From contig JANJTP010000016.1 in NCBI GenBank assembly GCA_024711025.1, forward strand, positions 1-64,000: a stretch of 64,000 nucleotides of DNA. The letters run 5' to 3'. The notes beneath the pieces were generated by a model. The model ran no database searches. It was not told the DNA's origin and saw only the letters and a program-made list of their open reading frames with translations. Below are positions 1-64,000 of the stretch, one piece after another. Position numbers and translations under genes: made by a program. Origin of the DNA: Solirubrobacteraceae bacterium. GTDB taxonomy: Bacteria > Actinomycetota > Thermoleophilia > Solirubrobacterales > Solirubrobacteraceae. How positions within the stretch are numbered: the stretch's first letter is position 1; the number at the start of each line of letters is the position of its first letter.

Positions 1-465
1 CTGGATCGGCAGGACGCCGTCGAGCGGCGCGCCGGGGGCGGCGCCGTCGGCGAGGACCATGATCCCGTCGTGCTCGACCCCGATCGCCAGCTCGTCCTCG
101 GCGAGGATCATCCCGCTGGAGACGATCCCGCGGAGCTTGGCACGGCCGAGCCGCGTGCCGTCCGGCATCAGCGCACCGGGGCGCGCCACGGCGACGGTCT
201 GCCCGGCGGCGACGTTCGGTGCGCCGCAGACGATCTGCTCGGGCTCCCCCTCGCCGACGTCGACCATGCAGACGCTCAGACGATCGGCGTCGGGGTGCTG
301 CTCGGCGCTCAGCACGCGCCCGACGACGAAGCCGTCGGGCGCGCCGACGCCGTGGCGCTCGATCCGGTCGACCTCGGTGCCGGTCATCGCGAGTCGCTCG
401 GCGAGCCTCACGGCCGGCAGGCCGGGGTCGACGTGCTCGCGCATCCAGGAGAGGGGCAGCCGCAT
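1..465 (-). CDS. pheT: Phenylalanyl-tRNA synthetase beta subunit, N-terminal part (runs off the window)
   Basis: PheT pairs with PheS to charge tRNA-Phe in the cytoplasm. Only the first 155 residues are in the window. They begin MRLPLSWMREHVDPGLPA, the typical PheT opening, followed by the EMAP/tRNA-binding OB-fold (residues ~40-150) with the segment VGRVLSAEQHPDADRLSVC and the later GAPNVAAGQ and AKLRGIVSSGM stretches seen in this domain. The ATG at 463-465 lies 10 bp after the pheS stop, so the two genes are co-transcribed. The catalytic-like and editing domains lie beyond position 1. Confidence 0.95.
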   Translation of the reverse strand, partial: MRLPLSWMREHVDPGLPAVRLAERLAMTGTEVDRIERHGVGAPDGFVVGRVLSAEQHPDADRLSVCMVDVGEGEPEQIVCGAPNVAAGQTVAVARPGALMPDGTRLGRAKLRGIVSSGMILAEDELAIGVEHDGIMVLADGAAPGAPLDGVLPIQ

Positions 466-475
466 CGCTCTCAGA

Positions 476-1528
476 TCACCCGAACTGCCGCAGGAAGCGG
501 GCGTCGTTGTCGTAGAAGAGGCGCAGGTCGGGTATGCCGTGCCGGAGCATCGCGATCCGCTCGATGCCCATGCCGAACGCGAAGCCCTGGACCTGCTCCG
601 GGTCGTAGCCGTGCTCGCGCACGTAGGCGAAGACGTTCGGATCGACCATCCCGGCGCCGAGGATCTCGATCCAGCCGGTGCCCTTGCACAGCCGGCAGCG
701 CGAGCCGTCCGCCATCGCGCCCGTGCCCCGGCAGGCGAAGCACGACACGTCCACCTCGACGCTCGGCTCGGTGAACGGGAAGAAATGCGGGCGCAGGCGC
801 ACGTTGCGCTCGTCGCCGAAGATCGAGCGAGCGAACGCGAGCAGCGTCCCCTTGAGATCGGCGAGCGTGATGTCAACGTCGACGGCGAGCCCCTCGACCT
901 GGTGGAACTGCGGCGTGTGCGTCGCGTCGCTGTCGCGGCGGTAGACGCGGCCCGGGTAGATGTGCGCGATCGGCGGCGGGTGCTGCTGCATCATCCGCAC
1001 CTGCATCGGCGAGGTGTGCGTGCGCAGCAGCACGTCGTCGCTGACGTAGAAGGTGTCGGTGCGCGCTCGCGCCGGATGCGCCGGGTCGTGGTTGAGCGCG
1101 TCGAAGTTGTACGTCGCGAGCTCGACCTCCGGTCCCTCGTGGACCTCGAAGCCCAGGCCGCAGAAGACGTCCTCGATCTCGCGCCGCGTGGCGGTGAGGA
1201 GATGCAGATGGCCGATCGGCGCCGCCGGAGATCCGGGCAGGGTGACGTCGGCGCGATCGCGCTCCAGCCGCTCGCGCAGCTCCGCCGCCTCCAGCTCGGC
1301 GCCGCGTGCGGCGATCCGCGCCTCGAGGGCCTGGCGCGCCTCGTTGGCGGCGCGCCCGACGGCCCCGCGCTGCTCGGGCGGCAGCTCGGCGACGCCGCGC
1401 AGCAGATTCGGCAGCTCGGCCTTGCGGCCGAGGTGGCGGACGCGCAGCTCCTCGAGCGCGGCGAGCGTCGTCGCCGCGCCGATCGCGCGCTCCGCCTCGG
1501 CGCGGATCTGCTCGATGCGGTCGATCAT
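476..1528 (-). CDS. pheS: Phenylalanyl-tRNA synthetase alpha subunit
   Basis: Catalytic class II subunit of the heterotetrameric enzyme that aminoacylates tRNA-Phe. The 350 residues match the family length. An N-terminal coiled coil (1-95) precedes the catalytic core, with RTHTSPMQVR (169-178), the motif 2 loop GRVYRRDSDATHTPQFHQ (~193-210) and motif 3 GFAFGMGIERIAML (~315-328). A small CxxC...CxxC insertion (263-281) sits before the GTGWIEILGAGM strand, as in many bacterial PheS. The ATG overlaps the stop of the upstream methyltransferase gene by 4 bases (ATGA), implying translational coupling. Confidence 0.97.
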   Translation of the reverse strand: MIDRIEQIRAEAERAIGAATTLAALEELRVRHLGRKAELPNLLRGVAELPPEQRGAVGRAANEARQALEARIAARGAELEAAELRERLERDRADVTLPGSPAAPIGHLHLLTATRREIEDVFCGLGFEVHEGPEVELATYNFDALNHDPAHPARARTDTFYVSDDVLLRTHTSPMQVRMMQQHPPPIAHIYPGRVYRRDSDATHTPQFHQVEGLAVDVDITLADLKGTLLAFARSIFGDERNVRLRPHFFPFTEPSVEVDVSCFACRGTGAMADGSRCRLCKGTGWIEILGAGMVDPNVFAYVREHGYDPEQVQGFAFGMGIERIAMLRHGIPDLRLFYDNDARFLRQFG

Positions 1529-2235
1529 CCGGCAGGGACCCTAGATGGTCGAGACAGCTCGTAGAGGGCGACGGTCGCCGCCATGGCGGCGTTGAGCGAT
1601 TCGGCGGCGATCGGGATCCGGCAGGTCTCGTCGGCCGAGGCGATCAGCTCCTCCGGCAGGCCGTCGCGCTCGGCGCCCACCAGCAGCGTCGCCTCGCCGT
1701 CGAGCGGGCCGCGCAGCGGCGTCCCGCGGTGTGCGGCGAGCGCGATCGTACGGCCGGGAAGCTCGTCGAGCCGGGTCGCCCGCGCCAGGGGGACGGCGAA
1801 CACGGCACCCATGCTGGCGCGCACCGCCTTCGGCCCGTACGGGTCGGCGCAGCCCGGGCCGAGCACGACGCTCCCGGCGCCGAAGGCCAGCGCGGAGCGC
1901 ACGATCGTGCCGACGTTGCCCGGGTCGCCGACGCCATGGAGGTAGACGGCGAGCGAGCCGGTCGGCGTCGCCCAGCGCTGCTCGTAGAGCCCGATGGCGC
2001 GCGTGCCGGAGCCCAGCGCGGAGACGGTCGCCAGCGCCTGGGGCTCCACCTCGGTGCCCTCCAGCCCGCTGCCGGCCGCGACGAAGCGCTCGATCGCCGG
2101 CCAGCCCGCCCGCTCCGCCGCCGCGAGCAGATCCTCGCCCTCCGCGACGAAGCGCCCGGACTGCTCGCGACGGCGACGCCGCGCGAGGCGGCGCAGCTCC
2201 TGCAGGCGCGGGTTATTGGGGCTGTCGATCTTCAT
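1525..2235 (-). CDS. SpoU/TrmH-family RNA 2'-O-methyltransferase
   Basis: SAM-dependent ribose methyltransferase of the SPOUT (trefoil-knot) class, 236 residues. The N-terminal substrate-binding part starts MKIDSPNNPRLQELRRL. The knot carries the three family motifs: GVGDPGNVGTIVRSA (~110-124), LLVGAERDGLP (~194-204) and IPIAAESLNAAMAA (~216-229). Related genes often sit between rplT and pheS in actinobacteria and are annotated as 23S rRNA or tRNA methyltransferases. The exact target nucleotide cannot be told from sequence. It lies downstream of the rplT hairpin and overlaps pheS by 4 bases. Confidence 0.88.
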   Translation of the reverse strand: MKIDSPNNPRLQELRRLARRRRREQSGRFVAEGEDLLAAAERAGWPAIERFVAAGSGLEGTEVEPQALATVSALGSGTRAIGLYEQRWATPTGSLAVYLHGVGDPGNVGTIVRSALAFGAGSVVLGPGCADPYGPKAVRASMGAVFAVPLARATRLDELPGRTIALAAHRGTPLRGPLDGEATLLVGAERDGLPEELIASADETCRIPIAAESLNAAMAATVALYELSRPSRVPAG

Positions 2236-2280
2236 GTGGCGGTGGGACTGGCTAGGGCGACGGGGTCCTGGAACGACAAA

Positions 2281-2310
2281 GGGCGCCGTTCCCGATGGGA
2301 AGCGGCGCCC
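2281..2310 (-). terminator. Strong hairpin after rplT
   Basis: The arms GGGCGCCG-TTCCC and GGGAA-G-CGGCGCCC form a near-perfect stem around a 3-nt loop. It lies 27 bp beyond the rplT stop and 45 bp before the methyltransferase start. On the minus strand it is followed by TTTGTC, so any U tract is weak. It probably terminates or attenuates the infC-rpmI-rplT transcript before the methyltransferase-pheST genes. Confidence 0.65.
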
Positions 2311-2336
2311 GAGAAGCGGGGGTTCGGCTGTGCCGC

Positions 2337-2702
2337 TCAGGCGGCAGCGGCCGACGCCTCGCGGGCGGCGTCGGCGAATCGGCGGAAGGCCTCGGGGTCA
2401 CGCACGGCGATGTCGGCCAGGACCTTGCGGTCCAGCTCGATGCCCGCGAGCTTCAGGCCGTGCATGAACGTGCCGTACGACAGGCCGTTCAGCCGCGCGG
2501 CGGCGTTGATGCGGGTGATCCACAGACGGCGGAAGTCGCGCTTGCGGTTGCGACGGTCGCGGTAGGCGTAGGAGTCGGCCTTCATGACCGCTTCCTTGGC
2601 CCTGCGGTAGTTCGAGTGCGCCGTGCCGCGGAAGCCCTTGGCGCGCTCGAGCGTGGCCCGGCGCTTCTTCTTGGCCTGGACGGAGCGCTTGACGCGGGTC
2701 AC
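2337..2702 (-). CDS. rplT: 50S ribosomal protein L20
   Basis: Primary-assembly protein of the large subunit, 121 residues, strongly basic. It opens [18 protein letters not shown] and holds the conserved [20 protein letters not shown] and [14 protein letters not shown] segments, then [20 protein letters not shown] near residues 74-93. The ATG overlaps the rpmI stop by 4 bases. The order infC-rpmI-rplT is near universal. In some bacteria L20 represses this operon through its leader, but I see no recognisable L20 leader here. Confidence 0.97.
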
Positions 2703-2899
2703 TTGCCCACCCCCAGCAGCTTCTTGATGCGCGGCGCATCGTGATCGGAGATCACGGCCGGCCGGGAGAACGCGCGCTTGCGCTTCGGCGACTTCTTCTC
2801 GAGGATGTGGCTCGAGAAGGCGTGGCGACCGCGGACCTTGCCGGTCGCGGTGACCTTGAAGCGTTTCTTGGCACCGGAATGAGACTTCATCTTCGGCAT
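2699..2899 (-). CDS. rpmI: 50S ribosomal protein L35
   Basis: Small basic large-subunit protein, 66 residues, typical length. It starts [20 protein letters not shown] and ends with the [15 protein letters not shown] tail. The start is the ATG at 2897-2899; a longer open frame upstream only runs through the infC repeat in another frame. It overlaps rplT by 4 bases and sits 28 bp after infC. Confidence 0.96.
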
Positions 2900-2927
2900 G
2901 AGCAGCGGCTGAGTATAGGGACTCGGC

Positions 2928-3833
2928 TCAGCCGGTCGGCTGCTGCTCGTCCGCGGGGGCCGCGAGCTCGGACTCGCCGGCCTGCTCGCCCGCAGGAGCC
3001 GCGAGCTCGGACTCGCCGGCCTGCTCGCCCGCAGGAGCCGCGAGCTCGGACTCGCCGGCCTGCTCGCCCGCAGGAGCCGCAAGCTCGGACTCGCCGGCCT
3101 GCTCGCCCGCAGGAGCCGCAAGCTCGGACTCGCCGGCCTGCTCGTCCGCAGGAGCCGCGACCTGCGTGCCGTCCGCCGGCTGAACGATCGCGGCGTCGGC
3201 TGCCTGCGTGCCGCCTTCCGGCGCCACCGCGAGGTCGGATGCCTCTGCGCCGTCCTCCGGCTGCTTGCCGACCTCGCCGGCGAGCACGGCCTTCGACGGA
3301 CCGAGGACCATCGTCATGTTGCGCCCCTCGAGGTTCGGGCGCTGCTCGATGACGGCGAGCTCCTCGAGCTCGCCCGCAAGGCGGTCGAGGATCATCTGCC
3401 CGCGCTCGGGGTGCGTCGTCTCGCGACCGCGGAACATGATCGTGACCTTGACCTTGTCCTTGGCTCGCAGAAAGCGCTGGACGTGGCCCTTCTTGGTCGC
3501 GTAGTCGTGCTCGGCGATCTTCGGGCGGAACTTGATCTCGCGGATCGTGATCTTCTGCTGGTGCTTGCGCGCAGCCTTCTGCTTCTGCGCCTGCTCGTAC
3601 TTGTACTTCGAGTAGTCGAGGATCCGGCAGACGGGAGGCCGCGCGTCGGGTGCGACCTCGACGAGGTCGAGATCGCGCTGCTGAGCGAGGCGCATGGCCT
3701 CGTCCGTGCGCATGATCCCGATCTGGGCGCCGTCGTCACCGATCACCCGGACCTCTGGAACGCGGATGCGCTCGTTGATCCTGGTGAGGTCCCGCTCGGG
3801 CGGGCGCCGGTCGAATCTACGGGGGACCGGCAC
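2928..3833 (-). CDS. infC: Translation initiation factor IF-3 with a long repeat-containing C-terminal tail
   Basis: IF3 binds the 30S subunit, prevents premature joining of 50S and helps select the start codon. Residues 1-~185 are a normal IF3: the N domain ([18 protein letters not shown]), the linker rich in Lys/Gln, and the C domain ([27 protein letters not shown]). The 301-residue total is about 120 more than usual. The extra tail is acidic and alanine-rich and holds five 13-residue repeats with the core [12 protein letters not shown]. The start is a GTG at 3831-3833, which gives the normal N terminus. The upstream gap is 50 bp. Confidence 0.95.
2962..3156. repeat. Five in-frame 39-bp tandem repeats in the infC 3' end
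   Basis: Units lie at 2962-3000, 3001-3039, 3040-3078, 3079-3117 and 3118-3156, with a decayed partial copy at 2941-2961. Units differ by only one or two bases (for example gcgagctcgg or gcaagctcgg at the start; gctcgccc or gctcgtcc inside). Each codes for 13 residues, so copy number can change without breaking the IF3 frame. Confidence 0.97.
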
Positions 3834-3883
3834 GCTAGATGCGGCGGCGCGTCACAGGGCGCGCGGCTGGGCGTTCATCTCGT

Positions 3884-4249
3884 TCAACGCGAGGCAGTAT
3901 AACCGCCCCCGAGAAGTGCCGCACGGAGGAAGCGATCGGCACAGCCCGCGCGCAGCTCGACGACCGATTTGGCCCTCAGGCAGGTCCGCCGGCCGCGCGG
4001 CGCGACGTCGCGATCGACGCGCAGCGGGCGCCCGGTCTTGTCGAGCCAGACGAGGTCGAGCGCGAAGCGCATCCCGAAGGTGTGAACTGCGCGACAGCCG
4101 CGCAGGTGGAGCGCCCTGTCATCGGGGAGCCACGACAGTCGGGCGAGCCCGCGGCGCCGTGCGCGTGCCCCGAGCGCCTCGTGCACGATCAGCCCGCCGG
4201 GAAGCGCGCGGGCAGGCAGCGGCGTCAGCCGCTTGCGCCAGTCGGTCAT
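3884..4249 (-). CDS. DUF192-family protein
   Basis: Small protein of the DUF192 family, 121 residues. The family core is visible from residue ~50: CRAVHTFGMRFALDLVWLD, then DKTGRPLRVDRDVAP, and the later AKSVVELRAGCAD strand near 93-105. Family members are short beta-rich proteins whose biochemical role is unsettled. Many are secreted, but this one has no evident signal peptide. Its ATG overlaps the thrS stop by 4 bases, so it is translated from the thrS message. Confidence 0.82.
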   Translation of the reverse strand: MTDWRKRLTPLPARALPGGLIVHEALGARARRRGLARLSWLPDDRALHLRGCRAVHTFGMRFALDLVWLDKTGRPLRVDRDVAPRGRRTCLRAKSVVELRAGCADRFLRAALLGGGYTASR

Positions 4250-6183
4250 CGGCCGAGCGGGGCGTCCCGCCGCGTCGCCGTCTCGTGCGCGAGGTGCTCG
4301 ACGAAGCGCTCGACCGCGACCATCCCGAGGTCACCCTCATGCCGGCGGCGCACCGAGACCGCCTGCTCGTCGGCCTCGCGATCGCCGATCACGAGCATGT
4401 ACGGGATCTTCTGCAGCTCGCCCTCGCGGATCCGCCTGCCGATCGACTCGGCGCGATCGTCCGCTTCGACTCGCAGCCCACGCGCGCGAATGGTCGCGGC
4501 GACGTCGCGCGCCGCCTGCGCGTGGCGGTCGCTGATCGGCAGCACCAGCGCCTGGACCGGCGCGAGCCAGACGGGGAGCTCGCCGGCCAGGTGCTCGATC
4601 AGGATCCCGATGAAGCGCTCGAACGACCCCATGCGCGCGGTGTGGATCATCACCGGGCGATGCTCGGCGTTGTCGGCGCCGGTGTACACGAGGTCGAAGC
4701 GCTCGGGCATCGAGTAGTCGAGCTGCACCGTGCCGAGCTGCCACGAGCGGCCAAGCGAGTCGGTCGTGTGCAGGTCGATCTTGGGGCCGTAGAACGCGCC
4801 GTCCCCCTCGTTGACCCGGTAGTCCAGGCCGTCGTCGGCGAGCACCTTCGCCAGCGCCCCCTCGGCGCGATCCCACATCTCGTCGGTGCCGATCCGCTGC
4901 TCCGGCCGCGTCGAGAGCTCGAGCTCGATCTCGAAGCCGAAGATCTCGAACGTCGAGAAGGCGTACTCCAGGCAGCGGCGCACCTCCTGCTCCACCTGCT
5001 CCTCGGCACAGAAGATGTGGGCGTCGTCCTGGACGAAGTGCCGCACGCGCAGCAGGCCGTGAAGCGTGCCGCTGAGCTCGTTGCGGTGCAGCAGCCCCGG
5101 CTCGGCATAGCGGACGGGCAGGTCTCGATAGCTCCAGCGCTGGCTGCGGAACATGTGCGCGTGGCCCGGGCAGTTCATCGGCTTGAGGCCGAACGCGCGC
5201 TCCTCCGTCTCGGTCACGAACATGTTCTCGCGGTACTTGCCCCAGTGGCCCGAGGTCTTCCACAGCTCGCTGTCGTAGAGCAGCGGGGTCTTGACCTCGG
5301 TGAAGCCGCGCTCGGCGCCCATATCGCGTGACAGCGCGACGAGCTCGTTCCACAGCACGGTGCCCTTCGGGAGCCAGAACGCCGATCCGGGAGAGATGTC
5401 CGAGAAGCTGAAGAGGCCGAGCTCGCGGCCCAGCTTGCGATGGTCGCGGGCGCGCGCCTGCTCGAGGCGCTCGAGCTCCTCCTCGAGCTCGCGGGCGGTG
5501 AAGAACGCGGTCCCGTAGATCCGCGTGAGCATCGTGCGGCTCGAGTCGCCGCGCCAGTAGGCGCCGGCCACCGACTGGAGCTTGATCGCTCCGATCCGGT
5601 CGGTCGCCGGAGCGTGCGGCCCGCGGCAGAGGTCGGTGAAGGCGCCGTTGCGGTAGAGGGAGACGGTCTGCACGCCCTGGTCGCGGACGAGATCCTCGAT
5701 CAGCTCGAGCTTGTAGTCCTGGCCCTCGGAGCGGAAGCGCTCGAGCGCCTCCTCGATGCCGACCTCGTCCCGCTGGAACGGCTCAGCGGCCTTGATGTGC
5801 TCCCGCATGCGCTGCTCGATCGCGGGGAAGTCGGCCTCGGTGACCCCGGATCCGTCCGGGAACTCGAAGTCGTAGTAGAAGCCGCCGTCGATCGACGGCC
5901 CGATCGAGATCTTGACCCCCGGGTAGAGCTCGAGAACGGCCGCGGCGAGCACGTGAGCCGCGTCGTGCCGGATCAGGTCGAGCGCATCACGCCCGCTCTT
6001 GCGGGTGACTATCTCCAGCTGCTCGCCGTCGATCAGAGGCAGGCCCAGGTCGCGGACCTGCCCTCCCTGCTTGACCGCGAGCGCCGCGCGCGCAAGCCCC
6101 GGGCCGATCGCCGCGGCGGCGTCGGCGCCGGTCGCACCGTCGGGGAGGTCGAGCACGGTGCCGTCGGGAAGGGTCACGTTCAC
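4246..6183 (-). CDS. thrS: Threonyl-tRNA synthetase
   Basis: Charges tRNA-Thr in the cytoplasm. The 645 residues show a TGS domain (1-~62, starting MNVTLPDGTVLDL), the HxxxH-type editing domain (segment LIRHDAAHVLAAAVLELYPG), the class II catalytic core and a C-terminal anticodon-binding domain (VQALVLPISDRHAQAARDVA). Zinc ligands are present: Cys in GLKPMNCPGHAHMF, His in DDAHIFC and His in PVMIHTARMGSFERFIG. The GTG start at 6181-6183 has a TAGCAT box 8 nt upstream, which suggests a leaderless mRNA. No T-box leader is visible. Confidence 0.97.
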   Translation of the reverse strand: MNVTLPDGTVLDLPDGATGADAAAAIGPGLARAALAVKQGGQVRDLGLPLIDGEQLEIVTRKSGRDALDLIRHDAAHVLAAAVLELYPGVKISIGPSIDGGFYYDFEFPDGSGVTEADFPAIEQRMREHIKAAEPFQRDEVGIEEALERFRSEGQDYKLELIEDLVRDQGVQTVSLYRNGAFTDLCRGPHAPATDRIGAIKLQSVAGAYWRGDSSRTMLTRIYGTAFFTARELEEELERLEQARARDHRKLGRELGLFSFSDISPGSAFWLPKGTVLWNELVALSRDMGAERGFTEVKTPLLYDSELWKTSGHWGKYRENMFVTETEERAFGLKPMNCPGHAHMFRSQRWSYRDLPVRYAEPGLLHRNELSGTLHGLLRVRHFVQDDAHIFCAEEQVEQEVRRCLEYAFSTFEIFGFEIELELSTRPEQRIGTDEMWDRAEGALAKVLADDGLDYRVNEGDGAFYGPKIDLHTTDSLGRSWQLGTVQLDYSMPERFDLVYTGADNAEHRPVMIHTARMGSFERFIGILIEHLAGELPVWLAPVQALVLPISDRHAQAARDVAATIRARGLRVEADDRAESIGRRIREGELQKIPYMLVIGDREADEQAVSVRRRHEGDLGMVAVERFVEHLAHETATRRDAPLGR

Positions 6184-6191
6184 AGCTCACG

Positions 6192-6197
6192 ATGCTA
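6192..6197 (-). promoter_or_regulatory. Candidate -10 box for thrS (leaderless type)
   Basis: TAGCAT on the minus strand, 8 nt before the thrS GTG. That spacing places the expected transcription start at or next to the start codon. No clear -35 match is visible. Confidence 0.4.
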
Positions 6198-6382
6198 CGC
6201 AAGCGGCTCCGCTCGGCGCGGCCGGGGTCGGCGACCCCGCGAGGGCTGCGGCGCGATCGCGTCACGATCCTGCGCCCCGTCCACGCAGTCGCGCCGGCTC
6301 GTGCGAGAGCACAACCCGACGGACCTCGACCCGGCCACGCGCGGCGGCGCGACGCCGCCCCGATGCGGGCGGGGCGACCATC

Positions 6383-6388
6383 TAGTGT
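6383..6388 (+). promoter_or_regulatory. Candidate -10 box for the class V aminotransferase gene
   Basis: TAGTGT, 7 nt before the GTG at 6396, consistent with leaderless transcription. It supports that GTG over the upstream in-frame starts. Confidence 0.4.
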
Positions 6389-6395
6389 CCGCGCC

Positions 6396-7469
6396 GTGGA
6401 CGCCGCCGCGCTGCGCCTCCAGTTCCCCGTGCTCGCGCGCGTCGCCTACCTGAACGCCGGCACCTGCGGCCCGCTGCCGAGGGCCTCCCTGGAGGCGGCC
6501 CGGGATGTCTGGGAGCTCGCCGAATCGCAGGGCCGCGGCGCGGCCTACTTCGAGCGGCTCGGCGCGATGCGCGAGCGGCTGCGCGCCGCCTACGCGTCGG
6601 TCCTCGGCGCCGACCCGCTCGACGTCGCCCTGACGACGTCGACGAGCGAGGGCGTCGTGCGCGTTCTCGCGGGGCTCGAGCTTGGTCCCGGAGACGAGGT
6701 GCTCACCGCCCCGGACGAGCACGCCGGGCTGCTCGGCCCGCTGCGCGCGCTGCGCGAGCGCCGAAGCGTCGCTGTCCGCACGGCGCCGCTCGCCGAGCTG
6801 CCCGACGCGGTCGGCCCGCGCACAGCGCTCGTCGCCTGCTCGCACGTCTCCTGGACGACCGGGGCGCTGGCCCCGGAGGCACTCGCGGGGCTCGACGTCC
6901 CGCTGCTGCTCGACGGCGCGCAGAGCACCGGAGCGGTGCCGATCGACCTGTCCGCGCTGGGGTGCTCCTTCTACGCGGGATCGGGGCAGAAGTGGCTGTG
7001 CGGCCCGATGGGCAGCGGGATGCTGTGGGTCTCCCCGGCCTGGCGCGAGCGCCTCGAGCCGACCGGCCTCACCTACGTGAACCTCTCGGACCCGGCGGCC
7101 GGCCTCGCCGCCCGGCCGCTGCCGGGGGCCGCGCGCCACGACGCTCCCGCGCTGGCGCTCGAGACGGTCGCACCGGCGCTCGCCGCCTACGAGACGCTCG
7201 CCTCCGCCGGCCTGAGCGCCGTCCAGCGGCGCGCGACCGGACTGGCGGCCCGCCTCGCCGAGCTGCTGGCCGGCAGCGGCCGGCTGATCGCGCCGCGCGG
7301 GCGCTCCACGCTCGTCTCGTGGCACAGCCGCGATCCCGTGCTGGAACGCGACCGTCTGGCCGCCGCGGGAGTCGTCGTCCGCGATCTGCCCGGCACGCCG
7401 CTCCTTCGCGCGTCGACCGGCGCCTGGAACGACGAAAGCGACCTCGAGCGACTGCTCGCCGCGCTGTAG
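6396..7469 (+). CDS. Class V aminotransferase / cysteine desulfurase-like PLP enzyme
   Basis: PLP-dependent fold type I enzyme, 357 residues. It opens VDAAALRLQFPVLARVAYLNAGTCGPLPRA, typical of the class V N terminus. The cofactor Asp lies in LLLDGAQSTGAVPIDLSALG and the Schiff-base Lys in SGQKWLCGPMGSGML (about residues 190-205). The open frame reaches back to 6192, but the upstream 68 codons look like noncoding sequence, so I take the GTG at 6396 with its -10 box. Family members include cysteine desulfurases, isopenicillin N epimerase-like and ergothioneine-type lyases. The substrate cannot be assigned. It is divergent from thrS. Confidence 0.85.
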   Translation: MDAAALRLQFPVLARVAYLNAGTCGPLPRASLEAARDVWELAESQGRGAAYFERLGAMRERLRAAYASVLGADPLDVALTTSTSEGVVRVLAGLELGPGDEVLTAPDEHAGLLGPLRALRERRSVAVRTAPLAELPDAVGPRTALVACSHVSWTTGALAPEALAGLDVPLLLDGAQSTGAVPIDLSALGCSFYAGSGQKWLCGPMGSGMLWVSPAWRERLEPTGLTYVNLSDPAAGLAARPLPGAARHDAPALALETVAPALAAYETLASAGLSAVQRRATGLAARLAELLAGSGRLIAPRGRSTLVSWHSRDPVLERDRLAAAGVVVRDLPGTPLLRASTGAWNDESDLERLLAAL

Positions 7470-7481
7470 CCGAGCGGCCCG

Positions 7482-9854
7482 TCAGTCGTCCGCGGCCGCC
7501 AGGCGATGCCACAACGGCGCGAACGCCCCGAGCGCGGCGAGCGAGCCGGCCGCGGCGCAGGCAAGCTCGTCGGGCGCCGGCGCCGTGAGCGCGAAGAATT
7601 CGCGTGCGCCCGGGATCAGCAGGACGACGACGTAGGAGAGCGCCATGGCGAAGACGATCCAGCCGGCGAGCCCGCGACGCTTGCTGCCCTCGAGCAGCAG
7701 GACGAACCCGAGCCCGATCGCCACGAGCGACGTCGTCGCGACCGTCCGCCCCTCGGCGGTCGACCGGCCCAGGAGGCCCGTGTCGAGCAGGTAGGCGCCG
7801 ACGACCCCGAGCGTCAGCGCGATGCCCGCCGGCACGGCGAAACGCGCGATGTCGCGGACGATCGAGTCGGGGCGCCACGGACCGCTGCTCGCCGCGAGCG
7901 CCAGGACGAACGCGGGAATGCCGATCGTCAGCGTCGCCGCGAGGCTGAGCTGTCGCGGCAGGAACGGGTAGTCGAAGCCGAGCGCCGCGAACGCCAGGAT
8001 CAGCCCCGCCGCGAAGACGGACTTCGTCACGAAGAGGCGCGCCACCCGCTGCACGTTGCGCAGGATCGTCCGGCCCTCGTGGACCATCGGCGGCACCGCC
8101 GCGAAGTCGCCGTCGACCAGCACGACGTCCGCGACGCTGCGCGCCATCTGCGCGCCGCTGCCTTGGGCGATCGCCAGCCGCGCGGCCTTCAGCGCCGGTA
8201 CGTCGTTGACGCCGTCGCCGATCATCGCGACGTACCGCTCGCGCGCGGCGAGCGCACGCACGACGCGGCGCTTGCCCTCCGGCGAGATGCGCCCCACGAC
8301 GCTGACGCGCCCCAGCAAATCGACGAGCTCGTCGTCGCCGGATGGCAGCGAGGCGCCGTCCACCCCGCTCGGGTCGCCCGCAATGCCGGCGTCCCGGGCG
8401 ATCGCGGCGACGGTGCGCGGCGCGTCGCCGGACAGGATCAGCAGCTCGATCCCCTCCTCGCGCAGGTAGCGGACCGTCGCCTGCGCGTTCTCTCGCAGGC
8501 GCTCCGCGAGGACGACGATGCCGAGCGCGCGGGCGTCGGCCGGCGGCGCACCGTCGATCCCGGGATCGACGAGCGGCGCGCGGGACTCGGCCAGCGCGAC
8601 CACCCGCCGCCCGCCGGCCGTTGCCCGCGCGACCCGCGCGGCGGCCTCGCCGTCGAGCGCGAAGGACTCCGGAGCGCCGAGCAGCAGGCTGCGCCCGGCG
8701 CTGCGCACGGCGCTCCAGCGCCGCGCCGAGGAGAACGGCACCACCTGCTCGGGCGGCCGCGTCGACCCGCGCGGGAAGGCCTGCGCGACGGCGTGCATCG
8801 TCCGGTTGTGGTCCGGCGTGGCGGCCGCCAGGTCGGCCAGTGCGCAGCGAAGCTCGGCCTCGCTCACACCCGGGGCCGGCTCGACCCCCTCGACGCGCAG
8901 CTCGGCGGCGGTCAACGTGCCGGTCTTGTCGAGGCAGATCAGGTCGACCGAGGCAAGCGACTCCACCCCGTTGAGCTGCTGCACGAGCGCGCCGCGTCGC
9001 GCCATGCGGATCGCGGCGACCGCTGCGGTCAGGCTCGCGAGCAGCATCAGCCCCTCGGGCACGATGCTCACCAGGGCCGCGACCGCGGTCGCCACCACCT
9101 CGCCGGGCTGCAGGCCCTCGCGGCTCGCCAGCGCGATCCCGAGGATCGCGCCGAGCGGGACCATCGTCGCGACGAGCACCGTCAGCAGCCGGTTGAGGCC
9201 GCGCTCGAGCGGTGACCGGGGATGACGGAAGGCGCGCGCCTCGCCGGTGACGCGCTCCGCCCAGCTGTCAGCCCCGACGGCAAGCGCGGTGTACGTGCCC
9301 GAGCCCTCGACGACGAAGGAGCCCGAGCGCACCTCCTCGCCGCCGGAACGCGCGACGCCCTCGCTCTCCCCGCTGAGGATCGACTCGTCGAGCACCAGCC
9401 GCTGCCCCGGCTCGAGCTGCCCGTCGGCGACGATCTGGTCTCCCTGCCCGGCGTGGACGAGATCGCCGGCGAGGACGTCGCCGACCGGCACGACGCGGCG
9501 CCGGCCGCCGCGCACGACCGTCGCGGTCGGCGCGACGAGCGCCGCGAGGCGGTCGAGCTCGCGCTTGGCCCGCAGCTCCTGGGCGATGCCGATGCCGGTG
9601 TTGCCGACGAGGATCCCGAGGAACAGCGCATCCCGCAGGTCGCCGAGCAGCAGCGTCGCCGCGCCCGCCACCGCGAGGATCGCGTTGAACAGCGTCAGGA
9701 CGTTCGCGCGGACGATGCTCCACGTGGAGCGGCTGGACGGCACGCGGCGTTGTAGACCGCGCTCGCGCAGGCGCCGCTCGGCCTCGGCCTCGCTGAGCCC
9801 GCCTCCGACGAGGACGGGTCGGGTCCCGGCGTCGGGGGGCGAGCCGGAGGTCAT
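7482..9854 (-). CDS. P-type cation-transporting ATPase, CtpE-like
   Basis: Membrane ATPase that moves a cation through a phospho-aspartate intermediate, 790 residues. Visible parts: two N-terminal TM helices (~50-95), actuator domain with SGES (161-164), TM4 with VPEGL (265-269), phosphorylation motif DKTGTLT (309-315), hinge GDGVNDVPALKAA (~535) and a C-terminal group of TM helices. The N-terminal layout (RANVLTLFNAIL, GILVGNTGIGIAQELRAK) and VPEGL most resemble mycobacterial CtpE, which is implicated in calcium uptake. There is no N-terminal heavy-metal domain and no CPx motif, so a copper/zinc exporter is unlikely. Cation specificity is inference. Confidence 0.88.
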   Translation of the reverse strand: MTSGSPPDAGTRPVLVGGGLSEAEAERRLRERGLQRRVPSSRSTWSIVRANVLTLFNAILAVAGAATLLLGDLRDALFLGILVGNTGIGIAQELRAKRELDRLAALVAPTATVVRGGRRRVVPVGDVLAGDLVHAGQGDQIVADGQLEPGQRLVLDESILSGESEGVARSGGEEVRSGSFVVEGSGTYTALAVGADSWAERVTGEARAFRHPRSPLERGLNRLLTVLVATMVPLGAILGIALASREGLQPGEVVATAVAALVSIVPEGLMLLASLTAAVAAIRMARRGALVQQLNGVESLASVDLICLDKTGTLTAAELRVEGVEPAPGVSEAELRCALADLAAATPDHNRTMHAVAQAFPRGSTRPPEQVVPFSSARRWSAVRSAGRSLLLGAPESFALDGEAAARVARATAGGRRVVALAESRAPLVDPGIDGAPPADARALGIVVLAERLRENAQATVRYLREEGIELLILSGDAPRTVAAIARDAGIAGDPSGVDGASLPSGDDELVDLLGRVSVVGRISPEGKRRVVRALAARERYVAMIGDGVNDVPALKAARLAIAQGSGAQMARSVADVVLVDGDFAAVPPMVHEGRTILRNVQRVARLFVTKSVFAAGLILAFAALGFDYPFLPRQLSLAATLTIGIPAFVLALAASSGPWRPDSIVRDIARFAVPAGIALTLGVVGAYLLDTGLLGRSTAEGRTVATTSLVAIGLGFVLLLEGSKRRGLAGWIVFAMALSYVVVLLIPGAREFFALTAPAPDELACAAAGSLAALGAFAPLWHRLAAADD

Positions 9855-10050
9855 CGGCGCAGCACCCTCGCGGTGAGCGCCCCGCGGCGAGCCCGACGGC
9901 GGACGGCGCGGACCATCACCGGCGATACGACCCCGGGATCGGTGGATCCGGGCTCAGCACGGGCCGCACACTAGAGGATCGATCCGCGATCCAAGCGGGG
10001 GCCGCCGCTCGATCGCGAGAGGGCCCGACGAGCACGCCCATCCGCTCCGC

Positions 10051-10056
10051 TACCGT
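10051..10056 (+). promoter_or_regulatory. Candidate -10 box for the alpha/beta hydrolase gene
   Basis: TACCGT, 8 nt before the ATG at 10065. Spacing fits a leaderless message. It lies in the 210-bp divergent gap between the ATPase gene and this gene. Confidence 0.35.
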
Positions 10057-10064
10057 TCGTCGCG

Positions 10065-11054
10065 ATGCGCCGAGCCTCGTCGCCGCGGGACTACCGCGCC
10101 GGGCCGCTCCACGGCGTGTGGCCCTCGCCGGCGCACCCTGCGAGCCGCCGCGCCGCGCGGCGCGCGGACCGGGGCTACGGGCTCCCGGCCGAGCCGGGCT
10201 GGCGCGGGATCGACTGGCCCGCCCATACGCGGCGGACCGCGATCCGCGGCGGCGCGGTCAACTACGTCGACATCGGGTCCGGCGAGCGTGCGGTCGTCTT
10301 CGTGCACGGCCTCGGCGGCTGCTGGCAGAACTGGCTGGAGACGCTGCCCACCGTCGCCGCGGCCGGCTACCGGGCGGTGGCGCTCGACCTGCCCGGCTTC
10401 GGACGCTCGAACATGCCGTCCGAGCCGATAACCATCACCCGGTACGCGCGAGCCGTGAACGAGCTGTGCCACGCGATCGGCCTGGGCTCCGTCGCCCTCG
10501 TCGGCAACTCGATGGGCGGCTTCACCGCCGCGGAGGCGGCGATCCGCCACCCCGACCGGGTCGAGCGGCTCGTGCTCGTCGACGCGGCCGGGATCTCGAC
10601 CGCGCTGGCGCGAACCTGGATCAGCGAGCGCGTCGGCAAGCTGCTCGTCAGCGGCAGCGCGGGCGGCTCCGGCCGCGACCCGGCCGCGGTCAGGCGGATG
10701 CTGACGCGCCCCGGCTGGATCCATCTCGCGATGGGAGCCGTGATGCGCTACCCGACCCTGCTGCGCCGCGACCTGCTCGCCGAGCAGCTCCAGTCGATCG
10801 GGGCGCGCGGCTTCCTGCCGGCGCTCCAGGCGATCCTCGACTACGACTTCACCGACCGACTCGGCGAGATCGCCTGCCCGACGCTCGTCGTGCAGGGAAC
10901 GCAGGACGTGCTGGTGCCGCTCGGCGACGCGCGGGAGTTCGAGCGGCGCATCCCCCGTGCCACATCGGTGGTCCTGGACGACACCGGCCACGTCCCGATG
11001 CTGGAGCGCCCCGCCGCGTTCAATCGCGTGCTGCTCGAGTTCCTGGGCTCGTAG
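10065..11054 (+). CDS. Alpha/beta-fold hydrolase
   Basis: Serine hydrolase of the alpha/beta superfamily, 329 residues. The oxyanion segment FVHGLGG (~residue 80) is followed by the nucleophile elbow VGNSMGGF (~148), the acid in VVQGTQDVLVPLGD (~285) and the catalytic His in DTGHVPMLERP (~308), so the triad looks complete. About 55 residues before the fold are Arg/Ala/Pro-rich and may not be ordered. No signal peptide is evident. The substrate is unknown; esterases, epoxide hydrolases and meta-cleavage hydrolases share this pattern. The next gene, another alpha/beta hydrolase, follows after 8 bp. Confidence 0.85.
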   Translation: MRRASSPRDYRAGPLHGVWPSPAHPASRRAARRADRGYGLPAEPGWRGIDWPAHTRRTAIRGGAVNYVDIGSGERAVVFVHGLGGCWQNWLETLPTVAAAGYRAVALDLPGFGRSNMPSEPITITRYARAVNELCHAIGLGSVALVGNSMGGFTAAEAAIRHPDRVERLVLVDAAGISTALARTWISERVGKLLVSGSAGGSGRDPAAVRRMLTRPGWIHLAMGAVMRYPTLLRRDLLAEQLQSIGARGFLPALQAILDYDFTDRLGEIACPTLVVQGTQDVLVPLGDAREFERRIPRATSVVLDDTGHVPMLERPAAFNRVLLEFLGS

Positions 11055-11062
11055 GGGGCCTC

Positions 11063-12184
11063 ATGCGCCCTACGCCCAAGCCGATCGGGCGTCGAAGACC
11101 TGCCAGGCTGCGAGCCGTGAGAGCGCAGAGCATCCAAGACCTGATCGAGTCCGCCGCCGCGCGCGGGCTGCTCGGCCTGCCGCTCGGCGTCGTGCGCGCG
11201 CTGGCCGGCGCGCCGCTCGTCCGCGACGGGCAGACGCTGGACCCCGAGATGCAGCTGCTGCTGCGCCTCGAGCGCCTGTCGCCGCCGCCCGACATCGCCT
11301 CGCGACTGCCGCCCGACGCGCGGGCCGACCTCCGGCGGCGATCGGCCGTCGTGGCGGGGCCGCCGATCGAGCTCGCGCGAGTCGAGCCGACGGCCGTCGC
11401 CGGCGCCGCGGGCGAGCTCGCGGCCCGGCTCTACGTGCCGCGGGAGCGATCGGGTGCGGAGCCCTCGCCGCTGCTCGTCCACTTCCACGGCGGCGGATGG
11501 GTGGCGGGCGACCTGGACACGCACGAGGCCACCTGTCGCGCACTGGCGAGCGGGGCGGGCGTCCGCGTGCTCTCCGTCGACTACCGGCTCGCGCCGGAGC
11601 ACCCCTTCCCGGCGGCTGTGCTCGATGCGCGCGCGGCGCTGGCCGACGCGATCGCGCGCGCCGGCGACTTCGGCGCCGACCCGGCGCGGATCGCCGTCGG
11701 CGGGGACAGCGCCGGGGGCAACCTCGCGACCGTGGCCGCCTGGCAGGCCGCCCGCGACGGCGGCCCGGCACCGGCCTTCCAGCTCCTGGTCTACCCGGCG
11801 ACCGACTTCAGCACCGAGGACCGGCCGTCGTACCGCATGTTCGGCGAGGGCTTCTTCCTCACAGGGCGTGACATCCACTGGTACCGGGGCCACTACCTGG
11901 GCGAGCGCGAGGCCGAGCTGGCCCTCGACGCCCGCGCCTCGCCGCTGCTCGCCGACGATCTCACGGGGGTCGCGCCGGCCCACGTCGTCACCGCCGGCTT
12001 CGATCCGCTGCGCGACGAGGGCGAGGCCTATGCCGCGCGGCTGCGCGCGGCGGGCGTCGCCGTCACGCTGCGCCGCCACCCCGGGCTCATCCACGGGTTC
12101 GCGAACGCGCTCGGCACGGGACGCGCGTCGCGCGCCGCGGTCTTCGAGATGGCCGGCGTCCTGCGCCGCGCGCTCGCGCCCTGA
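11063..12184 (+). CDS. Alpha/beta hydrolase fold-3 (HSL-type) esterase/lipase
   Basis: Esterase of the hormone-sensitive-lipase family (alpha/beta hydrolase 3), 373 residues as called. Signatures: HFHGGGWVAGDL (oxyanion hole), GDSAGGNLA (nucleophile Ser), FDPLRDEGEAYA (acid) and LIHGF (His). The 5' end is uncertain. The ATG at 11063 has a G-rich stretch just upstream and follows the previous stop by 8 bp. A GTG at 11117 (VRAQSIQDLIESAAARG) gives a more family-like N terminus of 355 residues. The two adjacent hydrolases probably form one transcript. Confidence 0.85.
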   Translation: MRPTPKPIGRRRPARLRAVRAQSIQDLIESAAARGLLGLPLGVVRALAGAPLVRDGQTLDPEMQLLLRLERLSPPPDIASRLPPDARADLRRRSAVVAGPPIELARVEPTAVAGAAGELAARLYVPRERSGAEPSPLLVHFHGGGWVAGDLDTHEATCRALASGAGVRVLSVDYRLAPEHPFPAAVLDARAALADAIARAGDFGADPARIAVGGDSAGGNLATVAAWQAARDGGPAPAFQLLVYPATDFSTEDRPSYRMFGEGFFLTGRDIHWYRGHYLGEREAELALDARASPLLADDLTGVAPAHVVTAGFDPLRDEGEAYAARLRAAGVAVTLRRHPGLIHGFANALGTGRASRAAVFEMAGVLRRALAP

Positions 12185-12197
12185 GCGCGAGCGCCGG

Positions 12198-13643
12198 TCA
12201 GCCGCCGAGGTAGGTCGAGCCGGGCCGGCCCGCCAGCTCGGCCCGCCAGAGGTCGCGCTTCTGCGCGTACTGCGGCGGGAGCGAGCCGGTCAGCGCCTCG
12301 GCCGCTTCGAGCGCGCGCAGCGCGGCATGCCAGTCGCCGAAGCGCGCGTCGCCCTCGGCCATCATCAGCGCGAGATCCTGGGCGGCCTGGAGCTCACGCC
12401 GGCTCGCCGCCTCGACGTGCGGCTCGCGGTCCTCCAGGCGAGTCGGCTGGGCGCCCGGCTCCTGCGGCCGGGCGAGGTAGGCGCCGATGTACGGCCCGGC
12501 GACCTTCGCCGGCGGCCACCAGAGCGGCCGCGTCGCGGCGATCCCCGGCACCGGGCGCCCGAGGCCGAACGAGGCGTGCTCCTCGATCGCGACGCTCCTC
12601 GGGCCGTGGCCGGCCCCGGGCTCGGGCTCGGGCTCGGCGCGCAGGTAGATCGGCTCGTCCCCGGTGAGCAGCAGCCCGCGCAGCACCGGCCGGAACGGCT
12701 CGGCGGGCCCGCCGGCGCCGAGCAGCTCGGCGATCGCGCCGGCGACGGCGTCGGCCTGCTGTGCGGCCAGCCCGCCCTGCTTCAGCGGAAAGCTCGTGCA
12801 GTCGCCGGCCGCGAAGACGTCGAGCGCTCCGCGCACGCGGCAGTGGTCGTCGATCGGCAGGAATCCCTCCTCGTCACACGGCAGGCCCGGGATCGCCGGT
12901 CCCGCGAGCGTCGCCAGTGCGATCACGCGGTCGGCCGGCAGGCCGGTTCCACCATCGATCTCGAGCCGGCCGTGCACGTGCTCGCGCGGGCGGCTCAGCG
13001 TGCACAGCTCGATGTTCGACTCGGCGAGCCGGCGCTCGACGTCGTCGCTCGCGGCGCTGCCGAACATCTCCAGCGGGCGCTCCTCGGGCGTGACGATCGC
13101 GATGTGCGGGCCCCGAGCGCCCCGCTCGCTCAAGTCGGCCGCGGTCAGCAGCGCCAGCTCGTACGCGGGCAGCGGCCAGCTCGCCCCCGCCGGGACGGCG
13201 AAGACGAGATCGGCTATCGAGCCTTCACGGGCCTCGACCAGCACCGCCGCAAACGCATCCCGGTCCTGCGGCCGGCCGGCGAACGCGATCGCCCCCGGGA
13301 ACGGCGAGCGCTCGATCGCGCCGAGCGCGATCACGAGCAGGTCGTAGGGCATGTCCCGGCCCGCCGCCGTGCGGACCGCCTTGTCCTGTGGATCGACCTC
13401 GACGAGCCGGTCGGCCACGAGCTGCGCCTCGTGGGCGGCGCAGATCAGCGCGAGCGGGACGTGGCGAGCGGTGCCGCGGGCGAAGGGCTCCAGCACGCCG
13501 CCTGCACGCAGGACGAAGTCCGGCTCCGGCGACAGCAGCGTGATGCGAGGGAGCTCGCCGGCGAGCGCTCGCAACGCGAGCAGCGCCTCGAGCGCGGCGA
13601 CCCCGCCGCCCGCGATGACGATCTCCCGGTGGCGCTCCCCCAC
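12198..13643 (-). CDS. NAD(P)/FAD-dependent oxidoreductase (Pyr_redox_2 type, SQR/NDH-2-like)
   Basis: Two-dinucleotide-fold flavoprotein, 481 residues. The FAD-binding Rossmann motif IVIAGGGVAALEALLAL is at residues 8-24, and the second FAD contact FAAGDCTSFPLKQGGLAAQQAD is near 300. The middle has ALGAIERSPFPG and a second nucleotide-binding part. The layout resembles sulfide:quinone reductases and type II NADH dehydrogenases, but I do not see the paired redox cysteines that define SQR, so the substrate stays open. The C-terminal ~80 residues are an extra helical region. The start is GTG at 13641-13643. It is convergent with the hydrolase pair. Confidence 0.8.
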   Translation of the reverse strand: MGERHREIVIAGGGVAALEALLALRALAGELPRITLLSPEPDFVLRAGGVLEPFARGTARHVPLALICAAHEAQLVADRLVEVDPQDKAVRTAAGRDMPYDLLVIALGAIERSPFPGAIAFAGRPQDRDAFAAVLVEAREGSIADLVFAVPAGASWPLPAYELALLTAADLSERGARGPHIAIVTPEERPLEMFGSAASDDVERRLAESNIELCTLSRPREHVHGRLEIDGGTGLPADRVIALATLAGPAIPGLPCDEEGFLPIDDHCRVRGALDVFAAGDCTSFPLKQGGLAAQQADAVAGAIAELLGAGGPAEPFRPVLRGLLLTGDEPIYLRAEPEPEPGAGHGPRSVAIEEHASFGLGRPVPGIAATRPLWWPPAKVAGPYIGAYLARPQEPGAQPTRLEDREPHVEAASRRELQAAQDLALMMAEGDARFGDWHAALRALEAAEALTGSLPPQYAQKRDLWRAELAGRPGSTYLGG

Positions 13644-13689
13644 TATCGTCGTACGAGCCTACGGTCGACCCCAGGGCCGCTCATCGGGG

Positions 13690-14361
13690 TCAAGTACGCA
13701 CGTCACGATCACCTCCCGAGTGCCTGCCGAACGGTCCGAGCAGCGAGCGTGCCCGGGAGAACGCCCACCTCGGCAGGCCGCGGCGAGCCTGCTCGAGGGC
13801 GTCGCGCACGGCGTCCCGAGCATCGTCGCCGTGGACGCCGGGTCCGTGGCCGAGCAGCAGATGGCGGACCGGATAGCGCTCGAGCGCGCGCGGCGGCAGC
13901 AGCCGCATCAGCGGATGGACGCTGACCTGCTCCCCCGGCACGCTGTAGCCCGGCGCGTTGCACAGCGCATCGCCACAGGCGAGCACCGCCTCGCCCGGGA
14001 ACCAGAGCGCAACCTCGTGCCAGCGCGGGATCCGCGCGACGGGCACGACCTCGAACGGCGCGCCGCGAACGCCCTCGAAAGGCTCGGTGTAGAGCTCCAC
14101 CCCGAGCCGACGCGCGACCTGCTCGCAGTCGCGCCCGTGCCGGTCGAGCAGCCGCACGACCCCCACCGGCTCGCCCAGCGCGCGGATCCGCTCGTCGATC
14201 CCCTCCGCGTCCACCGGGTCGAGGATCCACACGCCTCCCCCGGAGAGCACGGCATGCGACGCGCGGCGCATCCAAGCCGGCCGCGGGTCGATCCAGCCGA
14301 GCGTGACCGGCGTATCGTCGCACCAGCGGAGCGCGGTCGCTCCCGCCTCCCCCCCGCTCAT
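13690..14361 (-). CDS. MBL-fold-like metallohydrolase with altered metal motif
   Basis: A 223-residue protein whose layout follows the metallo-beta-lactamase fold: first strands ending SGGGVWILDPVDAEG, a motif region VRLLDRHGRDCEQVARRL, then WFPGEAVLACGDALCNAPGY and HLLLGHGPGVHGDDA. The standard HxHxDH is reduced to DRHGRDC, so a normal two-zinc site is doubtful. Final His residues are present (GHGPGVH). The ATG at 14359-14361 is preferred because the upstream open frame is Arg-rich and overlaps the neighbouring att-like region. The role is unknown. Confidence 0.7.
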   Translation of the reverse strand: MSGGEAGATALRWCDDTPVTLGWIDPRPAWMRRASHAVLSGGGVWILDPVDAEGIDERIRALGEPVGVVRLLDRHGRDCEQVARRLGVELYTEPFEGVRGAPFEVVPVARIPRWHEVALWFPGEAVLACGDALCNAPGYSVPGEQVSVHPLMRLLPPRALERYPVRHLLLGHGPGVHGDDARDAVRDALEQARRGLPRWAFSRARSLLGPFGRHSGGDRDVRT

Positions 14362-14562
14362 GACCTGGGCGGTCCGAGCGTGGCCGGAGATCCCGCGCCG
14401 GACGGCGCCGGCCGAGCAGCGACCCCGGCGGCGAGAGCGGCCCGGCAGACGACCGCCGAGGCATCGCGCTCGCACCGGTTCAGCTCGGGTGCATCGGTGT
14501 CCACCGAGGCCGATGCTACGACGTTGCCGACCGGCGAAGGATCGAACCGGCGCCACGAACGC

Positions 14563-14593
14563 GAAGGGCCCGCAGAGGCGGACCTTTCAGCAG
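14563..14593 (-). terminator. Relic tRNA terminator-like hairpin beside the left att copy
   Basis: On the minus strand GGTCCGC-CTCT-GCGGGCC is a hairpin followed by CTTCGCG. A related hairpin lies just 3' of the intact tRNA-Val at 19716-19742. The left copy probably is the original tRNA terminator, now cut off from the tRNA gene by the inserted element. Confidence 0.5.
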
Positions 14594-14597
14594 CGAC

Positions 14598-14620
14598 AGT
14601 GGGCGATACTGGGCTCGAAC
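14598..14620 (-). other. att-like direct repeat, left copy (truncated tRNA-Val 3' end)
   Basis: These 23 bp are identical to 19743-19765, the T-arm and acceptor 3' end of tRNA-Val, beginning agtgggcgatactgggctcg on the plus strand. Here the similarity stops abruptly, so no tRNA is formed. An integrase pseudogene lies directly inside. This is the expected attL/attR arrangement of an element inserted at a tRNA 3' end. Confidence 0.75.
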
Positions 14621-14701
14621 GCGCCGACCGAGAGCAGTTCCGCGTAGTTACGCGGCGCTGAGATGCGCTGAGATGCGCACAGGCACGTCCGGTCGGGACA
14701 C

Positions 14702-14726
14702 ATTGGCCCCCGAATTGGCCCCCGAG
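14702..14726. repeat. Paired attggccccc motifs, left end of the element
   Basis: attggcccccga repeated twice in 25 bp, matching the doublet at 19674-19698 near the other end. On the minus strand it reads GANSGAN in the shifted integrase tail. Confidence 0.5.
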
Positions 14727-14787
14727 ATCCCGGGCGCCACCTCGCCCTCGGATCGGCGACCGCGAACGCAGCGCCGATGCGCTGCGC

Positions 14788-15657
14788 CTAGTCGTGCCGC
14801 GGCGCGTAGTGCATGTAGATCTCGGTGGTGACGAGATTCGCGTGCCCCATCAGCGCCTGGATGTCGCCGACCGGCCAGCCCGACCGGGCGAGCGTCGTTC
14901 CGAAGCTGTGCCGCAGGCTTGTGGAACGGCAGCAGCTCCAGGCCGGCAGCATCACGCGCTGCGCCGTAGCGGCGCCTTAGCGACGTGTCGGTCAGGCAGC
15001 CCCCGGTGAACGGGTCGGCGAACACCAGCTCGGAGCATCGCGGCAGCTCGGCGAGCGCCTCACAGACAGCGCGCGAGAGCGGCACCGCCCTGCCCGCCGT
15101 GACTTCGGCGACGACTCGACCCCGCGCGTCACGCCACGCTCAACACGGACAACGCTCTGGACGAGGTCAACGGACGCCCAGCGGAGCGCCCGGAGCTCCC
15201 CGAGGCGCAACCCGGTCTGCGACGCAGTGACGTACAGCGCCCGGTCCACCTGCTGGTACGGGCCTTCGACCGCATGAGCGACGAGATCGGTGACCTCGTG
15301 CGGCTCGAAGAACCGCAAGCCACTCTCCTCGCCCCCGTCGCCGGGGCACGGCACGCGTGCCGCCACGTTCTTCACCGCCCAGCCGCGGTCGACGGCGTAC
15401 AGCAGGAGCGTGGAGAGCAGCGCCAGGTGATTGCGAACCGACTTCGGCAACAGGCCGGCACCCGGCGCCTGCCCGTGGTTGCGAAGACGGTTCGTGAGCA
15501 TGTGTGTCCTCAGGCCGCGCACGTCGTCGGCCGTGATCTTGTCGACCGTGGTGTCACCGAAGTACGGCTCGAACGAGTTCCGGCAGGTACGCCGGTCGTC
15601 GTGCGCGGTCGTGTGCCGCTTGATGTCGGTGTGGTCGGCCAGGTACGCATCGAGCAC
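14788..15657 (-). pseudogene. Phage-type tyrosine integrase, frameshifted and 5'-truncated
   Basis: It once encoded a site-specific recombinase of the phage integrase family. The N-terminal core-binding part (VLDAYLADHTDIKRHTTAHD) and the first catalytic Arg (TASQTGLRLGELRALRW) are in frame up to about 15,095. A frameshift there leads to PLSRAVCEALAELP in another frame. Near 14,919 an extra A breaks FHSLRHSFGT into FHKPAAQL. Corrected, the end reads LRHSFGTTLARSGWPVGDIQ, then LMGHANLVTTEIYMHYAPRHD with the HxxR box, second His and Tyr nucleophile. The arm-binding N terminus is missing where the insertion sequence begins. Confidence 0.85.
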
Positions 15658-15677
15658 CTCGGGTCCGTCCGACGAAG

Positions 15678-17117
15678 TGTGTGTGGTCGTGGTGATCGAT
15701 CACTGAGCTGGCCGTCGCGCCGGCTGGGACGGGAGCCCCCGGAGGGGGCGAGCGGCCCGGCCGGCGCGGCGGGCGGCCGGAAGGAGACCCATCACCATGA
15801 GTTCCATGCTCTGAGCGGCGTCCCAAGGCGGGCGCCGCAACCGATGAGCAGGCGCCCGCAGAGGTCGTCGACCGCCTCGCCGAGCTGCTGCCCGAAGGAG
15901 CCCTGGATGACGCTGTCCAGGGCCTCAGGCCCGAAGAGCTGACCGGTCCGGGCGGCCTGCTGAGCAAGCTGGCCGGCCGCGTCTTGGAGGCGGCGTTGCA
16001 GGCCGAGCTGACCGAGCACCTGGGCCACCCGCCCGGGGCTACCCCTGGCGCCTTGAACGTTCGCAACGGGTCGACGAGCAAGACCGTGTCGACCGATCTC
16101 GGGCCGGTGCAGGTTCGCACCCCTCGTGACCGGGAGGGCTCCTTTGAGCCCCGGATCGTGGCCAAGCGCCAAACCCGCCTGGCGAGCCTAGACGACAAGA
16201 TCCTGGGCCTCTACGCCGGCGGCATGTCGGTCCGCGACATCAGCGCACACCTCTCAGAGCTCTACGACACCCAGATCGGCCGCGACACGATCAGCTCCAT
16301 CACCGACGCCGTCTTGGAGGACGTCGCCGCGTGGCGCTCGCGCCCATTGGATCGGGTCTATCCGATCGTCTACTTCGACGCGATGTTCGTGAAGGTCCGC
16401 GAAGACCGAAGCGTCCGCGCCCGGGCCTGCTACCTGGCGATGGGCGTCTCCTGCGACGGCGACCGCGAGGTCCTCGGGATCTGGTGGCAGGAGACCGAAG
16501 GCTCGAAGTTCTGGCTCTCGGTGCTCAACGACCTGCAGCGCCGCAGCGTGCAGGACGTCCTGATCGCCTGCGTCGACGGCCTCAAGGGCTTCCCCGAGGC
16601 CATCGAAGCGGTCTTCCCACTGGCCTGGGTTCAGACCTGCAATCGTGCACCTCATCCGGTCCTCGTTGCGCTACATCAACTACCGCGACCGCAAAGAAGG
16701 TCGCGTCGGCGCTTCGGCCGATCTACACCGCCGCCAACGCCGACGAGGCGCTGACAGAGCTCTAGCGCTTTGACGACCAGTGGGGCGCGCCCTACCCGAT
16801 GATCCCGACCGCCTGGCGCGAGCACTCGCCGCACGTCACGCCGTTCCTCGCGCTTCCCAGCGGGCTGCGCCGCGCGGTCTACACGACCAACACGATCGAG
16901 GCGCTGCACCGCCAGGTCCGCAAGGCGATCAAGACCCGCGGACACTTCCCCGACGAACAGGCCGCCACCAAGCTCATCTACCTCGCGCTCATCCGCGCCG
17001 AAGCCAAGTGGCAACGCAACCGGGCCTGGACGGCCGCGCGCGCAGGCCTCAAGATCCACTTCGCAGACCGATTCCCCGGCTGACCATCAACAACCAGTCG
17101 CCACGGCCTCACACACA
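15678..17117 (+). mobile_element. Decayed IS256-type insertion sequence
   Basis: Imperfect terminal inverted repeats bound the transposase pseudogene. The left end 15678-15695 reads tgtgtgtggtcgtggtga. The complement of the right end 17099-17117 reads tgtgtgtgaggccgtggcg. The size (~1.44 kb) fits the IS256 family. It cuts the 5' part of the integrase gene. I cannot see a clear target-site duplication, which fits an old insertion. Confidence 0.7.
15797..17083 (+). pseudogene. IS256-family transposase, multiply broken
   Basis: A DDE transposase of the IS256/mutator-like class. It begins at an ATG (15797) with a good ribosome site GGAAGGAG upstream, but reads MSSML then stops. The main frame carries LTGPGGLLSKLAGRV, IVYFDAMFVKVRED (first Asp) and IACVDGLKGFPEAIEAVFP (second Asp). 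After QTC near 16,640 an extra base shifts frame, a second shift lies near 16,710, and an in-frame TAG at 16763-16765 replaces the expected Glu/Arg region. The last part holds NTIEALHRQVRKAIKTRG (catalytic Glu) and ends FADRFPG. It cannot yield an active enzyme. Confidence 0.88.
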
Positions 17118-17243
17118 GAAGAACGGACACCCTCCCGTGTACGTCAGGGCCTCTCCAACCACGGTGTGTGAATCCCGGTGGCGCTGCCGCAATACCTCTG
17201 CAGTGCCCACAAGGCTACCCGAGCGGTCGGCGGTCGACGTGCG

Positions 17244-17615
17244 CTACTCGCAGAGGTCGAGCCCGGCCTGCAACAGCTCGCCGATGTTCAACTTGCCGCC
17301 AGGAATGCCCGGGTCGTCCTTCCAAATCTCGTCGATCTCGGGGAGCCCCGACTGCTTCGCCAAGCCGTTGACGGCATAGACCTTGCCGTCGGCCTCGAAC
17401 GTCACCTTGCCGGTACCACCCGACCCGTCGCAATGCAGCGTCCCAGAGTCGACCGTGAGCGGCCAGTCGCCGCTCAAGTCGCCAGCCGAGATTGTCTGGC
17501 CGCCCTTATCGCTATCACCGGAACTGCCGCCGCTCGACTGGCCCGATGACGTCGATGAGCAGCCGCCCGAAGCGAGAGCGAGGGCGCAAGCGGCGACAAT
17601 GAGACTCCAGTTCAT
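17244..17615 (-). CDS. Small putative lipoprotein, DUF2511-like
   Basis: A 123-residue protein with a signal peptide and lipobox ([19 protein letters not shown]), a Ser/Gly linker (~20-42) and a compact C-terminal domain: [26 protein letters not shown], then [21 protein letters not shown]. This domain resembles DUF2511 (YebY-type) proteins that occur in actinobacteria and phages. Two Cys (near 62 and at 122) could form a disulfide outside the cell. It is the only intact gene inside the relic element. A TAGTGT box sits 8 nt before the ATG. The function is unknown. Confidence 0.7.
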
Positions 17616-17623
17616 GCCGGCGA

Positions 17624-17629
17624 ACACTA
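17624..17629 (-). promoter_or_regulatory. Candidate -10 box for the small lipoprotein gene
   Basis: TAGTGT on the minus strand, 8 nt upstream of the ATG at 17615. It is the same box and spacing as at several host genes. Confidence 0.4.
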
Positions 17630-17733
17630 GACCGCCGGGCAGAAGCCTGCTCAGGCGGCCTCGGCTGCGATGCGTTCCTGCCGGAGCGTCGCCTGGTGAA
17701 TAACGCGGCCGTCGAGCTGCGTCGTGATCGGGG

Positions 17734-19577
17734 TCACGAACTCCATGGGGCACCCCGCATCGCCGGCAACTGCCGGGCCCGCGCGGGCTGCTCATGGTCG
17801 AACACGGTGCTGCCGCCGGGCAGCCTGAGCAGCTCCGGGCCGCGCTCCCCGACAACCGCCCAACCCGTCTTCACGACAGTGCCGCCCGTTGCGAGACCGG
17901 TCCAGCCAAGCCCGGTCTTGATCACGCTCTTGACCGGGCCAGGAACCACGGACATGACCGCGTCCTTGATCTTGCCCGGTGACGCCTTGATGAAGTCGAT
18001 GATGCCCTTCACGATCTTGGTGCCGATCGGCTTTCCGGCCTCCAGCACCTTCGAGCCGACCGACCGGATGCCGGACACGAGCGCGGTCACGGCACGCTTG
18101 CCACCGGACAGCATCCGGCCGGGCAAAGATTCGATCGCGTTCATGACACGGCCGACAAGGTTCAGCGCGGCCCTGGCCACGCGGGCGGGCATGCCGGTGA
18201 ACGTGCCAACGAACCGTTGCGCGCCAACCAACGCCCGGCAAACCATGACCACACCGCACGGATCGCGCCAACGGCGCCACGGAACGCGCCGGTCACCATT
18301 CGGATCGGGAGCGCCAACACCCGGAACACGACACCGAGCCTGGGGGATCAAGCCGAGCAGCTTCAGGATCGGGCCGGAGAACACGACACCAATCACCATC
18401 CCGACCTTCTCGAACGTGCCCTTGAACGGGGCGAGCACCTTCCCGACCGCCCCGAGCCCGGTCGCGATCAGCTTGATGATCGGGATCGCGATCTTGAACG
18501 CGCCGACGATCGACACGATCACGCCCTTACCGATCCCCTTCAGCAGCGGCAGCAGCACGTTCTGCAGGAACGGCATCGCCGGCGCCAAAGCGTCGATGAT
18601 CTGCCGGTCGACCTTGCCGACACCGGCAGCGAGCCGGCCGACCGTGGCCTGGACCTTCTCCACCGTCTCCGGCGTGATCAGCCGCGACAGCGCCTCAGCG
18701 CCCCGACCTGCAAGGTCGTACACCGGCCGCAGAGCTGACCGGAGGCCGCGGCCAGCGCCTCCCGTGTGCGGGCCATGCGGCCCTCTGTCGTCTTCGCCGC
18801 GAGCTTGTCAGCGCCGCCGAAATCCGCGATCAACGCACGCTGGATCGCCGGCAGCGCCTTGGAAGCGGCGATCTGTTTGCCCGGCGCGAACGTCGCCTCG
18901 AAGCTGTCTGGAGGTCATGCCGAGCTGCTTGGCGATCGACCCGCGCCCCACGTTGACCGACTCGGCGAGCTGGTTCATCTCCTCGGCCGACAACTTGCCC
19001 TTCGCCTTGATCTGACCGATCGCGAGCGCCGCCCTGGGCATCACCTCCTGGATCGAACGCCCAGACGCTGCAGAGGCGGCGCCGAGCGCCTTCACCAGCC
19101 GCATCGACTCCTTCGCGCCGACGTTGAACGCCATCAGCAACGACACCGCGTTACCAGTCGTCGCGGGATCGAGAACCGGTGACGCCTTCGCCAGCGCCGC
19201 GATCTCCCGCACCATCTTCCTGGCCTTGCGCTCAGATCCCAGGAACGTCGTGAATGCGACCATCTGCCGATCCTGGGTCTTCAGGTAGTCGGTTCGGCGC
19301 CGGCCTTGGCGAGAACAGCGCCGCCCGTCGCGGCCGCAGCGCTCGCCGCAACACCGACACGACCGACGGCGGCGGCAGCTCCCGACGTCGTCGCCTTCAG
19401 TCGGCCGACGGCCCGCTCCATCCGCCCGGTTGCGACCGCGCCCGTCTGCAGCCCGGTGCCAGAACGGCGCGCGGCACCTCCCAGCCGGTCGAGATCACCG
19501 CTCGCGGCCTTCGCGCCGGCGGAGAACGCCTGGCGACCGAGGAGCCGAAGGTGAACCTGCACATCCGATTGAGACAC
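17734..19577 (-). pseudogene. Phage tail tape-measure protein gene, fragmented
   Basis: Pieces in different frames together resemble one tape-measure protein, which sets tail length in siphophages. The start (VSQSDVQVHLRLLGRQAFSA) is near 19577. The next block (19,263-18,900) has MVAFTTFLGSERKARKMVRE and MRLVKALGAASAASGRSIQE. A frame change near 18,905 leads to FEATFAPGKQIAASKALPA, and further changes near 18,720 and 18,340-18,230 separate the hydrophobic block (GIGKGVIVSIVGAFKIAIPI) from the end, with VKSVIKTGLGWTGLATGG and [17 protein letters not shown]. At least four frame breaks make it a pseudogene. It shows the element was once a prophage. Confidence 0.75.
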
Positions 19578-19673
19578 GGTCTCGACCCCCAAGGCCGACG
19601 TTGATTGCAGACGCAACGATACGACTCGGAGTGGACGGCGTCAGCCCGCGGCTCTGCAGCTCAGTAGCTGCCC

Positions 19674-19698
19674 GAATTGGCCCCCGAAATTGGCCCCC
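19674..19698. repeat. Paired attggccccc motifs, right end of the element
   Basis: Two copies of attggcccccga/a lie head to tail here, 45 bp inside the right att copy. The same doublet occurs at 14702-14726, about 80 bp inside the left copy. They may be integrase arm-type binding sites or shared remnants of an integrase C-terminal coding end. Confidence 0.5.
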
Positions 19699-19742
19699 AG
19701 CGTGCCCTGGAACGCGAAAGCCCGCCGTGGCGGACCTTTCGG

Positions 19743-19765
19743 AGTGGGCGATACTGGGCTCGAAC
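19743..19765 (-). other. att-like direct repeat, right copy (inside intact tRNA-Val)
   Basis: Identical over 23 bp to 14598-14620. Together with the related hairpin sequence on its left, it would rebuild the 3' half of the tRNA and its terminator after integration. Confidence 0.75.
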
Positions 19766-19817
19766 CAGTGACCTCCGCCTTGTCGAGGCGGCGCTCTCCC
19801 AGCTGAGCTAATCGCCC
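19745..19817 (-). tRNA. tRNA-Val (GAC), unusual C33
   Basis: A complete cloverleaf: acceptor GGGCGAT/ATCGCCC, D-arm GCTC/GAGC, anticodon stem CCGCC/GGCGG, 5-nt variable loop, T-arm ACTGG/CCAGT with loop TTCGAGC, discriminator A73; CCA is not encoded. The 7-nt anticodon loop is TCGACAA, so the anticodon is GAC but position 33 is C rather than the near-universal U. Its 3' part is the attachment target of the neighbouring element. Confidence 0.85.
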
Positions 19818-19969
19818 TGGGAGGCGCAAGGTTAGCAGCGGCGATCCGTGCGGCGCCGGATGCGGGCACGGCGCGCGAACGAGCCGGGTCTGCGGGTATC
19901 GGGGCCGTCGCGTTAGACCGCGACGCGGCGCCCGTCGCGCCCGCGGCTACCGCTAGGCTCCGTGGTCCC

Positions 19970-20040
19970 GGCGACGTGGCGGAGTGGTTACGCAGCGGCC
20001 TGCAAAGCCGTTTACACCGGTTCGATTCCGGTCGTCGCCT
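19970..20040 (+). tRNA. tRNA-Cys (GCA)
   Basis: Acceptor GGCGACG/CGTCGCC, anticodon stem GCGGC/GCCGT with loop CTGCAAA (anticodon GCA), T-loop TTCGATT and discriminator T73, which is the usual identity base for tRNA-Cys. CCA is not encoded. The 71-nt length is normal. Confidence 0.95.
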
Positions 20041-20239
20041 TGCGCGGCATCGCGGGGAGGTCTCGAGGGGGCGCCTCGGCAGACAGGTCCGCGGCCACCG
20101 GCGAGCGCCTCATCACGCAGAGCCGGTCTCGCGGCGTACCCCGGATGCGCGGAGCGGACGGAGCCCCTCGCCGCTCGCGCCCGCGACGAATCGTCGGGGG
20201 CGCCGGCGACGGGCGCGGGCTATACTCCCGGCCCTCAGC

Positions 20240-20313
20240 GCGGCTGTAGCTCAGTTGGCTAGAGCGTCTGCTTGCCATGCAGAAGGTCGAGGGTTCGAGT
20301 CCCTTCAGCCGCT
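20240..20313 (+). tRNA. tRNA-Gly (GCC)
   Basis: Acceptor GCGGCTG/CAGCCGC, D-arm GCTC/GAGC, anticodon stem TCTGC/GCAGA with loop TTGCCAT (anticodon GCC), T-arm GAGGG/CCCTT with loop TTCGAGT, discriminator T. It is followed at once by a strong hairpin. Confidence 0.96.
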
Positions 20314-20316
20314 TGA

Positions 20317-20346
20317 GATGAGCCCGCCCGCAAGAGCGGGCTCATC
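20317..20346 (+). terminator. Terminator hairpin after tRNA-Gly
   Basis: A perfect 11-bp stem GATGAGCCCGC/GCGGGCTCATC with an 8-nt loop, starting 3 nt after the tRNA. The T-run after it is weak (gctt), as is common in very GC-rich genomes. It may also serve the oxidoreductase gene arriving from the other side. Confidence 0.75.
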
Positions 20347-20369
20347 GCTTGGAGAGCCTCGACGAGCGC

Positions 20370-21794
20370 TCACGAGTCGAAGCCCAGGCCGAGCCGGTCG
20401 AGCGTTCGCAGCCACAGCCCGCGACGACCCTGAGCGAGGTCGGCGGCGGCGAGCCGGTTGCGGGTGAGCTGGATCACCGCGGTGCGCAGCGGCTCCGGCG
20501 GGAACGGCACGGGCTTGCGCCGCACGTAGCGCAGCCGGGTCGCCTCCGTCTCACGACCGGCGAGCAGGTCCAGCGCGACGCGGGCGCCGAACCGGGCGGC
20601 GACCACGCCCAGCCCGGTGTAGCCGGTGGCGTAGGCGACGCGCCCGCGGTGGGCTGTGCCGAAGAACACGCTGAAGCGGCTGCAGGTGTCGATCGCGCCG
20701 CCCCAGCGGTGCGTGAACCGCAGGCCCTCGAGCTGCGGGAAGGTCGTGAAGAAGTGCTGGGACAGGCGGGCGAAGGTCGCCTCGTCGGTGTCCAGCCGCG
20801 GGCCGACCGGGCCGCCGAAGCGGTAGACCGCGTCGTAGCCGCCGAACAGGATGCGGTGGTCGGCGGTGCGGCGGTAGTAGTGGAACCGGTTGCCCATGTC
20901 ACTGATCCCCTGCCCGCGCTGCCAGCCGACGGCGACGGCGCGCTCGCGGCCGAGCGGCTCGGACATCAGCGCGTAGTCGTAGACCGGCGCGACGTAGCGG
21001 CGGATCTCGCGCAGCAGCGGGGGAAACGCGCTGGTGGCGAGCAGCACGCGGCGCGCTGCGACGCGACCCTGCGGCGCGATCACGGTCACCGCGTCCCGGA
21101 CGGCCTCGAGCGCGGTGGCCTGCGTGTGCTCGTGGATCCGCACGCCGGCCTGCACCGCGGCGGCACGCAGGCCGGCGGCGAGCTTGCCGGGGTCGAGGAC
21201 CGCGGCGCCGGTCCTGTCCCAGATCGCGCCGCGGTAGGTGGGCGAGCTCACCTCGGCGCGCGTCGCGGCGGCGTCGAGCACCTCCACGTCGTGGCCGAAG
21301 CGCCGCAGCAGCTCGGCGTCCTGCGCGAGCCACGCCTCCTGATGGGGCTCCAGCGCGACGGTGAGATCGCCGTTCTCCTCGAAGTCGCAGGAGATGCCGT
21401 GGGTCGCCAGATCCGCCTTCATGCCCTCGAAGTTGTCCATCGCGAGCCGCTCGAGCATCGGCATCTCGTCGGCGAAGCGGGCGAGCCCGTTCGCGAGCCC
21501 GTGGGTGAGCGACGCGACCGCGAACCCGCCGTTGCGTCCGCTCGCGCCGAACCCTGCGGTCTGCGCCTCCAGCAGCACCACGTCGCGCCCCGGGTCGTCG
21601 GCCTTCGCGTGCAGCGCCGCCCACAATCCGGTGAACCCGCCGCCGATGATGCACAGATCGGCCGTCGTAGACCCGACGAGCGCCGGCTGCGCGTCCCGCG
21701 GGCGTGCCCCATCCAGCCAGAACGAGCGCGGCTCGGCGTCGGCGAACGCCGCGATCTGGGCGACCGTCGGCGGGGTCGAGGTCCAGGGAGTCAC
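20370..21794 (-). CDS. FAD-dependent amine/amino-acid oxidoreductase (DAO family, PuuB-like)
   Basis: Flavoprotein of the D-amino-acid oxidase fold, 474 residues from the GTG at 21792-21794 (VTPWTSTPPTVAQIAAF); an in-frame GTG 6 codons earlier is also possible. The FAD motif CIIGGGFTGLWAALHA lies near 48-63 and GFGASGRNGGFAVASL, typical of gamma-glutamylputrescine oxidase-like enzymes, near 82-97. The C-terminal FAD contact is YATGYTGLGVVAARFGARVA (~407-426). The likely chemistry is oxidation of a secondary or primary amine with H2O2 release. The substrate is not known. A TetR regulator gene lies 45 bp upstream on the same strand. Confidence 0.82.
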   Translation of the reverse strand: MTPWTSTPPTVAQIAAFADAEPRSFWLDGARPRDAQPALVGSTTADLCIIGGGFTGLWAALHAKADDPGRDVVLLEAQTAGFGASGRNGGFAVASLTHGLANGLARFADEMPMLERLAMDNFEGMKADLATHGISCDFEENGDLTVALEPHQEAWLAQDAELLRRFGHDVEVLDAAATRAEVSSPTYRGAIWDRTGAAVLDPGKLAAGLRAAAVQAGVRIHEHTQATALEAVRDAVTVIAPQGRVAARRVLLATSAFPPLLREIRRYVAPVYDYALMSEPLGRERAVAVGWQRGQGISDMGNRFHYYRRTADHRILFGGYDAVYRFGGPVGPRLDTDEATFARLSQHFFTTFPQLEGLRFTHRWGGAIDTCSRFSVFFGTAHRGRVAYATGYTGLGVVAARFGARVALDLLAGRETEATRLRYVRRKPVPFPPEPLRTAVIQLTRNRLAAADLAQGRRGLWLRTLDRLGLGFDS

Positions 21795-21839
21795 GCTCCG
21801 ACCGTAGTCCACACGATCGCGCGGCGCCCAGCGGGCCGC

Positions 21840-22370
21840 TCAGCGCTCGGGCCGCCCGCGGAGCAGCGACATCACCAGCCGCGCCGACTCGGCGGCATCG
21901 TCGCCGGGCGTCAGCCCGAGGCCGATCACCAGCGCGTAATAGGCGCGGTGCAGCGAGTCGGCCGACTCGTTGCTGCGGATGAGCCCCTGCTCGCGCGCCG
22001 CGTCGACATGCCGGCGCACGGCGTCGAACAGGTGGCGGTTGTCCTCCCGGCGTCCGCGCGGCGCGACGTAGAGGAAGACGCGGTCACGGCGCGTCTGGGC
22101 GATGATGCCGCGCGCGATCCGCTCGAGCGCCTCGTCCGGTGCCGCGACGGCGTCTGACTGCCGCACTATCTCGGCGACCCGCTCGACGTAGCGGTCGTAG
22201 ACCGCTACGGCGAGCGCCTCGCGCGACGAGAAGTGGCGGTAGAAGGTGGCCCGGTGCACGCCGGATCGGGCGATGATCGCCTCGGCGCTCGCCGCGGGAT
22301 CCTCCGAGAGCGCGTCGCGCGCAGCCTCGATGATCGACTCGACGCTTCTCCGGGCATCGGCGCGGGTCAT
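21840..22370 (-). CDS. TetR/AcrR-family transcriptional regulator
   Basis: A 176-residue regulator with an N-terminal helix-turn-helix: SVESIIEAARDAL, then AEAIIARSGVHRATFYRHFSSREALAVAVYDRYVERV (split around residue 45), the classic TetR pattern. The C-terminal domain (~70-176) is an unassigned ligand-binding helical part. It precedes the FAD oxidoreductase gene on the same strand, so it may control that gene and itself. No clear palindromic operator was found in the 45-bp gap. Confidence 0.88.
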   Translation of the reverse strand: MTRADARRSVESIIEAARDALSEDPAASAEAIIARSGVHRATFYRHFSSREALAVAVYDRYVERVAEIVRQSDAVAAPDEALERIARGIIAQTRRDRVFLYVAPRGRREDNRHLFDAVRRHVDAAREQGLIRSNESADSLHRAYYALVIGLGLTPGDDAAESARLVMSLLRGRPER

Positions 22371-22439
22371 GGCGGGCGCGCACCTTACCGATGCCGAGCC
22401 GTCGGCGGCGACGGTCCCCCGGCGGTTCGCGCCCGCAAC

Positions 22440-22841
22440 TCAGCGGGCCGCGTCGAGCGCGGCGTTCACGAGCGCGTCGGCGCGCGCGTTCTGCGCCCGC
22501 GGAACGCTGCGCATGCGCCAGCGCTCGAACCCGCTCAGCGCTTCGACCGCCGTGGCGTGCAGCGGCCGCATGTCGGCGTGCTTGACGCGGTAGACGCCGT
22601 TGACCTGCTTGACGATCAGCTCGGAGTCCCCGACGACCTCGACCTCCGTGGCGCCGAGGGCCCGCGCGCGGGCCAGGCCCAGCAGCAGGCCGCGGTACTC
22701 CGCGACATTGTTCGTCGCGATGCCGAGCAGCTCGCTGGCCTCGTCGAGCACCTCGCCCTCAGGCGTCGAGACGACGGCTCCTGCCGCGGCCTGGCCGGGA
22801 TTCCCTCGGGAGCCGCCGTCGACGTGGACGACGACCTTCAC
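22440..22841 (-). CDS. RNase HI-family ribonuclease (short form)
   Basis: A 133-residue RNase H fold protein that should cut RNA in RNA-DNA hybrids. The four acids are visible: Asp in VHVDGGSRGNPGQAAAG, Glu in TNNVAEYRGLLLGL, Asp in VVGDSELIVKQVNG and Asp in QNARADALVNAAL. It lacks the basic protrusion of E. coli RNase HI, like many actinobacterial short forms. Its ATG overlaps the stop of the upstream small gene by 4 bases. The same window also has RNase HII (36838-37644), so both types coexist. Confidence 0.9.
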   Translation of the reverse strand: MKVVVHVDGGSRGNPGQAAAGAVVSTPEGEVLDEASELLGIATNNVAEYRGLLLGLARARALGATEVEVVGDSELIVKQVNGVYRVKHADMRPLHATAVEALSGFERWRMRSVPRAQNARADALVNAALDAAR

Positions 22842-23086
22842 GCGGCGGACGGGCCCTCGCCGAGCAGCGGCGGGTGGTCCCCCGAGACGCGGCGGCGCCG
22901 TCGACCGCGGAACGGCGACTCGTCCGCGATCGGCGGCGCGCCGGCGCGGTCGCCGCGCCGGCGGCGATCTCGCATGACCTCGACGCCCGGCTCGTCCGCG
23001 TAGTAGCGCACGAGCTGCTCGTAGACCTCGTCGCCGAGCTCGTCGGGTACGACGCTCAGGATCCTTGGGCGAGCCTCGTCGGCCAT
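22838..23086 (-). CDS. Small conserved-looking protein of unknown function
   Basis: Eighty-two residues: a folded-looking start (RILSVVPDELGDEVYEQLVR, YYADEPGVEVMRDRRRR), then a very basic and Gly/Pro-rich tail. I do not recognise a domain. It overlaps the RNase HI gene by 4 bases and probably shares its transcript. The arginine clusters suggest nucleic-acid contact, but that is only a guess. Confidence 0.6.
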   Translation of the reverse strand: MADEARPRILSVVPDELGDEVYEQLVRYYADEPGVEVMRDRRRRGDRAGAPPIADESPFRGRRRRRVSGDHPPLLGEGPSAA

Positions 23087-23116
23087 CGGGTCGAGCCTAC
23101 CGCAACCGACGCGCCG

Positions 23117-23866
23117 TCAGGCCGGCTGAACGGCGGCGTGCAGCGAGCCGAGCTCGTCGGCGACGGCGTTCGGGACGCGGTCGACCTCGGCGAGCTCGTC
23201 GAGCTCCGCTCCCTGACCGGTCGCGCGCACGCCGGCGGCCTCATCCGCGAGGTCGACCTCGAACCGGTACCAGGAGAGCTCCCAGGCGATGACGATCGAG
23301 ACGATGCTGCCTTCGGTGGCGGACGGGCGAAGGCTGACGAGCGGCGCGCCGAGCGTGCGTGCGACGCCCGCGATCGTCCGCCGGTGCACGCTCGCGTTGA
23401 ACAGCTCGATCGCGCGCGCGACCTTCATATCGGCGTTCGTCGGCACCGCGTGGACGAAGCGATCCTCGCGGTACATGGGCGGCGCGGACGGCAGCGTGTG
23501 GTCGTCCAGCACCATCGTGCGCGGCCCCACCGCCGCGGAGCGGGCTTCCGGCACCTCGGGCGGCTCCTCGAGCGCCTCCAGCAGCCGCTCCGCCTCGCGT
23601 GGAACGAGCAGCTCGGCCTCCTGCTCCCTCCGGCCGCGCAGCCTGTCGAGCAGCGACGGCCCGCCGGTGCGCCGGCGGCGTACCCAGCCGCGCTGAGCGC
23701 TGCCCGGCACCTCGTCGGCTCCCTCGCGGATCCAGCCGTCCTGCACCGCGCGCGGCACGCACAGATCGCACACCTCGAGCCGCTCGCCGTCGTGGAGGAA
23801 GACGTCCGGCGACTCGCCGCGCAGCAGCGTTCGGCCGCAGACCGCGCACGAGACGGGGAGCTTCAT
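23117..23866 (-). CDS. Hypothetical protein with N-terminal CxxC...CxxC zinc-ribbon-like motif
   Basis: A 249-residue protein. It starts MKLPVSCAVCGRTLLRGE, then VFLHDGERLEVCDLCV, giving a CxxC pair at residues 7-10 and a second at about 33-36, which looks like a structural zinc site. The middle is charged and Arg-rich with a coiled part. The C-terminal ~110 residues (DRFVHAVPTNADMKVARAIE onward) look like a separate alpha/beta domain ending in an acidic stretch. I do not recognise the family. The ATG at 23864-23866 is chosen because the upstream frame overlaps the EF-G-like gene's territory. Confidence 0.65.
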   Translation of the reverse strand: MKLPVSCAVCGRTLLRGESPDVFLHDGERLEVCDLCVPRAVQDGWIREGADEVPGSAQRGWVRRRRTGGPSLLDRLRGRREQEAELLVPREAERLLEALEEPPEVPEARSAAVGPRTMVLDDHTLPSAPPMYREDRFVHAVPTNADMKVARAIELFNASVHRRTIAGVARTLGAPLVSLRPSATEGSIVSIVIAWELSWYRFEVDLADEAAGVRATGQGAELDELAEVDRVPNAVADELGSLHAAVQPA

Positions 23867-23957
23867 CGTGTTGATCTGGCGAGGCGGCACCCGGTCACGG
23901 TACCAGCGAGCGTCCAGGCGACCCCGGCGCCGACCCCGGCGATCCTGCCGCGGCGCG

Positions 23958-26015
23958 CTACGCGGCGGCGGCCTCTCGTGCGCCGTCGACGATCTTCTGC
24001 GCGAGGTGGCCGGGCACCTCCTCGTAGCGCAGCAGCTCCATCGAGTAGTCGCCGCGCCCACCGGTGATCGCCCGTAGATCGGGCGCGTAGCTCAGCATCT
24101 CCGCCATCGGCACCTCGGCCTTGACCGCGGTCATCCCCGCGGCGGGCTCCATCCCCTGCGGGCGCCCGCGTCGCGAGTTGAGATCGCCGATGACGTCGCC
24201 GACGGCGTCCTCGGGAACCGAGAGCGTCACGAGCATGATCGGCTCGAGCAGCACCGGGCTCGCCTCCGCGAGCGCCTGCTTCATCGCGATCGATCCGGCG
24301 GTCTTGAACGCCATCTCCGAGCTGTCGACGGTGTGGTAGGTGCCGTCGACCAGGCGCACCCGCACCCCCTTCACCGGATAGCCGGCGACGACGCCGTGCT
24401 CCATCGCCTCGCGGACGCCCTTCTCGACGGCAGGGATGAACGAGCCCGGGATCACGCCGCCCTTGATCTGGTCGACGAACTCGAAGTCGCCGTCGTCGAG
24501 CGGCTCGACGACGATGTGGCAGTCGCCGAACTGCCCGCGTCCGCCGCTCTGCTTCTTGTGGCGCCCGTGCGCCCGCGCGCTCGCGCGGATCGTCTCGTGG
24601 TAGGGCACGCGCGGCGGCGCGAGCGTCACCTCGGCGCCGAAGCGCGAGCGCAGCCGGTCGACGATCACCTCGACGTGGACCTGCGAGAGCCCGGCGACGA
24701 TCTGCTGCCCGGTCTGCGGATCGCGGTGCAGGTCGATCGTGGGGTCCTCCTCCTGCAGGCGGCGCAGCGCCGTGAAGACCTTGTCCTCCTCCCCCTTGCT
24801 CTTCGGCTCCATCGAGAACGCCATCACCGGCTGGGGCAACGGGGTCGCCGGCATGGCGATCGGCTCGTCCCGATCGGCGAGCCAGTCGCCGGCGCGCGTC
24901 TCCTTGAGCTTGGCGACCGCGCCGATGTCGCCCGGGCCGAACGCGTCGGCCTGGCGGCTCTCCCTGCCCTGGAGAACCACGAGCTGGCCGATCCGCTCCT
25001 TTCCGTGCGAGCGGGTGTTGAGCACGTGGCCATCAGGCCGCATCGTCCCCTGATAGACGCGGAAGAAGTTGATCCGCCCGGCGAACGGATCGGCCTTGGT
25101 CTTGAAGACGTAGGCGTAGAGCGGCGCGTCGGGATCGGGCTCGAGGGCGATCTCCGGGAGCTCCAGCGGGCCGTGCGCGACCGGCGAGGGAAGGTCGTCG
25201 ACGATCGAGTCGAGCAGCCGATTCGTGCCGAGGTTGCGGGTCGCGACGCCGCAGACGACGGGGAAGATGCCGCCGTGGTTCGTGCCGGCCTTCAGCGCCG
25301 CGACGATCTCCTCGTGCGAGATCTCCTCGCCCTCGAGGTAGCGCTCCATCAGCGTGTCGGAGACCTCGGCGACCTCGTCCATCAGCTTCTCGCGGTACTC
25401 CTGCGCAAGCGCGACGAGCTCGTCCGGGATCGCGACCTCGGCGCAGTTGGAGCGTCCGGCGCCCTCGTACCGATATGCCTTCATGTCGACGAGGTCGATG
25501 ACGCCGCCGACGTCTTGCTCGATGCCGATCGGGATCTCCGTCGCGACTACGTGCGGGCCGAACGCCGCCTTGAGCTGCTCGAGGGTGCGGAAGAAGTCCG
25601 ACCGCTCGCGATCGAGCATGTTGACGAACACCATCCGCGCGAGGTCGAGCTCGGCGGCGCGCTCCCAGAGGCGCGCCGTGGAGACCTCGACCCCCATGAC
25701 GGCGCTGACGACGAACACCGCCGACTCGCAGACCCGCAGCGCGCCGAGCGCGTCGGCGACGAAGCTCGGGTCGCCCGGAGTGTCGATCAGGTTGATCTTG
25801 CGCTCCTCCCAGGCGAACGAGCTGAGATGCGCGCTTATCGACATCTGGCGCGCCTGCTCGTCCGGATCGGCGTCCGAGATCGCCGTGCCGTCGACCACGG
25901 ATCCCAGCCGGCTCGTCGCGCCGGCTTCGAACAGCAGCGCCTCGTGCAGCGAGGTCTTGCCACTGCCGCGGTGGCCGACGAGGGCGACGTTCCTGATCCG
26001 GTCCGCCTGCTGCAT
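23958..26015 (-). CDS. Elongation factor G-like GTPase (EF-G2 type)
   Basis: Translation-factor-like GTPase, 685 residues, with EF-G domain order: G domain with GHRGSGKTS (P-loop), LIDTPGDPSFV (G3) and FVNMLDRE (G4), domain II, domain III, domain IV with HKKQSGGRGQFGDCHIVVEP and domain V (ITGGRGDYSMELLRYEEVP). The P-loop GHRGSGKT instead of AHIDAGKT, and the KKQSGGRGQFGD segment, are hallmarks of the EF-G-like paralog group, not of the main fusA next to rpsL. Its role (stress or ribosome recycling) is unsettled in the family. AAGGAG lies 7 nt before the ATG. Confidence 0.9.
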   Translation of the reverse strand: MQQADRIRNVALVGHRGSGKTSLHEALLFEAGATSRLGSVVDGTAISDADPDEQARQMSISAHLSSFAWEERKINLIDTPGDPSFVADALGALRVCESAVFVVSAVMGVEVSTARLWERAAELDLARMVFVNMLDRERSDFFRTLEQLKAAFGPHVVATEIPIGIEQDVGGVIDLVDMKAYRYEGAGRSNCAEVAIPDELVALAQEYREKLMDEVAEVSDTLMERYLEGEEISHEEIVAALKAGTNHGGIFPVVCGVATRNLGTNRLLDSIVDDLPSPVAHGPLELPEIALEPDPDAPLYAYVFKTKADPFAGRINFFRVYQGTMRPDGHVLNTRSHGKERIGQLVVLQGRESRQADAFGPGDIGAVAKLKETRAGDWLADRDEPIAMPATPLPQPVMAFSMEPKSKGEEDKVFTALRRLQEEDPTIDLHRDPQTGQQIVAGLSQVHVEVIVDRLRSRFGAEVTLAPPRVPYHETIRASARAHGRHKKQSGGRGQFGDCHIVVEPLDDGDFEFVDQIKGGVIPGSFIPAVEKGVREAMEHGVVAGYPVKGVRVRLVDGTYHTVDSSEMAFKTAGSIAMKQALAEASPVLLEPIMLVTLSVPEDAVGDVIGDLNSRRGRPQGMEPAAGMTAVKAEVPMAEMLSYAPDLRAITGGRGDYSMELLRYEEVPGHLAQKIVDGAREAAAA

Positions 26016-26102
26016 GCGGGACTCCTTGCTCGAGCTGACTGCCGAGAGCCGACCCTAGAGCGTCAGGGCGGTTCGGTCCACCCGCGGCGGCGGCGCCCGC
26101 CG

Positions 26103-26885
26103 CTAGGCGTCGCCGGACTCCGTCAGACGGCTGCGCAGGCGCAGCACGGCCTTGGTGTGGAGCTGGGAGACGCGGGACTCGGTGACGCCGAGAACCTCGC
26201 CGATCTCACGCAGCGTGAGGCTCTCGTAGTAGTAGAGCGCGATCACGAGCTTCTCGCGCTCCGGCAGCCGCGCTATCGCATCGGCCGTGCGGTCGCGCAG
26301 GTCGGCGCTGTCCAGCGCGGTCGACGGATCCGGCGCATGCTCGTCGGCGAGCGTGTCCAGCAGGGAAACCTGGTCGCCGCTGGAGTCGCTGACGGTCCAC
26401 AGCTCGTCGAGCGCGGCAATGGTCGAGTTGGAGATCTGCAGGATCGCCTCCTGGAACTCCCCGACGCCCATCTCCAGCTCCGCCGCCATCTCCTCGTCGG
26501 TCGGCGCCCGCATCAGCCGGTGCTCGAGCTTCTGGTTGGCCCGCTCGATCTCACGGGCGCGTGCGCGGACCGATCGCGGCACCCAGTCCTGCGAGCGCAG
26601 CTCATCGATGATCGCGCCCTTGATCCGCGTGATCGCGTAGGTCTCGAACTTGATCGCGCGCTCGAGGTCGAAGCGCTCGATCGCGTTCAGCAGGCCGATC
26701 AGGCCATAGGAGATGAGGTCGGACTCCTCGACGTGCGCCGGCAGGCCGGACGCCATGCGCCCCGCGACGTACTTCACCAGCGGCGAATAGGCGACGACGA
26801 GCCGCTCACGCGCGGCGTCGTCTCCCCCGTTCTTGTAGCGGCGCCACAGATCGCGCAGCTCGATGGCCTTGACGTTCGCTTCCAT
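26103..26885 (-). CDS. RNA polymerase sigma factor, WhiG/FliA type
   Basis: Alternative sigma-70 (group 3), 260 residues. Region 2: LVVAYSPLVKYVAGRMASGL, SYGLIGLLNAIERFD and KFETYAITRIKGAIIDELRS. Region 3 follows (APTDEEMAAELEMGVGEF). Region 4: LPEREKLVIALYYYESLTLR, then EIGEVLGVTESRVSQLHTKAV (HTH). Such factors read flagellar/chemotaxis or sporulation genes; with no flagellar gene in view the regulon is unknown. It starts 6 bp after the Xer recombinase stop, so the two are probably co-transcribed. Confidence 0.92.
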   Translation of the reverse strand: MEANVKAIELRDLWRRYKNGGDDAARERLVVAYSPLVKYVAGRMASGLPAHVEESDLISYGLIGLLNAIERFDLERAIKFETYAITRIKGAIIDELRSQDWVPRSVRARAREIERANQKLEHRLMRAPTDEEMAAELEMGVGEFQEAILQISNSTIAALDELWTVSDSSGDQVSLLDTLADEHAPDPSTALDSADLRDRTADAIARLPEREKLVIALYYYESLTLREIGEVLGVTESRVSQLHTKAVLRLRSRLTESGDA

Positions 26886-26891
26886 CGCTGT

Positions 26892-27812
26892 TCAGGCTCG
26901 CGGGTGACTCGCCCGATAGGCCGTCCGCAGCCGCGCCGACTCTACCCGAGTGTAGATCTGGGTTGTGGAGATGCTGCTGTGGCCGAGCAGCTCCTGTATC
27001 GCACGCAGATCGGCGCCGCCGTCGAGCAGGTGCGTGGCGAACGAGTGACGCAGGGCGTGCGGCGAGATGCCGCCCTGGAGCCCTGCCGCACGCGCCCAGA
27101 CGCGAAGTCTGCGGCGGACGTCCGACGTCTGCAGCGGCCGGCCCGATCGCGAGAGGAACAGCGCCCGTTCCGGGCCCTCGCCCGCGACGAGCGCGGGCCG
27201 GGCGCGATCCAGGTAGGCGCGCAGCGCGGCGACGGCGTGCTCGCCGACCGGGACGATCCGCGTGCGCCCGCCCTTGCCCTCGACGCGAACCTGCTCGGCG
27301 TCGAAGTCGAGCGAGTCGCAGGTGAGCGTGACGAGCTCCTCGGCCCGCAGCCCACACGCGTAGGCGAGCTCGAAGAGCGCCCGGTCGCGCTGCTCGAGCG
27401 GGGTGCTCGCCGGGATGCGGTCGAGGAGCGCCGCTAGCTCGTCGGCCCGCATAACCCGCGGCAGGGTCCTCGGGCGCTTCGGCGACGGCACCAGCTCGGC
27501 GGGACTTTGCGCCACCTGCCCGCTCTGGCGCAGCGAGCGAAAGCACGAGCGCAACGCTGCGAGCTTGCGCGCGACGGTGGACGGCGCGTCCCCTCGCTCG
27601 GAGAGCACGGCGGCGTAGCGGCGCACGTGGCGCGGCGTCGTCGTCGCCGGCTCCAGACCGGCGGCGCTTGCCCACGCGGCGAACTGGCGGAGATCCCCGC
27701 CGTAGGCTCGCCGAGTCCTCTCGGCGGCCCCCCGGCGGCGCAGGTCGGCGTCGGCGAGCGCAAGCGCGGCTCGCCACGACGGAGCTGTCGCACGCGTATC
27801 CTCGGCGGTCAT
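26892..27812 (-). CDS. Xer-type tyrosine recombinase (XerD-like)
   Basis: Site-specific recombinase that resolves chromosome dimers at dif, about 306 residues. The core-binding SAM-like domain spans ~15-100. Catalytic residues are visible: Arg in YACGLRAEELVTL, Lys in VEGKGGRTRIVP, HxxR in SPHALRHSFATHLL, His in LLGHSSISTTQIYT and its Tyr. Unlike the integrase relic at 14.8-15.7 kb it is intact and has no phage arm-binding domain. An alternative start at 27827 adds MKKTA. The chosen ATG overlaps, on the other strand, the ATG of the next gene. Confidence 0.9.
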   Translation of the reverse strand: MTAEDTRATAPSWRAALALADADLRRRGAAERTRRAYGGDLRQFAAWASAAGLEPATTTPRHVRRYAAVLSERGDAPSTVARKLAALRSCFRSLRQSGQVAQSPAELVPSPKRPRTLPRVMRADELAALLDRIPASTPLEQRDRALFELAYACGLRAEELVTLTCDSLDFDAEQVRVEGKGGRTRIVPVGEHAVAALRAYLDRARPALVAGEGPERALFLSRSGRPLQTSDVRRRLRVWARAAGLQGGISPHALRHSFATHLLDGGADLRAIQELLGHSSISTTQIYTRVESARLRTAYRASHPRA

Positions 27813-28125
27813 GGCGGTCTTCTTCATCGATGCGTCCAGCGGTCAGGTCGCAACCCGAGCGCGGCTGGTGGAGGCCGGCATCGCCGACCCAGCCGCCGAT
27901 CCGCCACGGCCCTGGCATCGCATCCAGGGACCGAGCGACGCGACGACGATGTGGTACGCGGTGCTGCGGCGACGTGAGAGGGGAATCTTCCTAGGCACTC
28001 TCGTCTTTCGCCACGGGGACCATCATGCCCTGCTCATGGGCCGCGGCTGGCAGGAGGTCCCGGTCGAGGAGCTGCGCGACCGGCCGCTGGAGGCGGAGGC
28101 CGGCGGCACCCGTCAGGCGATGTAG
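27811..28125 (+). CDS. Hypothetical protein, divergent from xer
   Basis: A 104-residue frame beginning MAVFFIDASSGQVATRARLV and containing WYAVLRRRERGIFLGTLVFR and HALLMGRGWQEVPVEEL. Third codon positions are mostly G/C, as in real genes here, but the frame is short and unrecognised. Its ATG shares bases with the xer ATG on the other strand (CATG). Its end overlaps the L,D-transpeptidase stop by 13 bp. It could be real or chance. Confidence 0.45.
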   Translation: MAVFFIDASSGQVATRARLVEAGIADPAADPPRPWHRIQGPSDATTMWYAVLRRRERGIFLGTLVFRHGDHHALLMGRGWQEVPVEELRDRPLEAEAGGTRQAM

Positions 28126-29153
28126 ACCGGAGTGCCGACCGACACCCGGCCGTAGAGATCCTCCACGTCGGGCACGGACATGCGCACGCAGCCGTGCGAG
28201 GCGGCGCTCCCGAGCGAGCCGATGTCCGACGTGCCGTGGATCCCGGCGCCGTCGTAGATCCCCATCCAGCGCGCCTTGATCGGGTTGTCGGGACCCGGCG
28301 GGATCACCTTGCCCGCCAGGTCGCCCGCCCAGTCGCTCTTCGGCACGTGCCACGACGGGTTGATCGCCATGTTCTGGATCGCGTAGAGGCCGGCAGGCGT
28401 CTCCAGCCCGATCCGGCCGACGGCGATCCGGTAGGTCTTGACCGGCTCGAGGGCCTTGTAGAGGGTCAGCTTGTAGCGACCGCGGTCGACGATGACCAGC
28501 GTCGGGTACCTGGCGGCGAGCTGTGCCGTCGTCACCTTGGGCCTGACGCCCTTCACGGGCACGGCGATCCGGCGGCTCGCGGTCGGCGACAGCAGCGCGG
28601 CGCGCATCTCGCTGCGCAACCGGTCGACCTGCACGCGCAGACCGGCGCGCGACGGGATCGGCGAGACCGAGCGAGCCGTGAACGTCAGGCTCGCGTCGCG
28701 CGGCGGGCGCTCGATGCCGCGCGTGACGCGACCGACGACGCGCCTCAGCGCCGCCTCCGAGTAGCTCGCCTGCGGATCGAGTCGTTCGTCGAGCGTCCGT
28801 CCGAGCGCGGCGTCCAGCGCTCGCGCCACGAACGTCCCCCGTCTGCTGCGCGCGATTGCGGCGTCGACGCTCCCGTCGATATCCAGCGACGTGCGGGCCT
28901 CGCGGGCGGTGAGGCGCCAGGAGCGCGCCCCGCGCGTGAGCACGACCGGCGCGCGCAACGGCTCGAGCAGCTCGCCGCGCAGCTTCGAACGCGCCGCGGC
29001 GGAATCCAGGCCGCCGACGTCGACGCCGCCGATCACGATGCCGTCGGCGATCGTGTCGGCGCGGGCCCGATCGTACGCCCACGCCGCCGCCGTCAGCGCG
29101 ACGAGCGCCCCTGCGACGACGATGGAGAGGAGGACGAGGTGCTTGCGACTCAA
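28113..29153 (-). CDS. L,D-transpeptidase (YkuD domain) with PG-binding-4/VanW-like N-terminal domain
   Basis: Cell-wall enzyme, 346 residues, that forms 3-3 cross-links or anchors proteins to peptidoglycan. Residues 1-30 are a signal anchor (LVLLSIVVAGALVALTAAA). The middle (35-200) resembles the putative peptidoglycan-binding repeat found before YkuD domains (IVIGGVDVGGLDSAAARSKL). The YkuD domain is C-terminal (from ~212) with the catalytic motif HGTSDIGSLGSAASHGCVRM, Cys near residue 320. It acts outside the membrane. The stop region overlaps a short convergent frame. Confidence 0.92.
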   Translation of the reverse strand: MSRKHLVLLSIVVAGALVALTAAAWAYDRARADTIADGIVIGGVDVGGLDSAAARSKLRGELLEPLRAPVVLTRGARSWRLTAREARTSLDIDGSVDAAIARSRRGTFVARALDAALGRTLDERLDPQASYSEAALRRVVGRVTRGIERPPRDASLTFTARSVSPIPSRAGLRVQVDRLRSEMRAALLSPTASRRIAVPVKGVRPKVTTAQLAARYPTLVIVDRGRYKLTLYKALEPVKTYRIAVGRIGLETPAGLYAIQNMAINPSWHVPKSDWAGDLAGKVIPPGPDNPIKARWMGIYDGAGIHGTSDIGSLGSAASHGCVRMSVPDVEDLYGRVSVGTPVYIA

Positions 29154-29284
29154 GGGAGACCGGCTGTGGCGGAGCGACGGGCGACGGCGGGGCTGCCGGC
29201 AGGATAGGCCAGCCCCGGGCGGCGGACGAGGTCTGCAAGCGCGGCTGCCGCGCCCTCCCGAGCGCTCGAGCCGGCCCTGGTCGC

Positions 29285-29857
29285 TCAGCTGCGCCGCGAC
29301 TCGTCGCGGACCAGCAGCGGCTCGACCGCCGCGGCCAGCCCGGGCCAGTCGTCTGCCACCAGGACCGGCGTCCCGTCGGCGAGGTCGCCGGTCCAGGGGT
29401 GGCGCAGGGTGGCGCCCGCGATCCCCGCCTCGGCGGCATGCGCGAGGTTGACCGGGCTGTCATCGATCAGCAGGTCGATCTCGACCTCGCGGCAGCGCGA
29501 GATCTTGTCGAAGGAGCAGTAGAGCTCGTCGAAGCGCAGGCCGATCGCCGCCAGCCAGTCCGCCGTGGGCTCGTGGGCCTCGTCGGAGCGGTGGCTCGTG
29601 ATGTGGATGAAGTGGCCGCGCCGCGCCCAGCCGTTCACCACGTCCACGGCGCCGGGATAGGGACGCGCCGCGGCGATCAGCTCCGCGCTGTGCGTCTCAC
29701 GTACGCACGCGCGGAGCTGGTTGGGCTCGAGGGGCCCGATCGCCCAGGTCGTCTGCCCCTCGTACGGCATCTCGATGCCGTGGCGGCGGAGCACCACGGC
29801 GGAGAGCTGATCCCAGTAGTGGTGCAGCGTCGAATCGATGTCGATCGCGATGCGCAA
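29285..29857 (-). CDS. HAD-superfamily 5'(3')-deoxyribonucleotidase-like protein
   Basis: A 190-residue HAD phosphatase. It starts MRIAIDIDSTLHHYWDQLSA, giving the DxD nucleophile motif (Asp 6 and 8). Motif II is in FIHITSHRSDEAHEP and the late Asp pair in EIDLLIDDSPVNLAHA. The pattern fits the 5'-nucleotidase type C (NT5C-like) group, which removes phosphate from (deoxy)nucleotides. Substrate choice cannot be read from sequence. It lies 36 bp downstream of ilvD. Confidence 0.78.
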   Translation of the reverse strand: MRIAIDIDSTLHHYWDQLSAVVLRRHGIEMPYEGQTTWAIGPLEPNQLRACVRETHSAELIAAARPYPGAVDVVNGWARRGHFIHITSHRSDEAHEPTADWLAAIGLRFDELYCSFDKISRCREVEIDLLIDDSPVNLAHAAEAGIAGATLRHPWTGDLADGTPVLVADDWPGLAAAVEPLLVRDESRRS

Positions 29858-29893
29858 GGACGTGACGGCAGATCGCGGGCCCTGGCGCGCGCT

Positions 29894-31585
29894 CTAGCCC
29901 TCCACGAGCGTGACGGCGCCCTGCGACGCGCTGCCGACGAGCGCCGCGTACTTCGCGAGCACCCCCGTGCGGTCGGGGTTGGGCGGCGGGCGATAGGCCG
30001 CGACCCGCGCGGCGATCTCCTCGTCGTCAAGATCGACGTCGATCCGCCTGGCGTCGACGTCGATCGTCACCAGATCGCCATCCTGGACCGCGGCGATCGG
30101 GCCGCCGCGGAATGCCTCCGGCGCGACGTGCCCGCCCATGAAGCCGTGGGTCGCGCCCGAGAAGCGCCCGTCGGTCAGCAGCGCGACCTTGTCGCCGAGC
30201 CCCGCGCCGTTGATCGCGGCGGTGACGGCGAGCATCTCGCGCATGCCGGGCCCGCCGGCCGGCCCCTCGTTGCGGATGATGACGACGTCGCCCGGTTCGA
30301 TCCGCCCGTGCGTGACCGCCTCCATGGCGGCCTCCTCGCCCTCGAAGACGCGGGCGGGGCCGCTGTGGTGACGGCGCTCGTGCCCGACGAGCTTGACGAC
30401 ACAGCCCTCCGGCGCGAGGTTGCCGCGCAGGATCGCCAGGCCGCCGCTCGGCTTGAGCGGCCGGTCGAGCGGCAGGACGACCTCCTGGCCCTCCGCCTCG
30501 ACGGCCTCGGCCGCATGCTCGCCGATCGTCCGGCCGGTGACGGTGATCGCGTCCTCGTGCAGCAGCCCGGCCTCGCGCAGGCGACTCGCGACGAGCGGCA
30601 CGCCGCCCGCCTCGAACAGGTCGACGGCGACGTAGCGTCCGCCCGGCTTGAGGTCGCAGAGCAGCGGCGTCTGCGCGCTGATCCGGTCGAAGTCGTCGAT
30701 CGACAGGTCGACCCCGGCCTCGCGGGCCAGCGCCAGGAGGTGCAGCACCGCGTTCGTCGAGCCGCCGCTCATCGCGACCGCCGCGATCGCGTTTTCGAGG
30801 CTCTTCCGCGTGATCAGCCGACTCGGCCGCAGATCGCGCCGAAGGATGTCGATGATGAGCTCGCCGATCTCGAACGCGACCTGCGCCTTGCCCTTGTGCT
30901 GCGCGGGCACCATCGACGAGGCGATCGGCGAGATGCCCATGATCTCGTACGCCATCGCCATCGTGTTCGCCGTGAACTGCCCGCCACACGCGCCGGCGCC
31001 GGGACTCGCGACGTTCTCGAGCTCGTGCAGCTCCTCGTCGCTCATCCGGCCCGCGGCGTGAGCGCCGATCGCCTCGAAGACGTCCTGGATCGTCACGTCA
31101 TGGCCCTGGAAGCGACCGGGCGGGATCGAGCCGCCGTACAGCATGACGGCCGGAACGTCGAGGCGTGCGAGCGCCATGACGGTCCCGGGGATGGTCTTGT
31201 CGCAGCCGGAGAGCGCGACGACCGCGTCGAACAGGTGGCCGCGGGTGACGAGCTCGATCGAGTCGGCGATGACCTCACGCGAGACGAGCGAGGTCTTCAT
31301 CCCGCTCGTGCCCATCGTGATGCCGTCGGAGATCGCGATCGTGTTGAGCTCCATCGGCGTGCCGCCGGCGGCGCGGATGCCCTCCTTCACCTTCGCCGCG
31401 AGGGCCCGGAGGTGGAAGTTGCAGGGCATCGTCTCGATCCACGTCGAGGCGACGCCGATGATCGGCTTGGCAAGGGCCTCGTCGTCGTAGCCGATGCCCT
31501 TGAGGTAGGCGCGCGCCGCGGCCCGCTCGGGCCCGTCGGTCAGGGCCGCGCTGTTGTGCTTGAGGTGGCTGAGAGTGTCGTTCAC
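29894..31585 (-). CDS. ilvD: Dihydroxy-acid dehydratase
   Basis: Third enzyme of valine, isoleucine and leucine/pantothenate precursor synthesis; it dehydrates dihydroxy-isovalerate and its homolog with an Fe-S cluster. The 563 residues match the family. Cluster cysteines lie in SGCDKTIPGTVMAL and GAGACGGQFTANTMAMA, with PCNFHL near the N terminus supplying the third. The end has GRFSGATHGFMGGHVAPEA. The GTG start (31583-31585) is 9 nt after a TAATGT box. No leader attenuator is evident, and no other ilv gene is in the window. Confidence 0.96.
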   Translation of the reverse strand: MNDTLSHLKHNSAALTDGPERAAARAYLKGIGYDDEALAKPIIGVASTWIETMPCNFHLRALAAKVKEGIRAAGGTPMELNTIAISDGITMGTSGMKTSLVSREVIADSIELVTRGHLFDAVVALSGCDKTIPGTVMALARLDVPAVMLYGGSIPPGRFQGHDVTIQDVFEAIGAHAAGRMSDEELHELENVASPGAGACGGQFTANTMAMAYEIMGISPIASSMVPAQHKGKAQVAFEIGELIIDILRRDLRPSRLITRKSLENAIAAVAMSGGSTNAVLHLLALAREAGVDLSIDDFDRISAQTPLLCDLKPGGRYVAVDLFEAGGVPLVASRLREAGLLHEDAITVTGRTIGEHAAEAVEAEGQEVVLPLDRPLKPSGGLAILRGNLAPEGCVVKLVGHERRHHSGPARVFEGEEAAMEAVTHGRIEPGDVVIIRNEGPAGGPGMREMLAVTAAINGAGLGDKVALLTDGRFSGATHGFMGGHVAPEAFRGGPIAAVQDGDLVTIDVDARRIDVDLDDEEIAARVAAYRPPPNPDRTGVLAKYAALVGSASQGAVTLVEG

Positions 31586-31594
31586 GGGCAGGTC

Positions 31595-31600
31595 ACATTA
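31595..31600 (-). promoter_or_regulatory. Candidate -10 box for ilvD
   Basis: TAATGT on the minus strand, 9 nt before the ilvD GTG. It is the best match to TANNNT in this part of the window and again implies little or no leader. Confidence 0.4.
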
Positions 31601-31674
31601 CTTGCCGGGCGGCCGTGACCTCGGCCTCCCCGACCAGGCGCTCACACCTGCGCGGGCCGGAGGGCGTCAGGCGC

Positions 31675-32322
31675 TCACCGGCCGTGGTGCGCGGACGGGG
31701 CGTCGAGCCCCGGCGCGCGGCGGAGCCGCTGACGCTCCCACTCCGACAACCGCCACAGGTCGCGCTGGACGCGACGCGGATCGACCTGGCGGCCGGGCAG
31801 GTGGAGGTTCGAGGACCCGAGCAGCCGACGCTCGTCGCCCGTGAGCGCCATCCACTTGGCGAGCACGTCGTCGGAGTCGGGCAGACGGGCGCTGCCGTAG
31901 GGTCGCGTCTGGTCCGGGAAGTCGACGCAGTGCTCGGCGAGCAGATCCCTCGTCTGCGGCAGGTAGGCGACGATCGGCTTGTGCGGGTAGATCAGGTACG
32001 CGTACGGGGCGCCGCTGCGCGCGGGCGGCGCACCCTTGCTCGAGCCCCCGCCGGCGAGTGCCGGCCCGTCGGTCAGCGACCCCCACACCCGAAGGAAGCC
32101 CAGGTCGCGGTACATCGCCCACTCCTCCGGGTTGACGCAGGAGCGCAGGAGCTGGCGTGCGCGCTGCTCCGCGCGGCGCTCGCGCCCGGGATCGAAGGGC
32201 TGCTCGTACAACCGGGCCCGGCGGGCGCGGTGGCGGGCGATCGCCTCCGCGACGGTGGGCCAGGCGACCTCCCAGAGCAGCGCGACGACGACGATCCCGG
32301 TCGCGGCCAGAGCGAGCGCCAT
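31675..32322 (-). CDS. Membrane-anchored protein of unknown function
   Basis: A 215-residue protein with one N-terminal transmembrane helix (LALAATGIVVVALLWEVAW), a basic Arg-rich stretch (28-60), and a cytoplasm-type domain with RARQLLRSCVNPEEWAMYRD, YLIYPHKPIVAYLPQ and LAEHCVDFPDQTRPYG. The pattern looks conserved in actinobacteria, but I cannot name the family. It is downstream of the small 81-residue gene on the same strand and may be co-transcribed. Confidence 0.65.
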   Translation of the reverse strand: MALALAATGIVVVALLWEVAWPTVAEAIARHRARRARLYEQPFDPGRERRAEQRARQLLRSCVNPEEWAMYRDLGFLRVWGSLTDGPALAGGGSSKGAPPARSGAPYAYLIYPHKPIVAYLPQTRDLLAEHCVDFPDQTRPYGSARLPDSDDVLAKWMALTGDERRLLGSSNLHLPGRQVDPRRVQRDLWRLSEWERQRLRRAPGLDAPSAHHGR

Positions 32323-32341
32323 GAGTCCGCCCCGCCCCTCG

Positions 32342-32587
32342 TCAGCCGCCTGCCGCCCGCGGGAAGAAGATCACGCGCTCGGCGTCGCGCGGCACCTCGG
32401 CGAAGTCGCGCACCATCCGGGCCCCGCGACGATCATGGGCACCGCCGGTCGGCACAGCCGCCCACATGCCGAGCTCGAGCTGCCGGCGGAACTCCGCGAC
32501 GAGCAGCTCCTCGTCGGCGGGCAGCGCGACGTCGCCCTCGGCAAGGACGATCTCACCGTGTCCGGGCTTCATTCGCAGGAACCGCAT
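32342..32587 (-). CDS. Small hypothetical protein
   Basis: Eighty-one residues starting MRFLRMKPGHGEIVLAEGDV, with EFRRQLELGMWAAVPTGGAH and the end RDFAEVPRDAERVIFFPRAA. The ATG at 32585-32587 is chosen because the longer upstream frame runs into the thiD end and is Arg-rich. No domain is recognised. It stands between thiD and the membrane-anchored gene. Confidence 0.55.
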   Translation of the reverse strand: MRFLRMKPGHGEIVLAEGDVALPADEELLVAEFRRQLELGMWAAVPTGGAHDRRGARMVRDFAEVPRDAERVIFFPRAAGG

Positions 32588-32646
32588 CCCGCGGTGAGTA
32601 TCGCACCCGGGAACGTGGCCGGTGAGCCGATGCCGGTGCCGGCCGC

Positions 32647-33468
32647 TCAGCGGGCACGCCCGAGCAGCTCGGCGAGCCGCGGAACGCCGAGCACGTCGAC
32701 GGGACCGGCCCCCGAGCCGATCGAGCGCAGCCCGTCCCGCACCGCGCACGCGGCCACCGCCCTGGCGGTCCGCGCGGCGCTGATCGGGTCGGCGCCCAGC
32801 GCGAGCTGGGCGGCCAGGGTCGCGGAGTGCGTGCAGCCGGAGCCGTGAGCGGCACCGTCCGGATAACGCTCACCGGGGATCTCCACGACGCGCTCGCCAT
32901 CGAACACGACGTCGATCGCCGCGTCGCGGTGACCGCCGGTGACGACGACGACGTCCGGGCCGAGAGCGCGGATCGCTCGGGCGAGGCCCTCGGGCTCGAC
33001 CGAGCCGGGCAAGGCGGCGAGGACCCTCGCCTCGGGCAGGTTCGGGGTGACGACGCTCGCACGCGGGAGGATCAGCTCGCGAAGCGCCCGCTCGGCATCC
33101 GGATCCAGCAGGCGCCCACCCGACTCGGCGACCATCACCGGGTCGACGACGACCGGCGTCCCCGGCTCCAGCAGGTCGAGCGCCTCGGCGACGGCGCTCG
33201 CGCTCGCCACGCTGCCGAGCATCCCGACCTTCACGGCGTCGACGCCGAGATCCTCGATGACGGCTCGTGCCTGGGCTACGATCATCGCCGGGCTGACCGG
33301 CTCGACACCGACGACCGCCATGGTGTTCTGCGCGGTGATCGCGGTGATCGCCGTCGTCCCGTGCACGCCGCTGGCCGCGAACGCCTTGAGATCGGCCTGG
33401 ATGCCGGCGCCTCCACCGGAGTCCGAGCCGGCGATCGACAGGCAGACAGGGATGCGCGAGTCGCTCAT
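32647..33468 (-). CDS. thiD: Hydroxymethylpyrimidine/phosphomethylpyrimidine kinase
   Basis: Ribokinase-fold kinase of thiamine synthesis that phosphorylates HMP and HMP-P, 273 residues. Family motifs: [20 protein letters not shown] (residues ~10-29), [26 protein letters not shown] and the anion hole/base [18 protein letters not shown] (~220). The ATG at 33466-33468 gives the normal N terminus. An 18-nt dyad covers the start codon. No TPP riboswitch was found in the 53-bp gap to dprA, and no other thi gene is present. Confidence 0.94.
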
Positions 33469-33484
33469 CGTGGCAGGCCACGAT
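33467..33484. promoter_or_regulatory. Inverted repeat over the thiD start
   Basis: ATCGTGGC-AG-GCCACGAT is a perfect 8-bp inverted repeat with a 2-nt centre. Its left arm overlaps the thiD ATG. It could be a protein operator; as RNA the loop would need to open one or two pairs. Confidence 0.35.
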
Positions 33485-33521
33485 AGGCGTCGCGGCAGAC
33501 GCGCCCAATGCTGCCCCCCGC

Positions 33522-34646
33522 TCATCGCGTAGCTCGCGCGTAGCGTCCGCCGGAACGGCGCTCGACCAGCCCGAGCAGCTCGAGGCGCGTCAGCCTCGCC
33601 AGCACCTTGCGCACCTCCTCGGGCGTGGCCGCGTTGGCGTCGACGGTGTCGCGCCCGCCGTCGATCGACGCCAGCAGCGCCCCGAGCTCGGGCTCGAGAT
33701 CGACCGCGAACGCCGTCCCCGAATCGCTCTCGGTCCGGTTGTGGCCGATCCCGAAGAGATCGTCGAGCACGTCCGCGACGTCCCGCACCGGGTGCGCGCC
33801 GTCTCGCAGCAGGGCGTTGGCGCCGGTGCTGCGCCACGCGAGGGGAGAGCCCGGCACCGCTCCCACCTCACGCCCCAGATCCATCGCGATCTCGGCTGTG
33901 ATCAGCGAGCCCGAGCGCTCGGCCGCTTCGACGATGACCGCCATCCGCGCGAGTGCCGCGATGATCCGGTTACGCGCCGGGAACGCCCAGCGATGCGGGG
34001 CTGTTCCGGGCGGCAGCTCCGCAACGACCAGCGCCCGCTCGACCAGCTGCGCATGGAGGCGCGTCCGGCTCGGCGGATAGGCACGCTCTGGACCGCAGGC
34101 GAGCACGGCGACCGTCCGCCCTCCTCCGGCGAGCGCGCCCTCGTGGGCGGCGCCGTCGATCCCCAGCGCCATGCCGCTGACCACGGGCACGCCGACGGCC
34201 GACAGCCCGCGTGCCAGCGCGCGAGCGATGTCGCGGCCGTCAGGCGACGCCTTGCGGGCGCCGACGATCGCGACGACGTCTCCCCTCGCGCCATCGGGTC
34301 CGAGCAGCTCGTCCAGGCGATCCTCCGCGCCCTGGATGTACAGCACCGAGGGCGGGTCCGACAGGTCGAGCAACGCTCGGGGATAGCGCCGAGCATGACG
34401 GCACAGCGCCCCCGCACCGGTCGACCGCCAGCTCCGGCGCGACGCGGCCGCGTCGAAGTCGCGCCAGGCACGCAGGAGATCCGCTCTCCGTCGCCCCGCG
34501 AGCGCGTCGATCAGCTGCAGGTCGGTCAGCGCCAGCACCTCTCGGATCGCGCTCCGATCCGCGCGGCGGAGCTCGAGATGGCCGGCTAGGCGCGCGATGA
34601 GCCACGAGCGACGCAGGCAGTCGTCGCAAGCCTCCCAGGGCATCAC
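33522..34646 (-). CDS. dprA: DNA-processing protein DprA
   Basis: DprA protects incoming single strands and loads RecA during transformation. The 374 residues have an N-terminal helical part with a [10 protein letters not shown] segment (7-16), the Rossmann-like DprA core ([20 protein letters not shown], then [31 protein letters not shown] and [14 protein letters not shown]), and a C-terminal winged-helix-like part ([20 protein letters not shown]). The ATG overlaps the comM stop by 4 bases. Confidence 0.94.
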
Positions 34647-36154
34647 GCCGCGAGCCTCGCGAGCCGCTCGCGGCCGGAGCGATATTGCAGCGCCTGACCG
34701 AGGTGCTCGTCGTCGACCCGCTCGACGTCGTCCAGGTCGGCGATCGTACGCGCCAGCCGCAGCGCTCTTTCGCGCCCGCGGGCGCTCAGCCCGTCGCGGT
34801 CGTAGGCGTCGCGCAGGAGTCGCCGGGCCGACGAGGTCGGACGCGCCGCATCCACCAGTTGCCGACCTCGCAGCTCGGCGTTCAGCAGCCCCCGCGCCGC
34901 CTGGCGCTCACGTGCCGCGCCGACCCGCTCTCGCACCAGCGCCGAGGTCGTCGCCGGCGGCGCGAGGAGCTCGATCCCGGTCGGCCGCGGAACATCGACC
35001 AGCAGGTCGACGCGGTCGAGCAGCGGGCCGCTGAGTCGCCGCTCGTGACGACGCAGCTCGGCCTCGCCGCAGCTGCAGGCCGAACCTGTGCGCCCGCACG
35101 GACAGGGGTTCGTCGCCGCGACGAGCATGAAGCGCGAGGGGAAGCGGGCGACGCGCTGCCCGCGCACGATCGCCACGGCACCGTCCTCCAGCGGCTGACG
35201 CAGCGCCTCCAGTGCGCGGCGGTCGAACTCCGAGAGCTCGTCGAGAAACAAGATTCCGCGATGGGCGAGCGTCACCTCGCCCGGCGCCGGAGGCGATCCG
35301 CCGCCGACCAGCCCCACTGCCGAGATCGTGTGGTGAGGCGCGCGGAAGGGCGGCTGCGTGACGAGCCCCGCATCCCGCCTGAGCCCCGCGATCCCCTGGA
35401 TCCGCGTCACCTCCAGCGCCGCCGCCCCGTGAAGCGGCGGCAGGATCGACGGGATGCGGCGAGCGAGCATCGTCTTGCCGGTGCCCGGCGGTCCCGTCAG
35501 CAGCAGGTTGTGTCCCCCGGAGGCCGCGACGCTGATCGCCTCGATCGCATGCCGCTGGCCACGGACGTCGGCAAGGTCCGGGGCGACATCGGTGCGCGGA
35601 TCGGGCGATCCGCCGCCATCGTCGACCGGGCAGGCCGGCGGTCGCGCAGGGTCGAGGGCTTCGGCCAGGCGCGCGAGAGATGGCACGCCGAGCGCCGCGA
35701 CGTCCGGCACCAGGCTCGCTTCGCTCACCTGCTCGCACGCCACGAGCACGCCGTCGAGGCCGGCCGAACGAGCGCCCTCCGCCGCGGCGAGCGCGCCGCG
35801 ACACGGACGCACCTCCCCGCCGAGCGACAGCTCGCCGATGACCGCCAGAGGCGCGAGCGCCGCGGCCGGGATCTGACCGCTCGCCGCGAGGATCGCGCAT
35901 GCGATGGCGAGGTCCAGACCGGGCCCGACCTTACGCAGGTGCGCCGGCGCGAGATTGACGGTGACGCGTCGCAGCGGGAACTCGTAGCCGCTGTTCAGCA
36001 GCGCCGCCCGGACCCGCTCGCGCGCCTCGCTGACGGCGCGATCGCCGAGCCCGACGATCGTGAACGCCGGCAGCCCCGGACGCAGATCCGCCTCGACGCT
36101 TACCGCGTGAGGCTCCAGGCCATCGATGACGAACGTCGTGACGCAGGCGAGCAT
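34643..36154 (-). CDS. comM: ComM/YifB-family Mg-chelatase-like AAA ATPase
   Basis: Helicase-like AAA protein that helps branch migration during transformation. It has 503 residues from the ATG at 36152-36154. The N-terminal ChlI domain starts MLACVTTFVIDGLEPHAVSV and includes VNLAPAHLRKVGPGLDLAIA. The AAA core has Walker A TGPPGTGKTMLARRIP, Walker B RGILFLDELSEFDRRALEAL and the CPCG...CSC cysteine pair typical of ChlI proteins. The C-terminal Mg-chelatase domain closes with VDDEHLGQALQYRSG. It overlaps dprA by 4 bases; with yraN it forms the usual competence group. Confidence 0.94.
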   Translation of the reverse strand: MLACVTTFVIDGLEPHAVSVEADLRPGLPAFTIVGLGDRAVSEARERVRAALLNSGYEFPLRRVTVNLAPAHLRKVGPGLDLAIACAILAASGQIPAAALAPLAVIGELSLGGEVRPCRGALAAAEGARSAGLDGVLVACEQVSEASLVPDVAALGVPSLARLAEALDPARPPACPVDDGGGSPDPRTDVAPDLADVRGQRHAIEAISVAASGGHNLLLTGPPGTGKTMLARRIPSILPPLHGAAALEVTRIQGIAGLRRDAGLVTQPPFRAPHHTISAVGLVGGGSPPAPGEVTLAHRGILFLDELSEFDRRALEALRQPLEDGAVAIVRGQRVARFPSRFMLVAATNPCPCGRTGSACSCGEAELRRHERRLSGPLLDRVDLLVDVPRPTGIELLAPPATTSALVRERVGAARERQAARGLLNAELRGRQLVDAARPTSSARRLLRDAYDRDGLSARGRERALRLARTIADLDDVERVDDEHLGQALQYRSGRERLARLAA

Positions 36155-36321
36155 GCGGCGGAACGTAAGGACGGGCAGGTGACGAGACGAGGCCGTGACA
36201 GCGGCGCAGCTGCACCGCAACCGCGCGTGCGAGACGGCTCCCGCTCGCGATCGTCCGTCCCGTCACGATGCCGTGCGCGTGAAGCCGCGCACGCCGTGCT
36301 GCGTTGTCACACGGCCGGACA

Positions 36322-36327
36322 TAGCGT
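36322..36327 (+). promoter_or_regulatory. Candidate -10 box for yraN
   Basis: TAGCGT, 7 nt before the GTG at 36335, leaderless spacing. Confidence 0.4.
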
Positions 36328-36334
36328 CGCGAGC

Positions 36335-36712
36335 GTGCCATCCGATCCCCGCCACCACCTCGGCCGCCTCGGAGAGAGGCTCGCCGAGGAGCACTTCGCA
36401 CGACTCGGCTTCCACGCGCTCGACCGCAACCACCGCACGCGCTTCGGCGAGCTGGACCTCGTCCTGTTCGACGGCCGCACCCTCGTCTTCGCCGAGGTCA
36501 AGACGCGCCGCGCGGGTGCGCGGGGCGAGGGCGCTCCATGGGAGGCGCTGCACGAACGCAAGCGCCGCCAGGTCCGCCGGATGGCGCGGGCTTACCTGGT
36601 CGAGAGGCCGGGACGACCGGTCGCCGCGGAGATCAGGTTCGACGCGGTGGGGGTCGTGATCGACGCCCGCGGCCGGCTGGCGCGCCTCGACCACCTCGAG
36701 GCCGCGTTCTGA
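36335..36712 (+). CDS. yraN: UPF0102 family endonuclease-like protein YraN
   Basis: A 125-residue protein with the restriction-endonuclease-like fold. It starts VPSDPRHHLGRLGERLAEEH (GTG at 36335). The core GELDLVLFDGRTLVFAEVKTRR holds the Asp and the E-x-K metal/catalytic pattern (split for length: GELDLVLFDGR, LVFAEVKT). WEALHERKRRQVRRMARAYL is a conserved helix. Nuclease activity is not firmly proven in the family. In many actinobacteria it lies next to comM and dprA, here divergent from them. Confidence 0.9.
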   Translation: MPSDPRHHLGRLGERLAEEHFARLGFHALDRNHRTRFGELDLVLFDGRTLVFAEVKTRRAGARGEGAPWEALHERKRRQVRRMARAYLVERPGRPVAAEIRFDAVGVVIDARGRLARLDHLEAAF

Positions 36713-36837
36713 GCGGTGGCTCGTGCCGGCGGATCGCGAGCGCGAGGCGCGCTGCACGCGCACGAGCGGATCGAGCCCCAGGCGCTCGGTACAGGAGCAC
36801 GCCACGGCGAGCCCCGCGCGCTCACCGCGACTCGGGA

Positions 36838-37644
36838 TCAGAGCGCGAGCTGCTGGTACGCGGTCGACTGGAAGGACAGCCGATGCAGCGGCGAGACGCC
36901 CTGGCGCAGGATCGCGGCGCGGTGCTCGGGCGTCGAGTAACCGACATGAGCGGCGAACTCCCAGCCGGGATGCAGCTCGTCGGCACGCCGCATGAAGCGA
37001 TCGCGCGACACCTTCGCCAGGATCGACGCGGCAGCGATGGCGGCGCTCGTCGCGTCGCCATTGACGATCGCACGCTGCTCGTGCTCCATCGCCGGCACCG
37101 CGAACCCGTCAACGAGGCACACGCACCCCGGTCTGGCGACGCGGATCAGCGCGTCGCGCAGCGCCGCGAGGTTCGTGCGGTGCAGGCCGCGCGAATCGAT
37201 CCCGCCTGCGCAGCGCGAGACGATCGCGACCTTCGCCGCGACACGCATGACGACCGGGAACAGCGCCTCGCGAGCCGCCTCGTCGTGCTGCTTGGAGTCG
37301 TTGAGCTCGGCGAGCGCGCGGACCTCGCGCGGACCGATCCGCTCGAGGTCCAGCAGCACGGCAGCGGCGACGAGTGGCCCGGCTAGGCAGCCGCGGCCCG
37401 CCTCGTCGGCGCCGGCGACCCACCGCACTCCCAGTCGGCGGTCGAACTCGAGCAGCCGGCGACCGATCGTCCGGCGCCGGCGACGGCGCCTGCCCGCGGC
37501 CCCCGTGACGTCGGCGTCGCCCGCGTCGCCGGCGCTGCCGGCAGCGTCCGCGGTGTTGTCCGTGTCGACGCTGCCCATGACGCCCTCGCCCTCGGCCTCG
37601 GCTGTCCCGGCGCCCTCCGAGGCCGTCACGACACCCGGCTCCAT
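36838..37644 (-). CDS. rnhB: Ribonuclease HII with acidic N-terminal extension
   Basis: Removes ribonucleotides from DNA. It has 268 residues, with a normal catalytic part from ~72: the first acidic pair in VAGADEAGRGCLAGPLVAAA, then LNDSKQHDEAAREALF, VDGFAVPAMEHEQRAIVNGD and HPGWEFAAHVGYSTPEHRAA. Residues 1-~50 are rich in Gly, Ala, Asp and Thr and are followed by a run of arginines, probably disordered. The ATG at 37642-37644 is 16 bp after the lepB stop. The extension could be shorter if an internal ATG (MGSVDTDN) is used. Confidence 0.9.
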   Translation of the reverse strand: MEPGVVTASEGAGTAEAEGEGVMGSVDTDNTADAAGSAGDAGDADVTGAAGRRRRRRRTIGRRLLEFDRRLGVRWVAGADEAGRGCLAGPLVAAAVLLDLERIGPREVRALAELNDSKQHDEAAREALFPVVMRVAAKVAIVSRCAGGIDSRGLHRTNLAALRDALIRVARPGCVCLVDGFAVPAMEHEQRAIVNGDATSAAIAAASILAKVSRDRFMRRADELHPGWEFAAHVGYSTPEHRAAILRQGVSPLHRLSFQSTAYQQLAL

Positions 37645-37660
37645 CGGGCGCGGATCGTCC

Positions 37661-38293
37661 TCAGAGGAGCCCGATGCGATCGGGCGGCCAGTAGCTGGCG
37701 AAGGCCTTGCCGATGATCCAGGACTCGGGCACGGGGCCCCAGAAGCGGCTGTCGTCGGAGGCGCCACGGTTGTCGCCCATCATGAAGTAGTGACCGGGTG
37801 GAACCGTGATCGGGCGCGGAAAGTCGCAGCCGGCGCCAACCTGGCCGCCGCACGTGTCGCTGATGAACGGCTCCCGCGCCGGTCGTCCGTTACGGATCAC
37901 GCGCCCGTCGCGGATCGCGATCGTGTCGCCCGGTGCGCCCACGACGCGCTTGATGAACGTCACCTTGGCCTTGCGATCCGTCGGCCTGTCGCATGCGGCG
38001 CCGCGCACGGGGCGCTCGCCGCACTGCGTGCCTTCACCCGACTCGGCCCCTACCGGCGGGTTGAAGACGACGACGTCGCCGACCGCCGGGGAGCCGAAGC
38101 GCGAGCCGATCCGGTTCACCAGAACCCGCTCACCGACCTCGAGGGTCGGGACCATCGACTCGCTCGGGATCCGGTAGGGCTTGACGAGGAACGCCTGGAT
38201 GCCCAGCGCCAAGCCCAGCGCGACGGCGACGATTACGACGAGCTCGAGCAGCGAGCTCCCGCGAGAGCTCCCCTGCGAGCCCCCTCGGCTCAC
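37661..38293 (-). CDS. lepB: Signal peptidase I
   Basis: Membrane protease that cuts signal peptides from exported proteins, 210 residues. One N-terminal TM helix ([20 protein letters not shown]) precedes the catalytic domain. The nucleophile Ser is in [15 protein letters not shown] and the general-base Lys in [14 protein letters not shown]. The closing box is [16 protein letters not shown]. It lies in the rplS-lepB-rnhB string with a 4-base overlap to rplS. Confidence 0.95.
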
Positions 38294-38826
38294 GCCTGCT
38301 CGCCGGCGTCCTCGTCGGGCGCCCCGCCGGAGCCTGGGGCATCGTCGGCGACCGGCTGGTCACCGGCGGATGTGTCCGCAGCTGCCGCGGTCGCGGGCGC
38401 CTGGGGCTCGACGGCCTCCGGCTCGGCGACGGCCTCGGGCTCCTCGTACAGCAGGCCGGGGACCACCTCTTCCTCCGGACCGACGTAGCGGCGCTCGGGC
38501 ACACGAGCGCGCTTGCCCACGCGGTCGCGCAGGTAGTAGAGCTTGGCGCGCCGGACGTCGCCGCGAGCAGCGACATCGATCTTCTCGATCTTCGGGGAGT
38601 GCACCGGGAACGTACGCTCGACGCCGACGCCGAACGACTGCTTGCGCACGGTGAAGGTCTCGCGGGCCCCGTGGCCCTGGCGCTTGATGACGATCCCCTC
38701 GAAGACCTGGGTTCGCCTGCGCGTCCCCTCGACCACCTGGAAGTGGACCTTGACGCGGTCGCCCGGGGCGAACCTGGGGACTCGGCGCAGCTGGGCGCGC
38801 TCGAGAGTGTCGATGACGGTGCTCAT
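38290..38826 (-). CDS. rplS: 50S ribosomal protein L19 with acidic C-terminal tail
   Basis: Large-subunit protein at the 30S interface. Residues 1-~118 are standard L19: [60 protein letters not shown] and [18 protein letters not shown]. The last ~55 residues are an acidic, Ala/Pro-rich extension absent from most L19 proteins. A 10-bp hairpin sits in the leader. The stop overlaps lepB by 4 bases. Confidence 0.96.
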
Positions 38827-38863
38827 GGCGTGAAGGGACGCGCGGGGACGTGGGCCGAGGAGA

Positions 38864-38889
38864 CGGCTGCGTCGTGTCTGACGCAGCCG
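38864..38889 (-). terminator. Hairpin between trmD and rplS
   Basis: A perfect 10-bp stem CGGCTGCGTC/GACGCAGCCG with a 6-nt loop, 38 nt upstream of rplS and 27 bp after trmD. There is no T-run. It may be a terminator after trmD, or part of an L19 leader that controls rplS. Confidence 0.5.
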
Positions 38890-38915
38890 GATGAGAGGCG
38901 CTCCGCGCGGACGGC

Positions 38916-39620
38916 TCAGGATAGCGGAGAGCCGCCGCCGACCGCCCCACGCTCGCGGCTCCGCGCCCGCCGCCAGCGACGGATCTCCTCGTGGTGGCCG
39001 GAGAGCAGCACCTCCGGGACCTTCCAGCCCCGGTGCACGGCAGGGCGCGTGTAATGCGGGTACTCCGGGTCGCCGCCCAGCGCGGGGCTGAACGACTCCT
39101 CGCTCGCGGAGTCTGGATGTCCGAGCGCACCGGGCAGCTTGCGCAGCACCGCGTCGCAGACGACCATCGCGGCAAGCTCGCCGCCTGCCAGGACATAGCG
39201 GCCGATCGACACCGCATCGCTGCAGAAGTGCTGGACGATGCGCTCGTCGAACCCCTCGTAGCGTCCGCAGAGCAGCGTCAGCGCGTGCTCGGCAGCCAGC
39301 TCGCCGACGAGCGCCTCGTCGAGCATCCGCCCGCCGGGGGTCAGCGCGATGACACGCCGCTCGCGCTGCAGCTCGACCGGGTCGACCCCGTAGTACGAGC
39401 GCAGCGCCTGGTCCATGACATCGACGCGGAGAACCATCCCCGCGCCTCCGCCGAACGGCGTGTCGTCGACCTGCCCGCCGCTCAGCGGCGTGTGTTCCCG
39501 CGGGTTCATCGTGCGCAGCTCATGCCCGGCGGCCTCGGCGTTGGCGACGTGCCGCTGTCCGCGAAACCAGTCGAACCACTGCGGGAAGAGCGTGACAACG
39601 TCGATCTGCACGCCGGACAT
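38916..39620 (-). CDS. trmD: tRNA (guanine-N1-)-methyltransferase
   Basis: SPOUT methyltransferase that makes m1G37 in tRNAs and prevents frameshifts, 234 residues. Motifs: [52 protein letters not shown] and the knot [20 protein letters not shown], then [20 protein letters not shown] and the C-terminal [20 protein letters not shown]. It stands between rimM and rplS as in most bacteria. Confidence 0.96.
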
Positions 39621-39665
39621 CCTCGCGCACCCGCACTCGGCGGGGCGATGCGGCCCCCCGAGCCG

Positions 39666-40217
39666 CTACGACGGCGGTCGCGGCGGCCGCCGCTGCGCCG
39701 GGTCCGGCGCGACCGTCGGCGCGACGCCCAGGAACTCCAGATCCACGTCGATCACCCCGGCCTCGACGTCGACGGCGCGCACCGCGTCGCGCACCAGCGG
39801 CACGAGCAGCTGACCGCCGTCGGCTACCTCGACCTCGAGCGCCTCGCACGACGGCAGCGCCAGAAGCCCGCGCACGACGCCCACCTCGACCGTCGCGTCC
39901 ATCACCAGACAGCCCTCGAGCTCCTCGGCCCACCACTCGTCCGGGCCGAGCGGTGGAGTCTCGGAGCGCAGCCGTGTCAGAGCGGCACCGCGCAGGGCCT
40001 CGACGGCGGCGCGATCGCCGACGCCCTCGACGCGCACGATCGGCCGCTCGTCCGTGCCGGCGCGACGCTCGATCCGCGTCTCACGCTCGCCGACGCGCAG
40101 GCTCTCGCCGAGCAGCAGCAGGTCGCCGCGCGGTTGCGTCACGTGGAAGCTCCCGTCAAGGCCGTGTGGGCGTCCGACCCGGCCGACCGGGAGCCACGGC
40201 GAAAGCTCGCGCGCCAC
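39666..40217 (-). CDS. rimM: 16S rRNA processing protein RimM
   Basis: Assists 30S head assembly around S19, 183 residues. The N-terminal beta-barrel starts PWLPVGRVGRPHGLDGSFHV and includes VRVEGVGDRAAVEALRGAAL. The PRC-like C-terminal half has PDEWWAEELEGCLVMD and VPLVRDAVRAVDVEAGVIDV. The tail is short and proline/arginine rich. It starts 10 bp after the KH-domain gene. Confidence 0.93.
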   Translation of the reverse strand: MARELSPWLPVGRVGRPHGLDGSFHVTQPRGDLLLLGESLRVGERETRIERRAGTDERPIVRVEGVGDRAAVEALRGAALTRLRSETPPLGPDEWWAEELEGCLVMDATVEVGVVRGLLALPSCEALEVEVADGGQLLVPLVRDAVRAVDVEAGVIDVDLEFLGVAPTVAPDPAQRRPPRPPS

Positions 40218-40227
40218 CGCGCGCCCC

Positions 40228-40461
40228 TCAGTCGACGATGTCGATCAGCACGCGGCGGTTCTCCTTGACCGCCGCCGCCTTGACGACAGCCCGCAGCGCG
40301 TTGGCGGTCCGGCCACCGCGGCCGATGACCTTCCCGTAGTCGTCGTCGTCAACCGAGAGCTCGAGCACGACGGTTCCATCGTCCTCCTCGAACTGCTCGA
40401 CCGCGACGGAGTCGGGCTCGTCGACCAGCAGCCGCGCGAGGTCCTCGAGCAGCTCGCGCAT
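40228..40461 (-). CDS. khpA: KH-domain RNA-binding protein KhpA
   Basis: A 77-residue single KH domain protein, normally placed between rpsP and rimM. The GxxG loop is in DDDYGKVIGRGGRTANALRA (residues ~40-59), and the end is VLIDIVD. KhpA proteins bind RNA, often with KhpB, and affect division and small-RNA metabolism in Gram-positives. Confidence 0.92.
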   Translation of the reverse strand: MRELLEDLARLLVDEPDSVAVEQFEEDDGTVVLELSVDDDDYGKVIGRGGRTANALRAVVKAAAVKENRRVLIDIVD

Positions 40462-40472
40462 CGTCGCAGCGC

Positions 40473-40718
40473 TCAGGTCGCGATGCCCTGCGTGCGCAGG
40501 AGCTTGCGGACCTGGTCGGTCGGCTGGGCGCCCTTCGCGAGCCAGTCGCGCACGCGCTCCTCGTCGATCGTGATCGTCGAGGGACTCGTCTGGGCGTTGT
40601 ACTGGCCCACGACCTCGATGAACCGCCCGTCGCGCGGGGAGCGCTGGTCGGCGGCGACGACGCGCCAGATCGGGTTCTTCTTGCCGCCCACGCGAGTGAG
40701 CCTCAGTCGTACGGCCAC
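40473..40718 (-). CDS. rpsP: 30S ribosomal protein S16
   Basis: Small-subunit assembly protein, 81 residues. It starts VAVRLRLTRVGGKKNPIWRV with a GTG at 40716-40718 and a GAGAGG site 5 nt upstream, then DGRFIEVVGQYNAQTSPSTI and DWLAKGAQPTDQVRKLLRTQ. A longer upstream frame (to 40802) would not match the family. A 28-bp near copy of its sequence occurs at 62031-62058. Confidence 0.96.
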   Translation of the reverse strand: MAVRLRLTRVGGKKNPIWRVVAADQRSPRDGRFIEVVGQYNAQTSPSTITIDEERVRDWLAKGAQPTDQVRKLLRTQGIAT

Positions 40719-40847
40719 GGGTTCCTCTCGGACTTCAGGGAAAAGCTCGGCTGTGAGGGTAGCGAAGCCGGCACGGGCACGGACGGCGAGTCTCGCCTCC
40801 ACGGGCGCGGACGGCGAGTCTCGCGGCTGTGGGGACGCCCGGCGCCC

Positions 40848-42182
40848 TCAGCGAGCCTGTCGCATCAGCGCGCCGATGTCGGGCATCTTGCCGCGCCCGA
40901 TCTGGCGCATCAGCTTGCGCATCTGGTCGAACTGCTTGATCAGCTGTCCGACCTGCTGGACGCTGGTGCCGGAGCCACGGGCGATGCGCAGGCGGCGCGA
41001 GCCCTTGATCAGCTCCGGCCGGCGGCGCTCGTCCGGCGTCATCGAGCGGATGATCGCCTCGACGCGGTCGAGCTCACGCTCGTCGACCTTCATGTTCTTG
41101 AGCTGGTGGCCGGCGAGCCCGGGCATCATTCCCAGCAGGCTCTGGAGGGGGCCCATGCGCCGCACCTGCGCCAGCTGGGCGAGGAAGTCCTCCAGCGTGA
41201 ACTCGTTGCGGCGCAGCTTGCGCTCGAGATCGCGCGCCTCGTCCTCGTCGTAGGCCTTCTGCGTCTTCTCGATCAGGCTCAGGACGTCGCCCATCCCGAG
41301 GATGCGCTGAGCCATGCGGTCGGGGTGGAAGCGCTCGAACTGCTCGATCCGCTCGCCGGTGCTCGCGAACAGGATCGGCTTGCCGGTCACGGCCTTGACG
41401 GACAGGGCCGCGCCACCGCGCGCGTCGCCGTCGAGCTTGGTCATCACGACCCCGTCGAACTGCACCGCCTGCGCGAACTGCTCGGCGACGTTGACGGCGT
41501 CCTGGCCGGTCATCGCGTCGACGACGAGCAGGACCTGCGTCGGGCGCGTCGCCTTGCGGATGCGCACGAGCTCGTCCATCAGGTCGGCATCGACGTGCAG
41601 CCGGCCGGCGGTGTCGACGATCAGGACGTCCTTGCCCTGCCGCTTGGCCTCGTCGAGCGCCCACGCCGCGATCTTCACCGGATCCTCGTCGGTGCCGCGC
41701 TCGTAGACGTCCGCCCCGGCGCGCTCGCCCATCGTCACGAGCTGCTCGACGGCGGCCGGACGGTAGACGTCGCACGCGGCGAGCGCCACCGACGAGCCGT
41801 GCTCCTCGCGCAGATGGCGGGCCAGCTTCGCGGCGGCCGTGGTCTTGCCGGAGCCCTGCAGGCCCGCCAGCAGCACGACCGTCGGTGGGCGCGACGCGAA
41901 GGCGATCCCCGCGGCCTCCCCGCCCATCAGGCTCGCCAGCTCCTCGTCGACGATCTTGACGACCTGCTGGCCGGGGTTGAGTCCGCCGACGACGTCGGCT
42001 CCCAGGCAGCGCTCCTTGACGGTCTTCGTGAACGCCTTGACGACCTTGAAGTTGACGTCCGCCTCGAGCAGCGCGAGGCGGATCTCGCGCATCGCGCGGT
42101 CGACGTCCTCCCCCGTCAGCGTCCCGCGCGAGCGCAGGTCGGTGAGCGTCGCCTGGAGCTTCTCGGACAGCGCGTCGAACAC
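40848..42182 (-). CDS. ffh: Signal recognition particle GTPase Ffh
   Basis: Binds signal peptides of nascent membrane proteins and 4.5S RNA, 444 residues. The N domain (1-~85) is followed by the G domain with LLAGLQGSGKTTAAAKLARH, DVYRPAAVEQL, LIVDTAGRLHVDADLMDEL and VMTKLDGDARGGAALS. The M domain (from ~300) has RILGMGDVLSLIEKTQKAYD, SMTPDERRRPELIKGSRRLR and IARGSGTSVQQV. The GTG start is at 42180-42182. The end is short, without the long Met-rich tail. Confidence 0.96.
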   Translation of the reverse strand: MFDALSEKLQATLTDLRSRGTLTGEDVDRAMREIRLALLEADVNFKVVKAFTKTVKERCLGADVVGGLNPGQQVVKIVDEELASLMGGEAAGIAFASRPPTVVLLAGLQGSGKTTAAAKLARHLREEHGSSVALAACDVYRPAAVEQLVTMGERAGADVYERGTDEDPVKIAAWALDEAKRQGKDVLIVDTAGRLHVDADLMDELVRIRKATRPTQVLLVVDAMTGQDAVNVAEQFAQAVQFDGVVMTKLDGDARGGAALSVKAVTGKPILFASTGERIEQFERFHPDRMAQRILGMGDVLSLIEKTQKAYDEDEARDLERKLRRNEFTLEDFLAQLAQVRRMGPLQSLLGMMPGLAGHQLKNMKVDERELDRVEAIIRSMTPDERRRPELIKGSRRLRIARGSGTSVQQVGQLIKQFDQMRKLMRQIGRGKMPDIGALMRQAR

Positions 42183-42230
42183 GCCCGCAGTCTGACAGCC
42201 CGCCGATCGACTTCGGCCGGCGGTCGGGCT

Positions 42231-42319
42231 CTACTCGGGCTGTGACAGGGACCTACTCCGGCTGTGGCAGGGACCTACTCCGGCCATGGCCGGGGCTCGA
42301 CTCCGGCGGTGGCCGGGCT
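42231..42319. repeat. Four degenerate ~22-bp tandem repeats after the SPFH gene
   Basis: Units at 42231-42252, 42253-42274, 42275-42297 and 42298-42319 each begin ctactc or cgactc and continue cgggctgtg/cggccatgg. The next copy would start at 42320, where the same sequence forms the last codons and stop (Pro-Glu-stop) of the SPFH gene. The array looks like serial duplication of that gene's 3' end. Confidence 0.8.
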
Positions 42320-43318
42320 CTACTCGGGCCGCGGCAGCTCGCGCGAGCCGGCCTCACCGGGCTCGCCGGATCGCGGCAGCTCGCGTGAGCCGGAGTCGGC
42401 AGGCCCGCGCTCGGACGGCTCGACCTCGCGGGATCCCCCCTGATCGCCCAGGCCGAGCCGGCCGACGGCTCCGCCCAGGTTGCTGAGCGCGCTGGTGAAC
42501 TCCTGGGGGATGATCCAGAGCTTGCTCGCCTGCCCCTCGGCGAGCCGCGGCAGCATCTGCAGGTACTGGTAGCTCAGCAGCTTGGGGTCGGGATCGCCCT
42601 CGTGGATCGCGCGGAACACGGTGTCGATCGCCTTCGCCTCACCCTCCGCGCGCAGGATCGCCGCCTGCTTGGCGCCCTCGGCCCTCAGCACGGCCGACTG
42701 CTTCTCGCCCTCCGCCGTGAGGATCTGGGACTGCTTGATGCCCTCCGCGTTCAGGATCGCCGCGCGACGGTCGCGCTCGGCGCGCATCTGCTTCTCCATC
42801 GCCTCCTGGATGCCGCCCGGCGGGTCGATCGACTTCAGCTCGACGCCGTTGACGCGGATGCCCCACTTTCCGGTGCGCTCGTCGAGGACGACGCGAAGCT
42901 CGGTGTTCACGCGCTCGCGGCCGGTCAGCGCATCCTCGAGCGTCAGCGCGCCGACGATGTTGCGCAGCGTCGTGACGGTGAGCTGCTCGATCGCCTGCAG
43001 AGGACTTGCGATCTCGTAAGAGGCCGCACGCGGATCGGTGATCGTGAAGTACAGGACCGTGTCGATCTGGACCGACACGTTGTCCTGCGTGATGACCGGC
43101 TGGGGCGGGAAGGTGACGACCTGCTCGCGCAGGTCGATCAGCGGCCGGACCCGGTCGATGAACGGGATGACGATCGCCAGGCCGGGGCCGAGCGTGCGCT
43201 GGTAGCGCCCAAGCCGCTCGACCACTCCGGCGCGGGCCTGGGGGATGATCCGCACGGTCTTCGCCGCCACGAACAGGGCGAAGAGGACCAACACGGCGAC
43301 GACGATGAGCCCGGCCAC
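42320..43318 (-). CDS. SPFH/stomatin-like (band 7) membrane protein
   Basis: Membrane scaffolding protein, 332 residues. An N-terminal membrane segment (AGLIVVAVLVLFALFVAA) leads into the SPFH domain: VRIIPQARAGVVERLGRYQR, TQDNVSVQIDTVLYFTITDP, LTVTTLRNIVGALTLEDALT and GIRVNGVELKSIDPPGG. A long charged coiled coil (170-240) carries repeats of AEG. The tail is Gly/Ser/Arg/Glu-rich with GSRELPR twice. It is paired with the NfeD gene upstream, as usual for this family, which shapes membrane microdomains. Confidence 0.92.
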   Translation of the reverse strand: MAGLIVVAVLVLFALFVAAKTVRIIPQARAGVVERLGRYQRTLGPGLAIVIPFIDRVRPLIDLREQVVTFPPQPVITQDNVSVQIDTVLYFTITDPRAASYEIASPLQAIEQLTVTTLRNIVGALTLEDALTGRERVNTELRVVLDERTGKWGIRVNGVELKSIDPPGGIQEAMEKQMRAERDRRAAILNAEGIKQSQILTAEGEKQSAVLRAEGAKQAAILRAEGEAKAIDTVFRAIHEGDPDPKLLSYQYLQMLPRLAEGQASKLWIIPQEFTSALSNLGGAVGRLGLGDQGGSREVEPSERGPADSGSRELPRSGEPGEAGSRELPRPE

Positions 43319-43331
43319 GGCAGCCTCCTGA

Positions 43332-43763
43332 TCAGTCCGACACGAGCGCCGTCGCGCCCTGGATCTCTATGACCTGCACACGACTCCCGGGCTCGAACTC
43401 GCGCCCCTCGTCGAACGCGCGCGCCGTCCAGATCTCGCCCTCCAGCTTCACCGTCCCGGAGCTCGCGCCGCCGGAGATCCGCTGCTCGACGATCGCGGCA
43501 CGCCCGATCAGCGCGGCCGTGCCGGTTCGGACGTGCGGCGGCTGGCGCAGGTGACGTCGGGCGACCGGCCTGACGATCGCGAACGAAGCGGCGGTCAGCA
43601 CGGTGAACAGCAGCCACGCGATGGGCTCCCCGGCGCCCGCCAGAGAGGCGATCGTCGCCGCCGACGCGCCGATCGCGAACGGCCCGAGGAAGAAGCTCGT
43701 CGTGGCGATCTCACCCACGGCGAGCGCCACGGCCGCGATCAGCCAGATGACCCATGCGTCCAT
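43332..43763 (-). CDS. NfeD-family membrane protein
   Basis: Partner of SPFH proteins, 143 residues from the ATG at 43761-43763 (MDAWVIWLIAAVALAVGEIA). Three to four hydrophobic helices fill residues 1-75, and a C-terminal OB-fold follows (LIGRAAIVEQRISGGASSGT, KLEGEIWTARAF, SRVQVIEIQGATALV). The chosen ATG has TACGCT 7 nt upstream; an ATG 7 codons earlier (MADTLAV) is possible but lies on that box. The SPFH gene starts 13 bp after its stop. Confidence 0.88.
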   Translation of the reverse strand: MDAWVIWLIAAVALAVGEIATTSFFLGPFAIGASAATIASLAGAGEPIAWLLFTVLTAASFAIVRPVARRHLRQPPHVRTGTAALIGRAAIVEQRISGGASSGTVKLEGEIWTARAFDEGREFEPGSRVQVIEIQGATALVSD

Positions 43764-43770
43764 CACCGCC

Positions 43771-43776
43771 AGCGTA
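43771..43776 (-). promoter_or_regulatory. Candidate -10 box for nfeD-SPFH
   Basis: TACGCT on the minus strand, 7 nt before the ATG at 43763. It suggests the NfeD/SPFH pair has its own promoter just after ftsY. Confidence 0.35.
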
Positions 43777-43816
43777 TCGGCCATGCCGGGCGGCGTCGCT
43801 CCCCGGGGCTCGACGG

Positions 43817-44824
43817 CTACGGGGCCAGCAGCGCCTGGGCGTAGTCGTCCGGGTCGAACGGGCGCAGATCGTCCAGCTGCTCCCCCACGCCGATCAGCTT
43901 CACCGGGATCGCGAGCTCGCGCGCGATCGCCAGCGCGATCCCTCCCTTGGCCGTCCCGTCGAGCTTGGTCAGCACGATCCCGCTGATCGGCGTCGCCTCC
44001 GAGAAGAGCTGCGCCTGGCGCAGCCCGTTCTGGCCGGTCGTCGCATCGACCGTGAGCAGCGTCTCGTGCGGCGCGCCGTCGAGCTGCTTGGAGATCACAC
44101 GGCGGACCTTGGCGAGCTCGGCCATCAGGTCGTCCTGCGTGTGCAGCCGCCCAGCGGTGTCGACGATCACCACGTCCGCGCCCTCCTCACGCCCGAGGCG
44201 CACGGCCTCGAACGCGACCGAGCCCGGATCGCCGCCGGCCGGGCCGGTGACGACCTCGCAGCCCGCGCGACGGCCCCATTCCTCGAGCTGCTCGACTGCC
44301 GCCGCGCGGAACGTGTCGGCGGCCCCGAGGACCACCCGAAGCCCCTGCTCGCGCGTGAGGTGCCAGGCGAGCTTGCCGATCGTCGTCGTCTTGCCGGTGC
44401 CGTTGACGCCGGCGACCATCACGACAGTGGGCGCGTGGCGCAGGTCGATCCGGCCGTCGCCGGCCGCCGCCTGCTCGGCGAGCAGCTCGACGAGACGGGC
44501 CTGGAGCGCCTCGCCACCCTCGACCTGGCCGCTCGTCGCCTCGCGCTCGAGGCGCTCGACCACCTCGGCGGTCGTCCGGGCACCGACGTCGGCCATGATC
44601 AGCGCCTCCTCCAGGCGCTCCCAGGTCTCGTCGTCGAGCGTGTCGAAGAGCGTCGCCTGGACCTCTGCCTGAAGCGCCTGGCGCGTCTTCGAGAGGTTCT
44701 CGCGCAGACGACGCAGCAGTCCCCGGCGACGCTCGCGCGCGACGGGCTCAGCGGCCACAGGTGCGCCGCCCGCGGCGCCGGGCTCCCTGTCGAGGATGAA
44801 CACGTCGTTCCAGTCGCGGGCCAC
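43817..44824 (-). CDS. ftsY: Signal recognition particle receptor FtsY
   Basis: Membrane-associated SRP receptor GTPase, 335 residues. A short charged start and the N domain (LLRRLRENLSKTRQALQAEV) precede the G domain: VMVAGVNGTGKTTTIGKLAW, GAADTFRAAAVEQLEEW, VIVDTAGRLHTQDDLMAELA, GIVLTKLDGTAKGGIALAIA and the end GVGEQLDDLRPFDPDDYAQA. The acidic A domain is very short compared with E. coli. It follows smc on the same strand. Confidence 0.96.
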   Translation of the reverse strand: MARDWNDVFILDREPGAAGGAPVAAEPVARERRRGLLRRLRENLSKTRQALQAEVQATLFDTLDDETWERLEEALIMADVGARTTAEVVERLEREATSGQVEGGEALQARLVELLAEQAAAGDGRIDLRHAPTVVMVAGVNGTGKTTTIGKLAWHLTREQGLRVVLGAADTFRAAAVEQLEEWGRRAGCEVVTGPAGGDPGSVAFEAVRLGREEGADVVIVDTAGRLHTQDDLMAELAKVRRVISKQLDGAPHETLLTVDATTGQNGLRQAQLFSEATPISGIVLTKLDGTAKGGIALAIARELAIPVKLIGVGEQLDDLRPFDPDDYAQALLAP

Positions 44825-44889
44825 GGCGGGTCGCGACGATAGCGGAGCGGAGCGGCTCGCCTCGGAGCCGTCGCGACCGGCGGCTCCGA

Positions 44890-47800
44890 TCAGGCCGCCG
44901 CTTGCCGCGACTCCTGCGAGCCGTCGTCGCGCGGCAGCCGCCGCGAGACGACCTTCGAGACTCCGTCACCACCCATCGAGACGCCGTACAGCATGTCGGC
45001 GGCCTCCATCGTGCGCTTCTGGTGGGTCACGACGATGAACTGGGCGCGGTCGCGGTAGCTGCGCAGCAGATCGAGGAAGCGGTCGATGTTGAGGTCGTCG
45101 AGCGCCGCCTCGACCTCGTCGAGGATGTAGAAGGGGCACGGCTTGGCGAGGAAGACCGCGAAGAGGAAGGAGATCGCGGTCATCGACTTCTCGCCGCCCG
45201 ACAGCAGCGAGAGGCGCTTCATCGACTTGCCCGCCGGCGTGATCTCGATCTCAACGCCGAGGTCGTCCTCGGGCTCGCCGAGCTCGCGCTGCGCCTCGGC
45301 CTCGGCCGCGTCCTCGGCCAGCGTCGCGTCGCCGTCCCCCGCCGTGCCGCCGAGCACCGGCCGCGGGCCGGCGTCCTCGCGCACAAGCCGCAGGCGACCC
45401 CGCCCCCCGGGGAAGCAGTGTGCGACGAGCTCCTCGAAGTTCGCCGCCGCGGCCGCGAACGTCTCCTCGAAGGTGACACGTATCTGCCGGTCGGTGTCGC
45501 GGATCAGCGTGCGCAGCTCACGCATCGCCGTCTCGAGATCGGTTCGCTGGCGCTCGAGCTCCTCGACGTGAGCCAGCGCCTCCTCGTACTCGGCCTTCGC
45601 CAGCGGGTTGACGGGCCCGAGCTGCTCGCGGCGGCGCAGCAGCCGCTCGATCCGCGCCCGCAGCGCCTCGGCCTGCTCGGCCGCGAGCGGCTCGGGCGCC
45701 GGCTCCGGCGGCAGCCCCAGCCTACGGCCCAGCTGGCCAAGCTCGGCGGCGCTCTCGGCCTCCTGGTCGCGTGCCTGCTGCGCCCGCACCTCCGCGACCG
45801 TCAGCGCGTCGCCGCACCCGCGCAGGCGCTGCTGGATCTGGGCCTCGACGGACGCGCAGTCGCGCAGCTCCGCGGCGACCCCCTCGCCGGCCCGCCGGTC
45901 CTCGGCGAGCTCGGCCTCGACGATCGAGACGCGAGCGCGAACCGCCTCGCGGGCGGCTCCCAACGCCGCCGCGAGCCGCTCGCCGGCGGGCGCCAGGGCC
46001 TCGTCGCGTGCGATCGCCTCGCGCAGGCCGACGATCGCCGCGGCGCGCTCGTCGCGCTCACGACGCGCACGGTCGGCGACGCGGCGCTCGGCGGCGAGCT
46101 CGCCCTCGAGCTGCGCTCGGCGAACCGCGCCGGCGCCCTGCTCGGGAGCGCGGCGGCGCTCCTCGATCAGCCAGCCCGAGCGACGCTCGGCCTCGCCGCA
46201 GGCCGCGACGGCGCGCTCCGCCTCGCGCATGGCGCGATCGGAGCCGTCGCGCGTGGCGTTCGCGGCGGCGACGGCGCGCGAGGCGGCCTCGACGGCCGCC
46301 AGAGCGACCTGCTCGGCGCGTGCGGCCCCCTGCGACTCCTCGATCAGCGCGTCACGCCGGTTGCGCTCGGCGAGGATCCGCTCGCCGCCGCCCTGCGCGG
46401 CCTGGACGAGCTCGGCGGCGGCACCCAGCCAGGCGCGACCGCCGGGCGTCACCGCGACGCCGGTGAAACCGTCCGACAGCGCCGCCAGGTCGTCGACGAG
46501 CCAGGCATCCGCCAGCAGGCGACGTGCGAGCGCCGCCGTCGCATCCGGACCGCGCACCACGTCGGCCAGGCGGCGCGCTCCGGCGACCGGCGGCCGATCG
46601 CCCGTCGCAGGCGCACCGCCGCCCCGCTCGGCGGCGATGAGCACGGAGCCGCCGTCGGCGCCGAGCCGCTCGAGAAGCGCCTCGCCGGCATGGAGGTCGG
46701 CGGCGATCGCCGAGCTGAGCCGACCGCCGAGCGCCGCGGCGACCGCGAGCTCGCATCCCGGCTCGACCTCGAGGTCGTCGGACAGCGAGCGCTCGCCCCG
46801 CGGCGCGCCCGCACGACTGCGCAGGTACTGGTTGGCGGCCGCGAGCTCGGCGCCGACCCGCGCCGCGTCACGTCGGGCCTGCTCGGCTCCGCGCTCGGCC
46901 GCGCGCAGCGCCCCGCGGGCGACCTCACAGGCCTCGTCGGACTGCGCGAGCGCCGCCCGCCGGCCCTCGAGCCCGGCTACGGCCGCCTGGTGCTCGACCA
47001 CCGCCCGCTCGTGCTCGGCGGCGAGCGCCGCGAGCTCACGCTCCAGCTCCTCGGCGCGCTCGGCGTCGAGCCGGAGCAGCTCGGACTCGATCGCGGCGAT
47101 CCGCTCGCCGCCGGCGTCGTCGGGCGCATCGGCGCGCTCCGCCGCCTCGAGCGCTGCGAGCCTGGCACGGCGCCGCTCCAGCCGTTCGCCGAGCGTGGTG
47201 AGCGTCTCGCCCGTACGCTCCAGGCGCAGCTCGATCCGGTCGCAGGCGGTCCGCGCGCGCTCGGCGCGCCGCGCGATCGCGTCGCGCCGCTCGCCACGCT
47301 CGGCGAGCGCGCGCTCGGCCCGCTCGCGCCGAACGGCCACCTCGCCCAGCGCGGCCTCGGCCGCATCGCGCTCGACCCGCGCCTGCGCCGCCTGGGCCTG
47401 GGCGGCACCGAGCGCCGCACGGCGCTCGCGCAGCTCGTCGCGGCCGAGCTCCCAGCGCGACTCGAGCGTCTGGCGCTCGAGTCGCTCGTGCAGCTCGGCG
47501 GCCTCCGCCTGGCGCTCGCGCGGCGTGCGCCGCGAGCGCGCCTCGCCCTCGCCGTCGAGCGCGCGGTCGAGGTTCTCCTGCGTCCGATCGAGCTTGAGCT
47601 GGGCACGGCGCCGGCGCTTGCGGTGCTTGCCGAGCCCCGCGGCCTCCTCGATCAGCAGCCGGCGATCCTTCGGCTTGGAGGTGACGATCGACTCGACGCG
47701 GCCCTGCGAGACGACCGAGTGCATCTCCTTGCCAAGACCCGTGTCGGACAGCACCTCGAGCACGTCGACCAGCCGGCAGCGAGCCCCGTTGAGGCGGTAC

Positions 47801-48132
47801 TCGCCCTCGCCGCTGCGATCGAGCCGGCGGACGATCGAGATCTCGCCGACCGGCAGGTCGACGGTTCCGTCGGAGTTGTCGAGCACCAGCTCGACCTCGG
47901 CGGCGCCGCGGGCCTGGACGCCGTGCCCCCCGGAGAAGATGACGTCCTGCATCGACTGGCCGCGCACGGCCAGCGGCGACTGCTCGCCCATCGCCCAGAG
48001 GACGGCGTCGGTGACGTTCGACTTGCCCGAGCCGTTGGGGCCGACGACGACCGAGACGCCGGGCGCGAAGTCGAGCTTCGTGCGGTCCGGAAACGACTTG
48101 AACCCCTTGAGCGTGATCGACCTCAGATGCAC
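44890..48132 (-). CDS. smc: Chromosome segregation protein SMC
   Basis: Condensin-type ATPase that folds and segregates chromosomes, 1,080 residues, shorter than the usual ~1,180. Head: MHLRSITLKGFKSFPDRTKL, Walker A VVGPNGSGKSNVTDAVLWAM. Two long Arg/Glu/Ala coiled arms enclose a hinge (about 430-530, LSDDLEVEPGCELAVAAALG). The end holds the ABC signature LSLLSGGEKSMTAISFLFAV and Walker B FYILDEVEAALDDLN. The start is GTG with GGGGAGGGGAG upstream. The order rnc-smc-ftsY is standard. Confidence 0.95.
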   Translation of the reverse strand: MHLRSITLKGFKSFPDRTKLDFAPGVSVVVGPNGSGKSNVTDAVLWAMGEQSPLAVRGQSMQDVIFSGGHGVQARGAAEVELVLDNSDGTVDLPVGEISIVRRLDRSGEGEYRLNGARCRLVDVLEVLSDTGLGKEMHSVVSQGRVESIVTSKPKDRRLLIEEAAGLGKHRKRRRRAQLKLDRTQENLDRALDGEGEARSRRTPRERQAEAAELHERLERQTLESRWELGRDELRERRAALGAAQAQAAQARVERDAAEAALGEVAVRRERAERALAERGERRDAIARRAERARTACDRIELRLERTGETLTTLGERLERRRARLAALEAAERADAPDDAGGERIAAIESELLRLDAERAEELERELAALAAEHERAVVEHQAAVAGLEGRRAALAQSDEACEVARGALRAAERGAEQARRDAARVGAELAAANQYLRSRAGAPRGERSLSDDLEVEPGCELAVAAALGGRLSSAIAADLHAGEALLERLGADGGSVLIAAERGGGAPATGDRPPVAGARRLADVVRGPDATAALARRLLADAWLVDDLAALSDGFTGVAVTPGGRAWLGAAAELVQAAQGGGERILAERNRRDALIEESQGAARAEQVALAAVEAASRAVAAANATRDGSDRAMREAERAVAACGEAERRSGWLIEERRRAPEQGAGAVRRAQLEGELAAERRVADRARRERDERAAAIVGLREAIARDEALAPAGERLAAALGAAREAVRARVSIVEAELAEDRRAGEGVAAELRDCASVEAQIQQRLRGCGDALTVAEVRAQQARDQEAESAAELGQLGRRLGLPPEPAPEPLAAEQAEALRARIERLLRRREQLGPVNPLAKAEYEEALAHVEELERQRTDLETAMRELRTLIRDTDRQIRVTFEETFAAAAANFEELVAHCFPGGRGRLRLVREDAGPRPVLGGTAGDGDATLAEDAAEAEAQRELGEPEDDLGVEIEITPAGKSMKRLSLLSGGEKSMTAISFLFAVFLAKPCPFYILDEVEAALDDLNIDRFLDLLRSYRDRAQFIVVTHQKRTMEAADMLYGVSMGGDGVSKVVSRRLPRDDGSQESRQAAA

Positions 48133-48150
48133 GTCAGCTCCCCTCCCCGG

Positions 48151-48813
48151 TCAACCGTCCAGCTCCAGCGCCCGCCGCGCGGCCTTCTGCTCGGCGGCCT
48201 TCTTGGTGCGGCCGACGCCCGAGCCGACCTCCGTGTCGCCGACGGTCGCGCGAACGGTGAACGTACGGTCGTGGGGCGGGCCGGACTCCTCGACGACCTC
48301 GTACGCGACGAGCTCACCGCGACGCGCCAGGCGCTCCTGCAGCGTCGACTTGAAGTCGACGGGGTGCTCGAGGGCGTCCTCCAGCTCGGGCGCGAAGGCC
48401 TCGACGACGGCCTCCGCGGTCCGTTCGTAGCCGGCGTGCAGGAAGCAGGCGCCGATCACCGCCTCGACCACCGACGCGAGGACCCGCTCGGTCATCACGG
48501 AGTCCGGCAGCGTCGTCCCGGCGGGCGCCGCCGCCCGCAGCCGGTCCGGGACGCCGAGTCGCTCGCCGACCTGCCGGCAGGCGGCACCCGAGACGGCCTG
48601 CGCGCGGATCTTCGTGAGCCGCCCGGCGCCATAGCGCTCGGCCTCCAGCCGCGGATACAGGTGAGCCGTCACGGCAAGGCCGAGGACGCTGTCGCCGAGG
48701 AACGCGAGGCGCGCGTAGGAGTCCGCGCGCCGGTCGCTCCACGAGGCGTGCGTGAAGACCTGCCGGTCGAGGGCCTCGGGCAGCTCGCCCAGGAGATCGC
48801 CGAGCAGCTTCAG
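48151..48813 (-). CDS. rnc: Ribonuclease III, probable CTG start, altered catalytic residues
   Basis: A 220-residue RNase III with endonuclease domain (1-~145) and a double-stranded-RNA-binding domain (DFKSTLQERLARRGELVAYE and GVGRTKKAAEQKAARRALEL). The true 5' end must include ALDRQVFTHASWSDRRADSY and ARLAFLGDSVLGLAVTAHLY. Between the acpP stop (48817-48819) and these codons the only plausible start is CTG at 48811-48813; a GTG at 48672 would remove the signature. E. coli ERLEFLGD is here ARLAFLGD, and ADTVEA is ASVVEA, so three usual acids are replaced. It follows acpP after 3 bp. Confidence 0.82.
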   Translation of the reverse strand: MKLLGDLLGELPEALDRQVFTHASWSDRRADSYARLAFLGDSVLGLAVTAHLYPRLEAERYGAGRLTKIRAQAVSGAACRQVGERLGVPDRLRAAAPAGTTLPDSVMTERVLASVVEAVIGACFLHAGYERTAEAVVEAFAPELEDALEHPVDFKSTLQERLARRGELVAYEVVEESGPPHDRTFTVRATVGDTEVGSGVGRTKKAAEQKAARRALELDG

Positions 48814-48816
48814 GGC

Positions 48817-49068
48817 TCAGGCGGCGCCGGGGGCGTGGGCGAGAACGAAGTCGACCGCTTGACCCACGGTGAGGATCTCCGCCGCCTGCTCGTCGGACAT
48901 GCTCACGCCGTAGGAATCCTCGAGCTCCTGAACCAGCGTGTAGAGGTCCAGCGAGTCGGCCTCGAGGTCCTCCCGGAAGCGGGTCTTTTCGGAAAGGCTC
49001 GCGGGGTCGACGTCCAACTCGTCCGCAAGATGCGAGCGGATCAGCGTAAGCACCTCTTCACGGGTCAT
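48817..49068 (-). CDS. acpP: Acyl carrier protein
   Basis: Carries growing fatty-acyl chains on phosphopantetheine, 83 residues. The attachment Ser is in the motif EADSLDLYTLVQELEDSY (residues ~36-53). The helices are typical: MTREEVLTLIRSHLADELDV and ILTVGQAVDFVLAH. The DSLDL instead of DSLDTV variant is common in actinobacteria. It overlaps plsX by 4 bases. Confidence 0.95.
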   Translation of the reverse strand: MTREEVLTLIRSHLADELDVDPASLSEKTRFREDLEADSLDLYTLVQELEDSYGVSMSDEQAAEILTVGQAVDFVLAHAPGAA

Positions 49069-50123
49069 GGCGAGGTGACGCTATCCGGCGCGTCGGACAT
49101 GCTCGGCCTGCCGGACGGAGGGCGGCGCAGGGCCCCGGCCGCGGCGAGCGCCGCGTGCGTGCGGCCGATGACGTCGCCTTCGACGCCGCGCGCCGCGCGC
49201 AGGATCGCCTGCGAGAAGCCGCGCCGCGTGAAGCGCCCGTGCGGCACGACGACCAGTCCGCGCAGCCCGAGCAGATAGGCGCCCCCGGGATCCTCCGGGT
49301 CGAGCTCCTCGCGCAGCTCGCCCAGCGCGCGACGCAGCAGCAGCCCGCCGACCTTCGCCCGGTGCGAGGAGGTCGCAGCCGTGCGGACCGCGCGCAGCAG
49401 CGTCTCCGAGACGCCCTCCATCAGCTTCAGCGCGACGTTGCCCGTGAAGCCGTCGGTGACGACGACGTCCGCGACCCCGCTGGTGAAGTCGGTGCCCTCG
49501 ATGTTGCCGATGAACTCGAGCGCCTCGGGCGCGTCGCCGGCGCGATGGGCCAGCTCGCGATGCGCGTCGACGAGCGTTCGCGTCCCCTTGCCGGGCTCGA
49601 CGCCGTTCGACAGCAGGGCGACCCGCGGGCGCTCGACGTCGAGCACGACCTGGGCCAGCGCCGCGCCCATGAAGGCGAACTGGACCAGGTGCTCGCTACG
49701 GACCTCTGCGTTCGCGCCGACGTCGACGAACGTGACGGGATGCCCGGGCACCGGCACGGGGATCGCGAGCGCCGGGCGATAGACGCCGTGCGCCCGCTTG
49801 ATCTCGAACAGCGACGCGGCGAGCGCGGCGCCGGTGGAGCCGCCGCTCACCAGCGCATCCGCGTCGCCTGCGGCGACCGCGCGCGCGGCCTGCACGATCG
49901 ACGACTGCGGCGCCGCACGCACCGCGCTCGCGGGGTCCGGGACCTTCGCGATCGACACCGGAGCGTCGACGATCTCGACACCGGGCGCCGCCGGCCCGAT
50001 CAGTCGCGCGTCGCCGAAGACGCGGACGCGGACGCCGCGCTCGGCGGCGATCGCGGCGCCGGCCGCGACCTCGGCGGCTCCGAGGTCGGCGCCGCCGGCG
50101 TCGACCGCGACCGTCACCGTCAT
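49065..50123 (-). CDS. plsX: Phosphate acyltransferase PlsX
   Basis: Makes acyl-phosphate from acyl-ACP for phospholipid synthesis, 352 residues from the ATG at 50121-50123 (MTVTVAVDAGGADLGAAEVA). Further motifs: DALVSGGSTGAALAASLFE, TFVDVGANAEVRSEHLVQFA, LLSNGVEPGKGTRTLVDAHR, FIGNIEGTDFTSGVADVVVT and DGFTGNVALKLMEG. It is 7 bp after rpmF and overlaps acpP, the classic rpmF-plsX-acpP set. The residue after AVDAGG is Ala where most family members have Asp. Confidence 0.92.
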   Translation of the reverse strand: MTVTVAVDAGGADLGAAEVAAGAAIAAERGVRVRVFGDARLIGPAAPGVEIVDAPVSIAKVPDPASAVRAAPQSSIVQAARAVAAGDADALVSGGSTGAALAASLFEIKRAHGVYRPALAIPVPVPGHPVTFVDVGANAEVRSEHLVQFAFMGAALAQVVLDVERPRVALLSNGVEPGKGTRTLVDAHRELAHRAGDAPEALEFIGNIEGTDFTSGVADVVVTDGFTGNVALKLMEGVSETLLRAVRTAATSSHRAKVGGLLLRRALGELREELDPEDPGGAYLLGLRGLVVVPHGRFTRRGFSQAILRAARGVEGDVIGRTHAALAAAGALRRPPSGRPSMSDAPDSVTSP

Positions 50124-50130
50124 CGGACGG

Positions 50131-50328
50131 TCAGGAGCGATCGGAGCGGTCGCCCGCTCCGGGGGCGACCGGGCGGCCGCGATACGTGCCGCAGACCGGG
50201 CAGACGCGGTGCGGCAGACGGGGGCTGTGGCACTGCGGGCACGCGTTGTACACCGGCTCGCTGATCTTGTGCGTCGAGCGGCGCTTGGACGTGCGCGAGT
50301 GCGACTGTCGCTGCTTGGGGACGGCCAT
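50131..50328 (-). CDS. rpmF: 50S ribosomal protein L32
   Basis: Small zinc-binding large-subunit protein, 65 residues. It starts MAVPKQRQSHSRTSKRRSTH and holds the zinc ribbon CPQCH...CPVCG (residues ~31-46). The ATG at 50326-50328 gives the normal length; the upstream frame is not needed. It follows the YceD-like gene by 87 bp. Confidence 0.95.
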   Translation of the reverse strand: MAVPKQRQSHSRTSKRRSTHKISEPVYNACPQCHSPRLPHRVCPVCGTYRGRPVAPGAGDRSDRS

Positions 50329-50415
50329 GGAGCACGAGAGGGTAGCGCCTCGGCGCGCATGCGCGGCTTCAAGGCTGTCCACCGGCCGGCACCGGTCGGC
50401 AGCCGGAGCCGCCCG

Positions 50416-50931
50416 TCAGTCGAGCTTGAGCTCGTCCAGCTTCGCCCAGCGCGGGTCGGGGGCCCGCTCGTGGGCGTGGTCGGGATCGGCGTTCAGGTTC
50501 GCTCCGCAGATCGCGCACAGCCCGGCGCAGTCCGGGCGGCACGTGACCTGCGCCGGCAGGGCGAGCGCGAAGGCGTCGCGGGCCCATGCCCGCAGGTCGA
50601 GCTCCTCGTGTTCGACGTAGGGGCTGTCGAGCTCTTCGCCGCCGCCGGGCTGATCGATCTCGCGCGCGTCGACCTCGATCCGCGGCGCGGCCGGCTCCAG
50701 GCAGCGCATGCACGCGCCACGCGGCTCGGCGGCGAAGCGCAGGCGCAGCGACCAGCCGCCGCGGGCCATCCGGGAGACATCGAGCCGCACCGCCGCCGGG
50801 GAGGGCGACGGCACGAACCTCTGCCCACCGACGGTCAGCGCGTCGAGCTCGACCTCCAGGTCGAGCTTGCGGGCCTCGCCTGGGCGCAGGCTGAGCCGCG
50901 AGAGATCGAAGCTGTCCGCCCTGGCGGCCAT
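50416..50931 (-). CDS. YceD/DUF177-family protein
   Basis: A 171-residue protein of the DUF177 family, which nearly always precedes rpmF and is linked to 23S rRNA/ribosome assembly. The beta-rich core has ACMRCLEPAAPRIEVDAREI and the C-terminal cysteine motif CRPDCAGLCAICGANLNADP (four Cys). The ATG at 50929-50931 has a TACCCT box 9 nt upstream on the minus strand. It is divergent from the dehydrogenase gene. Confidence 0.9.
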   Translation of the reverse strand: MAARADSFDLSRLSLRPGEARKLDLEVELDALTVGGQRFVPSPSPAAVRLDVSRMARGGWSLRLRFAAEPRGACMRCLEPAAPRIEVDAREIDQPGGGEELDSPYVEHEELDLRAWARDAFALALPAQVTCRPDCAGLCAICGANLNADPDHAHERAPDPRWAKLDELKLD

Positions 50932-50957
50932 CGCCGATCCAGGGTAGAACCATCGCG

Positions 50958-51938
50958 ATGCGCGCGATGGCGCTCGAAGAGCCCGGCCGGCCGCTGACGG
51001 CGCGCGAGCTGCCCGACCCCGAGCCCGGACCCGGGCAGCTGCGGCTGCGGGTGCGGGCGTGCGGCGTCTGCCGCACCGACGTGCACATCCGCGACGGGGA
51101 GCTGACCACCGCCACCCGGCCGATCGTCCCCGGCCACCAGATCGTCGGCGTCGTCGAGCGTGGCGGGGCCGGCACGAGCACCGCGCCGGGCGCGCGCGTC
51201 GGCGTGCCGTGGCTCGGCTGGACGTGCGGCGAGTGCCGCTTCTGCCGCAGCGGACGCGAGAACCTGTGCGAGCACGCGCGCTTCACGGGGCTCGACATCC
51301 CCGGCGGCTTCGCCGAGCTGACGGTCGCCGACGAGCGCTTCTGCTTCGCGCTCCCGGACGGCTACGCCGACCTCGCCGTGGCGCCGCTGCTCTGTGCGGG
51401 GCTGATCGGCCATCGGGCGCTGCGGATGACCGGCGACGCGCGCCGTCTGGGGCTCTACGGCTTCGGCGCGGCCGCCCACATCGTCACCCAGGTGGCGGTC
51501 CACGAGGGCCGCGAGGTCCATGCCTTCACGCGCGCCGGCGACGAGCCGGCGCAGCGCTTCGCGCGGGAGCTCGGCTGCTCGTGGGCCGGAGACGCCGCGC
51601 GCCCCGGACCGGAGCCGCTGGATGCGGCGATCATCTTCGCGCCGGCCGGCGAGCTCGTTCCGGCCGCGCTTCGCGCCTGCGAGCGCGGCGGCGTCGTCGT
51701 CTGCGCGGGCATCCACATGAGCGACATCCCGAGCTTCCCCTACGAGATCCTCTGGGGCGAGCGCCAGCTGCGCTCGGTGGCGAACCTGACCCGGGCCGAC
51801 GGCGTCGACTTCCTGGCGCTGGCCCCGCGAGCCGGGGTGCGCACGAGCGTGACGAGCTACCCGCTCGAGCGGGCCGAGGACGCCCTCGACGCGATCCGCA
51901 CGGGATGCATCGAGGGCGCCGCCGTCGTCGTGCCGTGA
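50958..51938 (+). CDS. Zinc-dependent alcohol dehydrogenase family protein
   Basis: Medium-chain dehydrogenase/reductase, 326 residues. Catalytic zinc: Cys in RACGVCRTDVHIRDGELTT and GHQIVGVVE (His). Structural zinc: CGECRFCRSGRENLC (residues ~91-105). The NAD(P) fold starts near GLYGFGAAAHIVTQVAVHEG, a variant of GxGxxG with GFGAAA. The end is ERAEDALDAIRTGCIEGAAV. It resembles the AdhA-like actinobacterial group acting on primary alcohols/aldehydes; the substrate is not known. Confidence 0.9.
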   Translation: MRAMALEEPGRPLTARELPDPEPGPGQLRLRVRACGVCRTDVHIRDGELTTATRPIVPGHQIVGVVERGGAGTSTAPGARVGVPWLGWTCGECRFCRSGRENLCEHARFTGLDIPGGFAELTVADERFCFALPDGYADLAVAPLLCAGLIGHRALRMTGDARRLGLYGFGAAAHIVTQVAVHEGREVHAFTRAGDEPAQRFARELGCSWAGDAARPGPEPLDAAIIFAPAGELVPAALRACERGGVVVCAGIHMSDIPSFPYEILWGERQLRSVANLTRADGVDFLALAPRAGVRTSVTSYPLERAEDALDAIRTGCIEGAAVVVP

Positions 51939-51962
51939 GCCCGTCGATGCAGGGGCGTCCGG

Positions 51963-53609
51963 TCAGACCTCGCAGCCGCCCCAGATCCCCGTCTTGATGT
52001 CGCCGGGCGGCGGCGGCCGCTTGACCGCGGTCCGCCGGAGCTTCAGGCACCAGGCGCCGAGCTGAAGGGTGCCGCGGCTCGCCTGGAGGTTCATGGCGCG
52101 CAGGCGCCTGCCCTCGCCGCCCATCACCATCGCGACGGCCGTGCGCAGGTCGGGTGCCAGCTTCGGCAGGCGCGCCGCCAGTCGGGCGGGGACCTCGAGC
52201 GCCCCGTACCTCATCCGCCCCATGTCCGACAGCCCCGCCGGGCTGTTCCACTGGCGCAGGCCGTCGACGCCCTCGAGCACGAGATCGGCGTGATCGCCGG
52301 TCGGCGTGCTGATCCGCATCCGCGCCGGCGAGCAGTACGGGTCGTAGCCGGTGACCAGGATGCGTGTGCCGTTGGCGAACGCCCCCCGGTAGGAGTAGGT
52401 CGGGCGCGGCGGAGCGAGCGCCCGGGAACGCCGCTGCGCCTTCACGATCCGGCCGCGCAGCCCGCCGTGGCCGCGCACGAAGCGCCAGCGGCGATCGTCG
52501 ATCCGCTTCTGCCAGTAGCCGATCCGGCCGCGACGATCGAGGCCCTCGACGCGCAGCACGCGCTCGGAGCTGCCCGGAAGCCCGGTCTTGGCGATGCTCA
52601 GGTGGGTCGTGAAGCGCCCCGGGATCGCGGGCTGACGATCCCAGTCGCGCGGAGCGAGCTGGATCTTCGGATCGGTCAGGCCGCGCTGCGGCTCCCACGA
52701 GTACTCGAGCTGCGCGATATCGCCGCCCGAGATGTCGAAGTCGTACTGGCGCGTGTAGAGCCGCCCGTCGCGGCCGGCCACGAGCATCGTCGATCCGGAC
52801 GCCGACAGCGCGAGCGAGCGCAGGCGCCCGCCGCGGGGCGCACAGACCTCGTAGGACTCGTCGGACGGCAGCCACGGGTCGAGGTAGGTGATTCGGCTGC
52901 CGTCGCCGCGTAGCGCGTAGACGGTGACGATGCCGATGATCGGAGAGCGATTGCCGGCCGCATCGAGGAACCACCGGTCGACGTCGGCGTCACCCAGTGA
53001 CGCGGCCCAGCTTCGCGTGTCGCGCGGCAGGCGCACGCCGGAGCCGGCCCAGAGCGGCGGGCCCCATCGCATCGTCCAGCTCTCGTAGATCTGCTCGAGC
53101 GGATCGTCGCCGCGCGTCGAGTCGTAGAGGTTGCGCTTGGCGTCGATCGCAACCAGGAGCTCGCCGTCGGCTCCAACACCCCTCATCCGGCCCTCCATGC
53201 AGGGCGGCAGCACGAGCCGCCGCCAGGCGCCGGCTCCCGCGCCGTCGGCGGTGGTCGGCCGGATGAAGATGTGCCCGCCCAGCGCGATGAGGTCGTAGTG
53301 CTGGTTGAACGTCTCGCGCGGCGTGCGGAACAGGACTCTGCGCGGGAGCCGCCGCGCCTGCGCCGCGGTCGGCGGGAGCGTCGCAGGGCCGCTGCGCACC
53401 GGCGGCGTGGAGCCCTCGGGCCGCCCGGTGCTGCCGCCCGTAGTGCCGCCCGCGAGCTCGGCGCAGCTCGCCGGCAGCCCGGCGGTGTCCGGGGCGTTCG
53501 GGGGCACGTAGTCGGCGGCGAGCGCCCCGCCGGGCGCGGCCGCGGAGAGGACGAGCGCCGCGAGTGCGGCGAGTGCGGCGAGTGCGGCGCGCCGAGCGTT
53601 CCGTGACAT
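51963..53609 (-). CDS. Secreted protein of unknown function
   Basis: A 548-residue protein with a signal peptide (MSRNARRAALAALAALAALV, then cleavage likely after GGALA). A Thr/Gly/Ser/Pro linker (~55-95) is followed by a long beta-rich region with short repeating motifs such as GELLVAIDAKRNLYDS, MLVAGRDGRLYTRQYDF and ILVTGYDPYCSPARM, which suggests a beta-propeller-like or sialidase-like fold. I see no catalytic motif. Several Cys may form disulfides. It is convergent with the dehydrogenase gene and divergent from the thiol-redox pair. Confidence 0.7.
   Translation of the reverse strand: MSRNARRAALAALAALAALVLSAAAPGGALAADYVPPNAPDTAGLPASCAELAGGTTGGSTGRPEGSTPPVRSGPATLPPTAAQARRLPRRVLFRTPRETFNQHYDLIALGGHIFIRPTTADGAGAGAWRRLVLPPCMEGRMRGVGADGELLVAIDAKRNLYDSTRGDDPLEQIYESWTMRWGPPLWAGSGVRLPRDTRSWAASLGDADVDRWFLDAAGNRSPIIGIVTVYALRGDGSRITYLDPWLPSDESYEVCAPRGGRLRSLALSASGSTMLVAGRDGRLYTRQYDFDISGGDIAQLEYSWEPQRGLTDPKIQLAPRDWDRQPAIPGRFTTHLSIAKTGLPGSSERVLRVEGLDRRGRIGYWQKRIDDRRWRFVRGHGGLRGRIVKAQRRSRALAPPRPTYSYRGAFANGTRILVTGYDPYCSPARMRISTPTGDHADLVLEGVDGLRQWNSPAGLSDMGRMRYGALEVPARLAARLPKLAPDLRTAVAMVMGGEGRRLRAMNLQASRGTLQLGAWCLKLRRTAVKRPPPPGDIKTGIWGGCEV
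53561..53587. repeat. Three 9-bp direct repeats in a signal-peptide coding region
   Basis: cgagtgcgg repeated three times head to tail. On the minus strand it encodes the repeated Ala-Ala-Leu of the hydrophobic signal-peptide core, so copy changes would lengthen or shorten the core in frame. Confidence 0.85.
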
Positions 53610-53672
53610 GGTGTCGAAGGACCCTACGGCACCGGTCGGCGGCCACGCGCACGACCTGCGTGAGGCTGCTCC

Positions 53673-53678
53673 TAGCAT
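53673..53678 (+). promoter_or_regulatory. Candidate -10 box for the thioredoxin-like gene pair
   Basis: TAGCAT, 7 nt before the ATG at 53686, leaderless spacing. Confidence 0.35.
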
Positions 53679-53685
53679 GGTGTCG

Positions 53686-54027
53686 ATGACGCTCGTCGAG
53701 CTCCTCTACTGGCGCGGCTGCCCGTCGTATCCCGCGGCGCTCGCCGAGCTGCGCGCGGCGATGGCCGAGGTCGGGGTCGACCCCGGCTCGCTCGAGCAGA
53801 TCGAAGTGCACGATGAGCGTGAGGCGGCTCAGCAGCGCTTCCCCGGCTCGCCGACGATCCGCGTCGACGGCCGTGACGTCGTCGACGCCGGCGATGCCGA
53901 GCCGGCGCTCAACTGCCGGATCTACCGGCGGCGCGATGACCGGATCTCGCCGCTGCCGGACCCCGATGACCTGCGCGACGCGCTGCGGCGCGCGGTCGCC
54001 TCGCGGGCCGGAGACCGGGCGGTGTGA
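53686..54027 (+). CDS. Small thioredoxin-fold protein (CPSY motif)
   Basis: A 113-residue protein starting MTLVELLYWRGCPSYPAALA. A single redox Cys is visible in the CPSY motif after the first strand; the cis-proline region FPGSPTIRVDGRDVVDAG follows. Proteins of this kind occur in actinobacteria, but their partners are unknown. A start 9 bp earlier (MVSMTL) is possible. Its stop overlaps the GTG of the next redox gene by 4 bases, so both are made together. Confidence 0.75.
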   Translation: MTLVELLYWRGCPSYPAALAELRAAMAEVGVDPGSLEQIEVHDEREAAQQRFPGSPTIRVDGRDVVDAGDAEPALNCRIYRRRDDRISPLPDPDDLRDALRRAVASRAGDRAV

Positions 54028-54554
54028 GCCTCGGGATCGGCGAGCGCGCGCCGCGCCTCGAGCTGCTCGACACGTCGGGCCGCTCGCATGTCGCCCCGTC
54101 CGGCGATCCGGCGACGGTCGTCGTCTTCACCTGCAACCACTGCCCCTACGCGCTGGCCTGGCACGGGCGCCTCGCCGCCGTGGCCCGCGACTACGCGCCG
54201 CGCGGCGTTCGCATGCTCGCCGTGAACAGCAACGACGCGGAGCGCTACCCGGCCGACTCCCCGGCCGCGATGGTCGAGCGCGTCGCCCGCGAGCCCGGCT
54301 CGTGGCCGATGCCGTACCTGCACGACGCCTCCCAGGAGGTGGCACGCGCGTTCGGCGCGCGCACGACGCCCGACGTCTTCGTGCTCGACGCCGACGGCCG
54401 ACTCGCCTACCGCGGCGCGCCGGACGACGACTTCGACGACCCGGCCCGGGACGCCGCCTGGCTGCGCGCCGCGCTCGACTCGGTGCTCGCCGGCGAGCCG
54501 GTCGCCCGGCCGCGCACCGAGTCCGTGGGCTGCTCGATCAAGTGGCGACCGTGA
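54024..54554 (+). CDS. Redoxin/TlpA-like thioredoxin-family protein
   Basis: A 176-residue AhpC/TSA-redoxin fold protein without signal peptide. Motifs: RAPRLELLDTSGRSHVAPSG, VVVFTCNHCPYALAWHGRLA (CNHC redox pair) and the end SVGCSIKWRP, a signature of a cytosolic thioredoxin-family subgroup. GARTTPDVFVLDADGRLAYR gives the cis-proline and the next strands. It probably reduces disulfides or peroxides; the substrate is unknown. It is translationally coupled to the small CPSY protein through GTGA. Confidence 0.85.
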   Translation: MSLGIGERAPRLELLDTSGRSHVAPSGDPATVVVFTCNHCPYALAWHGRLAAVARDYAPRGVRMLAVNSNDAERYPADSPAAMVERVAREPGSWPMPYLHDASQEVARAFGARTTPDVFVLDADGRLAYRGAPDDDFDDPARDAAWLRAALDSVLAGEPVARPRTESVGCSIKWRP

Positions 54555-54617
54555 CGCGCTGAGCCGCCGCGCCCGGCGTTCCGTCAGGTCGGCCGCCTAG
54601 CGTGCGACCCCTCCCCC

Positions 54618-56000
54618 ATGCCGATCTTCCTCGCCTCGATCGCCGGCTTCGCCGTCGGCGCCCTGCTCGTCCTGCTGGTGCTGCAGCGGCGGCTCGCCGA
54701 CGAGCGCGCCGCGCGTGCCACGAGCGCCGCCGAGCTCGAGCATGCGAACAGGCTGGTCGAGGTCGAGCGCGCCGGCGGCGAGCGGCGCGTCACCGAGCTG
54801 CGCCGCGAGACCGAGGCGCGGATCGCGCTCGTCACCGGCTCGCGGGAGCAGCTCCGCGACGAGCTGAAGGCGATCTCCGGCGACGCGCTGCGCGAGGCAA
54901 CCGAGCAGCTCGCCAAGCTGGCGGATGAGCAGCGGCGCACCGACGGCGCACGCGGCGCCCAGGAGCTGACGCGCCGCACCGAGGAGATCCGCCGCCTCGT
55001 ACAGCCGATGCAGGAGGGCCTTCGCCGCGTCGAGGGCGAGATCAAGCAGCTCGAGCGAGACCGCAAGGAGTCCTCCGGCCAGATCGCGGCGATGTTCCAG
55101 GGCATGGCGGGCGACGTGCGCGACCTGCGGGCGACGACCGGCAGCCTCGTCACGGCGCTGCGCCGGCCCGAGGTGCGCGGATCGTGGGCGGAGATCCAGC
55201 TGCGTAACGTCGTTGAGATGGCCGGCATGGTCGAGCACTGCGACTTCGTGCAGCAGCAGACGCTCGACGGCGACGAGGGCCGGCTCCGCCCGGACGTCAT
55301 CGTCCGGCTGCCCGGCGGCAGGAGCGTCGTCGTCGACTCCAAGGCACCGCTCGACGCCTTCCTGGCCGGGATCGAGGCACGCGAGGAGGCCGCTCGCGCG
55401 ACGGAGCTGGCGCGGCACGCGCGCCAGGTTCGCGACCACATCGGCCGGCTGGCGGCCAAGAGCTACCACCGCAGCCTCGACGAGAGCCCCGAGTTCGTCG
55501 TGATGTTCCTGCCGTCCGACGCGATCTACCAGGCCGCGCTGCAGGAGGACCCGGGGATCCTCGAGCTGGGCGTCGAGCAGGGTGTGCTGATCGCGACGCC
55601 GACGACCCTGATCGCACTGCTGCGCGCGGTGCACTACGGCTGGCGCCAGGAGCGGATCGCGGCGTCGGCGCGCGAGATCGCCGCCGCGGCGCGCGAGCTG
55701 CACAAGCGCTTCGCGACGTTCCTCGAGCCGCTGGCGAAGGTCGGCAGGCAGCTCGGATCCGCCACGAGCGCCTACAACCAGGCGGTCGGCTCGCTGGAGG
55801 CGCGCGTGCTGCCGCAGCTGCGGCGCATCGAGGAGGCCGGCGCCGGATCGGGGGCTGAGATCGCGGCCCCGGCCGCGCTCGACACGCCGGCGCGCGAGAT
55901 CACGGCGCCGGAGCTGAGCGTTCCCGCCGAGCTGGCGGCACCCCAGCCGTCCGGGGACAACGGCGTCGTGCGCAGCGCCGGACCCGGCGAGGGCGCGTAG
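54618..56000 (+). CDS. rmuC: DNA recombination protein RmuC
   Basis: A 460-residue protein with an N-terminal membrane helix (IFLASIAGFAVGALLVLLVL), a long coiled coil (25-165) and the RmuC core: GSWAEIQLRNVVEMAGMVEH, RPDVIVRLPGGRSVVVDSKA, FVVMFLPSDAIYQAALQEDP and GVLIATPTTLIALLRAVHYG. The core is nuclease-like (the VDSKAPLDA strand), and RmuC limits inversions between short repeats in E. coli. The end is Ala/Pro/Glu-rich. Confidence 0.92.
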   Translation: MPIFLASIAGFAVGALLVLLVLQRRLADERAARATSAAELEHANRLVEVERAGGERRVTELRRETEARIALVTGSREQLRDELKAISGDALREATEQLAKLADEQRRTDGARGAQELTRRTEEIRRLVQPMQEGLRRVEGEIKQLERDRKESSGQIAAMFQGMAGDVRDLRATTGSLVTALRRPEVRGSWAEIQLRNVVEMAGMVEHCDFVQQQTLDGDEGRLRPDVIVRLPGGRSVVVDSKAPLDAFLAGIEAREEAARATELARHARQVRDHIGRLAAKSYHRSLDESPEFVVMFLPSDAIYQAALQEDPGILELGVEQGVLIATPTTLIALLRAVHYGWRQERIAASAREIAAAARELHKRFATFLEPLAKVGRQLGSATSAYNQAVGSLEARVLPQLRRIEEAGAGSGAEIAAPAALDTPAREITAPELSVPAELAAPQPSGDNGVVRSAGPGEGA

Positions 56001-56010
56001 CGCTTCGGCG

Positions 56011-56511
56011 TCATCCCTCGGTCGACGTGTGGACCTGACCGAGCTTGCCGAGGTTGACATGCTCGTTTGTGAGGCCGTAGTCGAGAACGTCGCCCGTCGC
56101 CCCGTCGACGACCAGCGTGATCACGCTCCCTGTCGGAAGCTGTGACTGGGCATCCTGCTCCGATGTGGCGGCTCTTGGCATCCTGGCATGCGTCGCGGTG
56201 AACGCGCCCTGGAGCTGGATCAGGATCACCGGCTGGTCGTCCTGCGGTCCAGTCACAGCAGACCCCGACGTGACGGTTGCCGCCTCTGACCGCGTGGATG
56301 CCACCCACTCGATCTCGGTGGGCTTTGACTCGCCCGCATCGGTGGCCGCCCGCTGCGCGATAGCGATGATCGCCATCGCGCTCAGGCTCTGGCCGCTGGA
56401 CATCTCGGCGGCTTCGGTAGCGACGCCGTCGGCCTGTCCCCCGCAGCCGACGATGCCGACGGTGGCCGCCACCATGACCACCGCCGAGAAGCGCGGCAGA
56501 CAACGCCGCAT
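56011..56511 (-). CDS. Putative lipoprotein of unknown function
   Basis: A 166-residue protein with a lipoprotein signal (FSAVVMVAATVGIVGCGGQ, lipobox VGC). A folded-looking domain follows with ATVTSGSAVTGPQDDQPVIL, ITLVVDGATGDVLDYGLTNE and the end LGKLGQVHTSTEG; the GATGDVLDYG turn resembles PepSY-type proteins, but similarity is slight. The ATG at 56509-56511 has a strong TAGGAGG site 6 nt upstream, unlike most genes here. Its base composition is less GC-rich than that of its neighbours. Confidence 0.65.
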   Translation of the reverse strand: MRRCLPRFSAVVMVAATVGIVGCGGQADGVATEAAEMSSGQSLSAMAIIAIAQRAATDAGESKPTEIEWVASTRSEAATVTSGSAVTGPQDDQPVILIQLQGAFTATHARMPRAATSEQDAQSQLPTGSVITLVVDGATGDVLDYGLTNEHVNLGKLGQVHTSTEG

Positions 56512-56630
56512 CTTGCCTCCTACCGTGACTCGCTCACAGGATCGTCGCGCGAAGTTCCACGGCGAGCGGGACATCGTCGAATAGAAGGCTGCGGCGGCGA
56601 AACGCACCGGACGTTCGCCGGGGATGCCGC

Positions 56631-57098
56631 CTACTGCGCGAGCTCCTCTTCCTCGTTGCGACCGGCGAGCCGGTCGCGGCCGCGCTGGACCGCGGCGATG
56701 AACTTCGTCAGGTTGACCTCGAGCGTGCCGAGGATCTCGTCCGCGTAGTCCTCCGCGCCGAGACGGATCTCACGCTCGCGCGAGCGCGCGTCATCGATGA
56801 TGTCCTCGGCCCCACGCTCGGCCTGGCGGGTGACCTCCTCCTCCGCGACGAGCTGGTCCTGGCGCTCGCGCGCCTCCTTGATGACGCGCTCAGCCTCGCG
56901 CTTGGCCTCGGCGAGCATCTCCTGACGCTCCTTGACGATCCAGCGCGCCTGCTTGATCTCCTCGGGGATCGTCGCACGCATCTGGTCGAGGATGTCGTAG
57001 ATCTCCTCCTTGTCCACACGCACCTGGTCGGTCAACGGCACCGGCTTGGCGTTGTGGATGAGGTCGTCTAGCTTGTCGATCAGGACCAGGACGTCCAT
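56631..57098 (-). CDS. DivIVA-like coiled-coil protein (ATP-synthase-b-like)
   Basis: A 155-residue, almost wholly helical protein starting MDVLVLIDKLDDLIHNAKPV. Heptad-rich charged segments run from residue 35 to 150 (EIKQARWIVKERQEMLAEAK, AERVIKEARERQDQLVAEEE). Such proteins are conserved beside coaD in actinobacteria; the mycobacterial counterpart is an uncharacterised coiled-coil protein. A polar or septal scaffold role is possible but not shown. It starts 17 bp after the coaD stop. Confidence 0.8.
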   Translation of the reverse strand: MDVLVLIDKLDDLIHNAKPVPLTDQVRVDKEEIYDILDQMRATIPEEIKQARWIVKERQEMLAEAKREAERVIKEARERQDQLVAEEEVTRQAERGAEDIIDDARSREREIRLGAEDYADEILGTLEVNLTKFIAAVQRGRDRLAGRNEEEELAQ

Positions 57099-57115
57099 GG
57101 CACGGGTGCCTTTCG

Positions 57116-57613
57116 CTAACGGGCGAGCTCTTCCTTCAAACGGCGTGCCACGAGCGGCGTGACGTGCTCGTCGATCGCGCCGCCGAACATCGCCAGCTCC
57201 TTGATGCCGCTGCTGCTCAAGAAGCTGAACGTCGGGCTGGCCATGAGGTATAGCGACTCGATGTCGGGAGCCTGCAGTCGGTTGAGCTGGTTCATCTCGA
57301 ACTCGTACTCGAAGTCGGAGATCGCGCGCAACCCCTTTACGATCGCCTTCGCTCCGATCCTGTGGGCGAAGTCGACGACCAGCGTGTCGAACGACATCGC
57401 GCGCACGTTCTCCATCTCGCGCGTCGCGTCCTCGATCATCGCGATCCGCTCGCCGGTCGCAAAGAGCGTCTTGCCCTTGCGGACCGGCAGGTTCACGACC
57501 CCGACGACGACCTCGTCGAAGATCCGGGCGGTGCGCGCGATCACGTCGAGGTGGCCTCGGGTGATCGGGTCGTAGGACCCGGGGCAGACGGCGATTCGGG
57601 GATCGGGGCTCAT
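57116..57613 (-). CDS. coaD: Pantetheine-phosphate adenylyltransferase
   Basis: Fourth step of coenzyme A synthesis: joins AMP to phosphopantetheine. The 165 residues include the nucleotidyltransferase start AVCPGSYDPITRGHLDVIAR (TxGH), VVGVVNLPVRKGKTLFATGE, KGLRAISDFEYEFEMNQLNR and the second site MASPTFSFLSSSGIKELAMF. The ATG overlaps the rsmD stop by 4 bases. Confidence 0.96.
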   Translation of the reverse strand: MSPDPRIAVCPGSYDPITRGHLDVIARTARIFDEVVVGVVNLPVRKGKTLFATGERIAMIEDATREMENVRAMSFDTLVVDFAHRIGAKAIVKGLRAISDFEYEFEMNQLNRLQAPDIESLYLMASPTFSFLSSSGIKELAMFGGAIDEHVTPLVARRLKEELAR

Positions 57614-58152
57614 ACGCGGTTGTGGATGCGGATCAGGGTGTCGCCGTAGCGGCGTTCGTCGACGAGCGGCAGCGAGAGCTCCAGCGGCGCGCGCCGGTCG
57701 CTCTCGGTCACGACGCGAGCGGCGGGCGCGAGCAGCGGGCCGAGGGCCCGGGTCAGCTCGTCGCCCAGCGCCGGCGCCTGCCGGTACGGCGGATCGAGGA
57801 AGACGAGATCGTAGGACTCCCGGCGCTCGCGTGCGGCGCGGAGTGCCGCGGCCGCCGGCGCTCGCACCAGCCGAGCCTGCTCGTCACCGAGCCCGAGCGC
57901 GGTGAGGTTGCGTGCCGCGACCGCCGCGGCACGCGGGTCGCGCTCGACCAGGACGGCCATGCCGGCCCCCCGCGAGAGCGCCTCGATCGCGAGCGCGCCG
58001 GAGCCGGCGAACAGGTCGAGCACGCGCTCCCCGTCCAGTGGGCCGAGCAGCGAGAAGAGCGCCTCGCGGACGCGGTCGCTGGTCGGACGAGTCGCGCCGC
58101 CCGGCGGCGCGAGCAGACGACGGCCCCCCAGCCGTCCGGCGACGACGCGCAT
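57610..58152 (-). CDS. rsmD: 16S rRNA (guanine966-N2)-methyltransferase RsmD
   Basis: SAM-dependent methyltransferase, 180 residues. It starts MRVVAGRLGGRRLLAPPGGA and RPTSDRVREALFSLLGPLDG; the SAM site is VLDLFAGSGALAIEALSRGA, and the catalytic N-P-P-Y-like motif appears as LVFLDPPYRQAPALG. The end is RRYGDTLIRIHNRV. It lies between recG and coaD as in many Gram-positives. Confidence 0.95.
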   Translation of the reverse strand: MRVVAGRLGGRRLLAPPGGATRPTSDRVREALFSLLGPLDGERVLDLFAGSGALAIEALSRGAGMAVLVERDPRAAAVAARNLTALGLGDEQARLVRAPAAAALRAARERRESYDLVFLDPPYRQAPALGDELTRALGPLLAPAARVVTESDRRAPLELSLPLVDERRYGDTLIRIHNRV

Positions 58153-58166
58153 CGCTCAGCCCCGCA

Positions 58167-60293
58167 TCAGGCCGGGATCGCGATCCGCTCGACCTCGCCG
58201 TGCGCGGCGCGCAGCGCGTCGGCCAGCAGCGCGTGCTCAGGCAGCGCGAGCGCCGGGTCGTGCTCCACGAGATCGCGGGCGCTTGCCCGTGCACGCTCCA
58301 GCAGCTCGGCGTCATCGGGCAGCCGCGCGTGGCGGAAGGCGGCGCTTCCCGACTGGCGCGTGCCGGTCAGCTCGCCCTCTCCGCGCAGCCGCAGGTCGAT
58401 CTCGGCGAGCCGGAAGCCGTCGGCGTTGTCGGCCAGCGCGCGCAGGCGCTCGGACTCCTTGGGGCCGAACAGCAGGCAGACCGACCTATGGGCGCCGCGG
58501 CCCACCCGCCCGCGGATCTGGTGCAGCTGCGAGATCCCGTAGCGGTCGGCGTCCTCGACGAGCACGACCGAGGCGTTCGGCACGTCGATCCCGACCTCGA
58601 TGACGGTCGTCGCGACGAGCACGTCCGCCTCGCCGTCGGCGAACGCGCGCATCGCCGCGGCCTTCTCCGCCGGGCGCATCTGCCCGTGCAGCAGCGCGAC
58701 GCGAAAGCCGGCCAGCTCGCCGCTCGTGAGCCGCTCGTGCTCCACCGTCGCGGCCCGCGCCTGCAGCGCCTCGGACTCGCTGACGAGCGGGCAGACGACG
58801 AACGCCTGGCGCCCTGCGCGCAGCTCCTCGCGGATTCGCTCGTAGGCCCGCTCGCGCTCGCGCTCGCCACTGGCCACGTGGGTGTCGATCGGCTGACGCC
58901 CGCGCGGCAGCTCCCGCAGCTCGGTGACGTCCAGGTCGCCGTAGCCGAGCAGCGCCAGCGTGCGGGGGATCGGGGTCGCGGTCATGTGCAGCACGTGCGG
59001 CGCGAGCCCGCGCGGCGCCTTCGCGTCCAGCGCGACCCGCTGGCGCACTCCGAAGCGGTGCTGCTCGTCGACGACGGCGACGGCAAGCGCCGCGAAGCGC
59101 ACGTCGTCCTCGATCAGCGCGTGCGTGCCGACCACGAGGCCGAGCTGTCCGCTCGCGAGCTTGCCGAGGACGTCCGCTCGCCGGCCGGAGGGCGTCGAGC
59201 CCGTCAGCAGCGCAGCCGGCACCGCCTCGCCCGGCATCAGCGTCTGGAGTGTCGCGAAGTGCTGCTCGGCGAGCGTCTCCGTCGGCGCCATCAGCGCGGC
59301 CTGGCGGCCGTGCTCCACCGCTCGGAGCATCGCCGCGAGCGCGACGACGGTCTTGCCCGAGCCGACCTCGCCCATCAGCAGCCGTTGCATCGGGTGCTCC
59401 ACCGCCAGGTCGGCGAGGATCTCGTCGATCGCACGTCGCTGGTCGCCGGTCGGGGTGAACGGCAGCACCCCCGAGAGCCAGCGCTCGACGAGCCCGTCGC
59501 CACCCGCTCCGAGCGGCGCGGCGCGAACCTGCCCGCGGCGGTGGGCGCGGCGGCGCAGCAGATCGAGCTGGGCGAGCAGCAGCTCGTCGAACGCAAGTCG
59601 TCGCCGCCCCCCCTCGAAGTCGCCCCCGTGGGCGGCGATCAAAGCCGCCGCACGGTCGGGGAGGCGGTGGCGCGCCCTCAGACGGCCGGGAAGCGGCTCC
59701 ACGGCCGAGCGAGCCGCCGGCAGCCGCTCGCGCACGAGCGCGAGGATCTGGGTCGACGAGAGGCCCTCCGTCGCGGGGTAGTGGGCGACCTCACCGCTGC
59801 CGCCGACGCCGTCGCGCGTCGGGGCATGCGAGCCCACGCGGAAGCGGCGACGCGCGTCGAGGACGCCGTGCAGCACGAGCCTCGTCCCTGCCGGGTAGCG
59901 GCTCACGAGCCAGGGCTGGTTGAAGAACGTCGCACTCATCGAGCCGGTCTCATCGGCCACGACGGCCTCGACGATCGGGCGCATCCCGCGCCGGCGAACC
60001 GGGCGTGAGCCGATCGAGCGGACCTCGACGGCGACGGTCGCCTGCTCGCCGGCGGCGAGCCCGGCGACGCTCTTCGCCTCCCGCCGATCGCGCGGGAGGT
60101 GCTCCAGCAGGTCGCCGACCGTGCGCAGGCCGAGCGAGTCCGCGGCATCCCGCGTCTTCTCGCCCGGGAGCTCGAGCGCAGCCGCAAGGACCGTCGCCCG
60201 CGGCGAGCGCCACGAGGCGGCGAGCAGCTCGGCGCCGCTCGGGGTCAGGCGCTCGGCGAAGGCGTACGGAGCCACGCCCGCATGTTGGATCAC
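58167..60293 (-). CDS. recG: ATP-dependent DNA helicase RecG
   Basis: Rescues stalled forks and moves branched DNA, about 708 residues. Wedge/OB domain: LGLRTVGDLLEHLPRDRREA and VVADETGSMSATFFNQPWLV. Helicase: Walker A GEVGSGKTVVALAAMLRAV, DEQH box AVVDEQHRFGVRQRVALDAK, HMTATPIPRTLALLGYGDLD, ATTVIEVGIDVPNASVVLVE and QIRGRVGRGAHRSVCLLFGP. The GTG at 60291-60293 overlaps the upstream stop as GTGA and is preferred; a GTG 6 codons earlier is possible. Confidence 0.95.
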   Translation of the reverse strand: MIQHAGVAPYAFAERLTPSGAELLAASWRSPRATVLAAALELPGEKTRDAADSLGLRTVGDLLEHLPRDRREAKSVAGLAAGEQATVAVEVRSIGSRPVRRRGMRPIVEAVVADETGSMSATFFNQPWLVSRYPAGTRLVLHGVLDARRRFRVGSHAPTRDGVGGSGEVAHYPATEGLSSTQILALVRERLPAARSAVEPLPGRLRARHRLPDRAAALIAAHGGDFEGGRRRLAFDELLLAQLDLLRRRAHRRGQVRAAPLGAGGDGLVERWLSGVLPFTPTGDQRRAIDEILADLAVEHPMQRLLMGEVGSGKTVVALAAMLRAVEHGRQAALMAPTETLAEQHFATLQTLMPGEAVPAALLTGSTPSGRRADVLGKLASGQLGLVVGTHALIEDDVRFAALAVAVVDEQHRFGVRQRVALDAKAPRGLAPHVLHMTATPIPRTLALLGYGDLDVTELRELPRGRQPIDTHVASGERERERAYERIREELRAGRQAFVVCPLVSESEALQARAATVEHERLTSGELAGFRVALLHGQMRPAEKAAAMRAFADGEADVLVATTVIEVGIDVPNASVVLVEDADRYGISQLHQIRGRVGRGAHRSVCLLFGPKESERLRALADNADGFRLAEIDLRLRGEGELTGTRQSGSAAFRHARLPDDAELLERARASARDLVEHDPALALPEHALLADALRAAHGEVERIAIPA

Positions 60294-61960
60294 TCGGCGG
60301 ACAGCAGCCACCAGCGGCCCGGCTGCCCGCCCTGCGCGAGCTCGAGCGTCACGCCGTCCGGCGCCAGCGCCGCGATCTGCTCGTCATCGAGCGGCGGCTC
60401 CTCGCCGCAGATGACGGTCAGCAGCTCGGCCCCCGCGGCGAGCCGCCCGAGCACCGCCTCGAGGGCGTGGCGCGGCGCGCCCCAGGCGACGAGCTCGCCG
60501 TCGACGTACGCGACCGCGTCGCCGACCGCGAATCGGCCCTGCGCGTCCGCGCGCGCCGCCGGCGCGACCTGGCCGGTCCGTACGGCCGCCAGCGCTCGCT
60601 CCATCGCCGCGCCGTTCTCGGCGGCCGTGGCGCGCGGCTCCAGCGCGAGCGCCGCCGACAGCCCGGCCTGCTGCTCCGTGCAGTGGACGACGACGACGGC
60701 CTTGTCCGACAGGTCGGCCGCGGCGCGCGCCGCCATCAGGACGTTGGCGCTGTTCGGCAGCACGACGACCTGCTCGGCCGGGACGCTGTGGATCCCGGCG
60801 AGGATGTCGAAGGTCGAGGGGTTGAGCGTCGGGCCGCCGTCGAGGGGCTCGCAGCCGAGCGAGCGGTACAGGGCGGCGATGCCGGGACCGGAGACGACCG
60901 CCAGCACGCCGCAGCGGGGCCTCGCGGCGCCGTCGGCGGCGAGCCGGCGCTCACGCTCGACGACCTGCGTGCGCATGTCGGCGACGTCGAGCCTCGAGAG
61001 CTCGCCGAGATCCGCGAAGAGCTCCGTCGCCGCGCGCGGATCGTCGGTGTGGACGTGCACGCGCAGGGTCGCGCGGTCACCGACGACGAGCACCGAGTCG
61101 CCGATCGCCTCCAGCGGCCCGAGGTACTCGGCGCTGTCGGCCAGCGGCCGCCCCGGCCGGGCGCTGACGGCGAAGTTCGTGCAGTAGCGGAAGGTCGTCG
61201 AGTCGTGCTCCGGCCTGCTGGTCCGGGCCGGAGCCCTGTGATGCTCGACCTCCGGCGCGACGTCGCCGCGGAGGGCCGCGACGCAGCCGGCCAGCAGCAC
61301 GACGACCCCGTAGCCGCCGGCGTCGACGACGCCGGCCTCGCGCAGGGTCGGCAGGAGCTCGGGGCCGCGCCGCACCGACTCCTCGCCGGCGACGACGGCC
61401 TTCTCGAGCAGATCCGCGATCAGGCGGTCCTGGACGGCCGGGTCGGCATCCGGCGCGAGCCGCACGTCTCCGCCGTGGGCGAGCTCGCTTGCGACCGCGG
61501 TGCCCATGTCGCGGACGACGGTCAGGATCGTCCCCTCGGCGGGCTGGCGAACCGACGCGTAGCCGCGCTGGGCGGCACGGGCCATCGCCGCTCCGAGCAG
61601 CGCCGGGTCGATCAGCTCGCCGGGTCGCGAGACCAGCTCCTCCGCGGCGCCCCGGATGAGCTGCGAGAGGATGACGCCGCTGTTGCCGCGCGCGCCGAGC
61701 AGCGCCGCCCGAGCGACCGAGTCGACGATCTCGGCTCTGTCGATCTCATCGAGCGGACGGTCCCCGGCGGTCCGTGCGAGCTGGTCCACCTCGGCAAGGC
61801 ACGCGCTCAGCGTCAGGACCATGTTGTCGCCGGTGTCGCCGTCGGCGACCGGAAAGACGTTCAGGTCGTTGATCTCCTGGCGACGCGACTCGAGGTGCGC
61901 CAGCGCCCCGCGCAATGCTGCACGGAAGCGCACGAGCGACGGTAGCGGCGCGGCCGACAC
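60290..61960 (-). CDS. fakA: DAK-domain protein, FakA-like fatty acid kinase
   Basis: A 556-residue protein of the YloV/FakA family. The N-terminal DhaL-type nucleotide domain has NDLNVFPVADGDTGDNMVLT (Mg/ATP Asp residues), LLGARGNSGVILSQLIRGAA and AGYGVVVLLAGCVAAL. The C-terminal half is DegV-like with VVSGPGIAALYRSLGCEPLD. FakA phosphorylates fatty acids held by a FakB carrier; no FakB gene is in view, so that role is inferred from family. The GTG start is at 61958-61960. It is directly upstream of recG, the usual order. Confidence 0.85.
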   Translation of the reverse strand: MSAAPLPSLVRFRAALRGALAHLESRRQEINDLNVFPVADGDTGDNMVLTLSACLAEVDQLARTAGDRPLDEIDRAEIVDSVARAALLGARGNSGVILSQLIRGAAEELVSRPGELIDPALLGAAMARAAQRGYASVRQPAEGTILTVVRDMGTAVASELAHGGDVRLAPDADPAVQDRLIADLLEKAVVAGEESVRRGPELLPTLREAGVVDAGGYGVVVLLAGCVAALRGDVAPEVEHHRAPARTSRPEHDSTTFRYCTNFAVSARPGRPLADSAEYLGPLEAIGDSVLVVGDRATLRVHVHTDDPRAATELFADLGELSRLDVADMRTQVVERERRLAADGAARPRCGVLAVVSGPGIAALYRSLGCEPLDGGPTLNPSTFDILAGIHSVPAEQVVVLPNSANVLMAARAAADLSDKAVVVVHCTEQQAGLSAALALEPRATAAENGAAMERALAAVRTGQVAPAARADAQGRFAVGDAVAYVDGELVAWGAPRHALEAVLGRLAAGAELLTVICGEEPPLDDEQIAALAPDGVTLELAQGGQPGRWWLLSAE

Positions 61961-62030
61961 GACTCCCGGAAGGCTATTACGACGCTCGGTCGCAGTGGGG
62001 ACGGCTGCGTGGCAGCCGTGCGCGGTACGG

Positions 62031-62058
62031 GGCTGGGTGCCCTTCGCGAGCCAGTCGC
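62031..62058 (-). other. 28-bp fragment resembling rpsP
   Basis: Plus-strand ggctgggtgcccttcgcgag plus eight more bases matches rpsP at 40523-40550 with one mismatch; on the minus strand it encodes RDWLAKG of S16. Nothing else of rpsP is present. Confidence 0.5.
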
Positions 62059-62127
62059 GCTAGCGCGCGGCGGAGGCGGTGGAAGGTGCGCGGAGGACGG
62101 CGGGTGCGACCGGGACGCCCCTGTCCC

Positions 62128-62161
62128 AGCCACGTGGCTGCAGAAGCCACGTGGCTGCAGA
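62128..62161. repeat. Two 17-bp tandem repeats, each a palindrome
   Basis: agccacgtggctgcaga occurs twice head to tail. Each copy holds the perfect 12-bp palindrome AGCCACGTGGCT. It lies ~170-200 bp upstream of the fakA-like gene and could be a paired operator. Confidence 0.6.
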
Positions 62162-62225
62162 AGCTCAGGTATGGACCGCGTTACTGCAGCCACATCCGGC
62201 GACGTCGAGCCCGGCGCCCGGCACG

Positions 62226-62441
62226 CGCCCCTGACGAGGCTCCGGCGGACGGATGACGGCGAACGCGGCGGCGCGGCAGTGCGACACAGCACGGCGCGAC
62301 GCGGCGGGCGGCGTCAGACGCCGCCGGACACCACGCCCCTGACGAGGCTCCGGCGGATGGATGACGGCGAACGCGGCGGCGCGACAGCGCGACACAGCAC
62401 GGCGCGACGCGGCGGGCGACGTCAGACGCCGCCGGAGACCG
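62226..62441 (-). repeat. 108-bp tandem duplication with terminator-like hairpins, directly after rpmB
   Basis: Units 62226-62333 and 62334-62441 are highly alike. Each ends in a hairpin: unit 1 has GGCGGCG-TCAGA-CGCCGCC (62307-62325), unit 2 an analogous stem with one mismatch (62411-62433). Unit 2 abuts the rpmB stop, so these are likely doubled terminators for rpmB. Confidence 0.8.
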
Positions 62442-62633
62442 TCAGGAGGCCTTGACGACCTTGCCGGCCTTGATGCACCGCGTGCAGACATATGCCCGCA
62501 CGGGGGTCACGCCGTTGAGGATGCGGATCTTCTGGAGGTTCGCGTTGAAGCGGCGCTTCGTCGCGACCATCGAGTGGCTGCGGCTCTGCCCGAATGACGG
62601 ACCCTTGCCGCAGCTGACGCATACCTTCGCCAT
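62442..62633 (-). CDS. rpmB: 50S ribosomal protein L28
   Basis: Large-subunit protein, 63 residues. It starts MAKVCVSCGKGPSFGQSRSH, has KRRFNANLQKIRILNGVTPV, and ends CTRCIKAGKVVKAS. The CxxC pairs at 5-8 and 50-53 make a zinc site, so this is the zinc-containing form. The ATG at 62631-62633 has TACACT 10 nt upstream. Longer upstream frames run through the 73-bp repeats and are not coding. Confidence 0.96.
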   Translation of the reverse strand: MAKVCVSCGKGPSFGQSRSHSMVATKRRFNANLQKIRILNGVTPVRAYVCTRCIKAGKVVKAS

Positions 62634-62968
62634 GAGGCGGTGCAGTGTAGCGCCCGGCGAGCGGACCGGATATCCGCCGCCGTTGCCGCGCCGCGCGACG
62701 GTTGCCGCGCGACGGTCGGCGCCCGGGCGCGGGATCGCCGCTGTCCACCATCCCCGGCGCGTTCGGCGCTCGGGTTGCCGCGCGACGGTCGGCGCTCGAC
62801 GCGGGATCGCCGCTGTCCGCCATCTCCGGCGCGTTCGGCGCTCGGGTTGCCGTGCGACGGTCGGCGCCCAGGCGCGGAATCGCCGCTGTCCGCCATCTCC
62901 GGAGCGTTCGGCGCTCCGGCTGCCGCGCGACGGTCGGCGCCCGGGCGTGGGATCGCCGCGTGCCCGGC
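62634..62968. other. Gene-free gap upstream of rpmB
   Basis: 335 bp without a credible gene. Most of it is the 73-bp tandem array. The rpmB promoter (TACACT at about 62644-62649 on the minus strand) lies at its left edge. Confidence 0.65.
62701..62960. repeat. 73-bp tandem repeat array, about 3.6 copies
   Basis: Units start at 62701, 62774, 62846 and 62919 (73, 72 and 73 bp, last one partial). Each begins gttgccgcgcgacggtcggc or a close variant and includes ggatcgccgctgtcc and cggcgcgttcggcgct. Unit length is not a multiple of three, so it is not a coding repeat. Copies differ at several sites. Confidence 0.9.
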
Positions 62969-63295
62969 TCAGCCGACGCGCTCGGGAACGCGCTCGGGCG
63001 CGCGCTCGGGATGCGCGGGACGCCGCGCCGGTGCGGGGTAGGCGTCGCCGATGCGGCCCGGTCCGCGCAGGCGGACGGGACTCGGCTGCGCGTCCGGCAG
63101 CAGGAGCGCGTCGCCGCCGGACGGCTTGGGCGGCTCGTTCGGCCGGGCCGTGCCGCCGGCGTCGTCGCCGCCCCACCAGCGGCGCAGATCCGAGGGCTCG
63201 CCTTGCTGGGCGATGACAATCCAGGCGACGAGCGGCACCGCGACCACGTGCACGACGAGGATCAGGAAGATCGCGAGCGTCTGGGTGGTGCTCAC
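62969..63295 (-). CDS. Single-pass membrane protein of unknown function
   Basis: A 108-residue protein: one TM helix (LAIFLILVVHVVAVPLVAWI), then QQGEPSDLRRWWGGDDAGGT and a proline/arginine-rich cytosolic tail ending ERAPERVPERVG. The start is GTG at 63293-63295 with TACGAT 7 nt upstream. I do not recognise a family. It is downstream of ribH on the same strand but has its own apparent promoter. Confidence 0.65.
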   Translation of the reverse strand: MSTTQTLAIFLILVVHVVAVPLVAWIVIAQQGEPSDLRRWWGGDDAGGTARPNEPPKPSGGDALLLPDAQPSPVRLRGPGRIGDAYPAPARRPAHPERAPERVPERVG

Positions 63296-63302
63296 GTCCG
63301 CG

Positions 63303-63308
63303 ATCGTA
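63303..63308 (-). promoter_or_regulatory. Candidate -10 box for the small membrane protein gene
   Basis: TACGAT on the minus strand, 7 nt before the GTG at 63295, leaderless spacing. Confidence 0.4.
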
Positions 63309-63353
63309 GCGCCGCTGCCCGCCGCGTCAATGCCCGCGGGCGCGGGGGCCGGC

Positions 63354-63782
63354 TCAGCCCAGCCGCCGCTGGATCGCTCGCAGCGCGAGCACCGCCTCGG
63401 CGGCCTGGCGACCCGTGTCGCGGGTGCCACCGCCCGAGCGCGCGACCCCCTGGTCCATCGTCTCGATGGTCAGGACGCCGAACCCGCACGGCACGCCCGT
63501 GCGCAGCTGGACCTCCTGGATGCCGCGAGCCGTCTCGGCGCAGACGATGTCGTAGTGGTCGGTCTCGCCGCGGATCACGGCGCCGAGGCACGCCACGCCG
63601 GCGTAGCGACCGCTCTGCGCGCAGGCCTGGGCGGCGAACGGCAGCTCGAACGCTCCGGGCACGTCGAAGATGTCGACGTCACTCGCGCCGCCCGCGGCGA
63701 ACCCGGCCTGCGCCCCCGCGACGAGTCGCTCGGCGAGCGAGCCGTAGAAGCGCGCGACGACGATCGCGTAGCGCTCGCTCAC
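63354..63782 (-). CDS. ribH: 6,7-dimethyl-8-ribityllumazine synthase
   Basis: Penultimate enzyme of riboflavin synthesis; joins the ribityl-uracil amine with butanone phosphate. The 142 residues have YAIVVARFYGSLAERLVAGA, FDVPGAFELPFAAQACAQSG, CLGAVIRGETDHYDIVCAET and VPCGFGVLTIETMDQGVARS. The catalytic His is in GETDHYD. The GTG start overlaps the ribA stop by 4 bases (GTGA). The first strand lacks the usual N-F pair (ARFYG instead of xRFN). Confidence 0.93.
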   Translation of the reverse strand: MSERYAIVVARFYGSLAERLVAGAQAGFAAGGASDVDIFDVPGAFELPFAAQACAQSGRYAGVACLGAVIRGETDHYDIVCAETARGIQEVQLRTGVPCGFGVLTIETMDQGVARSGGGTRDTGRQAAEAVLALRAIQRRLG

Positions 63783-64000
63783 CGACTGTCCCTGCCCGAC
63801 TCGTGGTCGTGGCGGTGCTCCTCGAGGATCATCTCGCCGTCGAGGTTGAGGCCTTGGTGGTGCAGCATGTGCCCCATCCGCTGCGCCTTCGCGCGCAGGT
63901 ATGCCTCGTTGTGGCGGTTCGGCGCGTGCTCGATCGGCAGCTGCGAGGTGACCGACAGCCCGTAGCCCTCGAGGCCACGGATCTTCTTCGGGTTGTTGGT
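63779..64000 (-). CDS. ribA: GTP cyclohydrolase II, C-terminal end (runs off the window)
   Basis: Only the last 73 residues are present. They start TNNPKKIRGLEGYGLSVTSQ, the conserved late motif of GTP cyclohydrolase II, then a short tail with HNEAYLRAKAQRMGHMLHHQ. In actinobacteria this domain is often fused behind DHBP synthase (RibBA), but the front is outside the window. It overlaps ribH by 4 bases, so the riboflavin genes form one operon. Confidence 0.92.
   Translation of the reverse strand, partial: TNNPKKIRGLEGYGLSVTSQLPIEHAPNRHNEAYLRAKAQRMGHMLHHQGLNLDGEMILEEHRHDHESGRDSR

Follow-up and report, generated by a model that had tools for sequence, protein, structure and literature searches.

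A probable relic phage element with readable attachment ends at a tRNA-Val(GAC) gene in Solirubrobacteraceae

In this report, I discuss a decayed insertion in a 64,000-nucleotide stretch of DNA (hereafter the window), which very probably descends from a temperate siphophage (or a phage-derived island) that integrated at the 3' end of a tRNA-Val(GAC) gene. The element is an ordinary relic prophage of a known sort, with unusually readable ends. The original prediction of a relic integrated element, bounded by an exact 23-bp repeat of the tRNA-Val 3' end, is well supported by the repeats themselves, by the phage genes and by empty sites in relatives. The repeat, AGTGGGCGATACTGGGCTCGAAC, occurs as a distal att core at 14598-14620 (minus strand) and as a tRNA-proximal att core at 19743-19765 (minus strand), the latter forming the 3' end of the intact integration target that ARAGORN places at 19744-19817 on the minus strand; the expectation that any 23 bp of this tRNA would match the window by chance is about 8e-6 (both strands). 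A tRNA 3'-end repeat is thus found at both ends, with one copy completing an intact tRNA, and the 5.1 kb between them hold a tyrosine integrase gene adjoining one att copy, though this gene is broken, and phage structural genes in the form of a decayed, frameshifted siphophage tape-measure gene only. The element has a G+C content of 68%, lower than the 73-75% of its flanks. A second copy was not found in the 3.1-Mb genome, where the element has five other matches, four of them tRNA genes and one, of 62 bp, to part of the tape-measure gene.

The broken integrase expected beside the left att copy lies at 14648-15660 on the minus strand, where it is recognized by PF00589 and phrog_1. What is left of it, the core-binding and catalytic domains, is broken into three or more pieces by at least two frameshifts and one premature stop. 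The remnant aligns to residues 130-427 of a relative in G182 whose open frame spans 442 aa (one scan of genome contigs with an integrase query returned no relative), and its N-terminal arm-binding domain is missing; because the gene is both broken and truncated in this way, the element has almost certainly lost its self-mobility, and an ability to excise is predicted to be absent. The place expected for the missing domain is occupied by a 1.47-kb IS256-family insertion sequence (IS) at 15661-17134 (plus strand; PF00872, NF033543) with terminal inverted repeats and a broken transposase that scores 249 bits for NF033543 versus a cut-off of 150; its ends were set from copies in G025 and G019, to which its DNA is 78-80% identical. 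A relic element had been offered as the explanation for a stretch of frameshifted frames in this segment; the open frames at 15984-17083 (plus strand) belong to the broken IS256 transposase, which had been overlooked. A target duplication of about 8 bp is typical of a fresh IS256 insertion and is lost after an adjacent deletion. No such duplication of about 8 bp was found at the window IS, where the flanks AGCACCTC and CCGTGTAC differ; the G025 copy (L184 1500-2960, G025:C261), which splits an integrase of the same family as the window's within its N-terminal codons, is flanked on both sides by the 8-bp duplication GGGCAGAC. Since the flanks mismatch and the integrase N terminus is absent, the arrangement suggests a deletion adjacent to the IS. 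Beside the right IS end, TACGTCAGGGC (window 17138-17150) matches the integrase N-terminal codons next to the G025 IS in reversed form, and an inversion of this region is possible.

The pieces of a phage tape-measure gene noticed earlier toward the right end are borne out as a single tail gene of nearly full length, split over several frames at 17734-19616 (minus strand) and matched by PF20155 (TMP_3) together with several PHROG tape-measure families. Its relative in G099 matches at about 52% over roughly 95 aa, and a tape-measure scan of viral contigs found nothing. The element also contains an intact open reading frame, missed before, at 17244-17615 (minus strand; DUF2511, PF10709, phrog_2950), with a lipoprotein-like N terminus and, among 146 family genomes, present in none but G000, the genome of the window; phage records searched with the tape-measure and DUF2511 proteins gave no match. 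The host genes on both sides are open and gene breakage is seen within the element only, and therefore the frameshifts point to local decay rather than general sequencing error. This confinement, the presence of phage genes between the two repeat copies and the agreement in gene order between both flanks and the relatives leave next to no credence for an assembly artefact, or an unrelated segmental duplication of the tRNA end, even in a draft genome of 72 contigs.

A terminator-like sequence next to the tRNA had been described as doubled, and the doubling is real. The copy at 14563-14593 (minus strand), by the distal core, is taken as the original downstream hairpin of the host tRNA-Val, and the copy at 19710-19742 (minus strand), between the putative arm sites discussed below and the tRNA-proximal core, as the one borne by the element; the spacer between hairpin and core is longer on the left. 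Both window copies can be aligned with the hairpins that follow tRNA-Val in G005, G016, G027 and G030; the element therefore brought along a hairpin homologous to that of the host, so that the idea of a replacement terminator is supported in the sense of carriage of a homologous hairpin only. The window copies fold at -15 and -17 kcal/mol (z -1.5 and -2.1), less stably than those of G005 (-27 kcal/mol) and G016 (-24 kcal/mol), and neither passes a strict terminator scan demanding a T run; transcription termination by these hairpins is plausible.

Just inside each core lies a pair of 10-bp direct repeats, ATTGGCCCCC, which the original prediction had not noticed. The P'-side pair (14702-14723, plus strand, 12-bp period) stands 82-103 bp from the left core and overlaps the 3' end of the integrase frame, and the P-side pair (19676-19698, plus strand, 13-bp period) stands 45-67 bp from the right core. 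The pattern ATTGGCCCCC-N2-3-ATTGGCCCCC has only these two occurrences in 3.137 Mb (0 for the control), so that repeat pairs specific to the element are found on both sides of the core, as in a bipartite attP, and, read from sequence, they are probably arm-type sites of the integrase. Joining the ends of the element would accordingly be expected to give an attP composed of a direct-repeat arm pair, the hairpin, the 23-bp core, a second arm pair inside the integrase 3' end and the integrase itself. The left pair can, admittedly, encode GANSGAN in the integrase tail, the string recurs within coding repeats (APELAPELAP) of unrelated genes, as which two arm-repeat matches in other genomes were rejected, and although some relatives' integrases have 11-12-bp tail repeats similar to these pairs (tail repeats occur, for example, in the intact integrase of G122), the tandem-repeat enrichment in their tails is marginal (p ~0.04 without the window and 0.13 at a looser cut). 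That the pairs are repeats of coding or composition and not integrase sites is nonetheless unlikely, considering that the right pair is far from the integrase gene, that the sole two pairs in the genome adjoin the inner sides of both cores and that the layout matches the arm pairs of mycobacteriophages (PMC3203893). The arm repeat is absent from the viral contigs. Taking the pairs as integrase sites, I would also float, as a conceivable but still rather long shot, that tRNA-Val is used by a class of elements whose attP includes a duplicate of the host hairpin along with the tRNA 3' end, and whose P'-arm sites lie in the integrase coding tail, such that sites and C terminus would coevolve.

The same site was compared in related genomes, where the usual order in the genus is abhyd1, other genes, tRNA-Val, tRNA-Cys and tRNA-Gly. 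In G005 and G015, which belong to the same genus, the order is abhyd1, FAD oxidoreductase, tRNA-Val, i.e., the oxidoreductase gene of the left flank is joined directly to tRNA-Val with neither element nor truncated copy, which is the empty site that had been anticipated; since these genomes are without the MBL-like gene at 13690-14361, the neighbour content differs by one gene and the comparison of the junction is not base-for-base. G016, which does have the MBL-like gene, carries an island of its own: a degenerate copy of the tRNA-Val 3' end and hairpin at L090 6190-6245 is probably the scar of that separate island, and the contig bearing it seems to end in the same gene where the tRNA-Val contig begins. 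G026 was dropped as an empty site, having the MBL-like gene beside tRNA-Val on the other side. This gene does not keep the same position with respect to tRNA-Val in G000, G016 and G026, and the neighbourhood therefore seems to have been rearranged repeatedly.

A truncated tRNA copy in relatives that are free of the element would have spoken against integration, as would a conserved gene containing the left 23 bp; no such gene was found, and the copies that do exist in relatives each bound a different insert. In G007, G012 and G014, the neighbour of tRNA-Val is a small zinc-ribbon gene. G009 has that gene too, but between it and tRNA-Val lie 1.3 kb of inserted DNA that encode an MFS transporter and contain another exact copy of the 23 bp. 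G002 carries yet another insert, 1.7 kb long, with a secreted-looking protein and likewise a further copy of the 23 bp. These copies are therefore read as separate integrations and not as ancestral features, and with the scar in G016 and the element in the window they identify tRNA-Val as a recurrent site. Both small inserts, which lie between exact 23-bp copies at L171 (G009:C51) 4681-6075 and L172 (G002:C155) 2751-4552 in window orientation, are without an integrase. Four IMG/VR phage contigs (L144-L147) have a 21-bp core where ARAGORN called no tRNA gene, and on L144 there are GTGCGTCCTCA-type direct repeats beside the core.

That such integrase-free inserts use this site in G009 and G002, and that the tape-measure gene starts a mere 150 bp or so from the att on the tRNA side, an unusual arrangement for a prophage end, could be taken to mean that the window locus is composite, built at a tRNA-Val hotspot by at least two successive small insertions, one bringing an integrase island and another a phage tail fragment. 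I consider this quite unlikely, since the matching arm-repeat pairs at the outer ends tie both ends to one attP and no third core copy lies between them. An intact relative of the whole element was not found in the searches made, and for that reason the common origin of integrase and tail gene is deduced from their co-location. Under the preferred reading of a single phage or phage-derived island, a phage with a tyrosine integrase would have integrated into the tRNA-Val(GAC) 3' end, bringing its own copy of the downstream hairpin, and the tRNA would have stayed intact since the phage core took the place of its 3' end; later, an IS256-family element would have inserted at the integrase, a deletion beside it would have removed the integrase N terminus, possibly along with most phage genes, and what remained would have decayed by frameshifts. 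With different inserts or scars in four genomes, tRNA-Val(GAC) has served more than once as a landing site in a genus that has been little studied, and the readable attP design (core, hairpin and arm pairs) could guide the search for intact phages and integration tools for these bacteria.

Compared with known systems, the element resembles tyrosine-integrase prophages at tRNA 3' ends (lambda/L5 type, phrog_1) in the integrase beside the att, the duplicated tRNA 3' end, the whole tRNA and the tail gene inside, but differs in that its integrase is broken and without the arm-binding domain and nearly all phage genes are lost. The IS shares with the IS256 family its transposase, its terminal inverted repeats and about 80% DNA identity to the integrase-interrupting copy of G025, yet its transposase is broken and it has no target duplication, in contrast to GGGCAGAC on both sides of the G025 copy. 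The closest parallels for the putative arm sites are the attP sites of the mycobacteriophages CrimD, Giles, L5 and Pixie, with pairs of ~11-bp arm-type repeats beside the core; in Giles and L5 these pairs are reported in direct orientation, as in the window, and CrimD has two arm pairs and, similar to the arrangement described here, a stem-loop, putatively a terminator, that separates the core from an arm site (PMC3203893). The window differs from these mycobacteriophage sites in its repeat sequence, in its tRNA-Val core, in having one pair that overlaps the integrase 3' end and in a hairpin whose homologues follow tRNA-Val in the host's own family.
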